Positions 1 through 51,273 of a DNA stretch of 51,273 nt are shown piece after piece. This DNA is from Thermocrinis sp. (lineage in GTDB: Bacteria; Aquificota; Aquificia; Aquificales; Aquificaceae): NCBI GenBank assembly GCA_028276475.1, contig JAPYWH010000008.1:1-51273 (forward strand), in the 5' to 3' direction. The stretch's first letter is position 1; each line of letters starts with the position of its first letter. The notes beneath the pieces are model-generated. The model searched no databases and was not told where the DNA came from. It saw only the letters and a list, made by a program, of their open reading frames with translations. Made by a program: the position numbers and the translations under genes.

Positions 1-187
1 CCTTTAACTGCCTTTTTTTCTCCTTGTCCTTTACTACCACCACTTCCCAAGGTTGGAGGTTGTATCCGGAGGGTGCGGTGGCGGAGATCTCTAAAATCTC
101 CTTTATAAGTTCATCGGGAACTTCTCTTGTTGGGTCAAAGAAGGTAATTGACCGCCTTTCGGTTATCAACCTTAGGCATTCTTTCAT
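1..187 (-). CDS. Nitroreductase family protein, N-terminal part (cut by window edge)
   Basis: The minus strand opens with ATG at 187-185 behind a strong AAGGAGGT ribosome site and stays open to the window edge, giving 62 residues. The start reads ITERRSITFFDP and continues with an ISATAPSGYNLQPWE segment. This is the N-terminal FMN-binding signature of nitroreductases: the ERRS arginines bind the FMN phosphate, and the APSGxNxQPW loop follows. Members are FMN-dependent NAD(P)H oxidoreductases acting on nitro compounds, quinones or related acceptors; the substrate cannot be read from a fragment. The C-terminal two thirds lie outside the window. A plus-strand open frame over the same bases has no such features and is taken as a shadow. 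Confidence 0.85.
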   Translation of the reverse strand, partial: MKECLRLITERRSITFFDPTREVPDELIKEILEISATAPSGYNLQPWEVVVVKDKEKKRQLK

Positions 188-249
188 GGCAAACCTCCTT
201 TGTAGGTTTTGACTAAGTATAAGCCAGTAGCCTCCCTCAGGCAACAGTC

Positions 250-756
250 TCACTCATCAACCCAAGGCTTGTACTCCATTACCTGCTCAAAGGTATAAGG
301 GCATTCTTGTAGAAAATCCTTTTCTGTGGGAAGCTTTCCAAAGTATTTTTTAGCTATGTGGTGGTTTTGAGGCTCTTCAAACCACCTCGTAAGCCTTTTT
401 ATAGCAATGCGCCAAGCGATGGAGAGTTCCTCCATTGATTTTTTCCTTATGCTTGGGTATCTCTCAAAGATGGTATCAAGCTCATTCCTTGCGTTGTTTA
501 TGCTCTTTATCCAGCTGTGCCCTACATACTCGTTGTACTTAAAGTTTTCCCATTTGTAAAGGTGTTCCAAAATTACCGCTATCAGGCTAACCACACTGTC
601 CAGATATCTCTGTCCCATATCCTCCATCTCCTCCAATAGGTTCTCCCAGTCTACAAGGTCATATTCTTTGTTTTTGAGAAGTCTGAGATTTTCCTGCACC
701 CACAGATAAAAGTCCTTTTCATAAAGTTCTTTTAGGCTTTGTGTTTTTAGCTCCAT
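250..756 (-). CDS. DUF29 family protein
   Basis: A 168-residue, charged, mostly helical protein without signal peptide or membrane segment. The N-terminal pattern LYEKDFYLWVQENLRLLKN, the central LLEEMEDMGQR block and the HLYKWE segment match DUF29, a family of unknown function common in cyanobacteria and Aquificales. It stands alone: the gene downstream on this strand (nitroreductase) has its own ribosome site, and the gene upstream (IorB-like) ends 73 bases away. No Shine-Dalgarno sequence precedes the ATG; instead TATATT (765-770) lies 8 bases ahead, so the mRNA is probably leaderless. Family assignment is fairly secure, function unknown. Confidence 0.75.
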   Translation of the reverse strand: MELKTQSLKELYEKDFYLWVQENLRLLKNKEYDLVDWENLLEEMEDMGQRYLDSVVSLIAVILEHLYKWENFKYNEYVGHSWIKSINNARNELDTIFERYPSIRKKSMEELSIAWRIAIKRLTRWFEEPQNHHIAKKYFGKLPTEKDFLQECPYTFEQVMEYKPWVDE

Positions 757-764
757 GAGTTTTA

Positions 765-770
765 AATATA
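765..770 (-). promoter_or_regulatory. -10 element for the DUF29 gene (leaderless start)
   Basis: TATATT on the minus strand ends 8 bases before the ATG at 756. The expected transcription start is about 758, leaving about two untranslated bases. The surrounding CTTATATTT...AAAACT context closely resembles the region before the coiled-coil gene starting at 37123. Confidence 0.45.
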
Positions 771-829
771 AGCCCTTCTTCTGGAGGATACTTTCAAAAA
801 TCCCTACACCCCTATGGGCTTTTTGCAGT

Positions 830-2947
830 TTATATGAGAGTTTTTATATAATCGGGAGTCATAGGTAGTTGATTGACCTCTATGCCATACCCCCAGAGTA
901 ATGCGTTTGCCACCGCGGGTGCTATGGGTGGAAGACCGGGCTCTCCCACGCCACCCATGGGTCCTTGCCCTTTTACTATATGCACCTCTACCTCCGGCGT
1001 CTCTTCCATAGTAAGGAGAGGATAGGTATCAAAGTTAAGGCTCTGAGGACCTCCCTTTGAAAAGCTCACCCTTTCCTTTAGGCTCGCACTTAAGCCCATA
1101 ACTATGGCGCTCTCCATCTGAGAAACCACCAAATCCGGATGCACCACTGTGGGACCCAGATCTATCACGCATACAACCTTATGCACCCTTATTTTGCCCG
1201 TTTTTTTGTCCAAGGAAACCTCTGCACATTGGGCTACATGGCTTCCAAAGGAAAAATGATAAGCTAATCCCATAGCCCTTCCCCTGTAGGAACCCCTGCC
1301 CCATCCCGATTTTTCAGCACACACCTCTACCACCCTCCGAGCCCTTGGGTTTTTGGAAAGTAGTTCAAGCCTTAGCTCCACCGGGTCTCTGCCACCCGCC
1401 TTGGCGAGCCTGTCTATGAACGTCTCAAGGGTGAAGGCATTGTGGGAGCTTCCCACCGAACGCCAAAACCAAACAGGTATAGGAAGGTCAATTTTTACAA
1501 ATTCCACATGCAAGTTGGGAACCGAATAGGGCATGTTTTCTATTCCTTCCACCGCCGCCCTATCTATTTGTGAAGGCATTCCTGCCCACTCAAAGACCGC
1601 AGGCACAGCTATTTTGTGATGTATGGCTATTACCCTCCCCTTTTCATCCAAGGCTCCCACAAACTTTGTGGCGTTCATGGGTCTATACCAGCCGGATTTT
1701 ACGTCATCCTCTCTGGTGTATATTAGCTTTACTGGTCTTCCAAGCTTTTTGGATATCTCCACTGCCTCTCTTACAAACTCCACGTTTGCCTTCCTTCCAA
1801 AGCCTCCACCCAAATAGGTGGTATGTATTTCAATGTCTTTTTCGTCCAAACCCGTTATTCTGCTGACGGTTTTTAAAGCCCAAGTTTGGGATTGAATGGG
1901 TGCATAAACCACACACTTATCCTTTCTCACATCCGCCACGCAGGACATGGGTTCCATAGTGGCATGATAGAGATATGGCAAAAGATAAACGCTTTCTACC
2001 TTTACCTTAGCCTTTGATATTACATCCTCTGGGTTTCCATCATGCCTCGCCACTGCACCTGCCCTGTTTAGGGCATTAAGGTAGTAGCGTGCTAACTCTT
2101 GGTCGTTAAAATCCTTTATCGGGCTTTCGGTCCATTCTACCTTTAAGCTCTCCCTTCCCTTTTGGGCTGAGTAGAAATCCTTGCCACACACCGCCACCCC
2201 AGTGGATATGGCAAACACATCTATCACTCCTTCCACCTGCTTTGCCCGACTTGGGTCAAAACCCTTTAGCTTACAGCCAAAAGCTGGAGGTCTTTCCACC
2301 ACCGCATAGACCACATCTTTAAGCCTTACATCAATACCAAAGATAGCGCTCCCATCCACCTTTTCTCTGGCGTCTATTCTTGGAATGTTTTTGCCAATGT
2401 ATATAAACTCGGAGGGATCCTTTAGTTTAACCTTATGTGGAATAGGAAGCTTTACCGCCCCTTCCCAAAGCTCTCCGTAAGAAGCCTTTTTTCCATTTCC
2501 AAAAACATAGCCCCCCTGTGCCTTTAGCTTTTCCCTTGGTACCTTCCACTCTTCAGAGGCGTAATTTATTAGCATCTCCCTCATTGTGGCACCAAGCTGT
2601 CTTAAAAAGTCGTACATATTCCTTACGCTGGTGCTTCCACCCGTCAGTTGCATGCCCAACTTTCTGTCTATGTATTGAGGTCCTGCAGGTGCAGACCTTA
2701 CCCTTACCCTCTCCCAAGGGAAGTCCAGTTCATCCGCCACCAACATTGCAAGCCCTGTCCATACCCCCTGCCCCATCTCCGATTTGTTAATTAAAAGAAC
2801 AAGGTGGTTGTCTTTGGTTATGTTTGCCCAGAGAACTGGGTTTATTGTTTCTTCTTGTACTGCCTTGATTATCTTGAAACCTCCCTCTGTTAAAACAAGT
2901 GCCAAACTCAAACCAGTAAGCTTTATAAAATCCCTTCTGTCCATCAT
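830..2947 (-). CDS. Molybdopterin-binding subunit of a xanthine dehydrogenase-family enzyme (IorB-like), Tat-exported
   Basis: The 705-residue large subunit of a molybdenum hydroxylase. The N-terminus MDRRDFIKLTGLSLALVL is a twin-arginine signal, so the folded enzyme is probably exported to the periplasm. GGGFGRK (about residues 380-386) and GVGEPGLPP, with Glu near residue 669, match the cofactor-binding loop and the conserved catalytic glutamate. Single-chain organisation plus a small 2Fe-2S partner is that of isoquinoline 1-oxidoreductase and periplasmic aldehyde dehydrogenases, rather than three-subunit xanthine dehydrogenase with an FAD subunit. It overlaps the 2Fe-2S subunit gene by 4 bases (ATGA), so the two are translationally coupled. 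Substrate unknown; an aldehyde or N-heterocycle is likely. No maturation chaperone gene is nearby. Confidence 0.88.
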   Translation of the reverse strand: MMDRRDFIKLTGLSLALVLTEGGFKIIKAVQEETINPVLWANITKDNHLVLLINKSEMGQGVWTGLAMLVADELDFPWERVRVRSAPAGPQYIDRKLGMQLTGGSTSVRNMYDFLRQLGATMREMLINYASEEWKVPREKLKAQGGYVFGNGKKASYGELWEGAVKLPIPHKVKLKDPSEFIYIGKNIPRIDAREKVDGSAIFGIDVRLKDVVYAVVERPPAFGCKLKGFDPSRAKQVEGVIDVFAISTGVAVCGKDFYSAQKGRESLKVEWTESPIKDFNDQELARYYLNALNRAGAVARHDGNPEDVISKAKVKVESVYLLPYLYHATMEPMSCVADVRKDKCVVYAPIQSQTWALKTVSRITGLDEKDIEIHTTYLGGGFGRKANVEFVREAVEISKKLGRPVKLIYTREDDVKSGWYRPMNATKFVGALDEKGRVIAIHHKIAVPAVFEWAGMPSQIDRAAVEGIENMPYSVPNLHVEFVKIDLPIPVWFWRSVGSSHNAFTLETFIDRLAKAGGRDPVELRLELLSKNPRARRVVEVCAEKSGWGRGSYRGRAMGLAYHFSFGSHVAQCAEVSLDKKTGKIRVHKVVCVIDLGPTVVHPDLVVSQMESAIVMGLSASLKERVSFSKGGPQSLNFDTYPLLTMEETPEVEVHIVKGQGPMGGVGEPGLPPIAPAVANALLWGYGIEVNQLPMTPDYIKTLI

Positions 2948-3402
2948 GTTTTAACCCCCATCATACTTTGGGCTCTAAGTATTGCCCTCAGAATTCTTGG
3001 ATAAGTTCCACACCTGCAAAGGTGGGAAGACATGGTTCTTACTATTTCCTCCCTGCTCGCCCTTGGGTTTTTCTTAAGGAGTGCGTAAGCCTCCACTATC
3101 TGACCGGGCTGACAATAACCGCACTGGGGCACGTTTAACTCCACCCAAGCCCTCTTTACCGGATGGTTGGCGGGGATACCCTCTATGGTGGTTATCCTCT
3201 TACCCTTTACCGCCTTTAAGGGAGTTATGCAACTGCGGATGGGCTCCTCCTCCAAAAGGACTGTGCAAGCTCCACATATACCCTTGCCACATCCAAACTT
3301 GGTGCCAGTCAAGCCAATATGCTCCCTTATCACCCAAAGAAGAGGAGTATCCTCGGGCAAGCTTACCTTGTATAACTTTCCGTTGATGTAGATTTCAGTC
3401 AT
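2944..3402 (-). CDS. 2Fe-2S subunit of molybdenum hydroxylase (IorA-like)
   Basis: A 152-residue small subunit with two 2Fe-2S clusters. The N-terminal plant-ferredoxin-type motif is KFGCGKGICGACTVLL plus a later SC; the C-terminal all-helical domain carries PQCGYCQPGQ and HLCRCGTYPRI. It passes electrons from the molybdenum subunit encoded immediately downstream to an external acceptor, perhaps a cytochrome since no FAD subunit is present. The ATG at 3402 is preferred because AAAGGGGG lies 6 bases upstream; an in-frame TTG at 3420 lies upstream of that ribosome site. The partner lacks its own cluster motifs, so this is the dedicated electron-transfer chain. Confidence 0.9.
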   Translation of the reverse strand: MTEIYINGKLYKVSLPEDTPLLWVIREHIGLTGTKFGCGKGICGACTVLLEEEPIRSCITPLKAVKGKRITTIEGIPANHPVKRAWVELNVPQCGYCQPGQIVEAYALLKKNPRASREEIVRTMSSHLCRCGTYPRILRAILRAQSMMGVKT

Positions 3403-3461
3403 AACAAACCCCCTTTCCAAAAAGCTTAATCCACAGGATATGGGTTGTCAAATTTTCTAAA

Positions 3462-3710
3462 TTACTCCCACTCTTTCCAGTGTTTCCAATGTTTGTGTTT
3501 GTGTTTGTGAATTATTACTATCCTTTCCTCCACTGGCACGTAATAAATGGGAGGATAGTAAGGACGATAAACCACTGGTCTTTCCACGTATACAACCTTC
3601 TCAGGGCAGTGGTAAGGAGTGCCTAGGTTCACTCCCACGGAGAAGAAAACGTGATCCTTTGCAAAGGACAGTCCGCCAACCAGAAGAAGGGCCAAAATCA
3701 ACTTCCTCAT
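3462..3710 (-). CDS. Small secreted His/Lys/Trp-rich protein
   Basis: An 82-residue protein with a clean signal peptide (MRKLILALLLVGGLSFA, cleavage probably after residue 17). The mature part is rich in Tyr, Pro and Val (VERPVVYRPYYPPIYY) and ends in a run of His-Lys pairs followed by WKHWKEWE. AAGGAGGT lies 6 bases before the ATG. The His-Lys tail could bind metal or anionic surface polymers; that is speculation. It shares an MRKL-type signal peptide, a basic tail and an upstream TTTTCATCTTT motif with the small secreted protein at 8705-8941. No family recognised. Confidence 0.7.
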   Translation of the reverse strand: MRKLILALLLVGGLSFAKDHVFFSVGVNLGTPYHCPEKVVYVERPVVYRPYYPPIYYVPVEERIVIIHKHKHKHWKHWKEWE

Positions 3711-3782
3711 CCTTACACCTCCTTAAGTTATAGCTTACGACTTTTACATGAATAAAAGATGAAAAATTTTTAACGTGGATCG

Positions 3783-4262
3783 TTAAGCTTTTCTTTTCCT
3801 GAAAAACTCATAAAAAAGAAAGACAGCTATGGCAACGGAGATTGATGCGTCAGCCAAATTAAAGGCTGGGTAGGAAAATTTCCCATAGGAGAGGTAGATA
3901 AAGTCCCTTACCTGTCCCAAAAGGAAGCGGTCGTATAAGTTTCCAATGGCTCCACCACCTATGGCACCCATGCAAAGGGAAACCACAGGATCCTTTTGCT
4001 TGATGGAGTATACAAAGGTTATAAGGACCGCAATGGGTGGAAAAAGTAGCAAAATGGGAAGCCTCAGCCAGTCGGGAGCTTGGGAAAGGATGCCAAAGGC
4101 TACGCCCTTGTTATAGACCATAACCAGCTTGAGAAAAGGCAGTATTTGTACCTCTCCCTTTATAAACTGCTCCGCCAGGTGTTTTGTATAAAGGTCTGCC
4201 ATCAATACAAAAAAGCAGACCGCCAAGTAGGTTAAAGCATATCGGCTAAAGGATCTCTCCAT
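3783..4262 (-). CDS. lspA: Lipoprotein signal peptidase (signal peptidase II)
   Basis: A 159-residue inner-membrane aspartic protease that removes signal peptides from diacylglyceryl-modified prolipoproteins. Four hydrophobic segments are visible. Signature motifs are all present: ADLYTKHLAE in the first loop, VYNKGVAFGIL, GAIGNLYDRF with the first catalytic Asp, and FNLADASI with the second. The start lies 31 bases inside the 3' end of purL, so translation is probably coupled. Its substrates in this window include the predicted lipoproteins at 31059-31991, 47548-48294 and 50393 onward. Confidence 0.95.
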   Translation of the reverse strand: MERSFSRYALTYLAVCFFVLMADLYTKHLAEQFIKGEVQILPFLKLVMVYNKGVAFGILSQAPDWLRLPILLLFPPIAVLITFVYSIKQKDPVVSLCMGAIGGGAIGNLYDRFLLGQVRDFIYLSYGKFSYPAFNLADASISVAIAVFLFYEFFRKRKA

Positions 4263-6466
4263 AGCTTTTCTAAATCTTCGACCCTCTCTTTGAGTATGGG
4301 CTCTTCGTAGAGTTCTACAATAAGCTCTGGCTCGCCCTTTACTTTACCCAAAAGGAGCCAGTCCAATCCCACGCCTTCCACATGGTTTTTCAAAAGTTCT
4401 TCCTTATCCTTTTCTATGCTAACTACCACCCTTGTGGGACTTTCGGAGAAGAAGAACCTATCAAGGGCTTCCTCGGTGTAAAGGTTTAGCTCCAGACCGA
4501 GCCCCGTGCCAAAGAGGCACTCTAAGAGGGCGATCATAAGTCCGCCCGTGGATACATCGTGGGCAGAAAGGATTATTTCCTCTCTTATTAGCTTTATTAG
4601 GGTTTCATGCAGTAGCTTTTCTTTCTTCAGGTCCACCGCGGGCACATCTCCGGCCACAATTCCGTGCACCACCTTTAGGTATTCGCTACCCCCCAAGCTC
4701 CAGCTTCTTTTCAGGTCTCCTATCAAAAAGACCATACTACCCTCTTCCTCAAACTTGTGGGTTACGAACCTTTTCCCTTCTATGGCACCCACTGCCACCA
4801 AAATGGGAGTTGGGTATATGTTTCTGATTTCCTTTTCCTCCACCGTCTCGTTGTAGAGGGACACATTTCCGCTTACTACGGGCACCCCAAAGAACTTGCA
4901 AGCGTCCGCCATCCCCCTTATTGCCATCTCCAACTGCCACATTACCTCCGGCCTTTCTGGATTTCCAAAGTTCAGACAGTCCGTTATGGCCAAAGGTTGT
5001 GCACCCACACAGGCAAGGTTTCTGAGGGCTTCCGCCACTACGTACTTTCCGCCTTCATAAGGGTTCAAAAAGACCATCCTGCCGTTCCCTTCACAGCTCA
5101 AAGCTACGAGCTTTTCGCTTTTTATCTCCGGGCTTACCACCCACTTTATACGTAGAACTGCAGCATCTCCCCCCGGCACCAACACCGTGTTTGTCCCCAC
5201 TTGATAGTCGTACTGACTGTAAACCCACTCCTTGGAGCACACATTGGGAGAGGACAAAAGCTTAAGAAGGGAATCCTTTATGTCCTTTTGCTCCAACTCC
5301 TCTTCTTTGAAGGACCTAACCTGCTTTATGTAATCGGGCTCTCTGCTTGGCCTTTCGTAGACGGGTGCCTCCTCGGTTATTAAGCTTACGGGCAGTTCTG
5401 CCACCAACTCCCCGTGGAAGTATGCACGGAACATACCATCATCGGTCATTTCCCCCACCACCTCACCCTCCAAGTGGAAATCCTTTGCCAACTCCTTCAG
5501 CCTTTGAACCTTGTCCCTCTCTATCACCAAAAGCATTCTCTCTTGGCTCTCAGAGAGGAGTATTTCATAAGGGTTCATTCCCTCCTCCCTAAGAGGCACC
5601 TTTTCAAGGTGTAGCACCACGCCCATTTTGGATTTGTTCGCCAGCTCGGAGGATGCACCCGCAAGACCCGCGGCGCCCAGGTCCTGAATACCCACCACCA
5701 GACCTTCCTCTATTATCCTCATAAGGGCTTCTATGAGCTTTTTTTCAAAGTAAGGATCTCCCACCTGCACGTTGGGTCTTTTGCTCTCTGCATCCTCGCT
5801 GAACTCACCAGATGCCATAACCGCACCGTGTATGCCGTCCCTTCCAGTGGAGGAGCCCATCAAAAAGAGCAGTTGTCCGGGTTTTGTTGCCCTCGCCCGG
5901 AACATCCTGCCCGCAGGAATTATACCAAGGCAAAAGGCGTTCACCAGAGGGTTGGTTTTGTAGCACTCCTCAAAGAAGGTCTCTCCGCCCACTGTGGGAA
6001 TGCCCACCGAGTTGCCATAGTGAGATATGCCCTTTACTACGCCTTTGACTATGTGCTTTGTCTTTGGGTCCAAGGGCAAACCAAACCGCAGAGAATCCAT
6101 CAAGGCTATAGGTCTTGCACCCATAGAGAGCACATCCCTTATGATCCCACCCACACCTGTGGCGGCTCCGTGGAAGGGTTCTATGAAGGAAGGATGGTTG
6201 TGGCTTTCTATCTTAAAGGCGAGCCAGACTTTGTCATCAAGCTTTACAACGCCCGCGTTCTCCCCTGGTCCCTGAAGGACATGCTCTCCTTGGGTGGGAA
6301 AGAGCCTCAAAAGTCTCTTTGAAGATTTATAGGAGCAATGCTCCGACCAAAGGGCACCAAGAACACCAAGCTCCACATGGTTTGGCTTTCTACCAAGCCT
6401 TTTGACTATGCCCTCATACTCCTGTTTTGTGAGCCCATAAAGCCTATAAACCTCTTCCACAGGCAT
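4232..6466 (-). CDS. purL: Phosphoribosylformylglycinamidine synthase subunit PurL
   Basis: A 744-residue small-type PurL, which converts FGAR to FGAM in purine synthesis and needs separate PurQ (glutaminase) and PurS. Motifs include ALWSEHCSYKSSK near the N-terminus, FKIESHNHPS with the ATP/metal site, GVGGIIRDVLSMGARP, and a second half-repeat with SGNVSLYNE and AHDVSTGGL. There is no C-terminal glutaminase domain, as expected for the short form. PurQ and PurS are not in the window. The gene follows fetB by 9 bases with no Shine-Dalgarno site; TATAAT occupies that gap, allowing an internal leaderless promoter. Confidence 0.96.
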   Translation of the reverse strand: MPVEEVYRLYGLTKQEYEGIVKRLGRKPNHVELGVLGALWSEHCSYKSSKRLLRLFPTQGEHVLQGPGENAGVVKLDDKVWLAFKIESHNHPSFIEPFHGAATGVGGIIRDVLSMGARPIALMDSLRFGLPLDPKTKHIVKGVVKGISHYGNSVGIPTVGGETFFEECYKTNPLVNAFCLGIIPAGRMFRARATKPGQLLFLMGSSTGRDGIHGAVMASGEFSEDAESKRPNVQVGDPYFEKKLIEALMRIIEEGLVVGIQDLGAAGLAGASSELANKSKMGVVLHLEKVPLREEGMNPYEILLSESQERMLLVIERDKVQRLKELAKDFHLEGEVVGEMTDDGMFRAYFHGELVAELPVSLITEEAPVYERPSREPDYIKQVRSFKEEELEQKDIKDSLLKLLSSPNVCSKEWVYSQYDYQVGTNTVLVPGGDAAVLRIKWVVSPEIKSEKLVALSCEGNGRMVFLNPYEGGKYVVAEALRNLACVGAQPLAITDCLNFGNPERPEVMWQLEMAIRGMADACKFFGVPVVSGNVSLYNETVEEKEIRNIYPTPILVAVGAIEGKRFVTHKFEEEGSMVFLIGDLKRSWSLGGSEYLKVVHGIVAGDVPAVDLKKEKLLHETLIKLIREEIILSAHDVSTGGLMIALLECLFGTGLGLELNLYTEEALDRFFFSESPTRVVVSIEKDKEELLKNHVEGVGLDWLLLGKVKGEPELIVELYEEPILKERVEDLEKLWRDPLADML

Positions 6467-6469
6467 AGT

Positions 6470-6478
6470 ATTATACTA
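6470..6478 (-). promoter_or_regulatory. Overlapping -10-like elements before purL
   Basis: TATAAT (6470-6475) and TAGTAT (6473-6478) overlap in the short gap between fetB and purL. The upstream one predicts initiation at the A of the purL ATG. They could supply purL and lspA independently of the tRNA-headed transcript. No -35 was identified inside fetB. Confidence 0.3.
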
Positions 6479-7219
6479 TCCAAGCACAGAGCTGTAAGTC
6501 AAAAGGGCTGTTAAAAAGGAAGTGAAGAAGGATACCGTAAGCAATATAAACATCACCACCACCTGAAAGACCATTGCACTTATCGGGTCCGCACCAGCCA
6601 CGATCATGCCCACCGCCACGCCCGGTATGTGCACCAGTCCCGCAGACCTAAGCATGTTGTATTTTGGCATCATAGATACCCTTATGGCGTTTTGGATTAC
6701 CTCCTCCATAGCCCTCTTTAACGGAGCCCCCAAGGCAACCTTTGCTTCTATCTCCCTTATTCGGTTGAAAGCTTCCGAACGCATCCTTTCAAAGGTCAAA
6801 GAAACGTTGCTGAGGGAATTGCCAAGCACCAATCCCCAAAGGGTGATCATACTAACCGGGTCCTTTCTAACGTAGCCCATCAGATAGAGCAAAACAAACA
6901 CAAAGGAGGACGGAACCACCAGAGCTATGTAGCTCTTTAAAAAGAGCCTCCCAAAGCTACCCTGTAGCTTGAGCCTTTCCACTGCGGTTATACTTCCAAA
7001 AATAGACATCAAGAAGAGAATGAGCATTAGAAAGGCAAAGGATTGCACTTTTAAAACAAACTGAAGGACATAGCCCACCAAAAGAAGTTGGACTGTAGTC
7101 CTAATGGAGCTTTCAAGCAAATCCCTTTCTGCCCGTAGGTTGTAAAAGTAAGAGAGGGCTACCGCAAAGAGGACCAAAATGAAAGCTTGAGGTAAGTGGC
7201 TCGGCTCAAGGCTGTTCAT
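6476..7219 (-). CDS. FetB-like (UPF0014) ABC transporter permease
   Basis: A 247-residue polytopic protein with about six or seven hydrophobic segments. The conserved central block (LWGLVLGNSLSNVSLTFERM, then EIEAKVALGAP) and the MMPKYNMLRSAGLVHIPGVAVGMIVAG block are diagnostic of UPF0014/FetB. E. coli FetB pairs with ATPase FetA and is implicated in iron export and oxidative stress. No FetA-type ATPase gene is adjacent, so the partner must lie elsewhere. ATG at 7219 is chosen because it overlaps the queC stop (ATGA) and has AAAGGA upstream; an in-frame start at 7264 would lie deep inside queC. Confidence 0.85.
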   Translation of the reverse strand: MNSLEPSHLPQAFILVLFAVALSYFYNLRAERDLLESSIRTTVQLLLVGYVLQFVLKVQSFAFLMLILFLMSIFGSITAVERLKLQGSFGRLFLKSYIALVVPSSFVFVLLYLMGYVRKDPVSMITLWGLVLGNSLSNVSLTFERMRSEAFNRIREIEAKVALGAPLKRAMEEVIQNAIRVSMMPKYNMLRSAGLVHIPGVAVGMIVAGADPISAMVFQVVVMFILLTVSFFTSFLTALLTYSSVLG

Positions 7220-7860
7220 AAAAGTCCTTTTAAGGCTTCCTCCCTCTGCTTGCAGGTAGCACACTCTCCACAGGGTGGCTCTGTGCCCCTATAACAGGAG
7301 TATGTTTTTTCAAAGGGAACTCCCAGCTCCTTCCCCAAAAGGGCAATTTCCCTCTTTTTCATACCCAAAAAGGGTGCGTAAATTTTCATGGGAAGCTTTT
7401 TTGTGGCGGTTAAGATAGAACCTGCAGTGAGGGCACTTTGGGCGGAGGTTATGAACTCGGGTCTGCAATCGGGATAGGGAGTATCCAAAGAATGCACTGC
7501 TATGCCCACCGTGTCTATCCCCAAGGCGTCCGCGTAAGCCCCCGCAATGGCTAAAAAGATCAGGTTTCTCATGGGCACTGTGGTAATGGGTGGTGCGTTG
7601 GAGTATTCTTCTGAGGGCACCTCTGGACCTCCTTCCAAAAGGGCGGAGGTGGTTATTCCCTTTAAGGAGGGCGCATCCACTATTAGATGCTCAACGCCCG
7701 CCAGCTTTGCTAACTCCTTTGCGTACTTTAGCTCTACCTTATGTCTTTGTCCGTAATTAAAGGATATGGCAATAACCCTGTCAAACTCTTTCTTTGCAAG
7801 CCACAGAAGGGTGGTGCTGTCCAATCCTCCAGAAAAGAGAACTATTATGCTTTTCATCAT
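7216..7860 (-). CDS. queC: 7-cyano-7-deazaguanine synthase
   Basis: A 214-residue ATP-dependent enzyme converting 7-carboxy-7-deazaguanine to preQ0, a precursor of queuosine in tRNA. The PP-loop SGGLDSTT lies near residue 10, and the C-terminal zinc site is CYRGTEPPCGECATCKQRE, with four cysteines. The gene begins 8 bases beyond the 3' end of tRNA-Leu on the same strand and has no Shine-Dalgarno site, so its mRNA may arise by processing of a tRNA-queC co-transcript. Two consecutive ATGs make the start uncertain by one codon. It overlaps fetB by 4 bases. Confidence 0.95.
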   Translation of the reverse strand: MMKSIIVLFSGGLDSTTLLWLAKKEFDRVIAISFNYGQRHKVELKYAKELAKLAGVEHLIVDAPSLKGITTSALLEGGPEVPSEEYSNAPPITTVPMRNLIFLAIAGAYADALGIDTVGIAVHSLDTPYPDCRPEFITSAQSALTAGSILTATKKLPMKIYAPFLGMKKREIALLGKELGVPFEKTYSCYRGTEPPCGECATCKQREEALKGLL

Positions 7861-7868
7861 TTTTTAAA

Positions 7869-7952
7869 TGCCGGAGGAGGGACTCGAACCCCCACGCCCT
7901 TGCGGGCAGGAGATTTTGAGTCTCCCGCGTCTGCCAGTTCCGCCACTCCGGC
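7869..7952 (-). tRNA. tRNA-Leu (anticodon CAA)
   Basis: An 84-base cloverleaf on the minus strand. The acceptor stem GCCGGAG (7952-7946) pairs perfectly with CTCCGGC (7876-7870); the discriminator base is A. The anticodon stem GGAGA/TCTCC closes the loop CTCAAAA, giving anticodon CAA, which reads UUG. A long variable arm and a GGTTCGAGTCC T arm identify a class II leucine tRNA. CCA is not encoded. A strong promoter lies directly upstream and queC directly downstream. Confidence 0.95.
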
Positions 7953-7958
7953 TAAGGA

Positions 7959-7964
7959 TATAAT
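7959..7964 (+). promoter_or_regulatory. -10 element of yggS-like gene, giving a leaderless GTG start
   Basis: TATAAT ends 7 bases before the GTG at 7971, so initiation would fall on the start codon itself. It shares bases with the divergent tRNA-Leu -10. No convincing -35 is seen; that position lies within the tRNA gene. Confidence 0.45.
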
Positions 7965-7991
7965 TATAATGTGATTTGCCACAAAATCCAA
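7963..7991 (-). promoter_or_regulatory. Sigma-70-type promoter of tRNA-Leu
   Basis: On the minus strand TTGGAT (7991-7986) and TATAAT (7968-7963) are 17 bases apart, and the tRNA 5' end follows 10 bases later. The -35 and part of the spacer lie inside the first codons of the divergent yggS-like gene. Confidence 0.8.
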
Positions 7992-8642
7992 GAGATTGAA
8001 CAGAGGCTCGCAAGGGCTTGCGAAAGGGCAGGAAGGAAAAGAGAGGAGGTCCTGCTCCTTGGTGCATCAAAGTACGCCAGTGCAGAAAAGATAAGGGAAG
8101 CTTATCAATGTGGTGTGCGTGTTTTTGGAGAAAGCAGAGCCCAGGACTTTCTTAAGAAGTTTGAAGAGCTCAAGGACCTACCCATAGACTGGCACTTTAT
8201 AGGAAGCTTGCAAACCAACAAAGTGAAATACATCATAGACAAGGTATCCCTGATCCACTCCTTAGACAGGCAGTCCCTTGCGGAGGAAATTCAAAAGAGG
8301 GCAGAAAGGCTCGGAAAGGTTCAGGATGTTCTCATTGAGGTAAACGTGGGAAAGGAAGAGACAAAGGGAGGCGTTAAGGAGGAGGACTTAGAAAAACTCT
8401 TTGAATACTGCCTGAGTTTAAAAAATCTTAGAGTTCTCGGGCTTATGGCGATCCCTCCCCACAAGGAAAACCCAGAGGAAGTAAGACCATACTTTGTAAA
8501 GCTAAGAAAGTTAAAAGAAAGGCTGGAGGATTTGTATAAGCTAAGGCTTCCTCACCTTTCCATGGGCATGTCCGAGGATTTTGAAGTTGCAGTGGAAGAG
8601 GGTGCCACCATAGTTAGGATAGGCTCCTCCATTTTTTCATGA
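7971..8642 (+). CDS. YggS-like pyridoxal phosphate-binding protein
   Basis: A 223-residue PLP-binding protein (YggS/PROSC/PLPBP family) involved in vitamin B6 and amino acid homeostasis. Seen here are AGRKREEVLLLGASKYA, with the PLP-binding Lys in the ASK motif, FGESRAQDF, WHFIGSLQTNK, and the C-terminal LSMGMSEDFEVAVEEGATIVRIGSSIF. Length is normal. Family alignment supports the GTG at 7971, because the conserved AGR motif then falls near residue 20; no ATG is available. There is no ribosome site and TATAAT directly precedes the start, implying a leaderless message. It is transcribed divergently from tRNA-Leu with an 18-base gap. Confidence 0.92.
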   Translation: MICHKIQEIEQRLARACERAGRKREEVLLLGASKYASAEKIREAYQCGVRVFGESRAQDFLKKFEELKDLPIDWHFIGSLQTNKVKYIIDKVSLIHSLDRQSLAEEIQKRAERLGKVQDVLIEVNVGKEETKGGVKEEDLEKLFEYCLSLKNLRVLGLMAIPPHKENPEEVRPYFVKLRKLKERLEDLYKLRLPHLSMGMSEDFEVAVEEGATIVRIGSSIFS

Positions 8643-8704
8643 AATTTTCATCTTTGAACCTGTAATATAGATTACATCAAAACCCTATAAAAGGAGGTGT
8701 TGCC

Positions 8705-8941
8705 ATGAGGAAACTTTTAGCAGCCCTTTTAGCAGTAGCTTTCGCAGGTGCCGCAATGGCACAGCAAGCCGCCCAGCCCGCACAAGCTGAGCAAAAGAAG
8801 GAAGAAAAGCCTGCTGCCCAAGAGCACAAGAAGGTAAGGAAACACAAGAAGGCTGAGCAAAAGCACGAGCAAAAGCAGGAACAAAAGAAAGAGGAAAAGA
8901 AGGAAGAGAAACAAGAGCAAAAGCAAGAACAAAAGAAGTAA
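8705..8941 (+). CDS. Small secreted Lys/Glu/Gln-rich low-complexity protein
   Basis: A 78-residue protein with a signal peptide (MRKLLAALLAVAFAGAAMA, cleavage likely after residue 19). The mature part is almost entirely Lys, Glu, Gln, Ala and His in EQKK/KEEK-type repeats, with no predicted core. AAAGGAGGT lies 7 bases before the ATG and an intrinsic terminator follows, so it is a stand-alone expressed gene. It may be periplasmic and helical or disordered. Antisense open frames rich in Leu, Phe and Cys are shadows of the repeat. Function unknown; compare the His/Lys-rich protein at 3462-3710. Confidence 0.75.
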   Translation: MRKLLAALLAVAFAGAAMAQQAAQPAQAEQKKEEKPAAQEHKKVRKHKKAEQKHEQKQEQKKEEKKEEKQEQKQEQKK

Positions 8942-8949
8942 CCTTCCTG

Positions 8950-8970
8950 TGGGGGCTTTGTGCCCCCTTT
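8950..8970 (+). terminator. Intrinsic terminator after the small Lys-rich gene
   Basis: GGGGGC (8951-8956) and GCCCCC (8962-8967) form a 6-bp GC stem with a short loop, followed by TTT. It ends exactly at the stop codon region of the convergent pdxA gene. Confidence 0.7.
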
Positions 8971-9929
8971 CATCTGTTGTTTTTAGCCAACCTTTCGCAT
9001 AACCTTAAGGCATGTAGGGAGGGAGAAATATCTGCTATTCCTTTCCAGGCTATATCGTATGCGGTTCCGTGGTCGGGGGAAGTTCTTGGAAAAGGAATTC
9101 CAAGGGTCATATTTACTCCCTCTTTGAAAGCTAAAAGTTTAAAAGGTATTAGCCCTTGGTCATGATACATACACAAAAATAGGTCGTAATCTCTGTTTAA
9201 GAAGGCAGTGTCTGGGGATAGGGGACCATCCACTATGTATCCCATAGACTTTAATTCCTCCACCGCGGGGGCAATTTCCTTTATATCTTCCTCTCCGATG
9301 GTTCCGCCCTCTCCTGCATGAGGGTTCAATCCCAAAACTCCAATTTGAGGGGATTTTTTAAACCACCTTTTAAACTCCTCCGCCAAAAGTTTGACCTTTT
9401 TTACTATGTTTTCCCTCTTAACCCTTTCTATTGCCTCCTTGAGAGGTATATGGGTGCTAAGCAGGGCAACCTTTATGGTCTCTGAATACATCAGCATGGC
9501 ATAATCCCTTACCCTAAAAGCTTGTGCCAAAAACTCGGTTTGACCCTCGTAAGAAAAGCCCGCCATCCTAGCCCAAAACTTGCTTATGGGCATGGTCAAA
9601 AGCCCGTCTATGTTACCATAAACCGCATCCACCACAGCCCTTCCCAAGTAGGCTACTGCCACCTTTCCCGAGGTGTAAGAGGGGGAAGGTCTTTCTACGT
9701 CGCAGATGTTAAGGTCAATGAGATAAACGCCCGGGGCGTTTACTTCCTGTGGGCTGTTTATCAAATTGGCGGTAAAATTCCTTCCAAGTGCCTTTGCACA
9801 GGCTTTTAAGATCTTCTCCTCTCCGTATATTATGTATGCGTACTGTGGGTCCAAGTGTTCCGTCAAACGCACTATGATCTCGGGTCCTACTCCCGCTGGA
9901 TCTCCTATGGTAATGCCTATTTTAAGCAT
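8970..9929 (-). CDS. pdxA: 4-hydroxythreonine-4-phosphate dehydrogenase
   Basis: A 319-residue NAD-dependent, metal-requiring oxidoreductase of deoxyxylulose-5-phosphate-dependent vitamin B6 synthesis. The N-terminal ITIGDPAGVGPEI and the C-terminal MYHDQGLIPFKLLAF and GTAYDIAWKG motifs are characteristic, and length is typical. No Shine-Dalgarno site is visible; TATAAT (9946-9941) ends 11 bases before the ATG. It is divergent from the disulfide oxidoreductase gene with a 40-base gap. The yggS-like PLP homeostasis protein lies 1 kb away, perhaps a loose B6 theme. Confidence 0.95.
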   Translation of the reverse strand: MLKIGITIGDPAGVGPEIIVRLTEHLDPQYAYIIYGEEKILKACAKALGRNFTANLINSPQEVNAPGVYLIDLNICDVERPSPSYTSGKVAVAYLGRAVVDAVYGNIDGLLTMPISKFWARMAGFSYEGQTEFLAQAFRVRDYAMLMYSETIKVALLSTHIPLKEAIERVKRENIVKKVKLLAEEFKRWFKKSPQIGVLGLNPHAGEGGTIGEEDIKEIAPAVEELKSMGYIVDGPLSPDTAFLNRDYDLFLCMYHDQGLIPFKLLAFKEGVNMTLGIPFPRTSPDHGTAYDIAWKGIADISPSLHALRLCERLAKNNR

Positions 9930-9940
9930 TTGAGCTTATA

Positions 9941-9946
9941 ATTATA
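9941..9946 (-). promoter_or_regulatory. -10 element of pdxA
   Basis: TATAAT on the minus strand predicts initiation at about 9934, five bases before the pdxA ATG at 9929, too short for a ribosome-binding site. Confidence 0.45.
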
Positions 9947-9969
9947 AACTTATAAAGGAGGTCAAAAAA

Positions 9970-10638
9970 ATGCTTTTGAACTTGGAAGTGAGGACCCAGC
10001 TAAGGGGGATGTTTGAAAAGGAGCTTGAAAACCCTGTTAGCCTAAAGCTTTTCAGTCAAGCCATAGGTTGTGAGACCTGTCCTACTGCGGAGGAACTTCT
10101 TAAGGAAGTGGAAGAGGTATCCCAAGGCAAAGTAAAGCTTGAAATATACTCACCGTTGATAGACAAAGACAAGGCATCCGCCTATAGCATTGAGAGGGTG
10201 CCTACCATTGTCATAGAGGGTGATAAGGATTATGGCATAAGGTATGTGGGACTTCCTGCGGGGCTTGAGTTTTCAACTCTCATAAACGGCATCATTCAGG
10301 TTTCAAAGAGAAAGCCCAGACTTAGCGAAAAAACTCTGGAGATTCTTCAGTCTATAGACATACCCATGGAAATTTTGGTCTTCGTGACCACATCCTGTGG
10401 CTACTGTCCCTCTGCTGCGCTGATGGCTATGAACTTTGCCCTTGCAAGCGACTATATAACTGCAGTGATCATGGACGCCACCGAGAACATAGACCTGGCG
10501 GAGGTCTATCAGGTGGTTGGTGTGCCAAAGATCGTTATAAACAGAGGTGTGGCAGAGTTTGTGGGAGCTCAACCGGAAAACGCCTTCCTAGGATACTTGG
10601 TGAGTGCCTACGAGAAGATCAAGAAGGAATTAAAATAA
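9970..10638 (+). CDS. Protein disulfide oxidoreductase (two-domain glutaredoxin-like, PDO)
   Basis: A 222-residue cytosolic protein of two fused thioredoxin folds. The N-terminal active site is C34-E-T-C37 and the C-terminal one C143-G-Y-C146; cis-proline motifs RVPTI and GVPKI follow each. PDOs occur mainly in hyperthermophiles, where they form and shuffle intracellular disulfides and are recycled by thioredoxin reductase. AAGGAGGT lies upstream of the ATG. The transaldolase-like gene follows 17 bases later with its own ribosome site, so the two are probably co-transcribed. There is no signal peptide, so it does not replace periplasmic Dsb proteins. Confidence 0.92.
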   Translation: MLLNLEVRTQLRGMFEKELENPVSLKLFSQAIGCETCPTAEELLKEVEEVSQGKVKLEIYSPLIDKDKASAYSIERVPTIVIEGDKDYGIRYVGLPAGLEFSTLINGIIQVSKRKPRLSEKTLEILQSIDIPMEILVFVTTSCGYCPSAALMAMNFALASDYITAVIMDATENIDLAEVYQVVGVPKIVINRGVAEFVGAQPENAFLGYLVSAYEKIKKELK

Positions 10639-10655
10639 GGTAAAGGAGGTTTGCC

Positions 10656-11309
10656 ATGCAGTTCTTTTTAGACACAGGAAACGTAGATGAGATAGAGCAG
10701 GCTTTAGAATGGGGCATACTGGATGGCGTTACCACCAACCCAACCCTCATAGCCAAGACAGGAAGACCCTTTTTGGAGGTGGCAAAGGAAATACTGCATT
10801 TGGTGGATGGTCCCGTTAGCTTGGAGACGGTATCAAGGGATGCCAAAGGTATGGTGGAAGAAGGAAGAAAACTGGCGGAGCTTGGTGATAATGTGGTGGT
10901 GAAAATTCCCATGACACCGGAAGGTATGATAGCGGTTCAGGAGCTTGAATCCGAGGGAATTCCCACCAATGTTACTTTGGTCTTTTCTCCCACTCAGGCA
11001 CTTATTGCCGCAAAGGCGGGAGCCACCTTTGTATCTCCCTTCATAGGCAGGTTGGATGATGTTTCCAGCGATGGTATGAAGCTCATAAGGGATGTAAAGA
11101 CCATATACGACAACTATGATTTTGACACTCAGATAATAGTGGCAAGCGTAAGGCATCCCATGCATGTTTTGGAGGCGGCGCTCATAGGGGCGGATATATG
11201 CACCATGCCCTTTGAGGTGATGAAAAAACTCTTCCAGCATCCGCTAACCGACAAAGGCATAGAGCTTTTCCTCAAGGATTGGGAAAAGGTGCCTGGAAAA
11301 CCCTTTTAA
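10656..11309 (+). CDS. fsa: Transaldolase-like fructose-6-phosphate aldolase
   Basis: A 217-residue short class I aldolase of the transaldolase/FSA family. It opens [15 protein letters not shown] and has the [11 protein letters not shown] motif and [10 protein letters not shown] with the Schiff-base lysine. The short length fits the TalC/FSA subgroup, which has either transaldolase or fructose-6-phosphate aldolase activity; sequence reading alone does not settle which. In an autotroph lacking a classical long transaldolase it probably serves pentose phosphate interconversion. GGAGG precedes the ATG. Confidence 0.9.
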
Positions 11310-11315
11310 TTCCTT

Positions 11316-11321
11316 TATAAT
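11316..11321 (+). promoter_or_regulatory. -10 element of aspS
   Basis: TATAAT predicts initiation at about 11328, roughly three bases before the first aspS ATG at 11331, with no ribosome-binding sequence between. Confidence 0.5.
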
Positions 11322-11330
11322 CTTTTGCTT

Positions 11331-13130
11331 ATGATGAAACGCACCAAATACTGCGGGCAAATATCCCAAGAGGACTTAGACAAGGAGGTTGTTCTCTGCG
11401 GTTGGGTCCATAGGGTCAGAAACCACGGAGGGGTGGTCTTCATAGACCTAAGGGACAGGGAGGGCATAGTGCAGGTGGTAGTGGAGGAGCTGAGCTCTCC
11501 CTCCGCCTACGAAGTGGCAGACAGGCTGGGCTCAGAGGACGTTATATGTATAAAGGGTATCGTCAGAAGAAGACCACCCGGCACAGAAAACCCAAGGCTA
11601 AAGACAGGGAACTTTGAAGTTTTGGCAAATTATGTGGAACTTATAAACAGTGCGGAGATCTTGCCCTTTCCAGTGGATGAAGAAACACCCATCTCTGAAG
11701 AGCTAAAGCTCAAATACAGATACTTGGACCTCAGAAGGGAAAGTATGAAAGAAAACCTCCTCTTCAGGCACAGGGCTTATCAGATAGCAAGAAAGGTCTT
11801 TGTGGAGAACGGCTTTGTGGAGGTGGAGACGCCCTTTTTAACTAAATCTACACCAGAGGGGGCAAGGGACTTTATAGTGCCCTCAAGGTTGCATCCGGGT
11901 AAGTTCTACGCCCTACCTCAATCTCCTCAGCTCTTTAAACAAATTCTTATGGTTGCGGGCTTTGACAGATACTTTCAGATCGTCAGGTGCTTGCGGGATG
12001 AGGACTTGCGGGCAGACAGACAGCCCGAATTCACCCAAATAGACTTTGAGATGTCCTTTGTGGATGAGGAGGATGTTATAGCCATCACGGAGCAGTTGAT
12101 AAAGACCCTCTTTGAGGAGCTTTTGGGAGTTGAGGTAAAAACACCCTTTGAAAGGCTCAGCTACCAAGAGTGCATGGAGAGGTTCGGCTCCGACAAGCCC
12201 GACAGAAGGTTTGGCTTGGAGCTTGTGGAACTTACAGACCTTTTCAAAAACACCGAATTTAAAGTGTTCATGGATGCCATAGAAAAGGGTGGTGTGATAA
12301 AGGCTCTAAACTTTAACTTGGGAGAACTTTCAAGGAAGGACCTGGATGAGCTTACCAAGTTCGTTCAATCTTTGGGGGCAAAGGGCTTGGCGTGGGTAAA
12401 GGTTGAAAAGGACAAGCTAACCTCCCCTATAACCAAGTTTTTAAAAGAGGAAGAGATCAAGGGCATCCTTGAGAGGACAAAGGCAAAGCCCGGAGACACT
12501 GTCCTGTTCTCCGCAGACAAAAGGGAGATAGTTTATAAAATCCTTGGAAGTTTAAGGCTCCACCTTGCCAAAATTTTTAACCTTCAGCAAAAGGACCGCT
12601 TTGATTTTCTATGGGTGGTAGACTTTCCCCTAATGGAGTGGGATGAAGAAGAGGGCAGGTTTGTGTCTTTGCACCATCCCTTTACCTCCCCAAGGGAGGA
12701 GGATGTTCCGATCTTACAAAAAGCTTTAGAGACGGAGGATTTAGAAGAAAGGAAAAGGCTCGTCCATTCGGTAAGGGCGAGGGCATACGACCTTGTTATT
12801 AACGGTTATGAAGTGGGTGGTGGCTCTGTTCGGATCCATCGCAAGGACCTTCAGGAGTTGGTTTTTAAACTTTTAAACATATCTCCCTTAGAGGCGGAGG
12901 AGAAGTTTGGCTTTCTCTTGAGGGCTTTGGGCTTTGGAGCACCGCCCCACGGAGGTTTAGCCATAGGCTTAGACCGCTTACTTGCCATAATGCGTGGGTT
13001 GGACTCTATAAGGGATGTGATCGCCTTTCCAAAAACCCAAAAGGGTATATGCCCCCTAACGGGTGCGCCGGATTATGTGTCTCCCAAACAGCTAAAAGAT
13101 GTGCATATAAAAACGGTGGAAACCCAATGA
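11331..13130 (+). CDS. aspS: Aspartate--tRNA ligase
   Basis: A 599-residue class II synthetase of the bacterial type. It has an N-terminal OB-fold anticodon-binding domain (VVLCGWVHRVRNHGGVVFIDLRD), the class II catalytic core with TPEGARDFIVPSR and FRDEDLRADRQPEFTQ-like motif 2, a bacterial GAD insertion in the middle, and motif 3 GLAIGLDRLLAIM. In relatives without asparaginyl-tRNA synthetase this enzyme is non-discriminating and feeds GatCAB; that is inference here. Two ATGs (11331, 11334) are possible starts, neither with a Shine-Dalgarno site. The stop overlaps the mazG start (ATGA). Confidence 0.96.
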   Translation: MMKRTKYCGQISQEDLDKEVVLCGWVHRVRNHGGVVFIDLRDREGIVQVVVEELSSPSAYEVADRLGSEDVICIKGIVRRRPPGTENPRLKTGNFEVLANYVELINSAEILPFPVDEETPISEELKLKYRYLDLRRESMKENLLFRHRAYQIARKVFVENGFVEVETPFLTKSTPEGARDFIVPSRLHPGKFYALPQSPQLFKQILMVAGFDRYFQIVRCLRDEDLRADRQPEFTQIDFEMSFVDEEDVIAITEQLIKTLFEELLGVEVKTPFERLSYQECMERFGSDKPDRRFGLELVELTDLFKNTEFKVFMDAIEKGGVIKALNFNLGELSRKDLDELTKFVQSLGAKGLAWVKVEKDKLTSPITKFLKEEEIKGILERTKAKPGDTVLFSADKREIVYKILGSLRLHLAKIFNLQQKDRFDFLWVVDFPLMEWDEEEGRFVSLHHPFTSPREEDVPILQKALETEDLEERKRLVHSVRARAYDLVINGYEVGGGSVRIHRKDLQELVFKLLNISPLEAEEKFGFLLRALGFGAPPHGGLAIGLDRLLAIMRGLDSIRDVIAFPKTQKGICPLTGAPDYVSPKQLKDVHIKTVETQ

Positions 13131-13876
13131 CTCCCTTTGAGGAGCTTTTAAAGATAATGGAGAGCCTGAGGGAAAAGTGCCCTTGGGACAAAAAGCAAAC
13201 CCACGAAAGCTTAAAAAAGTATGCAATTGAAGAGGTTTATGAACTTTTGGATGCCATAGACAGCAAAGATGACCAAAAACTAAAGGAAGAGCTCGGAGAT
13301 GTGCTGTTGCAGGTGGTTTTTCATAGCCAGATCGCAAAGGAGCGTTCAGCCTTTGATGTGTGGGATGTTATAAGGGCGCTGAACCAAAAACTTATAGAGA
13401 GGCATCCCCATGTTTTTGGGTGTGAAAGTGCGGAGGAGGTGCTAAAAAGGTGGGAGGAAAGGAAGGCTAAGGATAGGGAGAGCGTTCTGGATGGAGTGCC
13501 AAGGAGCCTTCCTGCCTTAATGAGGTCCCAAAAGCTCCAAGACAGGGCAAGCCTTGTGGGCTTTGATTTTGAAAGAATAGAACAGGTTTTTGAAAAGGTG
13601 GCGGAGGAGTTGGAGGAACTGAAGGAGGCAGTTCAAAAGGGGGATAAGCGGGATGTGGAGCATGAAATTGGAGACTTGCTTACTGCGGTGGTGGAGTTGG
13701 CGAGGTTTTTAAAGGTGGATGCGGAAGAGTGCCTGCAAAAGGCAAACGACAGATTTGAAAAACGCTTTAGATATATGGAAAAAAGGGCAAAGGAGATGGG
13801 AAAGGAACTAAAGGATATGACCCTGGAGGAGATGGATAAGCTCTGGCTGGAAGCGAAAAACTTTGATTACGAATAA
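13127..13876 (+). CDS. mazG: Nucleoside triphosphate pyrophosphohydrolase
   Basis: A 249-residue all-alpha NTP pyrophosphatase with two MazG domains. The first contains CPWDKKQTHESLKKYAIEE followed by the Mg-binding EExxE helix (EEVYELLDAID); the second has a similar EELEELKEA helix and a downstream EIGD motif. It hydrolyses aberrant NTPs to NMP and pyrophosphate. The start overlaps the aspS stop by 4 bases. Its own stop codon TAA is part of the TAAAAT presumed to promote hpt. An upstream in-frame start at 13049 would overlap aspS heavily and lies outside the family alignment. Confidence 0.93.
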   Translation: MTPFEELLKIMESLREKCPWDKKQTHESLKKYAIEEVYELLDAIDSKDDQKLKEELGDVLLQVVFHSQIAKERSAFDVWDVIRALNQKLIERHPHVFGCESAEEVLKRWEERKAKDRESVLDGVPRSLPALMRSQKLQDRASLVGFDFERIEQVFEKVAEELEELKEAVQKGDKRDVEHEIGDLLTAVVELARFLKVDAEECLQKANDRFEKRFRYMEKRAKEMGKELKDMTLEEMDKLWLEAKNFDYE

Positions 13877-13879
13877 AAT
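13874..13879 (+). promoter_or_regulatory. Possible -10 element of hpt
   Basis: TAAAAT, which includes the mazG stop codon, ends 8 bases before the hpt ATG at 13887; predicted initiation is at about 13886. No ribosome site is present between the genes. Confidence 0.3.
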
Positions 13880-13886
13880 TTAAACC

Positions 13887-14411
13887 ATGCACATAAAAGG
13901 TAGGTCCCTCAGCCTTTTAATTCCGGAGGAGAAAATAAAGGAGAGGGTCAAAGGGCTTGCAAAGGAGATAGAGAAGGATCTGGGAGAAAACTTTGTGGTG
14001 GTGTCTTTGCTTAAGGGTTCCTTTGTCTTTACCGCAGACCTCATAAGGGAGTTTTCTGTGCCCGTGAAGGTGGATTTTATGTGGGTCTCAAGCTACGGTT
14101 CCTCTCAGGAGTCCTCGGGCAGTGTGCGTATCCTTCAAGACCTTTCTATGGATATAAAAGACCAAATGGTGCTCCTTGTGGATGATATATTAGACACGGG
14201 CTATACCTTAAAGAAAGTAGTGGAGTTTTTAAGGGACAAGGAACCCTCTGTGCTTAAGGTTTGCGTCTTGCTTGATAAAAAAGAAAGGAGAAAGGTAAAT
14301 TTAGAGGCAGACTATGTGGGCTTTGAAGTGCCCGATAAATTTTTGGTGGGCTACGGTTTGGATTGGGACGAGGAGGGCAGGAACCTGAGGGGGATATATG
14401 CGGTGGATTAA
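13887..14411 (+). CDS. hpt: Hypoxanthine phosphoribosyltransferase
   Basis: A 174-residue purine salvage enzyme transferring phosphoribose from PRPP to hypoxanthine or guanine. The N-terminal SLLKGSFVFTADLIRE, the flexible-loop segment VSSYGSS, the PRPP motif VLLVDDILDTGYTL and the C-terminal VPDKFLVGYGLD are all in place and length is typical. It starts 10 bases after mazG without a ribosome site and overlaps the FliJ/MotE-like gene by 14 bases. Confidence 0.95.
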   Translation: MHIKGRSLSLLIPEEKIKERVKGLAKEIEKDLGENFVVVSLLKGSFVFTADLIREFSVPVKVDFMWVSSYGSSQESSGSVRILQDLSMDIKDQMVLLVDDILDTGYTLKKVVEFLRDKEPSVLKVCVLLDKKERRKVNLEADYVGFEVPDKFLVGYGLDWDEEGRNLRGIYAVD

Positions 14412-15216
14412 GGGATTTTTAAAGATAAAGGATTGGCAAAAGAAGGAAAAGGCAAGGGATTTGGAGCAGTTAAGGGCAAACGCCCAAGCGTTAAAAGAGA
14501 AGATAGCCCTCCTTGAAGAGAGAATGGCAGAGCTTGAAAGGAGCATAAAGCAAGCCTTCAGCTTTGAAAAGCTCGTAGAATATAAAAGCCTTCTTTCTAA
14601 AAAAAGTGAGCTTGAAAGGGCTTTGGGAGAGCTTGAGAGGGAAACTGAAAAAAAGAAGGATGAGCTAAAGCTCATATACAAGGACATAAAGGCGGTGGAA
14701 GTAGTAAAGGGAAGGTTAGAAACAGAGATGAGAAAAAGAGAGTCTTCTCTTGAGATGCAAAGGGCAAACTTTCTCCATCTTATAAAAAAATTCCTTGTGT
14801 TTTTGCTGGTTTTCCCTTTGATCTCTTTTGACCAGAGTGCCCTTCAGAAGAAGATAAAGGCAAAGAAAGAGGCAAAGACAGAGAGCGACTTGAAGGCTGT
14901 TTCCAAGGAGCTTGAGGAAAAGTTAAAGAAGTTAGAAGAGGAAAGAAAAAAACTTGAAGAACTCAGAAGGGTGGAACCCAAAAAGGAGGAGGTCTCCCCC
15001 GATTTTCAAAAGCTGATTGCCATCTTCAACAAGGCGGACCCCGACGAGGCGGGAGCTATAATGAACAACATGGACCCAAACCTTGCGGCGGAGATCCTTC
15101 TGAACCTAAAGGCATCCCAATCAGCTGCCATTCTGTCTGCTATGGATGCCCAAAAGGCGGCAAAGGTCTCTCAGATAATGGCTCGCAAGAGGGCTCAATC
15201 TAAAAGAGCCCCCTGA
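14398..15216 (+). CDS. FliJ-like / MotE-like fusion protein (flagellar)
   Basis: A 272-residue protein with an unusual layout. Residues 1-125 form a charged coiled coil beginning with a basic RWIKGFLKIKDWQKKEKA segment, resembling FliJ, the flagellar export ATPase accessory. Residues 131-143 form a short hydrophobic segment (KFLVFLLVFPLI), followed by a second coiled coil (150-200). Residues about 205-262 match the MgtE-N-like end of MotE, a stator chaperone (FNKADPDEAGAIMNNMDPNLAAEILL). Separate FliJ and MotE proteins are the norm. An internal ATG at 14755 lies just before the membrane segment but has no clear ribosome site. The gene overlaps hpt and ends in a terminator hairpin. Confidence 0.7.
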   Translation: MRWIKGFLKIKDWQKKEKARDLEQLRANAQALKEKIALLEERMAELERSIKQAFSFEKLVEYKSLLSKKSELERALGELERETEKKKDELKLIYKDIKAVEVVKGRLETEMRKRESSLEMQRANFLHLIKKFLVFLLVFPLISFDQSALQKKIKAKKEAKTESDLKAVSKELEEKLKKLEEERKKLEELRRVEPKKEEVSPDFQKLIAIFNKADPDEAGAIMNNMDPNLAAEILLNLKASQSAAILSAMDAQKAAKVSQIMARKRAQSKRAP

Positions 15217-15230
15217 CGGGGGCTGTTTAT
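15207..15230. terminator. Bidirectional terminator between FliJ/MotE-like gene and groL
   Basis: AGCCCCC (15207-15213) and GGGGGCT (15218-15224) form a 7-bp stem with loop TGAC; the TGA in the loop is the stop codon of the plus-strand gene. T-rich tails follow on both strands (GTTTAT on plus, CTTTTA on minus), so it can also end groL. Confidence 0.8.
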
Positions 15231-15231
15231 A

Positions 15232-16893
<1,662 letters not shown>

Positions 16894-17187
16894 TTATTCA
16901 AGGATCGCTAAAACTTCATCCTCAGACATTATGAGATACTTCTCACCGTCAAGCTCTACCTCTGTGCCCGCATACTTGTTAAAGACCACCTTGTCCCCCA
17001 CCTTTACCCTTAGGGGGGCAATCTCACCGTTGTTTAGACGTTTGCCCTCTCCCACCGCCACCACCTCTCCAATTTGAGGCTTTTCCTTGGCGGTGTCGGG
17101 TATGATTATTCCTGATGCAGTTCTTTGTTCCTGTTCCTCTTGCCTTTTAACCACAATCTTGTCGTAAAGTGGTTTTAGCTTTGCCAT
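16894..17187 (-). CDS. groS: 10 kDa co-chaperonin GroES
   Basis: The 97-residue co-chaperonin that caps Gro[15 protein letters not shown], the mobile loop region [19 protein letters not shown] and the C-terminal [13 protein letters not shown] are typical. ATG at 17187 is preferred: AAGGAGGT lies 8 bases upstream, whereas the in-frame GTG at 17196 overlaps that site. The operon groS-groL is driven by a near-perfect sigma-70 promoter; no CIRCE inverted repeat is visible upstream, so HrcA control is not supported. Confidence 0.98.
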
Positions 17188-17223
17188 GTCTTCCACCTCC
17201 TTCTCAGGGTTTTACGGATAGAT

Positions 17224-17265
17224 ATTATATTAACAGACCGCACCTTTGTCAAGAGGTTTTGTCAA
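17224..17265 (-). promoter_or_regulatory. Consensus promoter of groSL with duplicated TTGACA
   Basis: On the minus strand TTGACA (17252-17247), a 17-base spacer and TATAAT (17229-17224) match the sigma-70 consensus in all 12 positions. A second TTGACA lies 13 bases further upstream (17265-17260). Predicted initiation near 17217 leaves a leader of about 30 bases carrying the ribosome site. Confidence 0.85.
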
Positions 17266-17323
17266 AAAATTAAGCATAAAAGACTAAGATTTCATAATAT
17301 CGGTATACGCATATTTTGCATGG

Positions 17324-17329
17324 TATAAT
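17324..17329 (+). promoter_or_regulatory. -10 element of the phosphatidyltransferase gene (leaderless start)
   Basis: TATAAT predicts initiation at 17336, two bases before the ATG at 17338. No ribosome-binding sequence is present. Confidence 0.5.
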
Positions 17330-17337
17330 GTTCCCAA

Positions 17338-17829
17338 ATGGCAAACTACATAACCCTCTTTAGATTCCTGCTTACCTTTCTGGCTGTGCCCTCCATTTTG
17401 AACCAACATCACAAATTAGCCCTCCTTCTGATCCTTTTGGGAGCCCTCAGCGATTGGTTGGACGGAGACACCGCCCGGAAAAGGAATGAGGTCAGCAAAT
17501 TGGGTGTTCTCCTTGACCCCTTCGTGGATAAGGTCTTTGTGCTCTCTTGCCTTTCTGCCTATCTCTACCTTGGACAGGTTTCTCCCTACGCCTTTGTCCT
17601 TTTGCTAATAAGGGAGCTTTACATATCCTTTTTGAGAAGCTTTGCAGTGGAAAAGGGCTACCTTATGAGTGCCTCCTCCCTTGGTAAGCTCAAGACCTTT
17701 GCGGAATTTACCACCTTGGTCTTGCTCGCCCTTGGTAGTCCTTTGGGTAGCCCTGTGCTTTGGTTTTCGGTCCTTTTGGCTTACCTCTCCGCCTTAGACT
17801 ACACCCTTAACTTCTTTAAGCGTTTTTGA
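17338..17829 (+). CDS. pgsA: CDP-alcohol phosphatidyltransferase (PgsA-like)
   Basis: A 163-residue inner-membrane enzyme of phospholipid synthesis with about five hydrophobic segments. The diagnostic motif DxxDGxxAR(8)GxxxDxxxD is complete: DWLDGDTARKR followed by LGVLLDPFVDK. Enzymes of this length and pattern usually make phosphatidylglycerol phosphate from CDP-diacylglycerol and glycerol-3-phosphate; another CDP-alcohol acceptor cannot be excluded. The 3' end overlaps a convergent 50-codon gene by 14 bases. Confidence 0.85.
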   Translation: MANYITLFRFLLTFLAVPSILNQHHKLALLLILLGALSDWLDGDTARKRNEVSKLGVLLDPFVDKVFVLSCLSAYLYLGQVSPYAFVLLLIRELYISFLRSFAVEKGYLMSASSLGKLKTFAEFTTLVLLALGSPLGSPVLWFSVLLAYLSALDYTLNFFKRF

Positions 17830-17968
17830 CTTGTATAACCACCTGCGCCTTTTTGAGAAGGGGAGAGTTCTCCTCTCCTTCGCAAAGGGCTACCACCAAT
17901 CCCTTCTTTATTAGCCTATCTTCCAATTTCTTGGCTAACTTTCTGTCCTTCACTATCAACCTTTTCAT
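17816..17968 (-). CDS. Small basic protein of unknown function (50 residues)
   Basis: A short minus-strand gene with ATG at 17968-17966 and a strong AGGAGGT ribosome site 6 bases upstream, ending in TAA at 17816. The product begins MKRLIVKDRKLAKKLEDRLI, has one Cys in VVALCEGEENS and ends QVVIQVKNA. The alternation of a basic helix, a beta-like VVALC strand and a second beta-like VVIQV strand suggests a compact alpha/beta fold. A CATAAT hexamer lies about 20 bases upstream of the ribosome site. It overlaps the end of the phosphatidyltransferase gene by 14 bases. Not recognised. Confidence 0.65.
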   Translation of the reverse strand: MKRLIVKDRKLAKKLEDRLIKKGLVVALCEGEENSPLLKKAQVVIQVKNA

Positions 17969-18068
17969 TTTTCCACCTCCTTTCAACTTGAGAAATTATG
18001 CGGTGTGCGTTAAGAAATGGTTAAGTTTGGGTACTTTTGATATACACTATAGCCAACCTTCAAATTCA

Positions 18069-18097
18069 TTAAGGCAGATTGAAAACTTTGGTATAAT
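18069..18097 (+). promoter_or_regulatory. Promoter of the first secreted paralogue
   Basis: TTAAGG (18069-18074), a 17-base spacer and TATAAT (18092-18097) precede a leader of about 14 bases that contains AGAGGAGAGG just before the ATG at 18118. Confidence 0.55.
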
Positions 18098-18117
18098 CTT
18101 ATAAAGAGGAGAGGGAG

Positions 18118-19083
18118 ATGGTTAAGGTAATAATAGTGCTGCTTATCTTACTTTTAAGTTTCAGTTCATACGCATCTTTGCAAGCTTGTTCTATAGCCTT
18201 AGATGATATACTGGTTAAAAACTACTCTTACCCAAGAGATGTGTTCTATGTAAGCATCCAATACAATGATGGTAGTATTTTGGGATATGATCCAACCAAG
18301 AGTAAATTTGTGGGTTATAAAGAGGTAGAAACAATAAAAGCAACACCGCCGGTTAAAAAATATAAAGACCCTGAATGGATACTTTATGCATGGCCAATTT
18401 TTGAAAGTTATAAAGATGAATACATCTATATCTATATAAACTCCAATGGCCTACGCATAGTAAAATATCCACCTTCAGTCTCTTACGACTACGATAAGAA
18501 GGGCAATCCAATTGAGGTTGGTAAATACATAACAGCTTACTATATTGAGTGTGCAGAAGGTAAAAATACTGTAAAAATTATGGCAAATGAACCGGCTATC
18601 TTAGGATGGGATGTGAGCGCGCTCTATGGAGAGTGGGAGGAGAGAATAACTAACTATTTTGCTGGTTTAGAAGTCCCAGAAGGTCTTTACGGTTCTTTTG
18701 TAATAACACCAAAAATGGAACAGAGGGAACTGATCTTTTACGTGGATAAAGACTACACGAAGATAAAGATTGAACTTAAGACAAATCCAGAAATTATGAT
18801 GGATGCCCTGAAGGGTTGCTGGGAGCTTGGACTCATCAAAAATAGAGGCATTCTAAACTCTCTGCTTTCAAAGCTTGAGAACGCAGACAGGCAGTATAAG
18901 ATGGGAAGCATAGATACCGCAAAGAAAATCATAAGGGCTTTTAGCAACGAGCTTTCTGCCCTTAAGGGAAAGCAGATAGACAAAAAGTGTGTCTCTGCTT
19001 TGCAGATGGATATAAAGGCTTTTCTTGGTGTGAATATAGTCCAAGAAGGGTTAGAAAAATTTATTAAAGAAAGTGGGTCTTAG
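18118..19083 (+). CDS. Secreted protein with FIMAH-like domain, copy 1 (C-terminal anchor lost)
   Basis: A 321-residue protein with a signal peptide (hydrophobic to about residue 20, ending SSYAS) and two Cys-containing N-terminal segments. The N-terminal two thirds are beta-rich and unrecognised (YPRDVFYVSIQY, GYDPTKSKF). Residues about 236-320 resemble FIMAH-type helical domains (ILNSLLSKLENADRQYKMG, then AFSNELSALKGKQI). It is a tandem paralogue of the next gene but stops at TAG (19081-19083) where the paralogue has TCG. In-frame homology continues past the stop to 19203, without the Cys and hydrophobic segment. The product is thus probably a soluble exported form. Local DNA is AT-richer than its surroundings. 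Confidence 0.7.
   Translation: MVKVIIVLLILLLSFSSYASLQACSIALDDILVKNYSYPRDVFYVSIQYNDGSILGYDPTKSKFVGYKEVETIKATPPVKKYKDPEWILYAWPIFESYKDEYIYIYINSNGLRIVKYPPSVSYDYDKKGNPIEVGKYITAYYIECAEGKNTVKIMANEPAILGWDVSALYGEWEERITNYFAGLEVPEGLYGSFVITPKMEQRELIFYVDKDYTKIKIELKTNPEIMMDALKGCWELGLIKNRGILNSLLSKLENADRQYKMGSIDTAKKIIRAFSNELSALKGKQIDKKCVSALQMDIKAFLGVNIVQEGLEKFIKESGS
18831..19080 (+). repeat. 250-base direct repeat, unit 1
   Basis: This segment aligns without gaps to 19995-20244 with 15 mismatches by hand count (about 94% identity). It encodes the FIMAH-like helical domain. Flanking parts of the two genes are clearly more diverged. Confidence 0.85.
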
Positions 19084-19203
19084 GGAGACAACCTCCAGCC
19101 TCAGAGCGTCAAATCTGAAGGCACACAAGTTCAAGCATCTGGCTCCTCGTCTTCCAAGGGTGGAAGTGGGCGTTCTATGGTTAGTGGCTCGTCTGTATAT
19201 TAG
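19084..19203 (+). pseudogene. Decayed in-frame C-terminal tail of copy 1
   Basis: Beyond the TAG at 19081 the same frame stays open for 39 codons to TAG at 19201. It reads as a relative of the Ser/Gly-rich linker of copy 2 (QPQSVKSEG is shared). The Cys of the copy 2 GCSMGG motif is Arg here, and the membrane segment is absent. Confidence 0.7.
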
Positions 19204-19314
19204 ATGAGAAAGGTAACATATTAACCATGGACCCTGCTTATAATGGTCGTTATAGGCCAGAAGATTGTAAAGGTATGAGGATCTTTAGCAGAAAATAAAA
19301 AGGAGGTGGTGTAT

Positions 19315-20427
19315 ATGGTGGCAATACTACTTAGCTTAATATTAAGCATCAGTTCTTTTGCCTCTTTGCATGATTGTGTTATTGTCCTTGGTGACGAGTT
19401 TACTAGGAACTACTCCTATCCGAGGGATGTTTTCTATGTAAGCATTCAATACCCAAACGGTGGGCTTTTTGGATATGACCCAGCTACGGGGAAATTTACA
19501 GGCTACAAGGATATGGAAGTGATAGAAGTTAAAGCTAAGAAGGGTACACACCCTACTTGGCCATTATTTGAAAATCAAAAGAACAAGTACATATATGTGA
19601 ACCCAAACGGTTTAGAAATGGTAAAGTATCCACCTACAGCTTGGGAAGAATTTGACAGCAATGATAATCTTGTGGAGAGGAAATACTTGACTGGCTATGA
19701 TATAGGTTGTACAGAGGGGAAGAACACAATAAGGATAGTAGCCAAGGAACCAGCCTTAGTATGGTGGGGCGTTTCTGTGGTTTACGAGGAATGGAACAAC
19801 GAAGTTATTCTTAACTATTTTTATGATACTCCAGAACCACCCGAAGGTCTATCTGGCACTTTTATGATAACTCCTGAGATGGGACAGAGGGAGATGGTCT
19901 TTTATGTAGACCCAGATTACAACAAGATAAGGATAGACTTCAAAGTGAACCCAGAAATGCTCATGCAGTCTCTCAATGGATGTGCACAATTGGGACTCAT
20001 CAAAAATAGAGGCATTCTAAACTCTCTACTTTCAAAGCTTCAAAACGCAGACAGGCAGTATAAGATGGGAAATGTGGACACAGCAAAGAACATCATAAGG
20101 GCTTTTAGCAACGAGCTTTCTGCCCTTGAGGGAAAACAGATAGACAAAGAGTGTGTCTCTGCTTTGCAGATGGATATAAAGGCTTTTCTTGGTGTAAATA
20201 TAGTCCAAGAAGGATTAGAAAAATTTATTAAAGAAAGTGGGTCTTCGGGGGACATTTTCCAGCCTCAAAGCGTCAAATCTGAAGGCGAACAAACCCAAGG
20301 CAACAGCCCTTCATCTTCTAAGAAAGGTTTTGGATGTTCTATGGGGGGCACCTCGTCTGCTGTTTATGTGCTTGGATGGCTCTTATTACCAATCTTTATC
20401 CTTGTAAAAAGGCTTAGGAAACTGTAA
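19315..20427 (+). CDS. Secreted protein with FIMAH-like domain and Cys-containing C-terminal sorting tag, copy 2
   Basis: A 370-residue paralogue of the preceding gene. It has an N-terminal signal peptide, a beta-rich domain with NYSYPRDVFYVSIQY in common, a FIMAH-like helical domain (about residues 230-312), and a Ser/Gln-rich linker. The C-terminal tail is GFGCSMGG (Cys about residue 341), then a hydrophobic stretch AVYVLGWLLLPIFILV and the basic end KRLRKL. That tripartite layout is typical of CTERM sorting signals, especially Cys-containing types processed by CPBP-family proteases. AGGAGGT lies 7 bases before the chosen ATG; two in-frame GTGs upstream overlap the ribosome site. Function of the exposed domain unknown. 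Confidence 0.75.
   Translation: MVAILLSLILSISSFASLHDCVIVLGDEFTRNYSYPRDVFYVSIQYPNGGLFGYDPATGKFTGYKDMEVIEVKAKKGTHPTWPLFENQKNKYIYVNPNGLEMVKYPPTAWEEFDSNDNLVERKYLTGYDIGCTEGKNTIRIVAKEPALVWWGVSVVYEEWNNEVILNYFYDTPEPPEGLSGTFMITPEMGQREMVFYVDPDYNKIRIDFKVNPEMLMQSLNGCAQLGLIKNRGILNSLLSKLQNADRQYKMGNVDTAKNIIRAFSNELSALEGKQIDKECVSALQMDIKAFLGVNIVQEGLEKFIKESGSSGDIFQPQSVKSEGEQTQGNSPSSSKKGFGCSMGGTSSAVYVLGWLLLPIFILVKRLRKL
19995..20244 (+). repeat. 250-base direct repeat, unit 2
   Basis: Partner of 18831-19080, offset by 1164 bases, 15 mismatches and no gaps by hand alignment. Confidence 0.85.
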
Positions 20428-20488
20428 GCTTGCAACTAACTCCTATAATTACCTGGGTCCCTGTGAATAGTTAAGTTTGAAGGTTTTG

Positions 20489-20494
20489 TATAAT
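20489..20494 (+). promoter_or_regulatory. -10 element of reverse gyrase (leaderless start)
   Basis: TATAAT predicts initiation at about 20501, four bases before the ATG at 20505. The 77-base gap after the paralogue gene has no ribosome-binding sequence and no clear terminator. Confidence 0.5.
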
Positions 20495-20504
20495 CTTTAA
20501 CTAA

Positions 20505-23500
20505 ATGATAAAGGCGATATTCGGCAAGCTTTGTCCTAACTGTGGAGGAGATATAAGCGTAGAGAGGCTTGAGAAGGGGCTTCCCTGCGAAAAGTGTATG
20601 CCCAAAGAGGGGGACCCTTGCAAAAGCCTAAAGAAGGGGACCCTTTGGGAAGTTTGCCAGGTAGAAAAAGAACTCTTAGAGTGGGTGGAGGAGTTCAGAA
20701 GGGGTGTGTCTGCGGAACCTTGGGATTTGCAAAGGACATGGGCAAAGAGGGTGCTTATGGGACATTCCTTTGGGCTGTTGGCACCCACCGGTGTGGGCAA
20801 AACCTCCTTCGGTCTTTCTATGGTCTCTTTTTTGGCAAAGAAAAACAAAAAGTCCTATGTGATCCTTCCCACCAAGCTGTTGGTGGAACAGACTGTAAGG
20901 AAGCTAAAAAGCTTTGGATTGGACGAAAGGCACATCCTATATTTTGGGGACGATACAGAGAAAGAAAAGAGGGAGAAGAGGAAAAGGTTAGAGGATGGGA
21001 ACTTTTTGGTGCTCGTTTCCACCTCCATGTTTCTTTACAAAAACTATGAGAGCCTACCGAAAGATTTTGCCTTTATCTTTGTGGATGATGTGGATTCCTT
21101 TTTGAAGACCGCTAAAAACATAGACAAAGCCCTCTATCTTCTGAACTTCTCTCCCGAGGATATAGGGCTTGCCCTAAGGCTTATCCGATTGAAGGAAAAG
21201 CTAAACAAAAGCCAAGAGGATTGGGAGGAAATAAAAAAACTCTCCGAGCAGGTTGCCACAGTGTCCCAAAAGAGAAAGGGTGTCCTTGTGGTGTCCTCCG
21301 CCACCTCTAACCCAAGGTCAAGCAGGATCAAGCTCTTTAGGGAACTTTTGGGCTTTGAGGTGGGAACTCCCACCTTTTACCTTAGGAACGTGTTGGACGC
21401 CTACGAAGACATAAACAAACTTCCCTTGGAGGAGTGGATCAGAAAGCTTGGCAAGGGAGGGCTGGTCTTTGTTCCCTCCGACAAAGGGAAGGAGTACGTG
21501 GATGTCCTAAAGGAGGAACTCTCCCAAAAGGGAATAGCCTGTTTAACCTACGAGGAGCTTTCAGAAGAGAACTTAGCCCGTTATGAAAAGGGAGAGGTAG
21601 ATGTGCTCATAGGTATTGCGTCCTATAGGAACCCTTTGGCGAGGGGCTTTGACATGCCTCACGTGGTAAGGTATGCCATCTTCTACGGAGTGCCAAAGAT
21701 CGTTGTCTCCCTGAGGTTTGAGGAGAACCTCTCCCACCTGCTTTGGGCTTTAAGTAGCATAAGGGCGGAGATCGTCAAAAAACTTCCGCATTTATCCCAG
21801 AAAATTGACAGTTGGCTCACAGCCCTAAAGAAATACCAATACCTAAGCGAGGAGTTTTTGCAAGATAAACCTCAGCTTAGGGAAAAGATTGAAAACCTCA
21901 AGAGGGAAATAGAGGAATTTTTCAATTCGGAGGAGGTCTCAAAGCTCTTGCAAACTTCGGAGGATATAACCCTTAAGCTTGAAGAGGATGGTGGTAAGCT
22001 TTTTGTTTCCGATGCCACCGGCTACCTTCAAGCCAGCGGTAGGACCTCCCGTATGTTTGCGGGTGGCATAAGCAAAGGTCTAAGCCTGGTGCTTGTGGAT
22101 GACAGAAGGGTTTTCAAACATTTGCAGAAAAAGGTCCGATGGTTCAGTGACGATATAGAGTTTGTAGAGTTAGGGCGGATTGACCTTGAAGGCGTTCTTG
22201 CTGAAATAGACAAGGATAGGCTTTTGATAAGAAGGTTCCTTGAGGGGCAGGAAGTCCAAGAAAGGAACACACTGCTAAAGCCCATCCTCTTGGTGGTGGA
22301 GTCTCCCAACAAGGCACGCACCATAGCCAACTTCTTTGGAAAGCCTGTCAGGAGGAGAATAAACGGGCATGAGGTTTATGAAACATCCACCGAGAGCCTA
22401 TATTTGATGATCAGTGCGTCTTTGGGTCATGTCCTTGATCTGGTGCCCGAGGGTGGCTTTCACGGAGTTTTGGTGGATGGGTATGTTAGCCCAATTTATC
22501 AGACAATTGAAGGAAAGGAGGATGTGATAAACAGCCTTAGAAGATTAGCCCTTGAAAGCCAAGAAGTTTTTATAGCCACAGACCCGGACGCGGAGGGTGA
22601 AAAGATCGGCTGGGACATAGCGAACCTGCTCAGACCCTTTGTCAAAAGCATAAGGCGTATGGAGTTTCACGAGGTTACCAAGAAGGCAATAATAAAATCC
22701 CTAAAAGAACTCAGGGACATAGACGAAAACAAGGTTAAAGCTCAGGTAGTCCGAAGGGTCTCCGACCGGTGGGTGGGCTTTGAATTTTCCCAAAGGCTTT
22801 GGAGTGCCCTCGGCAAAAACTGGCTCTCTGCGGGTAGGGTTCAAACGCCCGTCTTGGGTTGGATCATACAAAGGGAAAAGGAATACAGGCAGAAAGTTTA
22901 TAAGGTGCAAATAGACCTTTCCCAAGAAGGCAGGAAGTTTTTGCTTGAGCTTACCTTTGAGGAAAAGGATAAAGCAAAAGCCTTCTTTGAAAGCTTAGAA
23001 AAGGTAGATATAAAGGTCCTCGGAGAAAGGGAAGAGCTAAGAAATCCTCCTCCACCCTACAGAACAGATACCATGCTAAAGGATGCCAGCGACAGATACA
23101 GGTTTTCCTTGCCAAAGACCATGGAGCTCGCCCAAAGCCTGTTTGAATGGGGATTTATAACCTATCATAGAACAGACTCAGTTAGGGTCTCAGACTACGG
23201 CATAGCCTTAGCGGGTGAATACATAAAGGAGGAATTTGGAAAAGAGTACTTTAGCCCAAGGATGTGGGGAGAAGGCGGAGCCCATGAGTGTATTAGACCT
23301 ACCAAAGCTTTGGAACCGGAGGAGCTAAGGTCCTTATGGCTCAGCGGTCAGTTAGGTGTGGACGGCTTTAGCAGAGATCATCTCCTGTTGTATGAGCTCA
23401 TCTTTAAGAGGTTCATGGCAAGCCAGATGAGACCGGTGAAGGTTAAAGTTATAGATGTTCTCATAAAGGCGGGGGAATTTGAAATCTCCCGGGAGTTAGT

Positions 23501-23942
23501 CATGGATATTTTGGAGGATGGCTGGAACAGAATCCTCAGGTTTGAACTACAACCTCCACTTTCCGGTGAGTTAGACGTCAAAGATAGAAAGACGCTAAAG
23601 GTCCAGCCCAAGGCTTACCTTTACACCCACGGCGAGTTGGTGCAAGAGATGAAAAATAGGGGCATAGGCAGACCCTCCACCTACGCCACCATAATAGCCA
23701 AGCTCATAGAGAGGGGTTATGTGATAGAAAATAAAGGCTTTCTTATACCCACGAACCTCGGCAAAAAGGTATATGAATTTTTGAGTGCGGAAGATAGCAT
23801 AAAAAAGTTTCTTTCTGAGGAATGGACAAAGGAACTGGAAGCCCTCATGGACTTGGTGGAGGAGGGCAAAGAGGATTATGTGAAAATTTTAAGGGAGCTT
23901 TACCACCAAATCCTTGCGGTAAAAGTAGAAGAAAAGCCCTGA
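20505..23942 (+). CDS. rgy: Reverse gyrase
   Basis: A 1145-residue ATP-dependent type IA topoisomerase that introduces positive supercoils; the hallmark enzyme of hyperthermophiles. Order of parts: N-terminal zinc finger (Cys10, 13, 28, 31), SF2 helicase-like domain with Walker A PTGVGKTS (about 95-102) and DDVD (194-197), helicase C-terminal part with a SGRTSRMF motif, then the topoisomerase half. The TOPRIM begins at about 593 (VVESPNKARTI) with DPDAEGE, and the nucleophilic tyrosine is Tyr887 in FITYHRTDS. Full length and intact. The 3' end meets a convergent gene at a small hairpin. Confidence 0.97.
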   Translation: MIKAIFGKLCPNCGGDISVERLEKGLPCEKCMPKEGDPCKSLKKGTLWEVCQVEKELLEWVEEFRRGVSAEPWDLQRTWAKRVLMGHSFGLLAPTGVGKTSFGLSMVSFLAKKNKKSYVILPTKLLVEQTVRKLKSFGLDERHILYFGDDTEKEKREKRKRLEDGNFLVLVSTSMFLYKNYESLPKDFAFIFVDDVDSFLKTAKNIDKALYLLNFSPEDIGLALRLIRLKEKLNKSQEDWEEIKKLSEQVATVSQKRKGVLVVSSATSNPRSSRIKLFRELLGFEVGTPTFYLRNVLDAYEDINKLPLEEWIRKLGKGGLVFVPSDKGKEYVDVLKEELSQKGIACLTYEELSEENLARYEKGEVDVLIGIASYRNPLARGFDMPHVVRYAIFYGVPKIVVSLRFEENLSHLLWALSSIRAEIVKKLPHLSQKIDSWLTALKKYQYLSEEFLQDKPQLREKIENLKREIEEFFNSEEVSKLLQTSEDITLKLEEDGGKLFVSDATGYLQASGRTSRMFAGGISKGLSLVLVDDRRVFKHLQKKVRWFSDDIEFVELGRIDLEGVLAEIDKDRLLIRRFLEGQEVQERNTLLKPILLVVESPNKARTIANFFGKPVRRRINGHEVYETSTESLYLMISASLGHVLDLVPEGGFHGVLVDGYVSPIYQTIEGKEDVINSLRRLALESQEVFIATDPDAEGEKIGWDIANLLRPFVKSIRRMEFHEVTKKAIIKSLKELRDIDENKVKAQVVRRVSDRWVGFEFSQRLWSALGKNWLSAGRVQTPVLGWIIQREKEYRQKVYKVQIDLSQEGRKFLLELTFEEKDKAKAFFESLEKVDIKVLGEREELRNPPPPYRTDTMLKDASDRYRFSLPKTMELAQSLFEWGFITYHRTDSVRVSDYGIALAGEYIKEEFGKEYFSPRMWGEGGAHECIRPTKALEPEELRSLWLSGQLGVDGFSRDHLLLYELIFKRFMASQMRPVKVKVIDVLIKAGEFEISRELVMDILEDGWNRILRFELQPPLSGELDVKDRKTLKVQPKAYLYTHGELVQEMKNRGIGRPSTYATIIAKLIERGYVIENKGFLIPTNLGKKVYEFLSAEDSIKKFLSEEWTKELEALMDLVEEGKEDYVKILRELYHQILAVKVEEKP

Positions 23943-23947
23943 GGGCT
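23935..23947. terminator. Small hairpin shared by the convergent rgy and DUF-like genes
   Basis: AGCCC (23935-23939) pairs with GGGCT (23943-23947); the three-base loop TGA is the rgy stop codon. On the minus strand TTTT follows the stem, a weak terminator. It repeats the arrangement at 15207-15224. Confidence 0.4.
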
Positions 23948-24374
23948 ACTTACCAAATATCTTTTTTATTCTGTTGAACAGCCCTCCGAACCTTCTGTTT
24001 ACCTCCAGCCTTAACTCCTCTGCTATGGTGCCCAGCCTTCCTGACACCTTGGATAGCACCGATTTGTCCTTTACCTTGTCTCCTTCAAGAAACTCCTTTA
24101 AGAGTTCGTTGGTTTTTTCCACCGCTTCTAAGACCCTTCTGAGCTCCTTTTCGTTTTCAAGGTCAAGCCTGTTTATACGGGCTTCTATGCACTTTAACAT
24201 GCCCTCCAAGGCACTGTCAAAGGCGGGAGTAGCCAGAAGTTCCACCAGCTTTGCCCTGAGCCTAAAACGATAATCCTCTAAATGATGGGCAAAGGGCTCC
24301 TTTTCCTTTACATTATCCAGAAATTCTTCCACTATGAGAACTACCCTCTCTTCTATGCTATAGACCTTTTCCAT
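23946..24374 (-). CDS. Uncharacterised helical protein
   Basis: A 142-residue, highly charged, helix-rich protein without signal peptide, membrane segment or cysteine-rich motif (one Cys, in LKCIEARIN). It begins EKVYSIEERVVLIVEEFLDN and ends in a basic amphipathic stretch, FGGLFNRIKKIFGK, that could bind membrane or nucleic acid. It follows the FBP aldolase/phosphatase gene by 3 bases and is probably co-transcribed. No family recognised; the ribosome site is weak (GAAAG). Confidence 0.7.
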   Translation of the reverse strand: MEKVYSIEERVVLIVEEFLDNVKEKEPFAHHLEDYRFRLRAKLVELLATPAFDSALEGMLKCIEARINRLDLENEKELRRVLEAVEKTNELLKEFLEGDKVKDKSVLSKVSGRLGTIAEELRLEVNRRFGGLFNRIKKIFGK

Positions 24375-24377
24375 CTT

Positions 24378-25523
24378 TCAGTCCGTTTCTGTGTGATGCT
24401 CTTCGCCTGTGGGGGCTTTTTTGCCCTCTTCCAGCTCGTAGAACCTGTCTTCCAGCTTCTTGAGGATCTTGGGAAGGGTTGTGTATTCCATCTCTTCGGA
24501 GGGTAGCCTGTGGGGTTCAAAAATACCCTGCCTCCTGAGAATGTCTGCGATAAGCTGGGCTTGTTCCCTTGCCCTGTCAAAGGCGGGGTCGTCAAAGAGG
24601 TCCCTTGGACCTATCAGCTTGCCGTTGGCGATCTGATAACCCGCCGCTATTACCCTCGGCGGTCCATCAAAGCGGGTGGGAGTTGCCTGCTTAAAGGATA
24701 CGGGCATAAGAGGTCCGTTGTGGGACCCTCTCATCCAACCTTCCACGATCCAAGGTCTTGCAAAGGGCTCAAGCACTTCACCAACTGCAGGAAAACCAGA
24801 CTGAGCCCTAACGATCATAACTGGGTCATCCTTTCCTACATACTTGCCAGCGATAAGGGAGAGCCTTTGGGTGGAAGCAACCGCCGCAATCTCTCCGTCC
24901 GAATTCCTCCATACGCTTTTGACCGCATACCTTTCCACACTGCCGATCAGTGCCAAAAGGTCATACAGCTCTGCGGGGGTTGATAGCTTAACTGCCTTTC
25001 CTGTAAAGGTATCCAACACTTCAAAGGTAAATCCGTCGTGCATTTTGGGGTCTATGACCAAGCCCGCACAGACCATTGGGTCTGCAAACATCTCATAAAG
25101 GGGTAAGTTCCACGCACTGGGGGAGGTTTTATCCGCAAAAAACACGATCACAGGCTCAGATGGTCTTTCTTCAAACTCCATCTCTGCCACACCCGGACCC
25201 ATACCCTTAACGTTTCCAGAGAAGGTGTCCGAAAGCAAGTCTTGTCCTGCGCCATACAGTTTTAGTTTTTTGGAAATTGCTGTTCCCTCCTCAAAAGCCC
25301 TCCAGGCTATGCCGTGCACCAGCTCGCTATCCACAACGTGCTGATGGGTCATAACCAGGGCAATATCGTCACCGCAGACCAGTGTTTGACAATCAATGAG
25401 ATTGCCCTTTTCCACCTCTTTAAGCCCTACCTCTTGAACCTTTTGCAAAACCTCCGGATGCACACCAGAGTGTCCCACAAATCCCCCTATGTCTGCCTTT
25501 ATTACGCTCAGCGTGATCTTCAT
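24378..25523 (-). CDS. fbp: Fructose-1,6-bisphosphate aldolase/phosphatase (archaeal type)
   Basis: A 381-residue bifunctional enzyme joining glyceraldehyde-3-phosphate and dihydroxyacetone phosphate and then removing the 1-phosphate to give fructose-6-phosphate. This is a unidirectional gluconeogenic step of thermophilic autotrophs. The N-terminal KADIGGFVGHSGVHPE block supplies metal and substrate ligands; GDDIALVMTHQHG-like residues, GAGQDLL, and the C-terminal MRGSHNGPLMPV and FDGPPRVIAAGYQ are characteristic. The C-terminal extension after about residue 360 is charged and variable. AAGGAGGTGCATT precedes the ATG. It fits an organism fixing carbon by the reductive TCA cycle. Confidence 0.95.
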   Translation of the reverse strand: MKITLSVIKADIGGFVGHSGVHPEVLQKVQEVGLKEVEKGNLIDCQTLVCGDDIALVMTHQHVVDSELVHGIAWRAFEEGTAISKKLKLYGAGQDLLSDTFSGNVKGMGPGVAEMEFEERPSEPVIVFFADKTSPSAWNLPLYEMFADPMVCAGLVIDPKMHDGFTFEVLDTFTGKAVKLSTPAELYDLLALIGSVERYAVKSVWRNSDGEIAAVASTQRLSLIAGKYVGKDDPVMIVRAQSGFPAVGEVLEPFARPWIVEGWMRGSHNGPLMPVSFKQATPTRFDGPPRVIAAGYQIANGKLIGPRDLFDDPAFDRAREQAQLIADILRRQGIFEPHRLPSEEMEYTTLPKILKKLEDRFYELEEGKKAPTGEEHHTETD

Positions 25524-25534
25524 AATGCACCTCC

Positions 25535-26479
25535 TTAACTTTTACTTTTATTATAAAGCACCCTGAGCCCATAATCTGTTAGTATGTGCAAGGGCTCTCT
25601 GTTCAGAGTGGGATCCCTAAAGGGCACCGCAAAGGGAGAATTTTTGAGCTTCTGAGCTTCTACTTCCGTCAAAGACTCCTCAATCTTAAAGCCTGCCCTT
25701 GTCCCTCCCATCTTCCTTCCCACAGGGGAGGTGCTTTGCAGGTTAAAGCCCAAGAGCTTTAGGGCTTTTTTGACCGCAAGGGAAGAGGTGTAGGAAACCC
25801 ACACACCATCCCTTTTTAAAAGCTTGGTGAGAAGGGCTAAAAAGTCCAAGGTCCATAGCTCAGGGTTTTTGTAAGGTGAAAACCCATCGTGAAGAATGGC
25901 ATCTGCATCAAAACTTTTAATCTCTCTCACCCTTTCCCTCGCATCCCCCAAAAGTAGTTTGAAGGAAATTCCATCCTTTTCAAAGGAGGGTAGGTTTTCC
26001 CAAAGTAGCTTCCAGTATGGCAAATATTCCTCCGGTGGTGGGGGAACATCTTTGGGTAATTCCTTTTCAAAGGAGACAACTTCAATGGCTATGTCCCTTT
26101 TCACATCCCTCAGGTGCTTGAACATGACCGCCACATTGTAGCCCAGCCCAAAGCCCACATCCACCACTCTAATTATCTTACTCCCTTCTGCTTTTTCAAG
26201 AAGTCCGGAGGGTTTTAGGAACTTCTCTATGCATTCACCTATGGCTCCTGCGGTAAGGCTATGGTAGGGCTCTCCATACTCTTTGGCTATTAAGGTATAA
26301 GAGCCATCTTTTGTAAGAGAAATGCCTTCTCCCAGGACGGAAGGCTTTAGCCAGCCTTTCATCAGCTTAAGGAGGGCTTGGTAGGTCCCTTCGTCAGAAA
26401 TTCCGTATTCCTTTTCTAAAATTTCCCTCAGCCTTTCCTCAAGTGGTGGAGCCTTCCTCGTCAAGATAAAAAACATCAT
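25535..26479 (-). CDS. MnmC2-type tRNA methyltransferase (DUF752)
   Basis: A 314-residue SAM-dependent methyltransferase. The SAM-binding loop is VVDVGFGLGYN (about residues 107-117) and the family motif is DADAILHDGFSPYKNPELWT. This matches the methyltransferase domain of MnmC, which makes 5-methylaminomethyl(-2-thio)uridine at the tRNA wobble position. The FAD-dependent MnmC1 domain is absent, as in Aquifex, where the stand-alone enzyme acts on aminomethyl-uridine formed directly by MnmEG. The ATG at 26479 or 26476 lies about 40 bases inside bpsA, so the pair are translationally coupled. Confidence 0.85.
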   Translation of the reverse strand: MMFFILTRKAPPLEERLREILEKEYGISDEGTYQALLKLMKGWLKPSVLGEGISLTKDGSYTLIAKEYGEPYHSLTAGAIGECIEKFLKPSGLLEKAEGSKIIRVVDVGFGLGYNVAVMFKHLRDVKRDIAIEVVSFEKELPKDVPPPPEEYLPYWKLLWENLPSFEKDGISFKLLLGDARERVREIKSFDADAILHDGFSPYKNPELWTLDFLALLTKLLKRDGVWVSYTSSLAVKKALKLLGFNLQSTSPVGRKMGGTRAGFKIEESLTEVEAQKLKNSPFAVPFRDPTLNREPLHILTDYGLRVLYNKSKS

Positions 26480-27506
26480 CGGAAATGGGATCGTTCCACC
26501 TCTTAAAGCCGGGCAGGGCTTCTATCCTATACCAGGAGGATTTATACCATATGGTCTTGGGCTCCCTCTTTACAGGGGCTAACTCTGCCGCCTTTGTCTC
26601 CGAGTGGTAATCCCATGTTATGTAATGGTTAAAGTTCTGAACTATGTCTGTGATGGCTACGCCAAACTCGGATGTGAGGGATATCTGAAAGTCCCTCCAA
26701 CGGAAGACAGAAGAGTCCCTCAGGGTCAAGCCAAAGTATCCAACTCCTCCCTCTTCCCTCAGGGTGGCAATGCCCCTCCCTATGAAAGCCCTAAAGGCGG
26801 GCAATGTTTCCGGTGGGTCCGACACAAAAACATCAAACTTCCCCAGCATATCCTTAGGGAAGGGGTTCCTAAGGTCCCAAACCATCGCCCTGGCGTTGTC
26901 TATACCCAACTCTTTGAATATTTGATTGTCAAAATCAATGAGCCTTTTGTCTATGTCTATGACCAAAACGCTCTTTGCCTTTCGGGTGAGGGCTATTGCA
27001 AGACCGGTTAAATCATCCTCCGCTCCTAAAACTATGATGTCCTTGTTTCTCAGGTCTCCCCTTGAACCCATGAAAAGCACCCGAGATATGGTAGTCTCGG
27101 GGGTAACGGAGCCCTGGTCGTAATCCCTTATAGCCTTTGGTCTGTCCTTTGTTAGCTGTAAAAACTCTCTGTAGAGGTTTAGCTCCGCATAAAAGGGTAT
27201 TCCTCTACCCTCACAGGCTTTGCAAAGGTGGTCTTCAAAGGTTTCTATGCCCAGTTCCCTAACAAAATCAAAGCCCTTTTGGGTCAGTTTTATGTTCTCT
27301 TCATCGTCAATAAAGAGAATGCCTTCGTCAATTAAAACCTTTACTATGCCCGATGCGGCGGGCACAGGCAAGCTTGACATATCTACGATCTCCCAAAAAT
27401 CTCCGCTTTTCAAAACTGCAGAAAGCGCCGCTTCCACATTTTTTTTGTAGATCCTTACTCCGCTCAGTTCTCTTGCCCTGTTGGCAAGCTCCACCAAAAC
27501 TTTCAT
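26439..27506 (-). CDS. bpsA: N4-bis(aminopropyl)spermidine synthase (branched-chain polyamine synthase)
   Basis: A 355-residue aminopropyltransferase that adds two aminopropyl groups from decarboxylated SAM to spermidine, giving a branched polyamine that stabilises nucleic acids at high temperature. It has a winged-helix-like N-terminal part, a zinc-ribbon-like CKACEGRG segment, the Rossmann motif IIVLGAEDDLTGLA, and SDPPET in the catalytic region, matching archaeal and Thermus BpsA. ATG at 27506 is chosen because AGGAGGT lies 5 bases upstream; an in-frame GTG 6 bases earlier overlaps that site. It heads an operon with the MnmC2 gene. Confidence 0.9.
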   Translation of the reverse strand: MKVLVELANRARELSGVRIYKKNVEAALSAVLKSGDFWEIVDMSSLPVPAASGIVKVLIDEGILFIDDEENIKLTQKGFDFVRELGIETFEDHLCKACEGRGIPFYAELNLYREFLQLTKDRPKAIRDYDQGSVTPETTISRVLFMGSRGDLRNKDIIVLGAEDDLTGLAIALTRKAKSVLVIDIDKRLIDFDNQIFKELGIDNARAMVWDLRNPFPKDMLGKFDVFVSDPPETLPAFRAFIGRGIATLREEGGVGYFGLTLRDSSVFRWRDFQISLTSEFGVAITDIVQNFNHYITWDYHSETKAAELAPVKREPKTIWYKSSWYRIEALPGFKRWNDPISDDVFYLDEEGSTT

Positions 27507-27613
27507 GCACACCTCCTGAAGGGTTTTAACCTATTTATTTTAACTCAAGTCCTCTGGAAACAAAGGATGTTTGAAAGTTGAATATGTTAGATTAAAGTTC
27601 TTCATCAAACCAC

Positions 27614-27642
27614 TTGACATTGTCAAACAGGTGGTATATATT
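27614..27642 (+). promoter_or_regulatory. Promoter and palindromic operator of the AbrB-like gene
   Basis: TTGACA (27614-27619), a 17-base spacer and TATATT (27637-27642) precede the ATG at 27651 by 8 bases, so the message is nearly leaderless. The -35 is half of a perfect palindrome TTGACA-T-TGTCAA (27614-27626). A second imperfect inverted repeat (GGTGGTATA...TATACACC) surrounds the -10. Both are plausible sites for autoregulation by the AbrB-like product. Confidence 0.7.
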
Positions 27643-27650
27643 TATACACC

Positions 27651-27893
27651 ATGGATGAGGTAGTAAAGATAATGGCAAGGGGACTCATAGCCCTGCCCAG
27701 CGAGGTCAGGAAGAAATTGAACCTAAAGGAGGGCGACATAGTAAAGTTAGAGGTGAAGGAAAACGAAATAGTGATCAGGAAGGAGGAAAGATTGTATGAC
27801 CTCAAAGGAAGCTTAAAGGGTGCAAAGGTGCAAGACAAAAGCTTTGCCCAAATTTTGCAAGAGGAGTTGAGTAAAAAGCACAAGGAGGGGTAA
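27651..27893 (+). CDS. AbrB/MazE-type (SpoVT-AbrB fold) DNA-binding protein
   Basis: An 80-residue protein whose first 46 residues form the swapped-hairpin AbrB signature: GLIALPSEVRKKLNLKEGDIVKLEVKENEIVIRK is read in consecutive pieces. The C-terminal half is basic and helical (FAQILQEELSKKHKEG), like antitoxin tails. Such proteins bind palindromic operators as dimers. There is no toxin gene beside it; flgD begins 3 bases after its stop, so it heads a flagellar hook transcript. It may regulate that operon and itself through the palindrome at the -35. A solitary antitoxin is the alternative. Confidence 0.85.
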   Translation: MDEVVKIMARGLIALPSEVRKKLNLKEGDIVKLEVKENEIVIRKEERLYDLKGSLKGAKVQDKSFAQILQEELSKKHKEG

Positions 27894-27895
27894 AA

Positions 27896-28522
27896 ATGGA
27901 GGTGAGCTTTAAACCACAGGAGCCAAAAGTTCTTCCACCCAACCACACGCCGGGGGTGGATAGCCTTACCTCTGAGGACTTTTTGAAGATCTACATGGAA
28001 ACCCTGCGCTATCAAGACCCTTTCCAAGCCCAAGACCTCTCTAAGATGCTTGACGATATGGTAAAGCTAAACCAAGTCAGGTTCTTTAACGATATGCGCT
28101 CCTTTACCGAAGGTCTCAAAGCCCTCTTTAATCAATCAACGCTCATCTCAAGCCTCTCTTTGGTAGGGAAGGATGTTATCTTGTCCACGGAGGAGGTAAA
28201 TACTGTAAAGGGAGGGCAATATTACCTTTTATCACCTGAAAACATATCTCAGGCTACCGTTAAATTCCTTGACGGAGACCAAGTGGTAAAAGAGATAAGG
28301 ATAGATTTAAGAAAGGGTTTAAACGAATTGAATTTGGACGGTCTTCCAAGGGGACAGTTTCAGGTAAAGGTCTTTAAGGATGGTTTGGAGTATCCAAATG
28401 TGCAACTTGGGATAAAGGGTAGCATAAAAGCTGCAGCAATAATGAACGGACAGCTACTTTTTGAGCTTTTGGATGGTAGCATGATAGACCCGTCAAAAAT
28501 AATATACTTGGGAGGTGTGTAG
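27896..28522 (+). CDS. flgD: Flagellar hook-capping protein FlgD
   Basis: A 208-residue scaffold cap needed for polymerisation of the hook protein. The N-terminal signature LTSEDFLKIYMETLRYQDPFQAQDLSKML, read in parts, is the conserved FlgD block including the Q-D-P motif; the C-terminal half contains the beta-rich FlgD-Ig/tudor-like regions. GGAGGGG precedes the ATG. It lies between the AbrB-like gene (3-base gap) and flgE (2-base gap), a tight operon. Exported through the flagellar type III apparatus without a signal peptide. Confidence 0.92.
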   Translation: MEVSFKPQEPKVLPPNHTPGVDSLTSEDFLKIYMETLRYQDPFQAQDLSKMLDDMVKLNQVRFFNDMRSFTEGLKALFNQSTLISSLSLVGKDVILSTEEVNTVKGGQYYLLSPENISQATVKFLDGDQVVKEIRIDLRKGLNELNLDGLPRGQFQVKVFKDGLEYPNVQLGIKGSIKAAAIMNGQLLFELLDGSMIDPSKIIYLGGV

Positions 28523-28524
28523 CC

Positions 28525-29895
28525 ATGATGAGGAGCTTTTTTAACGCAGTGACGGGGCTAAACGCCTACAGAACATGGATGGATATAACCTCAGACAATT
28601 TGGCAAACGTGAATACTATTGGTTTCAAGGGAAGTAGACCTATCTTTCAGGATGTAGCATCCTCCGTTATCGTAGGTCTAAACACTGTAACCAATACAAT
28701 GAAATCTACCACCTACGGCGCTGGTATTTTGGTGGATAGCACCCAAAAGCTCTGGACTATAGGCAACTTTAAACAAACAGGTGTGAACACAGACCTTGCA
28801 ATACAGGGAAGAGGACTTTTTATAATAAAGGACCCAGTTAGCAACGCTTTCTATTACACTAGGGATGGGCAGTTTAGGCTAAGCAGGGATGGGTATATGG
28901 TGAATTCGGCAGGATTTAAGCTTCAGGGCTTTAAGGTTGATGAAAAAGGAAAAATTGTTGGCACAGGTTTAGAGGATATACATGTTGTGCACCAGCCCCC
29001 GCCAAAAGCTACAAGCACCATAAACTTTTTGCAACCTTCCAACCTAAACGCGGATGCAGGCGTGCCAGCGGTAGCTTTTGACCCTACAAATCCTGCCTCC
29101 TACAACTACAAATACACCGTAAACATATACGACAGCTTGGGAACTCCCTATCAAGCAGACCTCTTTTTTAGAAAAACTGCAACGCCAAACACATGGGAAA
29201 TACATCTTAGGTCTGATATAGACCCAGCTACCGCCGGATACGAGCTGTCGGGAGATTGGACCGTGAGCTTTGACCCATCAGGAAAGTTGATATATAACAA
29301 CGCGACGGTTCTCAGGGAACCTTCCCCAGATGGTAAGAGTTATTTATATTACCTAAATCCAGCCGCATTAACTGTCCCCACCACTACCCCCAGCGGTGGG
29401 ACCTTCCCCACCAACACCGATTGGCGTGTGTATGTGGGTGAAACGCTTCAAACTGGGGCTCCAACCCCTGGAAATCCTATATCAAACTCCTACATTAACC
29501 AATATTCTGCAGACTTTGTAATAACCGCAGATCAAAACGGATACGCCAAGGGCGACCTGGTGGATGTGTATGTGCTATCTGAGGATGGTGTGGTTGTGGG
29601 AGTGTATTCCAACGGAAAATCCCTGCCCTTGTATAGGGTAGCCATAGCGGTCTTTTCCGACCCTGAGGAGTTGATAAAAAAGGGTGCAAATCTGTATGCC
29701 TCCATTTCAACACCAACTATAATGGTCCCCGGTGGTGCAGAGAAGGTGCGTTCTGGTATGTTGGAGATGTCAAACGTGGATATCGCCTCCGAATTTATAA
29801 ACCTGATCTCCGCCCAAAGGGCTTATCAGGCTAACGCAAGAACCATAACTGCGACCAATACGGTCCTTGAAGATACTATAAACTTGGTGAGATAG
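28525..29895 (+). CDS. flgE: Flagellar hook protein FlgE
   Basis: A 456-residue hook subunit. The N-terminal rod/hook motif FFNAVTGLNAYRTWMDITSDNLANVNTIGFKG (in parts) and the C-terminal EFINLISAQRAYQANARTITATNTVLEDTINL are the conserved coiled ends of axial proteins. The GRGLFIIKD segment and long variable centre fit FlgE rather than FlgF/FlgG. The centre is Pro/Thr-rich (PTTTPSGGTFPTNT). GGGAGG lies upstream of two consecutive ATGs. The gene ends the operon; a G-rich run follows instead of a hairpin terminator. Confidence 0.94.
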   Translation: MMRSFFNAVTGLNAYRTWMDITSDNLANVNTIGFKGSRPIFQDVASSVIVGLNTVTNTMKSTTYGAGILVDSTQKLWTIGNFKQTGVNTDLAIQGRGLFIIKDPVSNAFYYTRDGQFRLSRDGYMVNSAGFKLQGFKVDEKGKIVGTGLEDIHVVHQPPPKATSTINFLQPSNLNADAGVPAVAFDPTNPASYNYKYTVNIYDSLGTPYQADLFFRKTATPNTWEIHLRSDIDPATAGYELSGDWTVSFDPSGKLIYNNATVLREPSPDGKSYLYYLNPAALTVPTTTPSGGTFPTNTDWRVYVGETLQTGAPTPGNPISNSYINQYSADFVITADQNGYAKGDLVDVYVLSEDGVVVGVYSNGKSLPLYRVAIAVFSDPEELIKKGANLYASISTPTIMVPGGAEKVRSGMLEMSNVDIASEFINLISAQRAYQANARTITATNTVLEDTINLVR

Positions 29896-29925
29896 CTTAG
29901 AAGTTGGGTTGCTGGGAGAGGGGGA

Positions 29926-31059
29926 TCAGTAAGGGGAGGGTGGGGGAGGGGATTCTAACAAAGTGTAGAAGTATTCCAAGTCTTCCTTTTTGTATTTCAA
30001 GCTTGCAGTAAGCCTTAGCCTTGCCTCGCCCATTGGCACTGTGGGATATCTTATAGCCTGTAAAAAGACGCCCCTTTCAAGTAGATACTTGGACAACTCA
30101 AGGGCTTTTTCCTCCGAATAAAGCATTATGGGTAGAATGGGTGTGCTGTGGAACTTTACAAAGAAGCCCATTTCTGAAAGCCTTTTGTATATCTCCTCCG
30201 CCAGACTCTTCAAAGTGGGCACCATCCACCCTTCCCTCTCCAAAATCTCCAAAGCCTTTTTTGCGGACGCACATAGGGAGGGAGGCAAAGAGGTAGAAAA
30301 GATGAGGCTTCTTGCCCTGTTTACGAGGTAATCCACAAGCCTTTGGGAACCGCACACAAAGGCACCATATGAACCCAAAGCCTTTGAAAGGGTCCCCATT
30401 AATATAATGCTTTCCTGCCAATGAATACCAAAGGCGTAAAGTATTCCTTTACCCCTTTCCCCCAAAGTGCCCGTTGCGTGGGCTTCGTCAAGCATTAGCA
30501 TGCAATCGTACTCCTGAGAGAGTTTTAGTACGGTGGGAAGGTGGGCTATGTCTCCATCCATGCTAAAAACACTGTCGGAGACCAACAGACACCTTCTGTA
30601 AGCACTCCTGTTTTCCTTTAGGACCTCCTCCGCCCTCTCATAATCAAGGTGTGGGAAAACGAATACCCTTGCCCTTGAGAGCTTGCAAGCATCTATGATG
30701 GACGCATGGTTGAGCTGGTCGCTGAGGATCATGTCCCCTTCGGAGACCAAGGCGGGTATTGTGCCCAGGTTTGCCAGATATCCAGACCCAAATAATACGC
30801 AGGCGGGAACCCCTTTAAAATCCGCCAGCTTATCCTCCAAGGACTTGTGGTGGGTCGTGTAGCCGGAGACCAAGGCGGATGCACCGCTACCAACACCGTA
30901 ATCCTTTATTACCTTGATGGCTTCTTCCTTTACCTCGGGGTGTTCTCTTAATCCCAGATAATCGTTGGAGCAAAGGTCTATTAAGCCCTCCCTTAGGGTT
31001 CGCTTTCTGAGGAGTTTTTGCTGTTGTATTTTCCTTAGCTCCTCCTCAATCCAATCCAT
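29926..31059 (-). CDS. bioF: 8-amino-7-oxononanoate synthase-like enzyme
   Basis: A 377-residue PLP-dependent alpha-oxoamine synthase. Motifs: LCSNDYLGLREHPEV, GVGSGASALVSGYTTHH, SDQLNHASIIDAC, LDEAHATGTLGERGKG and the PLP lysine in GTLSKALGSYGA. BioF condenses pimeloyl-ACP (or CoA) with alanine in biotin synthesis; 2-amino-3-ketobutyrate CoA ligase is a close relative, but length and motifs fit BioF. ATG at 31059 overlaps the stop of the transglycosylase gene; an adjacent GTG is an alternative. The C-terminus is an unusual SPPPPSPY, encoded by the C-rich complement of a G-quadruplex-like run. Confidence 0.85.
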   Translation of the reverse strand: MDWIEEELRKIQQQKLLRKRTLREGLIDLCSNDYLGLREHPEVKEEAIKVIKDYGVGSGASALVSGYTTHHKSLEDKLADFKGVPACVLFGSGYLANLGTIPALVSEGDMILSDQLNHASIIDACKLSRARVFVFPHLDYERAEEVLKENRSAYRRCLLVSDSVFSMDGDIAHLPTVLKLSQEYDCMLMLDEAHATGTLGERGKGILYAFGIHWQESIILMGTLSKALGSYGAFVCGSQRLVDYLVNRARSLIFSTSLPPSLCASAKKALEILEREGWMVPTLKSLAEEIYKRLSEMGFFVKFHSTPILPIMLYSEEKALELSKYLLERGVFLQAIRYPTVPMGEARLRLTASLKYKKEDLEYFYTLLESPPPPSPY

Positions 31060-31991
31060 CACCTGATTATTACTTTTGCACCGTTCTCCAGTAGTATCGT
31101 TTTTCCCCCTCTTAAGGCAGTCTGCCCTTGGGGCAAATATATGTATGCCCCCGCCGGGATCTTATCTCCCCTTATGTGGGGGTTAAAGTCCCTAAAGACG
31201 CCCTCTTTCAGGTTCGCATCCATTAAAACCTTCTCCACTTTCGTTTCCTCTTTAACCTTGTTTGCCACCAATCCGACCTTTTCCGTGTTGATGTTCAAGC
31301 CATACTTTTCTGGGTATCTTGTAAGAAGCAAAACAGCAAAAAAGGCGGGGACATAATTTTTTGTTTCAAGGGGAAGAAAATTTTGCATCTCCCAAAAGTT
31401 GACCCCACCTGTCCTCCTTGCTACGCAATTTTCCCCACAGTTGTAAGCTGCCAAGGCGAGCTCCCAGTTTTTAAACGTCTGATAGAGGTCCTTCAGATAT
31501 ATGGCGGCAGACTCGGTGGATTTTATCACATCAAACCTCTCGTCTATTTCTCCGTCCACCCTAAGTCCATACCTCCTTGCGGTGGAGGGTATAAACTGCC
31601 AGAGCCCAGCCGCACCAGAACGGGAAACCGCAAAGGGATTGAAGGCACTTTCTATTGCAGGCAATAGGGCAAGCTCCTCTGGCAGACCGTGCTTTTGCAG
31701 TATAGGGATTATTATCGGCATGTAGTAGCCAGACCTTCTTAGGGTATTTTCAAAGGACTGCCTGTTTGCCAGAAAATAATTGACAAACCTTCTTATCTCC
31801 TCTCTGTCTGGGATCTCTATGTTAAAGACCTTAGCCTCCTGCGCTAAAAACCTCTCCTCCTCCTCTGAAAAGCCAAAGTTTCCTTTTTTAACCACATCTA
31901 TGTTGCTGTTTTTGTAAGGAAATACGCTCTGCCTTATGGTGGGCGTACAGGAGGACAAGAGGGCAAGGGCAAAAAGCACTACTATTTTCAT
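31059..31991 (-). CDS. Lipoprotein lytic murein transglycosylase (MltD-like)
   Basis: A 310-residue outer-membrane-type lipoprotein. The signal peptide and lipobox are MKIVVLFALALLSSC (lipidated Cys15). The SLT domain includes PAIESAFNPFAVSRSGAAGLWQF, with catalytic Glu in ES, then TARRYGL and AAYNCGE. It cleaves peptidoglycan to give 1,6-anhydromuropeptides. The C-terminal 90 residues are basic and beta-rich (DKIPAGAYIYLPQG), as in MltD relatives, without a clear LysM repeat. ATG at 31991 follows GGGGAGG by 4 bases; longer versions would overlap the divergent DnaC-like gene and lose the signal peptide. Confidence 0.88.
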   Translation of the reverse strand: MKIVVLFALALLSSCTPTIRQSVFPYKNSNIDVVKKGNFGFSEEEERFLAQEAKVFNIEIPDREEIRRFVNYFLANRQSFENTLRRSGYYMPIIIPILQKHGLPEELALLPAIESAFNPFAVSRSGAAGLWQFIPSTARRYGLRVDGEIDERFDVIKSTESAAIYLKDLYQTFKNWELALAAYNCGENCVARRTGGVNFWEMQNFLPLETKNYVPAFFAVLLLTRYPEKYGLNINTEKVGLVANKVKEETKVEKVLMDANLKEGVFRDFNPHIRGDKIPAGAYIYLPQGQTALRGGKTILLENGAKVIIR

Positions 31992-32009
31992 TTTTCCTCC
32001 CCTTGGGAT

Positions 32010-32018
32010 TAATATAAT
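32010..32018 (+). promoter_or_regulatory. -10 region of the DnaC-like gene
   Basis: TAATAT (32010-32015) and TATAAT (32013-32018) overlap directly upstream of the ATG at 32022. The first predicts initiation on the ATG itself. No ribosome site is present. Confidence 0.35.
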
Positions 32019-32021
32019 ACC

Positions 32022-32678
32022 ATGGCAAACAAAAACTGTCCAATCTGTAAGGGAACAGGCTTTGTGGATAAGGGTAACGTGGTTGAACTGTGCCAGTGTA
32101 GGTTTAAGGAGGAGAACTTTCAAAGGCTTTTGAACATTCCTAAAAAGTTCAGGAGTGCGGAGCTTGATAACTACCAACCCATCTCCCCAGCCCAAAGGAG
32201 AGCCCTTGAAGTTTGTAAAGACTTTGTTTTCAATTTTGACCCCGAGGAGGGCAAGGGCATTACCTTAGTGGGACCTCCCCAGATGGGAAAGACCCATTTG
32301 GTAGTGGGCGTCCTAAAGGCACTATACATACAAAAAAGGATCAGAGGCTTTTTCTTTGATACTAAGGAGATGCTTTTTCAACTTAGGTTTTACGCAGGCT
32401 CTCAGGAAGATAAATACAGCAGACTGCTCAGGTTTTTGATGAGAATTCCTGTTTTGGTGCTGGATGACCTGGGCAGTGAAAGGCTCTCCGACTGGAGCAT
32501 AGAGGTTATCTCTTTGCTTATCACATACCGCTACAATCATCAACTTAGCACCCTGATCACCACCAACTACCAGCTTAAGAAGTCCGAGGAAGACCTTTTA
32601 AACAGTTTGGAGGAGAGGCTTTCCCCCGGGGTGGTGGGGAAGCTCTTCCACATGAACGAAGTGGTCTATGTTTCCTAA
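32022..32678 (+). CDS. dnaC: DnaC/IstB-type AAA+ ATPase, probable helicase loader
   Basis: A 218-residue AAA+ protein. The N-terminus has a four-cysteine cluster (CPICKGTGF...LCQC) that may bind zinc. The ATPase core has Walker [11 protein letters not shown], Walker [10 protein letters not shown], sensor 1 LITTNY and an arginine-rich end ([11 protein letters not shown]). This matches DnaC/DnaI helicase loaders, as in Aquifex DnaC, rather than transposon IstB, since no transposase is near. It overlaps metE by 4 bases at the 3' ends. Divergent from the transglycosylase gene across 30 bases. Confidence 0.82.
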
Positions 32679-34951
32679 ACACTAACCAGCTCTTTTCTCA
32701 GCTCCTCCGCACATTCCACCATGTTTTTGAGGGCTGGCACCACCTCTTCCCACCTTCTTGTCTTTAGCCCGCAGTCTGGATTTACCCAAAGTAGTTCCAC
32801 GGGCAACACCTTCATCGCCCTTTCCAAAATTTGCCTTATGCTGTTCTTGTCCGGTATGGCGGGAGAGTGTATATCATAAACACCTATGCCGATCTGTCTG
32901 TCCCAACCTTTGAAGTTTTCAAAGGCAGATAAGATCTCTCCCTTGCTCCGGGATGCCTCTATGGATATAACATCAAAATCCATCTGATATATGTACTCTA
33001 TGACTTCGTTAAACTCCGAATAGCACATGTGGGTGTGAATTTGGGTCTGGGGTTTTGCCTTGGAGCAGAGCCTAAAGGCTTTTACCGCCCAGTTAAAGTA
33101 ATGGGGCCAATCCCTTTTCTTTAAGGGTGCCCCTTCCCTAAAGGCGGGCTCGTCTATCTGTATTATCTTGATGCCAGCATTCTCTAAATCCTTTACTTCT
33201 TCCAGCAAGGCTAAGGCTATCTGGTAGGCGATCTCTTCCTTGGGAATGTCCTCTCTGTAGTAGCTCCAGTTAAGTATGGTGACGGGTCCGGTTAGCATGC
33301 CCTTAACGGGCTTTTGGGTCAAAGACTGGGCGTAGATGATCTCCTTCAGGGTCATGTGTTCTGGGCGATAAACATCTCCGTATATGATGGGGGGTCTATA
33401 GACCCTTGAACCGTAAGAGAGAACCCATCCGTGTTTGGTGGTGGCAACTCCACCAAGCTTTTCTGCAAAGAACTCCACCATGTCGGTCCTTTCAAACTCG
33501 CCGTGCACCAAAACATCCAGTCCAATATCCTCTTGAACCCTTATGACCTTCTCTATCTGTTCTTTTATAAACCTTTCGTACTCTTCGGAGCTTAGCTTGC
33601 GGTTGCGGTATTCGGTCCTTGCCCTTCTGACTTCCTCCGTCTGTGGGAAAGAGCCTATGGTGGTGGTGGGGAGCAATGGAAGCTTTAGGATGTCTTGTTG
33701 AAGTTTTATCCTCTCCTGGTAGGGAACCTCTCTCACAAAGTCCTCTTCCCGCAGGTTCTTGACCTTTTCTCTAACCTCAGGAACCTCTCCGAACTTGGTG
33801 GAGAGGAGCTTTTTAACCCTGTCCACCTCCAACCTTGCCTGCTGGTCGCCCTCAAGGGCGGACTTTATAGTGTTTAGCTCAAAAAGCTTTTCCTTTGCAA
33901 AGGCAAGCCTTTCTTTTAAACCATCTTCCAATTCATTTTCCGGCTCTACGCTAATAGGTAGATGAAAGAGAGGACAGGAGTTGGTAATGATAACATCTTT
34001 AGCATATTTGCTAAGCTCTTCCACCAATCGGACCTTCTCATCCAAGCATGCCCTCCAAACCTGCCTGCCGTTTATTACACCCGCTATGAGCACTTTGTCC
34101 TCTGGAAAACCAAACCTTCTTATATTCTCAAGGTTTTCCCTGTTGGAAACAAGGTCAAAGCCCAGAGCCTTCACGGTGAGTTTTATATACCTTTGGTAGT
34201 CGGAGACGCTGTCGTAGTAAGTTAAAAGGTATATGTCCAGGTATTTTGAAAGGCAAGAATACATCTCTTCCACCAGGTCCCACTCATAGTCCTTGAGCTC
34301 CAAGCAGAGGGCTGGGTCTTGGACAAGCACCTCTTTTACACCCTCCTCCTTTAATTCTTTAAAAACCTCCTCATAAACTCCAAAAACTGCGTTGAAGTAT
34401 TTTTCAAAGGTAGCCTGGTCTTCTATTTTTGAAAGCTCAAGGATGGGGAAGGGACCCTCTTCCTTTCTTTTGAGGGCTTTTGAAAGCTTTAAGAAGGTAA
34501 AGGGCGAAAGGATTTTGGGGATGGTCTCCACACCCATAGCCTTAAAGAACCTATACTCCTCAAGGGGGTAATTTTTCAAGGGCTTTAGCTCCGCATTCTC
34601 CAGCTCTGGCACCAAGTAGTGATAGTTGGTGTTGAAGTATTTGGTCATCTCAAGGGCATACTTGCCCCTTGCCATTTCAAAGTAGGTTTTTAAGCCTTCA
34701 TACTGTCCAAAACGGGAGGGTATGGCAGAAAGCATTACCGCAGTGTCCAAGACAAAGTCGTAGTAAGGTAGCTCGTTGGATGGGATCATATCCACATTTT
34801 GCCTGTAGTTTTCCACCATCCACCGACGGAGGTTGTTCATTCCATCCACAAACTGGGTTTCGTCTATCTTACCCTTCCAAAAGTTTTCAAGCAAAGATTT
34901 GAACTCCCTCTTTTCGCCAAGCTTTGGAAATCCATAAGCCAAAGTTTTCAT
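32675..34951 (-). CDS. metE: 5-methyltetrahydropteroyltriglutamate--homocysteine methyltransferase (cobalamin-independent)
   Basis: A 758-residue two-barrel methionine synthase. The C-terminal barrel carries the zinc ligands: His and Cys in HTHMCYSEF, Glu near ISIEASRS and Cys in [25 protein letters not shown] marks its start, and the N-terminal barrel begins [16 protein letters not shown]. It transfers a methyl group to homocysteine without B12. ATG at 34951 follows GGAGG by 7 bases; a longer start at 35002 would read through the promoter-like TATAAT (34987-34982) and overlap the epimerase gene. Confidence 0.95.
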
Positions 34952-34981
34952 ACCAGCACCTCCGCAAATTTTGGACTGAAA

Positions 34982-34987
34982 ATTATA
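34982..34987 (-). promoter_or_regulatory. -10 element of metE
   Basis: TATAAT at the end of the epimerase gene predicts initiation near 34975 and a leader of about 24 bases containing the GGAGG site. TTGAAA lies 19 bases upstream as a possible -35. Confidence 0.45.
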
Positions 34988-35924
34988 CCATTCTTTTGGC
35001 AAACTCTTTCAAACCCCACTCCAAGCTTTCTTTGTAAGGTATGGGCTCTTTGTTGCACAGCTTTCTGACGCCGTCTGACTCCACATCCTTGTCAAGCCCG
35101 CAGATGTTATCCCTCCACATCATGAGCATTTGGTCTGAGCTAAAGGGTGGTGGGCTGAGGACCTTTTCCGCCACTTTTCCCGCAACATACATAAAAACCT
35201 TTGGCACGGGCAAAAGGAGAACCTTTCTGTTCCAACGGGAAAAGATGTCTTCTAAGAGTTCCTTAAAGCTAACCCTGTCTGGACCGCACAGCTCGTAAGT
35301 TTTATTGACTGCTTCCTCCTTTTCTATGGCGCTAACAAAGGCACAGGCAACATCCCTAACATCCACCGGCTGAAAGAGATACCCACCACCTTCAGGCAAG
35401 GCTACCACCCGCAAATATTTGGTAATATTCCACATATCCGCAAAGAGCTTTTGCTCGGGACCAAGGATTATGGAAGGTCTCAGTATAGTATGCCTTAGCC
35501 CGGAAGTCTTCAGAAACTCCTCCGCCATGAACTTAGTTTGGTGGTATAAAGAGGGCGCATCCTTGTGGGTGCCAAGGGAACTCATATGAACCACCCTTTT
35601 GGGGGATAACTCCCTTAATGTTTCATATAAGTTCTTTGCATAGAGATAATGCACCCTTTGAAAGGTGGAGCCAGACCTTTTGTTTTCAACTAATATGCCA
35701 ATCAGATGGATAACGTAATGGGGCTGAGCCTTCTCAAGGGCTTTCCTTAAAGAATCCTTGTCGGAAAAATCCACCTCAAGGGCATCAACACCCTCGGGGA
35801 AAATTTCCCTTACTTTCTTGGCGTTTCTAACGAGCGCATAAACTTGGTAGCCTTTGTTTAAAAGCTCCTTGACTACATACCTACCCACAAAACCTGTGGC
35901 ACCGGTGATGGCTACTCTTTCCAT
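34983..35924 (-). CDS. NAD(P)-binding epimerase/NDUFA9-like SDR protein
   Basis: A 313-residue extended/atypical SDR. The N-terminal Rossmann motif is [14 protein letters not shown]; the block HVIHLIG-type [11 protein letters not shown], the HMSSLG motif and [10 protein letters not shown] (Tyr-x-x-x-Lys) follow. The pattern resembles NDUFA9/complex I accessory-like and related nucleoside-diphosphate-sugar epimerases. Substrate unknown. ATG at 35924 lies 13 bases inside the coiled-coil gene with AAGGAG upstream, so the two are coupled. Cytosolic; no membrane segment. Confidence 0.85.
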
Positions 35925-37123
35925 TTAGCAAGCTCCTTTATGTACCTCTCTTTATGCTTTTGGTCCTCTTCATCAAGGATACCAAGAATACGCCAAGTCT
36001 TTTCTTTACCATAGGTAAAGTAAATCCTACCACCCTTTGGCTTTAGTTTAAAGATGTTTTTTACACCCTTCAAGGTTTCAAAGACCTCTCCCAGTTCCTT
36101 CATGTTTAAAAGCATGAGCTCCTTTAAAAACTCCCTCTTCCTTTGGTGGTCCAGTTGGATAAATTCCTCAAGGGCTTGACCTTTCCACTCTATACGGTCA
36201 AGGACCAAATCCAACATCTCTTGGTAGAGTTCTTTTTTTGTGCTTTTTATCCTTTCATACTCCTCCAAGCGAAGCTGGGTCAAAGAGAGTTCCCTTTGCA
36301 ATTCTTCCACTTGATGGCGTAAGTTTTCCCTTTCCTCATTAAGCCTTAAGTTTTCCTTTGAGGTTTCCTCCAAAAGCTCCTCCAAAGCCAAAAGCTCCTT
36401 CATCAGCCTCTTTTTTTCGTTTCTGAGCTTTGAAAGTTCTCTGTCTCCCTTATCGGTAGTTCTCTCCTGTTGAAGTTCCAACATCTCAAAGAGCCTTCTG
36501 TTTGCCTCCGTTAGCCTCTCTATCCTCTCCTCGTAGCCCTTAAGGGTTTCTCTAAAGGAGTTTAACCTTTTTACAATGTCCTCCTTTTCCTTCAAAAGCC
36601 TTTCTTTTTCTGCTGTTTCCTCCTCCGTTAGCCTCTCTATTCTTTTTTCAAGCTCGGACTTTTCTTCAGTAAGTTTTTCAATTAACTCTTTATATAGCCT
36701 TTTGGTTTTTAGTGCTTCCATCAGTTCCTTCTGGTTTTCTGAAAGCTCCTCCTCAAGTCTATGCTTTTCCTCTTGGAGCTGTCTCCACCTTTTTTCTACG
36801 GGCGACTCAAAGAGTTTTATGACAAGCAAGGTTATTAAAAAGGCGGGCATTTGCTCCAACACAACGCTAAACCTCTGCTCCACCACTGCCTGTAAAAGCA
36901 CATTAAACACAAACAGAAGACCTATCCACGCCACAGTCCTTATCCTCTCACCAAAGAGCCAGGCTACATACAGGGCGGACAGAAAGAAGGTCAGGTGAAT
37001 TTGTTCAGGCAGAGAAGAGGGATAGAGTCTGACATCTAACATATGGGACAGTTGCACCAAGGCAAAGTTGTAGGAGACGATCAAAAAGGCAAGCAGGATC
37101 GGCTCTTTTATCAGTGTTAGCAT
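35912..37123 (-). CDS. Membrane-anchored long coiled-coil protein
   Basis: A 403-residue protein with three or four N-terminal hydrophobic segments (about residues 8-106), a continuous charged coiled coil of roughly 200 residues (about 110-310), and a compact C-terminal domain. The last 50 residues (NIFKLKPKGGRIYFTYG, then WRILGILDEEDQKHKERYI) have the strand pattern of RelE/ParE-fold proteins; this is tentative. It may tether a cytosolic complex to the membrane. No Shine-Dalgarno site; TATATT (37138-37133) lies 9 bases before the ATG. Divergent from the permease gene with only 19 bases between start codons. Confidence 0.75.
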   Translation of the reverse strand: MLTLIKEPILLAFLIVSYNFALVQLSHMLDVRLYPSSLPEQIHLTFFLSALYVAWLFGERIRTVAWIGLLFVFNVLLQAVVEQRFSVVLEQMPAFLITLLVIKLFESPVEKRWRQLQEEKHRLEEELSENQKELMEALKTKRLYKELIEKLTEEKSELEKRIERLTEEETAEKERLLKEKEDIVKRLNSFRETLKGYEERIERLTEANRRLFEMLELQQERTTDKGDRELSKLRNEKKRLMKELLALEELLEETSKENLRLNEERENLRHQVEELQRELSLTQLRLEEYERIKSTKKELYQEMLDLVLDRIEWKGQALEEFIQLDHQRKREFLKELMLLNMKELGEVFETLKGVKNIFKLKPKGGRIYFTYGKEKTWRILGILDEEDQKHKERYIKELAKWKE

Positions 37124-37129
37124 TAGTTT

Positions 37130-37138
37130 TAAAATATA
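37130..37138. promoter_or_regulatory. Overlapping divergent -10 elements
   Basis: TAAAAT (37130-37135, plus) predicts initiation at 37142 for the permease GTG at 37143; TATATT (37138-37133, minus) predicts initiation at 37126 for the coiled-coil ATG at 37123. Both messages would be essentially leaderless, and the two -10 elements share three base pairs. Confidence 0.45.
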
Positions 37139-37142
37139 AGCG

Positions 37143-38129
37143 GTGGGTTTGAAATTTGCGTATACGGTGATTTTTATCTTTGTTCTCTTTGCCCTTCTGG
37201 CAGACTTTATAGCTCCCTATCCTTACGCCCTGCAAAACAGACAAGCGCCTTACCATCCACCCACACGCGTTCATTTTTTTAAGGATGGCAGACCCACTCT
37301 ACCCTATGTGCATAAGTATGGGCTAAAGGACCCTCTCTTTAAGGTCTATGAGAAAAAGAACACCACTTGCAGGCTTGAGCTTTTCCGTAAAACACCCTAC
37401 GGCTTTAAGCTCCTTTCAGTGGCAGAGCCCTGTCATCTTCACCTTTTGGGCACAGACAAGCTGGGCAGGGACATCTTCTCAAGGCTTGTGTATGGGGCAA
37501 GGGTCTCCTTGACCATTGGTTTGGTGGGCGTGCTTACCACCTTTCTTTTGGGCTCGGTGGTGGGGGGAATCTCCGGTCTTTTGGGTGGCAGGGTGGATAG
37601 TCTTTTGATGAGGCTTGTGGAGGTTCTTCTTTCCATTCCTACCTTTTACCTTATGCTCTCCTTGAGGTCTGTCTTTCCTTTGAACATGGGTAGCTTTGAG
37701 CTCTTTCTTGCCATTGTGTTCATTCTTTCTTTTGTGGGATGGGCGGGGCTGGCGCGAGTGGTCAGGGGGATGGTGCTATCTTTGAGGGAAAAGGAGTTTG
37801 TCTATGCGGCAAGAACCTACGGTGCGGGCACATTCCGTATTCTCTTTAAGCATATCCTTCCGAACACTTATTACTATCTGATCGTTTCTGCCACTCTGTC
37901 CTTTCCGGGCTTTATCTTGGGGGAATCTGCTCTGAGCCTTTTGGGTTTGGGTGTTTCGGAGCCCGTGCCCAGCTGGGGCAACATGCTCTCGGAGGCAAGG
38001 AATATTCCTCTGATAAGTGCCTATCCGTGGCTTTTGGCGCCGGGTGTTGCCCTCTTTTTGGTTGTCTTTGCCTTTAACCTGCTTGGAGATCAGCTTTTGA
38101 GGAAGAGCAATGAGAGAGTTAAGGGTTAA
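37143..38129 (+). CDS. DppC/OppC-type ABC transporter permease
   Basis: A 328-residue inner-membrane permease. The first membrane segment (residues 7-25) is followed by a periplasmic insertion of about 75 residues containing two Cys, then HLLGTDKLGRDIFSRLVYGARVSL, the standard DppC entry motif. The EAA-like loop is AARTYGAGTFRILFKHILPN, and GESALSLLGLGVSEPVPSWGNML closes the domain. It would transport peptides, nickel or related solutes, but no DppB, ATPase or binding protein is nearby. The start is GTG without a ribosome site. The next gene, pyrK, begins 20 bases before its end. Confidence 0.88.
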   Translation: MGLKFAYTVIFIFVLFALLADFIAPYPYALQNRQAPYHPPTRVHFFKDGRPTLPYVHKYGLKDPLFKVYEKKNTTCRLELFRKTPYGFKLLSVAEPCHLHLLGTDKLGRDIFSRLVYGARVSLTIGLVGVLTTFLLGSVVGGISGLLGGRVDSLLMRLVEVLLSIPTFYLMLSLRSVFPLNMGSFELFLAIVFILSFVGWAGLARVVRGMVLSLREKEFVYAARTYGAGTFRILFKHILPNTYYYLIVSATLSFPGFILGESALSLLGLGVSEPVPSWGNMLSEARNIPLISAYPWLLAPGVALFLVVFAFNLLGDQLLRKSNERVKG

Positions 38130-38856
38130 AGTGTTAAAAAACTTAGAGGTGGGTCCGCAAACCTACCTTATGGAGTTGGAGTTTCCTTTTCCGGAGGAGA
38201 TAAAACCCGGACATTTTGTGATGTTGAAGGGTTGGAGTGGGCTTGACCCTATGGGCAGGAGGGCTTTTGCCATAGCGGACAAGAAAGAGGACCGCATAAG
38301 CATATACTACCAGGTGGTTGGTAGGGGCACCGCCCTAATGGCAAAGCTCAGAGAAGGAGACAGCGTGGAAATTCTTGGTCCTCTGGGAAACAGACTCTTT
38401 AGGTTGGACGGACAGAGGCACCTTCTTTTGGGTGGTGGCATAGGCATGCCTGGACTTTCCCTTTTGGCAAAGGAGTTAAAAGCCCTTGGCAAAGAGGTCT
38501 TTGTATGCTACGGAGCGAGGAGTTCAAGCCTTTTGGTAATGAAGGAGTGGCTGAAGGAAAATGCCATAGAGCACAAGCTTTTTACCGACGACGGCTCCGA
38601 GGGACAAAGGGGTAGCGTTTTGCAAGCCCAAAAGGACTTTGATGAATCCTGGGTTGTTCATGCGTGCGGTCCTAAAAAGATGCTGAAGGCCCTCAAGGAG
38701 ATGGCAGAGGACAGGAAGGTTTATCTCTCTTTGGAGGCGGACATGGCTTGCGGTTGGGGTGTATGCCTTGGCTGTGTGGTGCCATCAAAAAATGGAAAAT
38801 TTTTGAGGGTTTGCTACGAGGGACCTGTCTTTCCCGCGGAGGAGGTGGTCCTATAA
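38110..38856 (+). CDS. pyrK: Dihydroorotate dehydrogenase electron transfer subunit (PyrK-like)
   Basis: A 248-residue flavin and 2Fe-2S protein of the ferredoxin-NADP reductase superfamily. It has the FAD-binding RRAFAIADK-type segment, NAD-binding LLLGGGIGMPGLSLLA, and the C-terminal 2Fe-2S loop with four cysteines (ACGWGVCLGC, then Cys in FLRVCYEGP). It would pass electrons from class 1B dihydroorotate dehydrogenase to NAD+. PyrD is not adjacent. The first codons overlap the permease; the stop overlaps the ribE start (TAATG). Confidence 0.9.
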   Translation: MRELRVKVLKNLEVGPQTYLMELEFPFPEEIKPGHFVMLKGWSGLDPMGRRAFAIADKKEDRISIYYQVVGRGTALMAKLREGDSVEILGPLGNRLFRLDGQRHLLLGGGIGMPGLSLLAKELKALGKEVFVCYGARSSSLLVMKEWLKENAIEHKLFTDDGSEGQRGSVLQAQKDFDESWVVHACGPKKMLKALKEMAEDRKVYLSLEADMACGWGVCLGCVVPSKNGKFLRVCYEGPVFPAEEVVL

Positions 38857-39485
38857 TGTTCTCCGGCATAGTGGAAGAGGTGGGAACTGTTGAGAGCCTA
38901 AAGCCCACACCGGGGGGTGCAAGGCTGGTGGTAAAGGGTGCTTTGGGGGAGCTAAAGTTGGGCGATAGCGTAGCGGTCAATGGTGTATGCCTTACGCTGG
39001 TGGAGTGGAAAGGTCAGATGCTGAGCTTTGACTTATCTCAGGAAACCCTTAGCAGGAGTAATTTAAGGTTTTTAAAGAAAGGAGACCCAGTCAATCTTGA
39101 GAGGTCCCTGCGGGTGGGGGACCGCATAGGGGGACACTTTTTGCAAGGGCATGTGGATTTTACCTCTCCCATAGAAGCCCTTTCCCAAAGGGGCGAACAT
39201 TGGGAGCTGAGGGTCCGAGTGCCAAAGGAGTATTTACCCTATGTGGTGGAAAAGGGCTCCATTGGCATAGACGGCATAAGCCTAACCATAAACTACATTC
39301 AAGGAGAAAGCGTAAGCATAAACATCATCCCACACACCTATCAAAACACAAACCTGAGGGCAAGAGAAAAAGGAGACCTTGTGAATGTGGAGCTGGACAT
39401 CTTGGGTAAGTATGTGGTGAATTACCTAACCCTTTTGCAAAAGGACGCAAGAATAGAAAAGCTTTGGAGTGGGCTATGGGGCTGA
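38856..39485 (+). CDS. ribE: Riboflavin synthase
   Basis: A 209-residue alpha-subunit-type riboflavin synthase, which dismutates two molecules of 6,7-dimethyl-8-ribityllumazine. Two lumazine-binding repeats are visible: MFSGIVEEVGTVESL with SVAVNGVCLTL, and GGHFLQGHVDF with SIGIDGISLTI. The ATG shares a base with the pyrK stop and lies downstream of GGAGG. Pairing of pyrK with a flavin biosynthesis gene is natural, since PyrK carries FAD. The 3' end overlaps the IagB-like gene by 10 bases. Confidence 0.95.
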   Translation: MFSGIVEEVGTVESLKPTPGGARLVVKGALGELKLGDSVAVNGVCLTLVEWKGQMLSFDLSQETLSRSNLRFLKKGDPVNLERSLRVGDRIGGHFLQGHVDFTSPIEALSQRGEHWELRVRVPKEYLPYVVEKGSIGIDGISLTINYIQGESVSINIIPHTYQNTNLRAREKGDLVNVELDILGKYVVNYLTLLQKDARIEKLWSGLWG

Positions 39486-39901
39486 GGTGGCTAATTCTCT
39501 TGGCTTTCTTTAACCTTTCTTTTGGTTTTTATCACTGCTTTTTTGATGCGGGGGAAAGATACAGAGTGGACCCATACCTTCTTTCTGCAATTGCCAGTGT
39601 GGAGAGCGGTTTTAACCCAAAGGCGGTCAATCACAACAAAAATGGAAGCGTAGATTACGGTATTATGCAAATAAACTCCTTTTGGCTAAAAAAATACAAA
39701 ATTCCCAAGGAGTGGATATGGGAGCCCTGCTATAACATACACTTTGGCGCCATGGTTCTGAGAAGATGCATGGACGCCTACCCAAACAACCTAAAACGGG
39801 CAATAGATTGCTACAACAAGGGAGAAAGGGCAAAGGAAAACAGCGAGTATGTGCTAAAGGTGTATAAAAAATACTCAAAGATCGCGCAGATGGTTAGGTA
39901 G
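39476..39901 (+). CDS. IagB-like periplasmic lytic transglycosylase
   Basis: A 141-residue single-domain SLT protein with a signal peptide (MGLRWLILLAFFNLSFG). The catalytic Glu lies in ASVESGFNPKAV; DYGIMQINSFWL and the AIDCYNKGE motif complete the lysozyme-like fold, and several Cys could form disulfides. IagB/VirB1-type enzymes open peptidoglycan locally for envelope machines. It abuts the T2SS locus convergently, which suggests but does not prove a role in secretion-system assembly. ATG at 39476 has GGAG 6 bases upstream; an in-frame TTG lies 12 bases earlier. Confidence 0.85.
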   Translation: MGLRWLILLAFFNLSFGFYHCFFDAGERYRVDPYLLSAIASVESGFNPKAVNHNKNGSVDYGIMQINSFWLKKYKIPKEWIWEPCYNIHFGAMVLRRCMDAYPNNLKRAIDCYNKGERAKENSEYVLKVYKKYSKIAQMVR

Positions 39902-39902
39902 T

Positions 39903-40550
39903 TTATCGCGCCACTTCTACCGATGGATTTTGAAGGGTTCCCGAAAGTTGAAGGTTCAAACCCATGCCTGTTAGCTTGCCGTTGATGGAAGAACGGAGCG
40001 GGTCTGCCCTGTTAAAGGAAACAACACCATCCCCTACGACCAGGGAATCTAAAACCCTCGCCCGCCCGCTGAAGGTCCTGCCTTTGAATTCCACCGTCAG
40101 CCCATCCACCTTCAAGTCCTTGAGCCTTAGGTCCTCAAGCTCAAGCTTTCCCCTTATGCCATCCGTCAGCTCCAAGCTTACAAACTTTACACGTGCTCCT
40201 TTCAAACAGCCAAAGTTTTTCCCTTCTATCTCAATCTTTTTGTTTAAAAAAAGTTTTGTCTCCAAGCTACCACCCTGACAAGTGCCCCTCAGAGAGAGAT
40301 AAAAGGGCTTTATAGAAAACACTGCAGAGTCAAACTCCGCAAGCTTTGAACTTTTATCATATACCTGGACCTTACTGAGCTTTACATGAAACAGACCTTC
40401 CTCTACACCCTGTGCCATAAGGTATATACCCCTCTCCATAAGCACCCTATCAAGCAGTAAAAACTTGGGGAGGGTGATAAACAAAATAAAGACAGAAAAA
40501 AGCACAAAGAAAACTGCCAGCAGAAGAACCTCTTTAATCTTCAGCTTCAT
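39903..40550 (-). CDS. gspN: Type II secretion system protein N-like (GspN)
   Basis: A 215-residue protein with one N-terminal membrane segment (about residues 7-33, KEVLLLAVFFVLFSVFILFI in part) followed by a beta-rich periplasmic region that accumulates paired strands (GKLELEDLRLKDLKVDGLTV). This topology and its position after gspD fit GspN, an accessory inner-membrane component. Sequence conservation is low in this family, so the call relies partly on context. The start overlaps gspD by 17 bases. Confidence 0.65.
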   Translation of the reverse strand: MKLKIKEVLLLAVFFVLFSVFILFITLPKFLLLDRVLMERGIYLMAQGVEEGLFHVKLSKVQVYDKSSKLAEFDSAVFSIKPFYLSLRGTCQGGSLETKLFLNKKIEIEGKNFGCLKGARVKFVSLELTDGIRGKLELEDLRLKDLKVDGLTVEFKGRTFSGRARVLDSLVVGDGVVSFNRADPLRSSINGKLTGMGLNLQLSGTLQNPSVEVAR

Positions 40551-42540
40551 CTTTTTTTCTCTTCTTTTTGTTTGCCTCCTCCGCCCTCTTTCTCAACTCC
40601 TGTGCGAGCTTTTGGTGTTCCTCCGTGATCTTTGATAGGTCCTCTGGCTTTTCTATCACATAGGGTGTTAGAAAGATGAACAGGGACACCTTGTCTTCGG
40701 AGGTGGTTTTTCTCTTGAAGAGCCAGCCAAGGATCGGCACATCCATAAGCCCCGGCACACCTTCTATATTGTCTAAGGTCCTTGTGCTCACCAACCCACC
40801 GATTATTATGGTTTGTCCGTTTTCCACCACCACATCGGAGTTCAACTGGCGGTTGGAGGTGACGGGCACCGCATAGCTGAGGGTCCCTATCTGTGGTCTA
40901 AGAAAGTCTATTATCTCCTGAAGGTTGAGATTGATCAAAAGCCTTAGGTCTTTTCCTGAGATGGTTGGCGTAACGCTGAGGTTTAGTCCTACCTCCTTGT
41001 AGTCGTAGGTGATGATAGGCTGTCCGTTTATGTCAAACTTTACCCCAGATGCAAAGGGCACCACCTGACCCACTTTTATGATCGCCTCTTGGTTGTCAAG
41101 GGTTAGCACCTTTGGGTTAGAAACAATGTTAAAACCACTACCCTTTTCCAAAAGGGAGAACAAAAGCATTAGGTCTGGAAAGAAGAGGGTAGTGGAGCCT
41201 ATGGTAACTGAGGTGCCACTTCTGCTGAGGGCACCCATCACAAAGCTTCCCGAAAGAAGTGCATTATAAACATCCTGAAGGCTTGCACCACCAAAGGCAG
41301 AGCCCCCCTGCGTTCCAAGTATCTGCCACCGGACGCCTAACTCCAGAGCCTGACGTGTGCTCATCTCCACCACCGTAGCGGCGATCAACACCTGCTTCCT
41401 TCGGACATCTATCTTTTCTATGAAGGACTTTAAGCTTTCATACTCCTGAGGGGTGCCAAAGATTATTACCGAGTTGGTGCCCCTGTCAAAGCCTATCCTG
41501 AGCCCTTCCTTGGTCTCTATGGCTGTTAAAGGAATCCCCTGCCTTTGGGGTGTTTTTTGTTCTTCTTTTTTCAGTGGCGTCTCCGTACCCCTCGTATCCG
41601 GTGGAGTTGTCCTACGCTCTTGAGATTGAACTTGAGGTTGAACCGCCTGAATTGTGGAAGGTCCGCCCCCAAAGAGGGTCTGTAGGCTTCTGTATAATTC
41701 CTCTGCGGAAATATGGTTTAGCTTTATGATATAAAAGCCCCTCTCTAAGGGACCGAGGCTTTCTTCATCAAGGGTCTCTATAACTTCCTTTATTAAACCT
41801 TGAACCTTTTCATTGGCAACCACCACCATTGAGTTGCTGTCCTTGCTGAAGGTTATAAAAATTGGTGTGCCAAGCTGTTGTTGAAAGGCAGAGCCCAGAG
41901 CCTGAAGGCTTTGAAAAACGCCTTCCGCCTTAGCCTTCTGTAGCTTATACAGCTTGATGCTCAAGCCCCTCTCGTGAGAGTCAAGCTCTTTCAAAAGCTC
42001 CTTTAACTTTTCTATGTTTTTGGCTACGTCTGCAATGATCAGGCTGTTGGAAGGGGCATGCACCGCAAACTTAGCGTTGGGGGAAAGAAAGGGCTGGACC
42101 GCCTGCTGAAGCTGGAGGGCTTGGGTGTTTTCCGCCTTGTAGATGTATACGACCACCTCTCCTGAGTGGGAGGGTTTTTTTAAGTTTGCCAGGAATGTAG
42201 CCTTTTGCAGGGGCACTATGTTTACGTAATTTTTCTCCTCCACCACTCCGTAGCCCTGCAGGGATAATGCTAAGAGAAATATTTCCCATGCGGTTTGGAC
42301 GCTGACGGGCTTTGCGGAGCTCACTGTAATGGTGCCCTTTACCGCCGGGTCCAAGACTATATTTTTGCCCGTAAGCTCAGACATGAACTTGACCACGAGG
42401 GATATGTCTGCATCTTGAAAGTTCAAGAAGACCCTGCCCGTCCTTTTTTGCTCTTGGGCTGTTTTTTGAAGTTCCTCCGAAGTTTGGGGATAAACACATA
42501 CAGATAAGCCCAAAAGCAAGAACAGTATTAACCTTAGCAT
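40534..42540 (-). CDS. gspD: Type II secretion system secretin GspD
   Basis: A 668-residue outer-membrane channel subunit. A signal peptide (LILFLLLGLSVCVYP) is followed by N0-N3 domains (FLNFQDADISLVVKFMSELTGKNIVLDP; VYIYKAENTQALQLQQAV) and the secretin core (VPFASG, NLQEIIDF, TSNRQLNSDVVVENGQTIIIGGLV, VPILGWLFKR). A low-complexity Thr/Gln/Arg linker lies between N-domain repeats around residues 290-330. The C-terminal tail is Lys-rich. Twelve to fifteen copies form the pore through which folded exoproteins leave. The ATG follows the gspC stop with no spacing. Confidence 0.96.
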   Translation of the reverse strand: MLRLILFLLLGLSVCVYPQTSEELQKTAQEQKRTGRVFLNFQDADISLVVKFMSELTGKNIVLDPAVKGTITVSSAKPVSVQTAWEIFLLALSLQGYGVVEEKNYVNIVPLQKATFLANLKKPSHSGEVVVYIYKAENTQALQLQQAVQPFLSPNAKFAVHAPSNSLIIADVAKNIEKLKELLKELDSHERGLSIKLYKLQKAKAEGVFQSLQALGSAFQQQLGTPIFITFSKDSNSMVVVANEKVQGLIKEVIETLDEESLGPLERGFYIIKLNHISAEELYRSLQTLFGGGPSTIQAVQPQVQSQERRTTPPDTRGTETPLKKEEQKTPQRQGIPLTAIETKEGLRIGFDRGTNSVIIFGTPQEYESLKSFIEKIDVRRKQVLIAATVVEMSTRQALELGVRWQILGTQGGSAFGGASLQDVYNALLSGSFVMGALSRSGTSVTIGSTTLFFPDLMLLFSLLEKGSGFNIVSNPKVLTLDNQEAIIKVGQVVPFASGVKFDINGQPIITYDYKEVGLNLSVTPTISGKDLRLLINLNLQEIIDFLRPQIGTLSYAVPVTSNRQLNSDVVVENGQTIIIGGLVSTRTLDNIEGVPGLMDVPILGWLFKRKTTSEDKVSLFIFLTPYVIEKPEDLSKITEEHQKLAQELRKRAEEANKKKRKKDEAED

Positions 42541-43287
42541 CTACTCTACCCTCACCAAAAGTTCTAATGGTTTGCCCTCTCTGATCAGACCTATTTTAAA
42601 ACTGCTCTCGTTTCTCAGAACCTGCAGTATTCTAAAGGCATCCTCTCCGCTCTTTATCTGCTGGTTGTTTATGCTAACGAGCACATCCCCCTGCACTATG
42701 CCCACCTTTGAAAACATGCTCTGAGGGTCCACCCATTCAAAGAGAAAACCCGTAGTTCTTCCATCCTGCACATAGGGCACAAGCCTTATCTGTCTGAACA
42801 TAACGCCAGGGTCCGCGGTGATGTTTTCTATTTCCCTCTTTTGGACTACCGCCTGAAGGGTTTGGGTGCCCTCTTGGGCTATGGCTTTAGGTTCTGTAGT
42901 CTTAGCCTCCGCCTTTGCAAAACTAAAGCCTATTGCCTTTTTCTCCTCACCCCTTGAAAGGATTATGTAGTTCCTGTCTATGTGTGCAACCCGGTAGCCA
43001 CCCACCTCAGAGCCCACCCGAACTGTTTTAACCTGCCCATCTACGTCAATAAGTGCCAAATTTACGCTTCCTACTGCGGTAGCTAGCAGGCTAACGGACA
43101 CTTCTTTTTGTTGCTTTTTCTCTTCCCTTTTGAACACAGGGCTAAAGTCTGCCACCCTTGGCTTTTCCACCCTCATCACTGGCACCGAGCTTATCCCTTT
43201 GCTAATAAGGTTAGAGTAAATCAACAAGGGCAAGGAAAAGCATACTGCAAGTAGAAGGAACATATAGCCAAAAAGATGTACATTCAT
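42541..43287 (-). CDS. gspC: Type II secretion system protein GspC
   Basis: A 248-residue inner-membrane protein linking the platform to the secretin. One N-terminal membrane segment (residues 5-27), an HR domain (about 65-110, LLATAVGSVNLALIDVDG, VGGYRVAHIDRNYIIL), a linker, and a C-terminal PDZ-like domain (MFSKVGIVQGDVLVSINNQ). Immediately followed by gspD. No Shine-Dalgarno site; TATAAT (43303-43298) predicts a leader of about four bases. Divergent from gspE over 48 bases. Confidence 0.9.
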   Translation of the reverse strand: MNVHLFGYMFLLLAVCFSLPLLIYSNLISKGISSVPVMRVEKPRVADFSPVFKREEKKQQKEVSVSLLATAVGSVNLALIDVDGQVKTVRVGSEVGGYRVAHIDRNYIILSRGEEKKAIGFSFAKAEAKTTEPKAIAQEGTQTLQAVVQKREIENITADPGVMFRQIRLVPYVQDGRTTGFLFEWVDPQSMFSKVGIVQGDVLVSINNQQIKSGEDAFRILQVLRNESSFKIGLIREGKPLELLVRVE

Positions 43288-43297
43288 GCGTATGGAT

Positions 43298-43328
43298 ATT
43301 ATAAGGCAGTTTTCTGATGAAGTATAAT
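43298..43328. promoter_or_regulatory. Divergent promoters of the two T2SS half-operons
   Basis: TATAAT for gspC on minus (43303-43298) and TATAAT for gspE on plus (43323-43328) lie 20 bases apart in a 48-base gap. Each sits where the other's -35 would be expected, so RNA polymerase binding is probably mutually exclusive or jointly regulated. Predicted leaders are about 4 and 1 bases. Confidence 0.5.
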
Positions 43329-43335
43329 TATTCTC

Positions 43336-44751
43336 GTGAAGGTGGATGTGCTGAAGGACTACAGGGTTATCCCCCTTGAGGAGGATGAAAAAAGGCTAAA
43401 GCTCTTGGCTCCCGAGGGATATGACTTTTTCCTATTGGAAGAGCTCAGGTTTTTGCTGGGAAAGGAAATAGATGTGGTCCTTGTGGATCAAAACACCTTT
43501 GCACAGGAACTTCAAAGGAGGCTCGCCCAAGAGGAGGTGGTGGTGGAAGGGGAGGAAGGTGAGGGAGAAGCTCTAAAGGACCTCCTACTTGAAGAGGACA
43601 AGAGTCCTGCGGTTAGCTTTGTGAATTCTATGCTCATAAAGGCAACCACCCTTTATGCTTCGGACATTCACATAGAGCCCTATCAGGATGCATCCTACGT
43701 TAGGTTTCGCCTTGATGGAATTTTGCACGACTATATGAGCATACCCCTCTCTTTGCACGAGTCGGTGGTCTCTCGTATAAAAATTCTTGCCAACATGAAC
43801 GTGGCAGAAAAAAGGGTGCCCCAAGATGGAAAGATCAGGGTCAAGGTGGGTGGCAGGGAGATGGACATAAGGGTCTCATCGGTGCCCACCGTCTTTGGAG
43901 AGAGAATTGTCCTCAGGCTGTTGGACCGTTCCAATCAGATGCTAACCTTGGAGGACTTGGGGCTTTCTCCGGAGGACCTGCAAAAGGTCCGAAGGCTCGC
44001 CAAAAAACCTTACGGTATAGTCTTGGCTACGGGTCCCACTGGTTCTGGAAAGAGCACCACCCTTTACGCCATGATCCTGCAGGTAAAAAGCCCAGAGAAA
44101 AACATCATCACCATAGAGGACCCGCCCGAGTATCAGGTGAAGGGTGTTAGCCAAATTCAGGTTAATCCTAAGGTGGGGCTCACCTTTGCCAGCGGACTCA
44201 GGGCTATCCTCAGGCAGGACCCGGATGTGATCATGGTGGGCGAGATAAGGGATGCGGAGACTGCGGAGATCGCAGTCCATGCGGCGCTCACTGGACACCT
44301 GGTGCTTTCTACCCTTCACACCAACGACGCAGTCTCTGCGGTGGCAAGGCTTGCAGACCTTGGAATAGAACCCTTTTTGATAGCATCCTCCTTGGAGGGG
44401 GTCATAGCCCAAAGGTTGGTTAGGAAAATATGCCCTCAGTGTAAAACCGCATACAAGCCATCCAAGGAGGAGCTGGAAGAGCTTGGCTTGGAGGGAGATT
44501 ACATCTTTTACAAGGGCTTGGGATGTGAGAACTGCATGGGCACCGGCTACAAGGGAAGGACGGGTATCTTTGAGGTGCTTGAGTTGGACGAAGGGCTAAA
44601 GCAGTTTATACTAAAAACCCAAGACGCAACCGCCATAAAAAGGTTTGCCAAGGATAAGGGTTTTAAAGACATGCTACAGGACGGCGTGGATAAGGTGCTA
44701 CAGGGCATAACCACCTCGGAAGAGCTAATAAGGGCTATAAAGGTAGAATGA
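43336..44751 (+). CDS. gspE: Type II secretion system ATPase GspE
   Basis: A 471-residue cytoplasmic ATPase. A short acidic N-terminal region (EGEEGEGEALKDLL) precedes the core with ASDIHIEP, Walker A TGPTGSGKSTT, the Asp box IEDPPEY, Walker B-like DPDVIMVGEIRD and His box LSTLHTND. A tetracysteine zinc module follows (CPQCK and CENC, about 40 residues apart), typical of GspE and PilB. It powers pseudopilus assembly. The start is GTG at 43336, with TATAAT 8 bases upstream and no ribosome site. Overlaps gspL by 4 bases. Confidence 0.95.
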   Translation: MKVDVLKDYRVIPLEEDEKRLKLLAPEGYDFFLLEELRFLLGKEIDVVLVDQNTFAQELQRRLAQEEVVVEGEEGEGEALKDLLLEEDKSPAVSFVNSMLIKATTLYASDIHIEPYQDASYVRFRLDGILHDYMSIPLSLHESVVSRIKILANMNVAEKRVPQDGKIRVKVGGREMDIRVSSVPTVFGERIVLRLLDRSNQMLTLEDLGLSPEDLQKVRRLAKKPYGIVLATGPTGSGKSTTLYAMILQVKSPEKNIITIEDPPEYQVKGVSQIQVNPKVGLTFASGLRAILRQDPDVIMVGEIRDAETAEIAVHAALTGHLVLSTLHTNDAVSAVARLADLGIEPFLIASSLEGVIAQRLVRKICPQCKTAYKPSKEELEELGLEGDYIFYKGLGCENCMGTGYKGRTGIFEVLELDEGLKQFILKTQDATAIKRFAKDKGFKDMLQDGVDKVLQGITTSEELIRAIKVE

Positions 44752-45887
44752 TATACACGGGAGTGGACGGTAAAAAATCCTTTAGCGTGAATAAGTCCCT
44801 GCTGGGTAGGGGCTGGTCTCCCACCCAAAAGCTTGGCAAAAAAATATGTGTGGTGCCCTCAGACCTTTGCTTTGTCAAAGTTGAAAAAGCTTTATCCCAA
44901 AAGCTCTCAGACCTAAGGGATTATTACCAGTTGGAGGTTTCCGAAAAGTTCGGGCAGGTGGAGTGGGATGTTTCTTTGCATGGGGACCTTGCCATCTTGG
45001 GCGTTTATAAAAACTTTGAGGGGGAAGATTGCTGGGACATAGACCTTGAGATATTCTCCTTGGCGAGGGTTTTGCATTTGCTTGGGGTGGATGGGTGCGT
45101 GCTGGACCTCGGCAGAAGAAAGAGCACACTGGTATGCGTAGAGGGTGGAGTTCTCTCCCGCTACAGGGTGCTACTCAGGGGTGGAGATTATTTAAACTCT
45201 CTGATAGGGCTGGAGGAACCACAGAGGGCAGAGAGTTTGAAGATAGAAAAGGGCTTGGGGCTAAAAGAGGTGGAGGATGGGCTCAAGGGTATCCTGTCTA
45301 ACCTGAGAGTGGATACTAACACTCCCACCCTTCTTAGCGGTGGCGGTGCAAAGCTGAAAGGGTTAAAGGGGCTCTTTGGTAGGCTCATAGAAAACCCATA
45401 CTGCCAGCCCGAATACACGAGCGCCTTTGGTGCCAGCTTAAAGTATGTGGTAAAAACTCCCTACCCAGACTTTGTGAAAAGGGAGCTCTCTCCTCAGGAG
45501 CTTAGGTGGGCGGGCTTTTCTTTGGTGGGTGGGTTGTTGCTCTTTGGCTTGGCATACTTTGGCACAGAAAGGCTCTGGTCTGTGGAACCTTTGAGGGAAA
45601 AAGAAAGAACTGAGTTCAAAAAGCTATTTCCTAACGCGCCAGTTAGGGCAGTAAGGGAACAAGTCCTTTCTAAGGCAAGCAAGGAAGAGTCCTTCCAGCT
45701 TTCCCAAAAGCTCTCTGAACTATCTACTAAGCTCTCCTCGGACCTAAAGCTATACTCTTTGGAATTTTCAAAGGACAGTCTTTTGGTCAAGGGCGAAGGA
45801 AAGGAGGAGGTGGTCAGAGGGCTTTCGCCCAAGTCTGTTAAAAAAACGCCCTCGGGCACTTTGGAGTTTGAGTTGGAACTGCGATGA
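44748..45887 (+). CDS. gspL: Type II secretion system protein GspL
   Basis: A 379-residue inner-membrane platform protein. The N-terminal cytoplasmic part is actin-like (VDGCVLDLGRRKSTLV as a phosphate-loop-like segment, LLSGGGAKLKGLK near its end). One membrane segment lies at about residues 256-272 (GLLLFGLAYFG), followed by a periplasmic ferredoxin-like domain. It couples GspE to GspM. Start and stop overlap neighbours by 4 bases each. Sequence similarity within GspL is modest, but layout and position are convincing. Confidence 0.88.
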   Translation: MIYTGVDGKKSFSVNKSLLGRGWSPTQKLGKKICVVPSDLCFVKVEKALSQKLSDLRDYYQLEVSEKFGQVEWDVSLHGDLAILGVYKNFEGEDCWDIDLEIFSLARVLHLLGVDGCVLDLGRRKSTLVCVEGGVLSRYRVLLRGGDYLNSLIGLEEPQRAESLKIEKGLGLKEVEDGLKGILSNLRVDTNTPTLLSGGGAKLKGLKGLFGRLIENPYCQPEYTSAFGASLKYVVKTPYPDFVKRELSPQELRWAGFSLVGGLLLFGLAYFGTERLWSVEPLREKERTEFKKLFPNAPVRAVREQVLSKASKEESFQLSQKLSELSTKLSSDLKLYSLEFSKDSLLVKGEGKEEVVRGLSPKSVKKTPSGTLEFELELR

Positions 45888-46282
45888 GGCTGAAAAAGAG
45901 GTATGCGATCCTTTTCTTTGTTTTACTCTATGTATTGCTTGGTTTTTTGCTCTTGGACCGGTATTACAGGCTAAGGGACAGCTACTACGGGGATTACCTA
46001 AAGCACAAAGAAATTATGTTTTTGCTGGCAAACTACCAAGGGAGAAAGAGGGAAGCACCCACCGAGCAGTTGGTAAGAGGGCTCTTTTCCCAATATCAGG
46101 GGGAGTTCAAGTCCTTTAAGCAAACAGAAGCAGGCTACGAAGTGCAGGGGACAAACCTACCCGGAGAAAAGCTTCCCTACCTGATCTATGCCTTGGAGGA
46201 GAAGGGCATAAGCGTGCAAAAGCTCAGGGCGGTGGATAACACCGGACAGGGGCTCTTTGAAATATACTTGCTTTTGAGATGA
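45884..46282 (+). CDS. gspM: Type II secretion system protein GspM-like
   Basis: A 132-residue bitopic protein. Basic N-terminus RLKKR, one membrane segment (ILFFVLLYVLLGFLLL), a periplasmic helix, then a ferredoxin-like region (FKSFKQTEAGYEVQGTNL, ALEEKGISVQKLRAVDNTG, FEIYLLLR). This is the GspM/PilO topology. Lies between gspL and gspK with 4-base overlaps. Confidence 0.78.
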   Translation: MRLKKRYAILFFVLLYVLLGFLLLDRYYRLRDSYYGDYLKHKEIMFLLANYQGRKREAPTEQLVRGLFSQYQGEFKSFKQTEAGYEVQGTNLPGEKLPYLIYALEEKGISVQKLRAVDNTGQGLFEIYLLLR

Positions 46283-47133
46283 TCCCATTGCTTGCCCTAA
46301 TGCTCTTTTTGATGTCCGCCTATTATGTGCTGGATGCATACTCTACCGCCAAGTCTGCCCAGAGGGTTGTGGAGGAAGTATCCTTTAAAGTGCAGGCAAG
46401 CTATGTATTTTTTTACACTCTGCCCTTTGTCCTTGACCTTTTAAAAAAGGATGACCCTTCCGTGGATAGCCTTCAAGACAGCTGGGCACAGGAGCTAACC
46501 TTTAGAACAGAGAGGGGCGAGCTGAGGGCTACCATATACGACGAAGATAGGTTCTTAAACCTAAACTCGGTGGATGAGGGTCCATACGGAAAGTTCTTTG
46601 AAAGGCTCCTAAGGCTCCTTGCCATTGACCCTTCCTACAAAGAAAACCTTTTGGTTTGGACCGGCAAATCAAAGGGCACCATAAACACCGACTATCCCAT
46701 AAAGAGGGCACCCTTGGATGCAAAGGAGGAACTCTATTACATGGGCTTTGAGAGGCAAGACCTACTGGGAAAGGAACTGGGCGGAAAGTTTTACCCGGGG
46801 CTTTTAGGGCTTACCACAGTGGATTCCAAAGGAAAGGTTAACATAAACACCGCAAGCCTTTATGTGCTGATGTCCCTGGACCAGAGAATAGACGAAACTT
46901 TGGCAAGCAAGATCATAGAAAGACGAAACAGAGAACCCTTCAAAAAGCCCGAAGATTTGCTGATGGTGGATGGCATGACCCTTGATATCCTTTACAATAT
47001 CAAAGATTTAATAGACGTAAAAAGTTCCACCTTTCACATAAAGATGGAGTTGAGGAGCGGGGAGAGGTCGGCGATATTTGAGGTGGTCTATGACAGGCAA
47101 GCGGATAAAATCCTTTATAAAAAGCTACTCTGA
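46279..47133 (+). CDS. gspK: Type II secretion system minor pseudopilin GspK
   Basis: A 284-residue large minor pseudopilin thought to cap the pseudopilus tip. Hydrophobic N-terminus IPLLALMLFLMSAYYVL, then a GspK-type domain with RATIYDEDRFLNLNSV, INTDYPIKRAP and a helix-hairpin-helix-like end (VNINTASLYVLMSLDQRIDETLASKIIERR, in parts). Unusually it starts directly at the hydrophobic segment: there is no basic leader with a prepilin-peptidase glycine, and no alternative upstream start before an in-frame stop at 46258-46260. Overlaps gspM by 4 and the CPBP gene by 44 bases. Confidence 0.88.
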   Translation: MIPLLALMLFLMSAYYVLDAYSTAKSAQRVVEEVSFKVQASYVFFYTLPFVLDLLKKDDPSVDSLQDSWAQELTFRTERGELRATIYDEDRFLNLNSVDEGPYGKFFERLLRLLAIDPSYKENLLVWTGKSKGTINTDYPIKRAPLDAKEELYYMGFERQDLLGKELGGKFYPGLLGLTTVDSKGKVNINTASLYVLMSLDQRIDETLASKIIERRNREPFKKPEDLLMVDGMTLDILYNIKDLIDVKSSTFHIKMELRSGERSAIFEVVYDRQADKILYKKLL

Positions 47134-47587
47134 GCACATCCTTTACCTGTTTGTGCTACTCTCCTTATTTTTGCACAAGTTTTTGGGCATTCCAAACCTT
47201 TCCATTTTCTTTTTGCTCTCTCCACTTGTCTTTCTTGAGATAAGGCTTTTGGACAGGTGGATTTTTCTTTGGTTCTTTTACCCCGTAGCCTTTTTGTTTT
47301 TTGATGCCCTTTGGCTTTTGGGCATGACCCTCTCCGCCTTTGCGGAGGAGCTCTTCTTTAGGGCATACCTTATGAAAAGGTTCAGCAACCTGGAGGTTTC
47401 CCTTATGTTTGTGATCCCTCACTTTATCTTATACCCCGGCATCCTTTCCCTGCTCACCTTCTTTCCCTCCCTCCTTTTTGGTTTTGCCTATCAAAAAACA
47501 AGGTCCTTGGCTTTTGTTAGCCTTTTACACCTTGTTTCCAACCTGGTTTATTTCAAAAGCGCCTCAAACTGGTCCTTGTTTAACTGA
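47090..47587 (+). CDS. CPBP-family intramembrane glutamic protease at the end of the T2SS operon
   Basis: A 165-residue polytopic protein with about five hydrophobic segments. All CPBP (Abi/Rce1-like) motifs are present: AEELFFRAYL with the paired Glu and Arg, FVIPH with the first His, and LLHLVSNLV with the second His and Asn. Some small CPBP proteases act as sortase-like enzymes on C-terminal tags (myxosortase and relatives); others have immunity or prenyl-protease-like roles. ATG at 47090 lies inside gspK after AGGTGG, so expression is tied to the T2SS operon. Its 3' end overlaps the convergent DsbC-like gene by 40 bases. A candidate substrate is encoded at 19315-20427. Confidence 0.85.
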   Translation: MTGKRIKSFIKSYSEHILYLFVLLSLFLHKFLGIPNLSIFFLLSPLVFLEIRLLDRWIFLWFFYPVAFLFFDALWLLGMTLSAFAEELFFRAYLMKRFSNLEVSLMFVIPHFILYPGILSLLTFFPSLLFGFAYQKTRSLAFVSLLHLVSNLVYFKSASNWSLFN

Positions 47588-48294
47588 CCTATCCAGAGCT
47601 TCCCATTGCTGGTTATGATTATGGGGTTTGGAAAGGCGAGCCCCATCTGGGCGTTTACAAACTTCATGTTTTTGTCAAGGGTAGCCCTGCCTTCCTTACA
47701 GTCGGCGGATGCATCGTAGTAGCCTTTTAACATCTGGTCAAAACTCTGCTTTTTACACAGGGCACTTATGGCTGTGTTGTAGCCCTCTATGTTAAAGTCT
47801 CCGGGTCTAACTATGATCTTGATCTTAATCTTCTTTTCCTTAGTCCATTGGAGGAGGTTTTTATAAGTCTCCTCCGCCTTCTCGTTTTTTGGCTCTGTGA
47901 TCAGATAGATATAGTCTTTGCCATCTCCTACCACAAAATTCACATGCTTTTCAAACTGCTCCAAAATATCCTTCGGAAGGTTTTTCTGCTGGGAAGCCTT
48001 TTTGGCGATCACATCCTCTCCAGTGGATGCATCAAAGGCAGTGGGGAAAAGGTATTTAGCCTTTGGGTCTGTGTATAGGATCGCATACCTGGCACCCGCC
48101 CAGAGCTCCACCTCACAGAGGGGGACCTTATCAAACTGTTGGACTTTCTCTATCTTTATGTATAGCTCCGGGTTGAACTTCTTTAGACCCTCCACCATCT
48201 GTTTCTCAGAGGGACAGCTAACCTTTATGTAGTCCTCCTTCTTCTGACAGGCAAAAAGAGAAACCAAAGCCAAACCAAGCACCAAAGCCCTCAT
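47548..48294 (-). CDS. DsbC-like periplasmic lipoprotein lacking the CXXC site
   Basis: A 248-residue protein with a lipoprotein signal (LVLGLALVSLFAC, lipidated Cys16). The rest follows the DsbC/DsbG plan: an N-terminal cystatin-like dimerisation part (IEKVQQFDKVPLCEVEL, YAILYTDPKAKYLFP) and a thioredoxin-like part ending FVNAQMGLAFPNPIIITSNGKLWIG, including a Pro near the cis-Pro position. Where DsbC has its CGYC active site this protein reads LITEPKNEKAEE, so it cannot be a thiol oxidoreductase of the usual kind. Four other Cys remain. TATAAT (48308-48303) precedes the ATG by 8 bases without a ribosome site. Confidence 0.75.
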   Translation of the reverse strand: MRALVLGLALVSLFACQKKEDYIKVSCPSEKQMVEGLKKFNPELYIKIEKVQQFDKVPLCEVELWAGARYAILYTDPKAKYLFPTAFDASTGEDVIAKKASQQKNLPKDILEQFEKHVNFVVGDGKDYIYLITEPKNEKAEETYKNLLQWTKEKKIKIKIIVRPGDFNIEGYNTAISALCKKQSFDQMLKGYYDASADCKEGRATLDKNMKFVNAQMGLAFPNPIIITSNGKLWIGQLNKDQFEALLK

Positions 48295-48302
48295 AGGATA
48301 TT

Positions 48303-48308
48303 ATTATA
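48303..48308 (-). promoter_or_regulatory. -10 element of the DsbC-like gene (leaderless start)
   Basis: TATAAT predicts initiation at 48296, two bases before the ATG at 48294. Confidence 0.5.
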
Positions 48309-48371
48309 CCACATGAACCACCATTAGGATAAAAGCCACATACTTTATGAAGAAAGATAAAATAAAACCCT

Positions 48372-48905
48372 ATGATAGACGAGAGGGAACTGATAGCCAA
48401 AATTGCAAAAAAAGACCAAAACGCCTTTCAAACCTTCTTTTACATCTACAAAAACAGACTTTACTACTACTTTTATAAACTGCTTGAAAACCAAGAGGAT
48501 GCAGAGGAGCTAACAATGGAGACTTTTTTTAGGATTTACAGAAATGCGGGCACTTTTAGAGGAGAGAGCAAGGTCTCCAGCTGGGTCTTTGGCATAGCCA
48601 GAAGGGTATATTTGGAACATCTAAAGGAGAAAAACAAGAGCATAAAGACCCTGGAGATTTACGAGGGGGACGCAGTATCGGAAGACTCACCCATCAACGA
48701 GGATGTGGAATTGGTAAGAAAGGCAATAGAAAAGCTCGCCCCCCACGATCGGGAAGTCCTATTCTTGGCATACTACGAGGAGCTTCCCTACGAGGATATA
48801 GCAAAGGTCCTTGACATACCGGTGGGAACTGTAAAGAGCAGGGTTTTTAACGCAAAGGCTAAGCTAAAAAAGATCATTGAGGAGATGAGCCATGAGAGAG
48901 GATGA
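48372..48905 (+). CDS. ECF-type sigma factor
   Basis: A 177-residue sigma-70 family protein with only regions 2 and 4. Region 2: FFYIYKNRLYYYFYKLLENQEDAEELTMETFFRIYRN (in parts) and SSWVFGIARRVYLEHL. Region 4: KLAPHDREVLFLAYYEELPYEDIAKVLDIPVGTVKSRVFNAKAKLKK, read in parts. The next gene, overlapping by 14 bases, encodes a membrane protein with the properties of its anti-sigma factor. The leader region has TAAAAT (48358-48363) 9 bases before the ATG and no ribosome site. Likely directs an envelope response regulon including its own operon. Confidence 0.92.
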   Translation: MIDERELIAKIAKKDQNAFQTFFYIYKNRLYYYFYKLLENQEDAEELTMETFFRIYRNAGTFRGESKVSSWVFGIARRVYLEHLKEKNKSIKTLEIYEGDAVSEDSPINEDVELVRKAIEKLAPHDREVLFLAYYEELPYEDIAKVLDIPVGTVKSRVFNAKAKLKKIIEEMSHERG

Positions 48906-49293
48906 GCTTATAAAGAAGGCTTTTAGCAGAGATATGGAAGAACTGCCCGTGCCAGATGGATTGGAGGAAAGGCTCTTTGGGCGTAAGCGAAGATTTTTGG
49001 CATGGTTTGTGCCCATTGGCGCCCTGGCGGCGGGCTTTGCCATAGGTCTTTTCATAACCCAGCTGTGGCATGTGGAAAAGGTGTATGTGCCCATGAGTGA
49101 GGAAAAGAAAGAGGGTGTTCATGTGGTCTTTGAAAGAAACATTAAAATAGGTCAGGTGGAGGATTTTCTAAAGGAGAGGGGTTTAACCATGGAGGGTCCC
49201 ACGCCCGCGGGCACATACCTTCTTAAGGGTGCAAAAGAGAAAGATGTGCAAGAGCTCAAAAAAAGGGGATACATAAGAGAGGTTTTTAAATGA
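48892..49293 (+). CDS. Probable membrane anti-sigma factor with prodomain-like periplasmic domain
   Basis: A 133-residue bitopic protein. The N-terminal 36 residues are cytosolic (DELIKKAFSRDMEELPVPDGLEERLF), followed by one membrane segment (AWFVPIGALAAGFAIGLFI) and a periplasmic domain of about 75 residues. There is no zinc-binding HxxxCxxC motif. The periplasmic part (VHVVFERNIKIGQVEDFLKERGL...AGTYLLKGAKEKDVQELKKRGYIREVF) has the beta-alpha-beta-beta-alpha-beta order of I9-type protease prodomains, also seen at the C-termini of other anti-sigma proteins. It overlaps the sigma gene by 14 and the S8 protease gene by 4 bases. Confidence 0.8.
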   Translation: MREDELIKKAFSRDMEELPVPDGLEERLFGRKRRFLAWFVPIGALAAGFAIGLFITQLWHVEKVYVPMSEEKKEGVHVVFERNIKIGQVEDFLKERGLTMEGPTPAGTYLLKGAKEKDVQELKKRGYIREVFK

Positions 49294-50396
49294 AGCTTTT
49301 AATTTCTATACTTCTTGGCATAGCCCTTTGCACCGCCCAGACCATTGAGGTAACAATACCCGGCGGAACAGCACCCGGCGGGCAGAACTCCAACGGTGGG
49401 GGTGGTGGCAGTTCCATAGGTTTGGTTATCGGTGCCTTGGTGGGTTTGGGCATAAGCTTTTTGATCACCAACGCAGTCTTTGGCAAAGCAAAGCCGGATG
49501 TCCAAAAGAACGGAGACAAAAGACCCGCCTTTTTGCCCGGCTATTTCATAGTGGTTTTTGAGGGTCCGCTGGACCTTTCCTCCTTGGGGGAGGTGGAGGA
49601 TACGGTAGATATGGAAGAGGGAATAAGCTTTGCCTTGATAAAGGCTGATGTTAGCCTGGAGGAGTTTTCAGAGAAGGTCAAGGCATTGCCAAAGGTCCTC
49701 TTTTGGCAGCCCAACTACCTTTATCAGACCTTTGATGACCCTTTAAAGGAAAGACAGCCCTATTTAAAAAACACTGGGCAGTGTGAGGGTAAAGGGATAA
49801 AAATAGCCATCTTGGACACGGGGGCAGACACAGAGCACCAGGACCTAAAAACCGCCTTTTTGAGGGTGGAGAACCTTCTTAAAAGCCCCTACAGGGCAGA
49901 GGAGCACGGCACCGCGGTGGCATCGCTTATCGGTGCCCGGAAGAACGGGGTGGGCATGGAGGGTGTTGCGGTGCAGGGCGAGCTTTATCTTTTTAGAGTT
50001 TGCGAGGGAGGAACATGTTATAGCTTTCCCATCGCCAAGGCGCTGACGAGCCTTCTGAGGGAAAGGGTGGATGTGATAAACATGTCCTTTGGGATGTATG
50101 GAGAGGATAGGTTGGTTAGCCTTCTTTTGGAGAGGCTCAGTAAAAGGGGAGTTTTTATCACCGCACCGGTGGGAAACGAGCCCGGACCCCTACCCTTCCC
50201 CGCCAGCAGTCCCTATGTGATCTCTGTGGCAGGGCTTCCGTGCCAGCCAAAGGACCTGTGCGAAAAAGCCAAGGCACGGGAACCTTACAAAGACCTTTTG
50301 GTGGCGGTGCCCGGGGGCTACGGAGTGCGCTCTGGCACATCCCTGTCCTCCGCCTTGCACGCAGGGAGGTTGGCGTGTAAAATATCTGAAAAATGA
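49290..50396 (+). CDS. S8 family (subtilisin-like) serine protease, exported
   Basis: A 368-residue protein. Signal peptide (LLISILLGIALCTAQ), a Gly-rich linker, a second hydrophobic segment (IGLVIGALVGLGISFLI, about residues 48-64), then an I9-like prodomain (about 80-150, ISFALIKADVSLEEFSEKV, LFWQPNYLYQ). The catalytic domain has Asp in ILDTGAD, His in EHGTAVAS, the oxyanion Asn in APVGNEPG and Ser in SGTSLSSAL. Six Cys in the catalytic part could give three disulfides. The domain ends soon after the Ser helix. It overlaps both neighbours by 4 bases, so sigma, anti-sigma, protease and lipoprotein form one coupled operon. Confidence 0.92.
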   Translation: MKLLISILLGIALCTAQTIEVTIPGGTAPGGQNSNGGGGGSSIGLVIGALVGLGISFLITNAVFGKAKPDVQKNGDKRPAFLPGYFIVVFEGPLDLSSLGEVEDTVDMEEGISFALIKADVSLEEFSEKVKALPKVLFWQPNYLYQTFDDPLKERQPYLKNTGQCEGKGIKIAILDTGADTEHQDLKTAFLRVENLLKSPYRAEEHGTAVASLIGARKNGVGMEGVAVQGELYLFRVCEGGTCYSFPIAKALTSLLRERVDVINMSFGMYGEDRLVSLLLERLSKRGVFITAPVGNEPGPLPFPASSPYVISVAGLPCQPKDLCEKAKAREPYKDLLVAVPGGYGVRSGTSLSSALHAGRLACKISEK

Positions 50397-51273
50397 GCTT
50401 AAGATTGCTGGTGCCCTTGTTTGCCCTTTTACTCTATGCTTGCGGTGGTGGGGGTAATGTTGGAGGAGAAGACAGGGGAATTGTGTTAAAGCTCTCGGAG
50501 GTTTCCCAAGGTCCATACTCAAGGCTCACTTTGAGAATATCCGGCAAGGACTTTGAACCCTTGACCTACTCGAAGGAGGGACCCCTACAGCCCGGTCAAA
50601 AGGTGGTTTTTAATGTAAACGTCCCGCAGGGAAGTGAAAGGCTGATAGAGGCGACCCTTTACGACAAGGATGGAAAGCCCGTATATTATGCCTACGCGGT
50701 CTCAGACCTTGCCCCGGATGCCTATGTGGTTTTGGGGCTAAAGCCCACGGGTGGGAGTGCAGACGTCTTTGAGGGATTTTCGGACCAGATGGTAAAAATC
50801 GGTGGAAGGGTGTTTGTTCTTAGCGAAGACCTGTATTCAACCAACTGGCAGTTGGACGCCAACACGAAAGACCTTCTCCCCGGGGCATACCTTGCGTATA
50901 TAACTCCAAAGGGCGTTTTTTACGCACCCGTGGGCGAAAGGTTGGTGGTGGAAAGTTTATACACCCTAAACCTTCAGGACGCACCCGCGGATGTGGAACT
51001 CTTTGGCAGTGTGGAGGGACCAGCCCAAGGGAACCTTACCGCAAGCTCTTCAAGGGTAACCTCCGACAAAAGGGTAGTTCTTGTGGGTTTTGGAGATGGT
51101 CTTTATTATGCGGTGGGAAGTAGTCTTGAACAGCCCATAAGCCTGAGCGGTCCCACCTGCAGGAGCGGTTCCGAGCCAGACTGCGGAAGGGTAAGAGTTA
51201 GCGTGGGAGGCTTGGGCTTGGACGCCACCCAAATGCTTGCCACTTACAAAGGCATCACCTTTCCCGCGGGCAG
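50393..51273 (+). CDS. Lipoprotein of unknown function, 3' end beyond window
   Basis: An open frame of 293 codons from ATG at 50393, overlapping the protease stop by 4 bases (ATGA) and running off the right edge. The N-terminus MSLRLLVPLFALLLYAC is a lipoprotein signal with Cys17 lipidated, followed by a Gly-rich spacer. The rest is beta-rich with repeated short strands (YSRLTLRISGKDF, GAYLAYITPKGVFYAPVG, VVLVGFGDGLYYAVGS), suggesting Ig-like or propeller-like modules, and a Cys pair (GPTCRSGSEPDCG). No family recognised. As the last visible member of the sigma operon it is a candidate effector or substrate of the protease. Confidence 0.8.
   Translation, partial: MSLRLLVPLFALLLYACGGGGNVGGEDRGIVLKLSEVSQGPYSRLTLRISGKDFEPLTYSKEGPLQPGQKVVFNVNVPQGSERLIEATLYDKDGKPVYYAYAVSDLAPDAYVVLGLKPTGGSADVFEGFSDQMVKIGGRVFVLSEDLYSTNWQLDANTKDLLPGAYLAYITPKGVFYAPVGERLVVESLYTLNLQDAPADVELFGSVEGPAQGNLTASSSRVTSDKRVVLVGFGDGLYYAVGSSLEQPISLSGPTCRSGSEPDCGRVRVSVGGLGLDATQMLATYKGITFPAG

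Follow-up and report, generated by a model that had tools for sequence, protein, structure and literature searches.

Our analysis of the window (the whole stretch of 51,273 nt from a Thermocrinis sp. contig) and of Aquificota genomes suggests that this phylum has a myxosortase system wired into a T2SS operon, in which proteins would be exported, modified at a cysteine, cleaved by the protease Mrt and displayed at the surface by the T2SS. We give this reading a probability of about 0.8. The mrt gene, its conserved overlap with gspK, its catalytic residues, a family of C-terminal tags, co-occurrence, co-deletion with the T2SS and the types of cargo were all observed.

The features of the window are listed in Table 1. 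The initial annotation had described a small CPBP protease gene starting 44 bases inside gspK, at the end of a gspE-L-M-K series. This was confirmed; the overlap is exactly 44 nt, and gspE and gspK were recognized by models, L and M by position and conservation. The five genes gspE-L-M-K-mrt lie head to tail and overlap. Divergent from them on the minus strand are gspC, gspD and a GspN-like ORF (39903-43287), so the T2SS locus is larger than had been seen before. Among the loci re-fetched, the same divergent layout was also found in L031 (genome G054). The ORF at 39903-40550 is a candidate for a divergent GspN/AsmA-like protein, with an AF2 model of pLDDT 79.5. It had no Pfam match at E ≤ 0.1, and Foldseek gave weak LptA matches, none at E ≤ 0.001. 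Family and Foldseek searches thus failed as proof that it is GspN, and the fold is suggestive. At the other end of the window (49290-51273) lies an S8 protease gene without a tag, and the lipoprotein gene after it (YACGGGGNVGG) is cut by the contig end. Next to the lipid Cys of this lipoprotein is a Gly-rich stretch similar to the T2SS sorting motif of the GspN type.

Table 1. Features of the window that bear on the mrt gene, its T2SS locus and its putative substrates.
Feature	Position	Strand	Remarks
Tandem paralog, untagged	18118..19083	+	decayed tag follows the stop in frame
Tagged substrate candidate	19306..20427	+	N-terminus like a signal peptide; weak FIMAH match; Cys tag at the C-terminus
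C-terminal tag SSSKKGFGCSMGGTSSAVYVLGWLLLPIFILVKRLRKL	20308..20424	+	Cys motif, hydrophobic stretch, basic tail
Candidate GspN	39903..40550	-	one membrane helix and beta-strand chain, AsmA-like look; kept after gspD; no sequence-family match
gspD secretin	40534..42540	-	PF00263 7e-41; gspD N0 6e-24
gspC-like, PDZ domain	42541..43287	-	divergent from gspE
gspE, T2SS ATPase	43336..44751	+	TIGR02533 620 bits vs cut-off 630
gspL	44748..45887	+	position and conservation; weak FtsA-like match
gspM	45884..46282	+	position and conserved neighbour; no family match
gspK, T2SS minor pseudopilin	46279..47133	+	NF037980 1.1e-22, PF03934; overlaps mrt
mrt, myxosortase-like CPBP intramembrane protease	47090..47587	+	165 aa; the ATG lies 44 nt within gspK and is preceded by an SD-like GAGG

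The three motifs that had been read in this protein, EELFFR (86-91), FVIPH (H111) and HLVSN (H147..N151), are present. In an alignment of 64 relatives, no variation was seen at E86, E87, F89, F90, R91, H111 or H147, and conservation of N151 is 90% or more, which means that the CPBP catalytic residues (EExxxR, the second His and HxxxN) are all kept. The window Mrt also passes the Pfam Rce1-like model (PF02517; 41.6 bits, cut-off 22.4). A scan of a public genome contig collection gave only two near relatives, both from Thermocrinis MAGs. The dN/dS of mrt against two close relatives was about 0.17-0.24; therefore, mrt is a real gene under purifying selection. Its AF2 model is all-helical and confident (pLDDT 91). 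A Foldseek search of this model against PDB returned no significant match, with no Rce1 chain among the results, and a profile search of PDB sequences with Mrt returned nothing significant.

We compared the window Mrt with the MrtX, MrtJ and related models, as the initial annotation had proposed, and found that myxosortase models gave the best matches. The best NCBIfam hits were Mrt_core (6e-12) and MrtJ (7e-10), followed by MrtP, MrtS and MrtC. All scores against myxosortase models were below the curated cut-offs, for example 45.5 of 100 bits for Mrt_core (NF040914) and 17.9 of 180 bits for MrtX. The Mrt_core cut-off was passed in 0 of the 136 Aquificota genomes; the highest scores (84 of 100 bits; phylum best 83.8) belong to Desulfurobacteriaceae-like proteins. 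Mrt_core, MrtP, MrtC, MrtS and MrtJ were each matched by 64/64 aligned Aquificota relatives, a more consistent result than with the other CPBP models. From these matches, the window Mrt would function like a myxosortase, with cleavage as its predicted activity, yet it is covered by no named member family.

We explored the linkage of mrt to gspK in the survey set of 136 Aquificota genomes, 89 of which have a match to the window Mrt. The gene overlaps the end of gspK in 18 genomes from four Aquificaceae genera (g1, g4, g6 and g7), so that a linkage peculiar to the window genome, the outcome that would have spoken against the earlier proposal, can be rejected. The start of mrt differs among these genera. 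Both g1 and g4 have an ATG at -44 within gspK, preceded by GAGG. In g7 that codon has become ACG, and a TTG stands at -23 inside gspK behind AGGAGG; G035 (g6) has TTG at -44 and ATG at -29. Despite these codon changes, the start has been kept inside gspK, which fits translational coupling; through the overlap, production of Mrt may be coupled to that of the T2SS. On the tree, a single gain and a single loss account for the linked Mrt. The loss is in G051 (which we take to be T. albus-like), where gspK and mrt are both present but apart.

Mrt-like proteins without T2SS linkage occur elsewhere in Aquificota. At g3 loci (L028, L033, L038, L046 and others), Mrt lies between thiD-like and coaE-like genes and overlaps the upstream gene; this is a second operon context, unrelated to T2SS. 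In about 10 Desulfurobacteriaceae-like genomes, lspA is directly 3' of mrt, often overlapping it (L084:3808-4839, L081, L082, L083, L085, L086 and others). The lspA gene encodes lipoprotein signal peptidase, and the pairing hints, at the level of genes, at lipidation of the tag Cys.

A tagged protein had been reported about 27 kb from mrt, and we located it at a distance of 26.7 kb. Its tail (...KKGFGCSMGGTSSAVYVLGWLLLPIFILVKRLRKL) was used as a query and revealed a shared pattern, GGGGCS(M/L/V), then a hydrophobic stretch and RR(L/F)xR, in which the Gly-Cys is invariant. A profile built from 19 tails gave 99 matches at E ≤ 1e-3 in the 136 genomes, with at most 10 per genome. The reversed profile gave 1 match, and chance hydrophobic tails are ruled out by this control. 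The matches extend to the extreme C-terminus or close to it; in the fetched loci, all tags examined end at most 17 residues before the stop codon. Against the MYXO-CTERM model (TIGR03901, cut-off 20 bits), the window tail scored 16.0, while 2 of 6 tails were above the cut-off (22.9 and 20.5). No tail passed JDVT-CTERM (NF033191, 27 bits; best 17.9) or Synerg-CTERM (TIGR04564, 22.5 bits; best 18.2), although some approached one or the other. Past the stop of the untagged paralog, the window (19081-19220) retains in frame a decayed tag, KGGSGRSMVSGSSVY followed by a stop, whose invariant Cys has become Arg and whose helix is lost.

The long tagged proteins include 13 S8 subtilases among 41, and the others carry SBBP propellers, InlB-type repeats and choice-of-anchor domains. 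A signal-peptide-like start was found in most tagged proteins with a complete 5' end. These features suggest that tagged proteins are mostly of surface type, with a predicted location at the cell surface. Tagged genes stand at T2SS loci in at least four separate cases. A tagged subtilase gene is divergent from gspE in G040 (L156), G043 (L159) and G047 (L158), follows mrt after about 840 nt in G053 (presumably T. ruber-like; L168:1392-3311), and overlaps the gspC-D genes in G079 (L164). In G104 (L072/L167), a tagged subtilase gene is convergent with mrt and 2 kb away from gspK.

Tags and protease are associated within Aquificaceae, in favour of the initial annotation; an absence of Cys-type tags from genomes with mrt, which would have counted against it, can likewise be rejected. 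Tags were found in 17 of the 18 genomes with linked mrt and in 14 of 46 others (Fisher, p = 2.8e-6); for high-quality genomes, the counts were 15/15 and 9/27. Mrt itself was present in 41/41 genomes with gspK and in 9/23 without (p = 1.7e-8; g5 counted as lacking a true gspK). These p-values ignore the kinship between genomes, and because the gspK linkage is a single gain on the tree, the linked genomes are not independent data and the p-values overstate independence.

Outside g5, every gspK-positive Aquificaceae genome has Mrt. G036 and G037 share a single junction, identical to the base (L165:6019 and L166:4921), at which gspN codon 182 runs into mrt codon 58. The deletion took out gspC/D/E/L/M/K, and its remnant (L165:5906-6393, L166:4550-5034) is the 3' end of gspN fused to the 3' part of mrt. 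No T2SS-type GspD remains in these two genomes, and the tag profile matched nothing in G036 and one weak 23-residue fragment in G037. G052, G038 and G057 are among the genomes that have no T2SS secretin, Mrt or tags. There are exceptions. G046 (99% complete) has a strong tag on an 895-aa ORF (G046:C8:23774-23884) with no T2SS-type GspD and no Mrt, which would represent an orphan substrate or a recent loss. G055 (87% complete) has tags and GspD with no Mrt, and G035 (69% complete) has linked Mrt with no clear tag. The g5 genomes keep a GspD-like protein and have neither Mrt nor tags.

Three other explanations should be weighed against these data. Mrt may be a true tag protease whose position after gspK is an inherited accident without functional meaning. 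Its one origin and one loss (G051), and its presence in unrelated operons of other lineages, could be explained in this way. However, the start of mrt and an SD were re-formed inside gspK after the ATG was lost, tagged genes adjoin T2SS genes in separate lineages, and T2SS and Mrt vanish together, with no gspK-positive Aquificaceae lacking Mrt outside g5. We consider such an accident unlikely. It is also conceivable that Mrt acts on the T2SS itself, for instance by trimming GspK, GspL or GspM, and that something else handles the tags. The gspK overlap and a linkage that has lasted in four genera would be expected from such a role, which is nevertheless improbable, as relatives of the same family lie away from T2SS genes in genomes with tags and known relatives cut Cys tags (PMC11980579). 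Moreover, the GspD-type secretin of g5 persists without Mrt and without tags; therefore, the T2SS does not need Mrt.

A generic housekeeping CPBP protein, such as a bacteriocin-immunity-like one, with tags that are plain C-terminal membrane anchors, is very hard to reconcile with the results. CPBP proteins are indeed common and mostly have no known role, and the scores are under the Mrt cut-offs. However, the consistent match of all 64 relatives to five Mrt models, above other CPBP models, argues against it, and so do the co-occurrence of tags and protease and the invariant Gly-Cys, which a plain anchor would not need.

Our preferred reading is thus that Mrt of these hot-spring bacteria probably cuts the Cys-containing tail off exported proteins for anchoring at the cell surface. 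We propose a mechanism by analogy to MrtX (PMC11980579), from which we infer cleavage, lipidation, the sequence of the steps, a location at the surface and dependence on the T2SS. Substrates would be exported by Sec and lose their signal peptide. The C-terminal hydrophobic segment would hold them in the inner membrane, with the Gly-rich Cys motif in the periplasm and the Arg/Lys tail inside. The tag Cys would then be modified, probably acylated, and Lgt is suggested for this step. Mrt would cut beside the tag Cys and free the protein from its membrane helix. Finally, the T2SS (GspC-M, possibly together with the GspN-like protein) would carry the protein, already folded, to the surface, to be anchored there by its lipid. 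The GspN-like ORF and the Gly-rich tag fit a GspN-dependent lipoprotein picture, without proving it. The initial annotation had suggested a T2SS-linked C-terminal processing and anchoring system in Aquificales; linkage, tags and Mrt matches stood, while processing and anchoring are predicted from known relatives.

In Myxococcus xanthus, cleavage of TraA by MrtX needs the tag Cys, and MrtX cargo uses T2SS (PMC11980579). Like the MrtX/MYXO-CTERM pair, the Aquificota system has a CPBP glutamic protease with EExxxR, H and HxxxN and a tag with an invariant Cys, a hydrophobic helix and an Arg-rich tail. The T2SS dependence known for MYXO-CTERM cargo (PMC11980579) would extend to Aquificota cargo. 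However, MrtX is larger, whereas the window Mrt is a short catalytic core alone (165 aa), and the MrtX gene lies in its own three-gene cluster, whereas mrt overlaps gspK. MrtJ/JDVT-CTERM and MrtS/Synerg-CTERM (NCBIfam) are likewise small CPBP sorting proteases with a GGGGCS-like tag motif, and they give the closest scores to the window Mrt after Mrt_core and MrtP. MrtJ is paired one-to-one with a single neighbouring target, whereas the Aquificota Mrt, in a T2SS operon, would serve as many as about 10 tagged proteins in one genome.

Rhombosortase/GlyGly-CTERM (PMC3237569; VesB, PMC13393428) is similar in that an intramembrane protease cuts tails and that T2SS cargo, including a serine protease, is kept at the surface. 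However, rhombosortase is a rhomboid serine protease and not a CPBP protein, GlyGly-CTERM has no invariant Cys, and no link was found between rhombosortase and any T2SS subclass (PMC3237569). In Acinetobacter, T2SS cargo acylated at the N-terminus requires GspN, and a Gly-rich segment next to the Cys is important (PMC12802150). The likeness is that T2SS carries acylated proteins to the surface and that a Gly-rich stretch adjoins the lipidated Cys, but there the lipid is N-terminal, added via Lgt and LspA, and a GspN role in Aquificota would be a guess from the window ORF.

The initial annotation had regarded the system as not described. The wiring of the protease into the T2SS operon and the Aquificota branch, with its tag family and protease, appear new in the literature compared, where no earlier description of a tail-cutting protease linked to T2SS genes was found; this literature excludes Haft 2024, reportedly the founding myxosortase paper. 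The class itself, T2SS-dependent myxosortase/MYXO-CTERM, was already known (PMC11980579).

Rhombosortase and myxosortase have been tied to T2SS by the behaviour of their substrates; here, the protease gene belongs to the T2SS operon itself and disappears together with the T2SS. Aquificota are often placed near the base of Bacteria. The tag profile predicts Aquificota surface proteins, the mrt-lspA pair supports the lipidated-Cys model, and Mrt, as a small thermophilic enzyme, is a good candidate for structural work. More tentatively, and with distinctly less confidence than in the system as a whole, the Aquificaceae T2SS might be chiefly a surface-display machine that brings its own enzyme for cutting tails, tied by translation to GspK, the pseudopilin of the tip. 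The freeing of a Cys-lipidated substrate from the inner membrane and its loading into the pseudopilus would then form one coupled step, and the mrt-lspA pair of Desulfurobacteriaceae-like genomes would mark a Cys-lipid chemistry of the N-terminal lipoprotein type.
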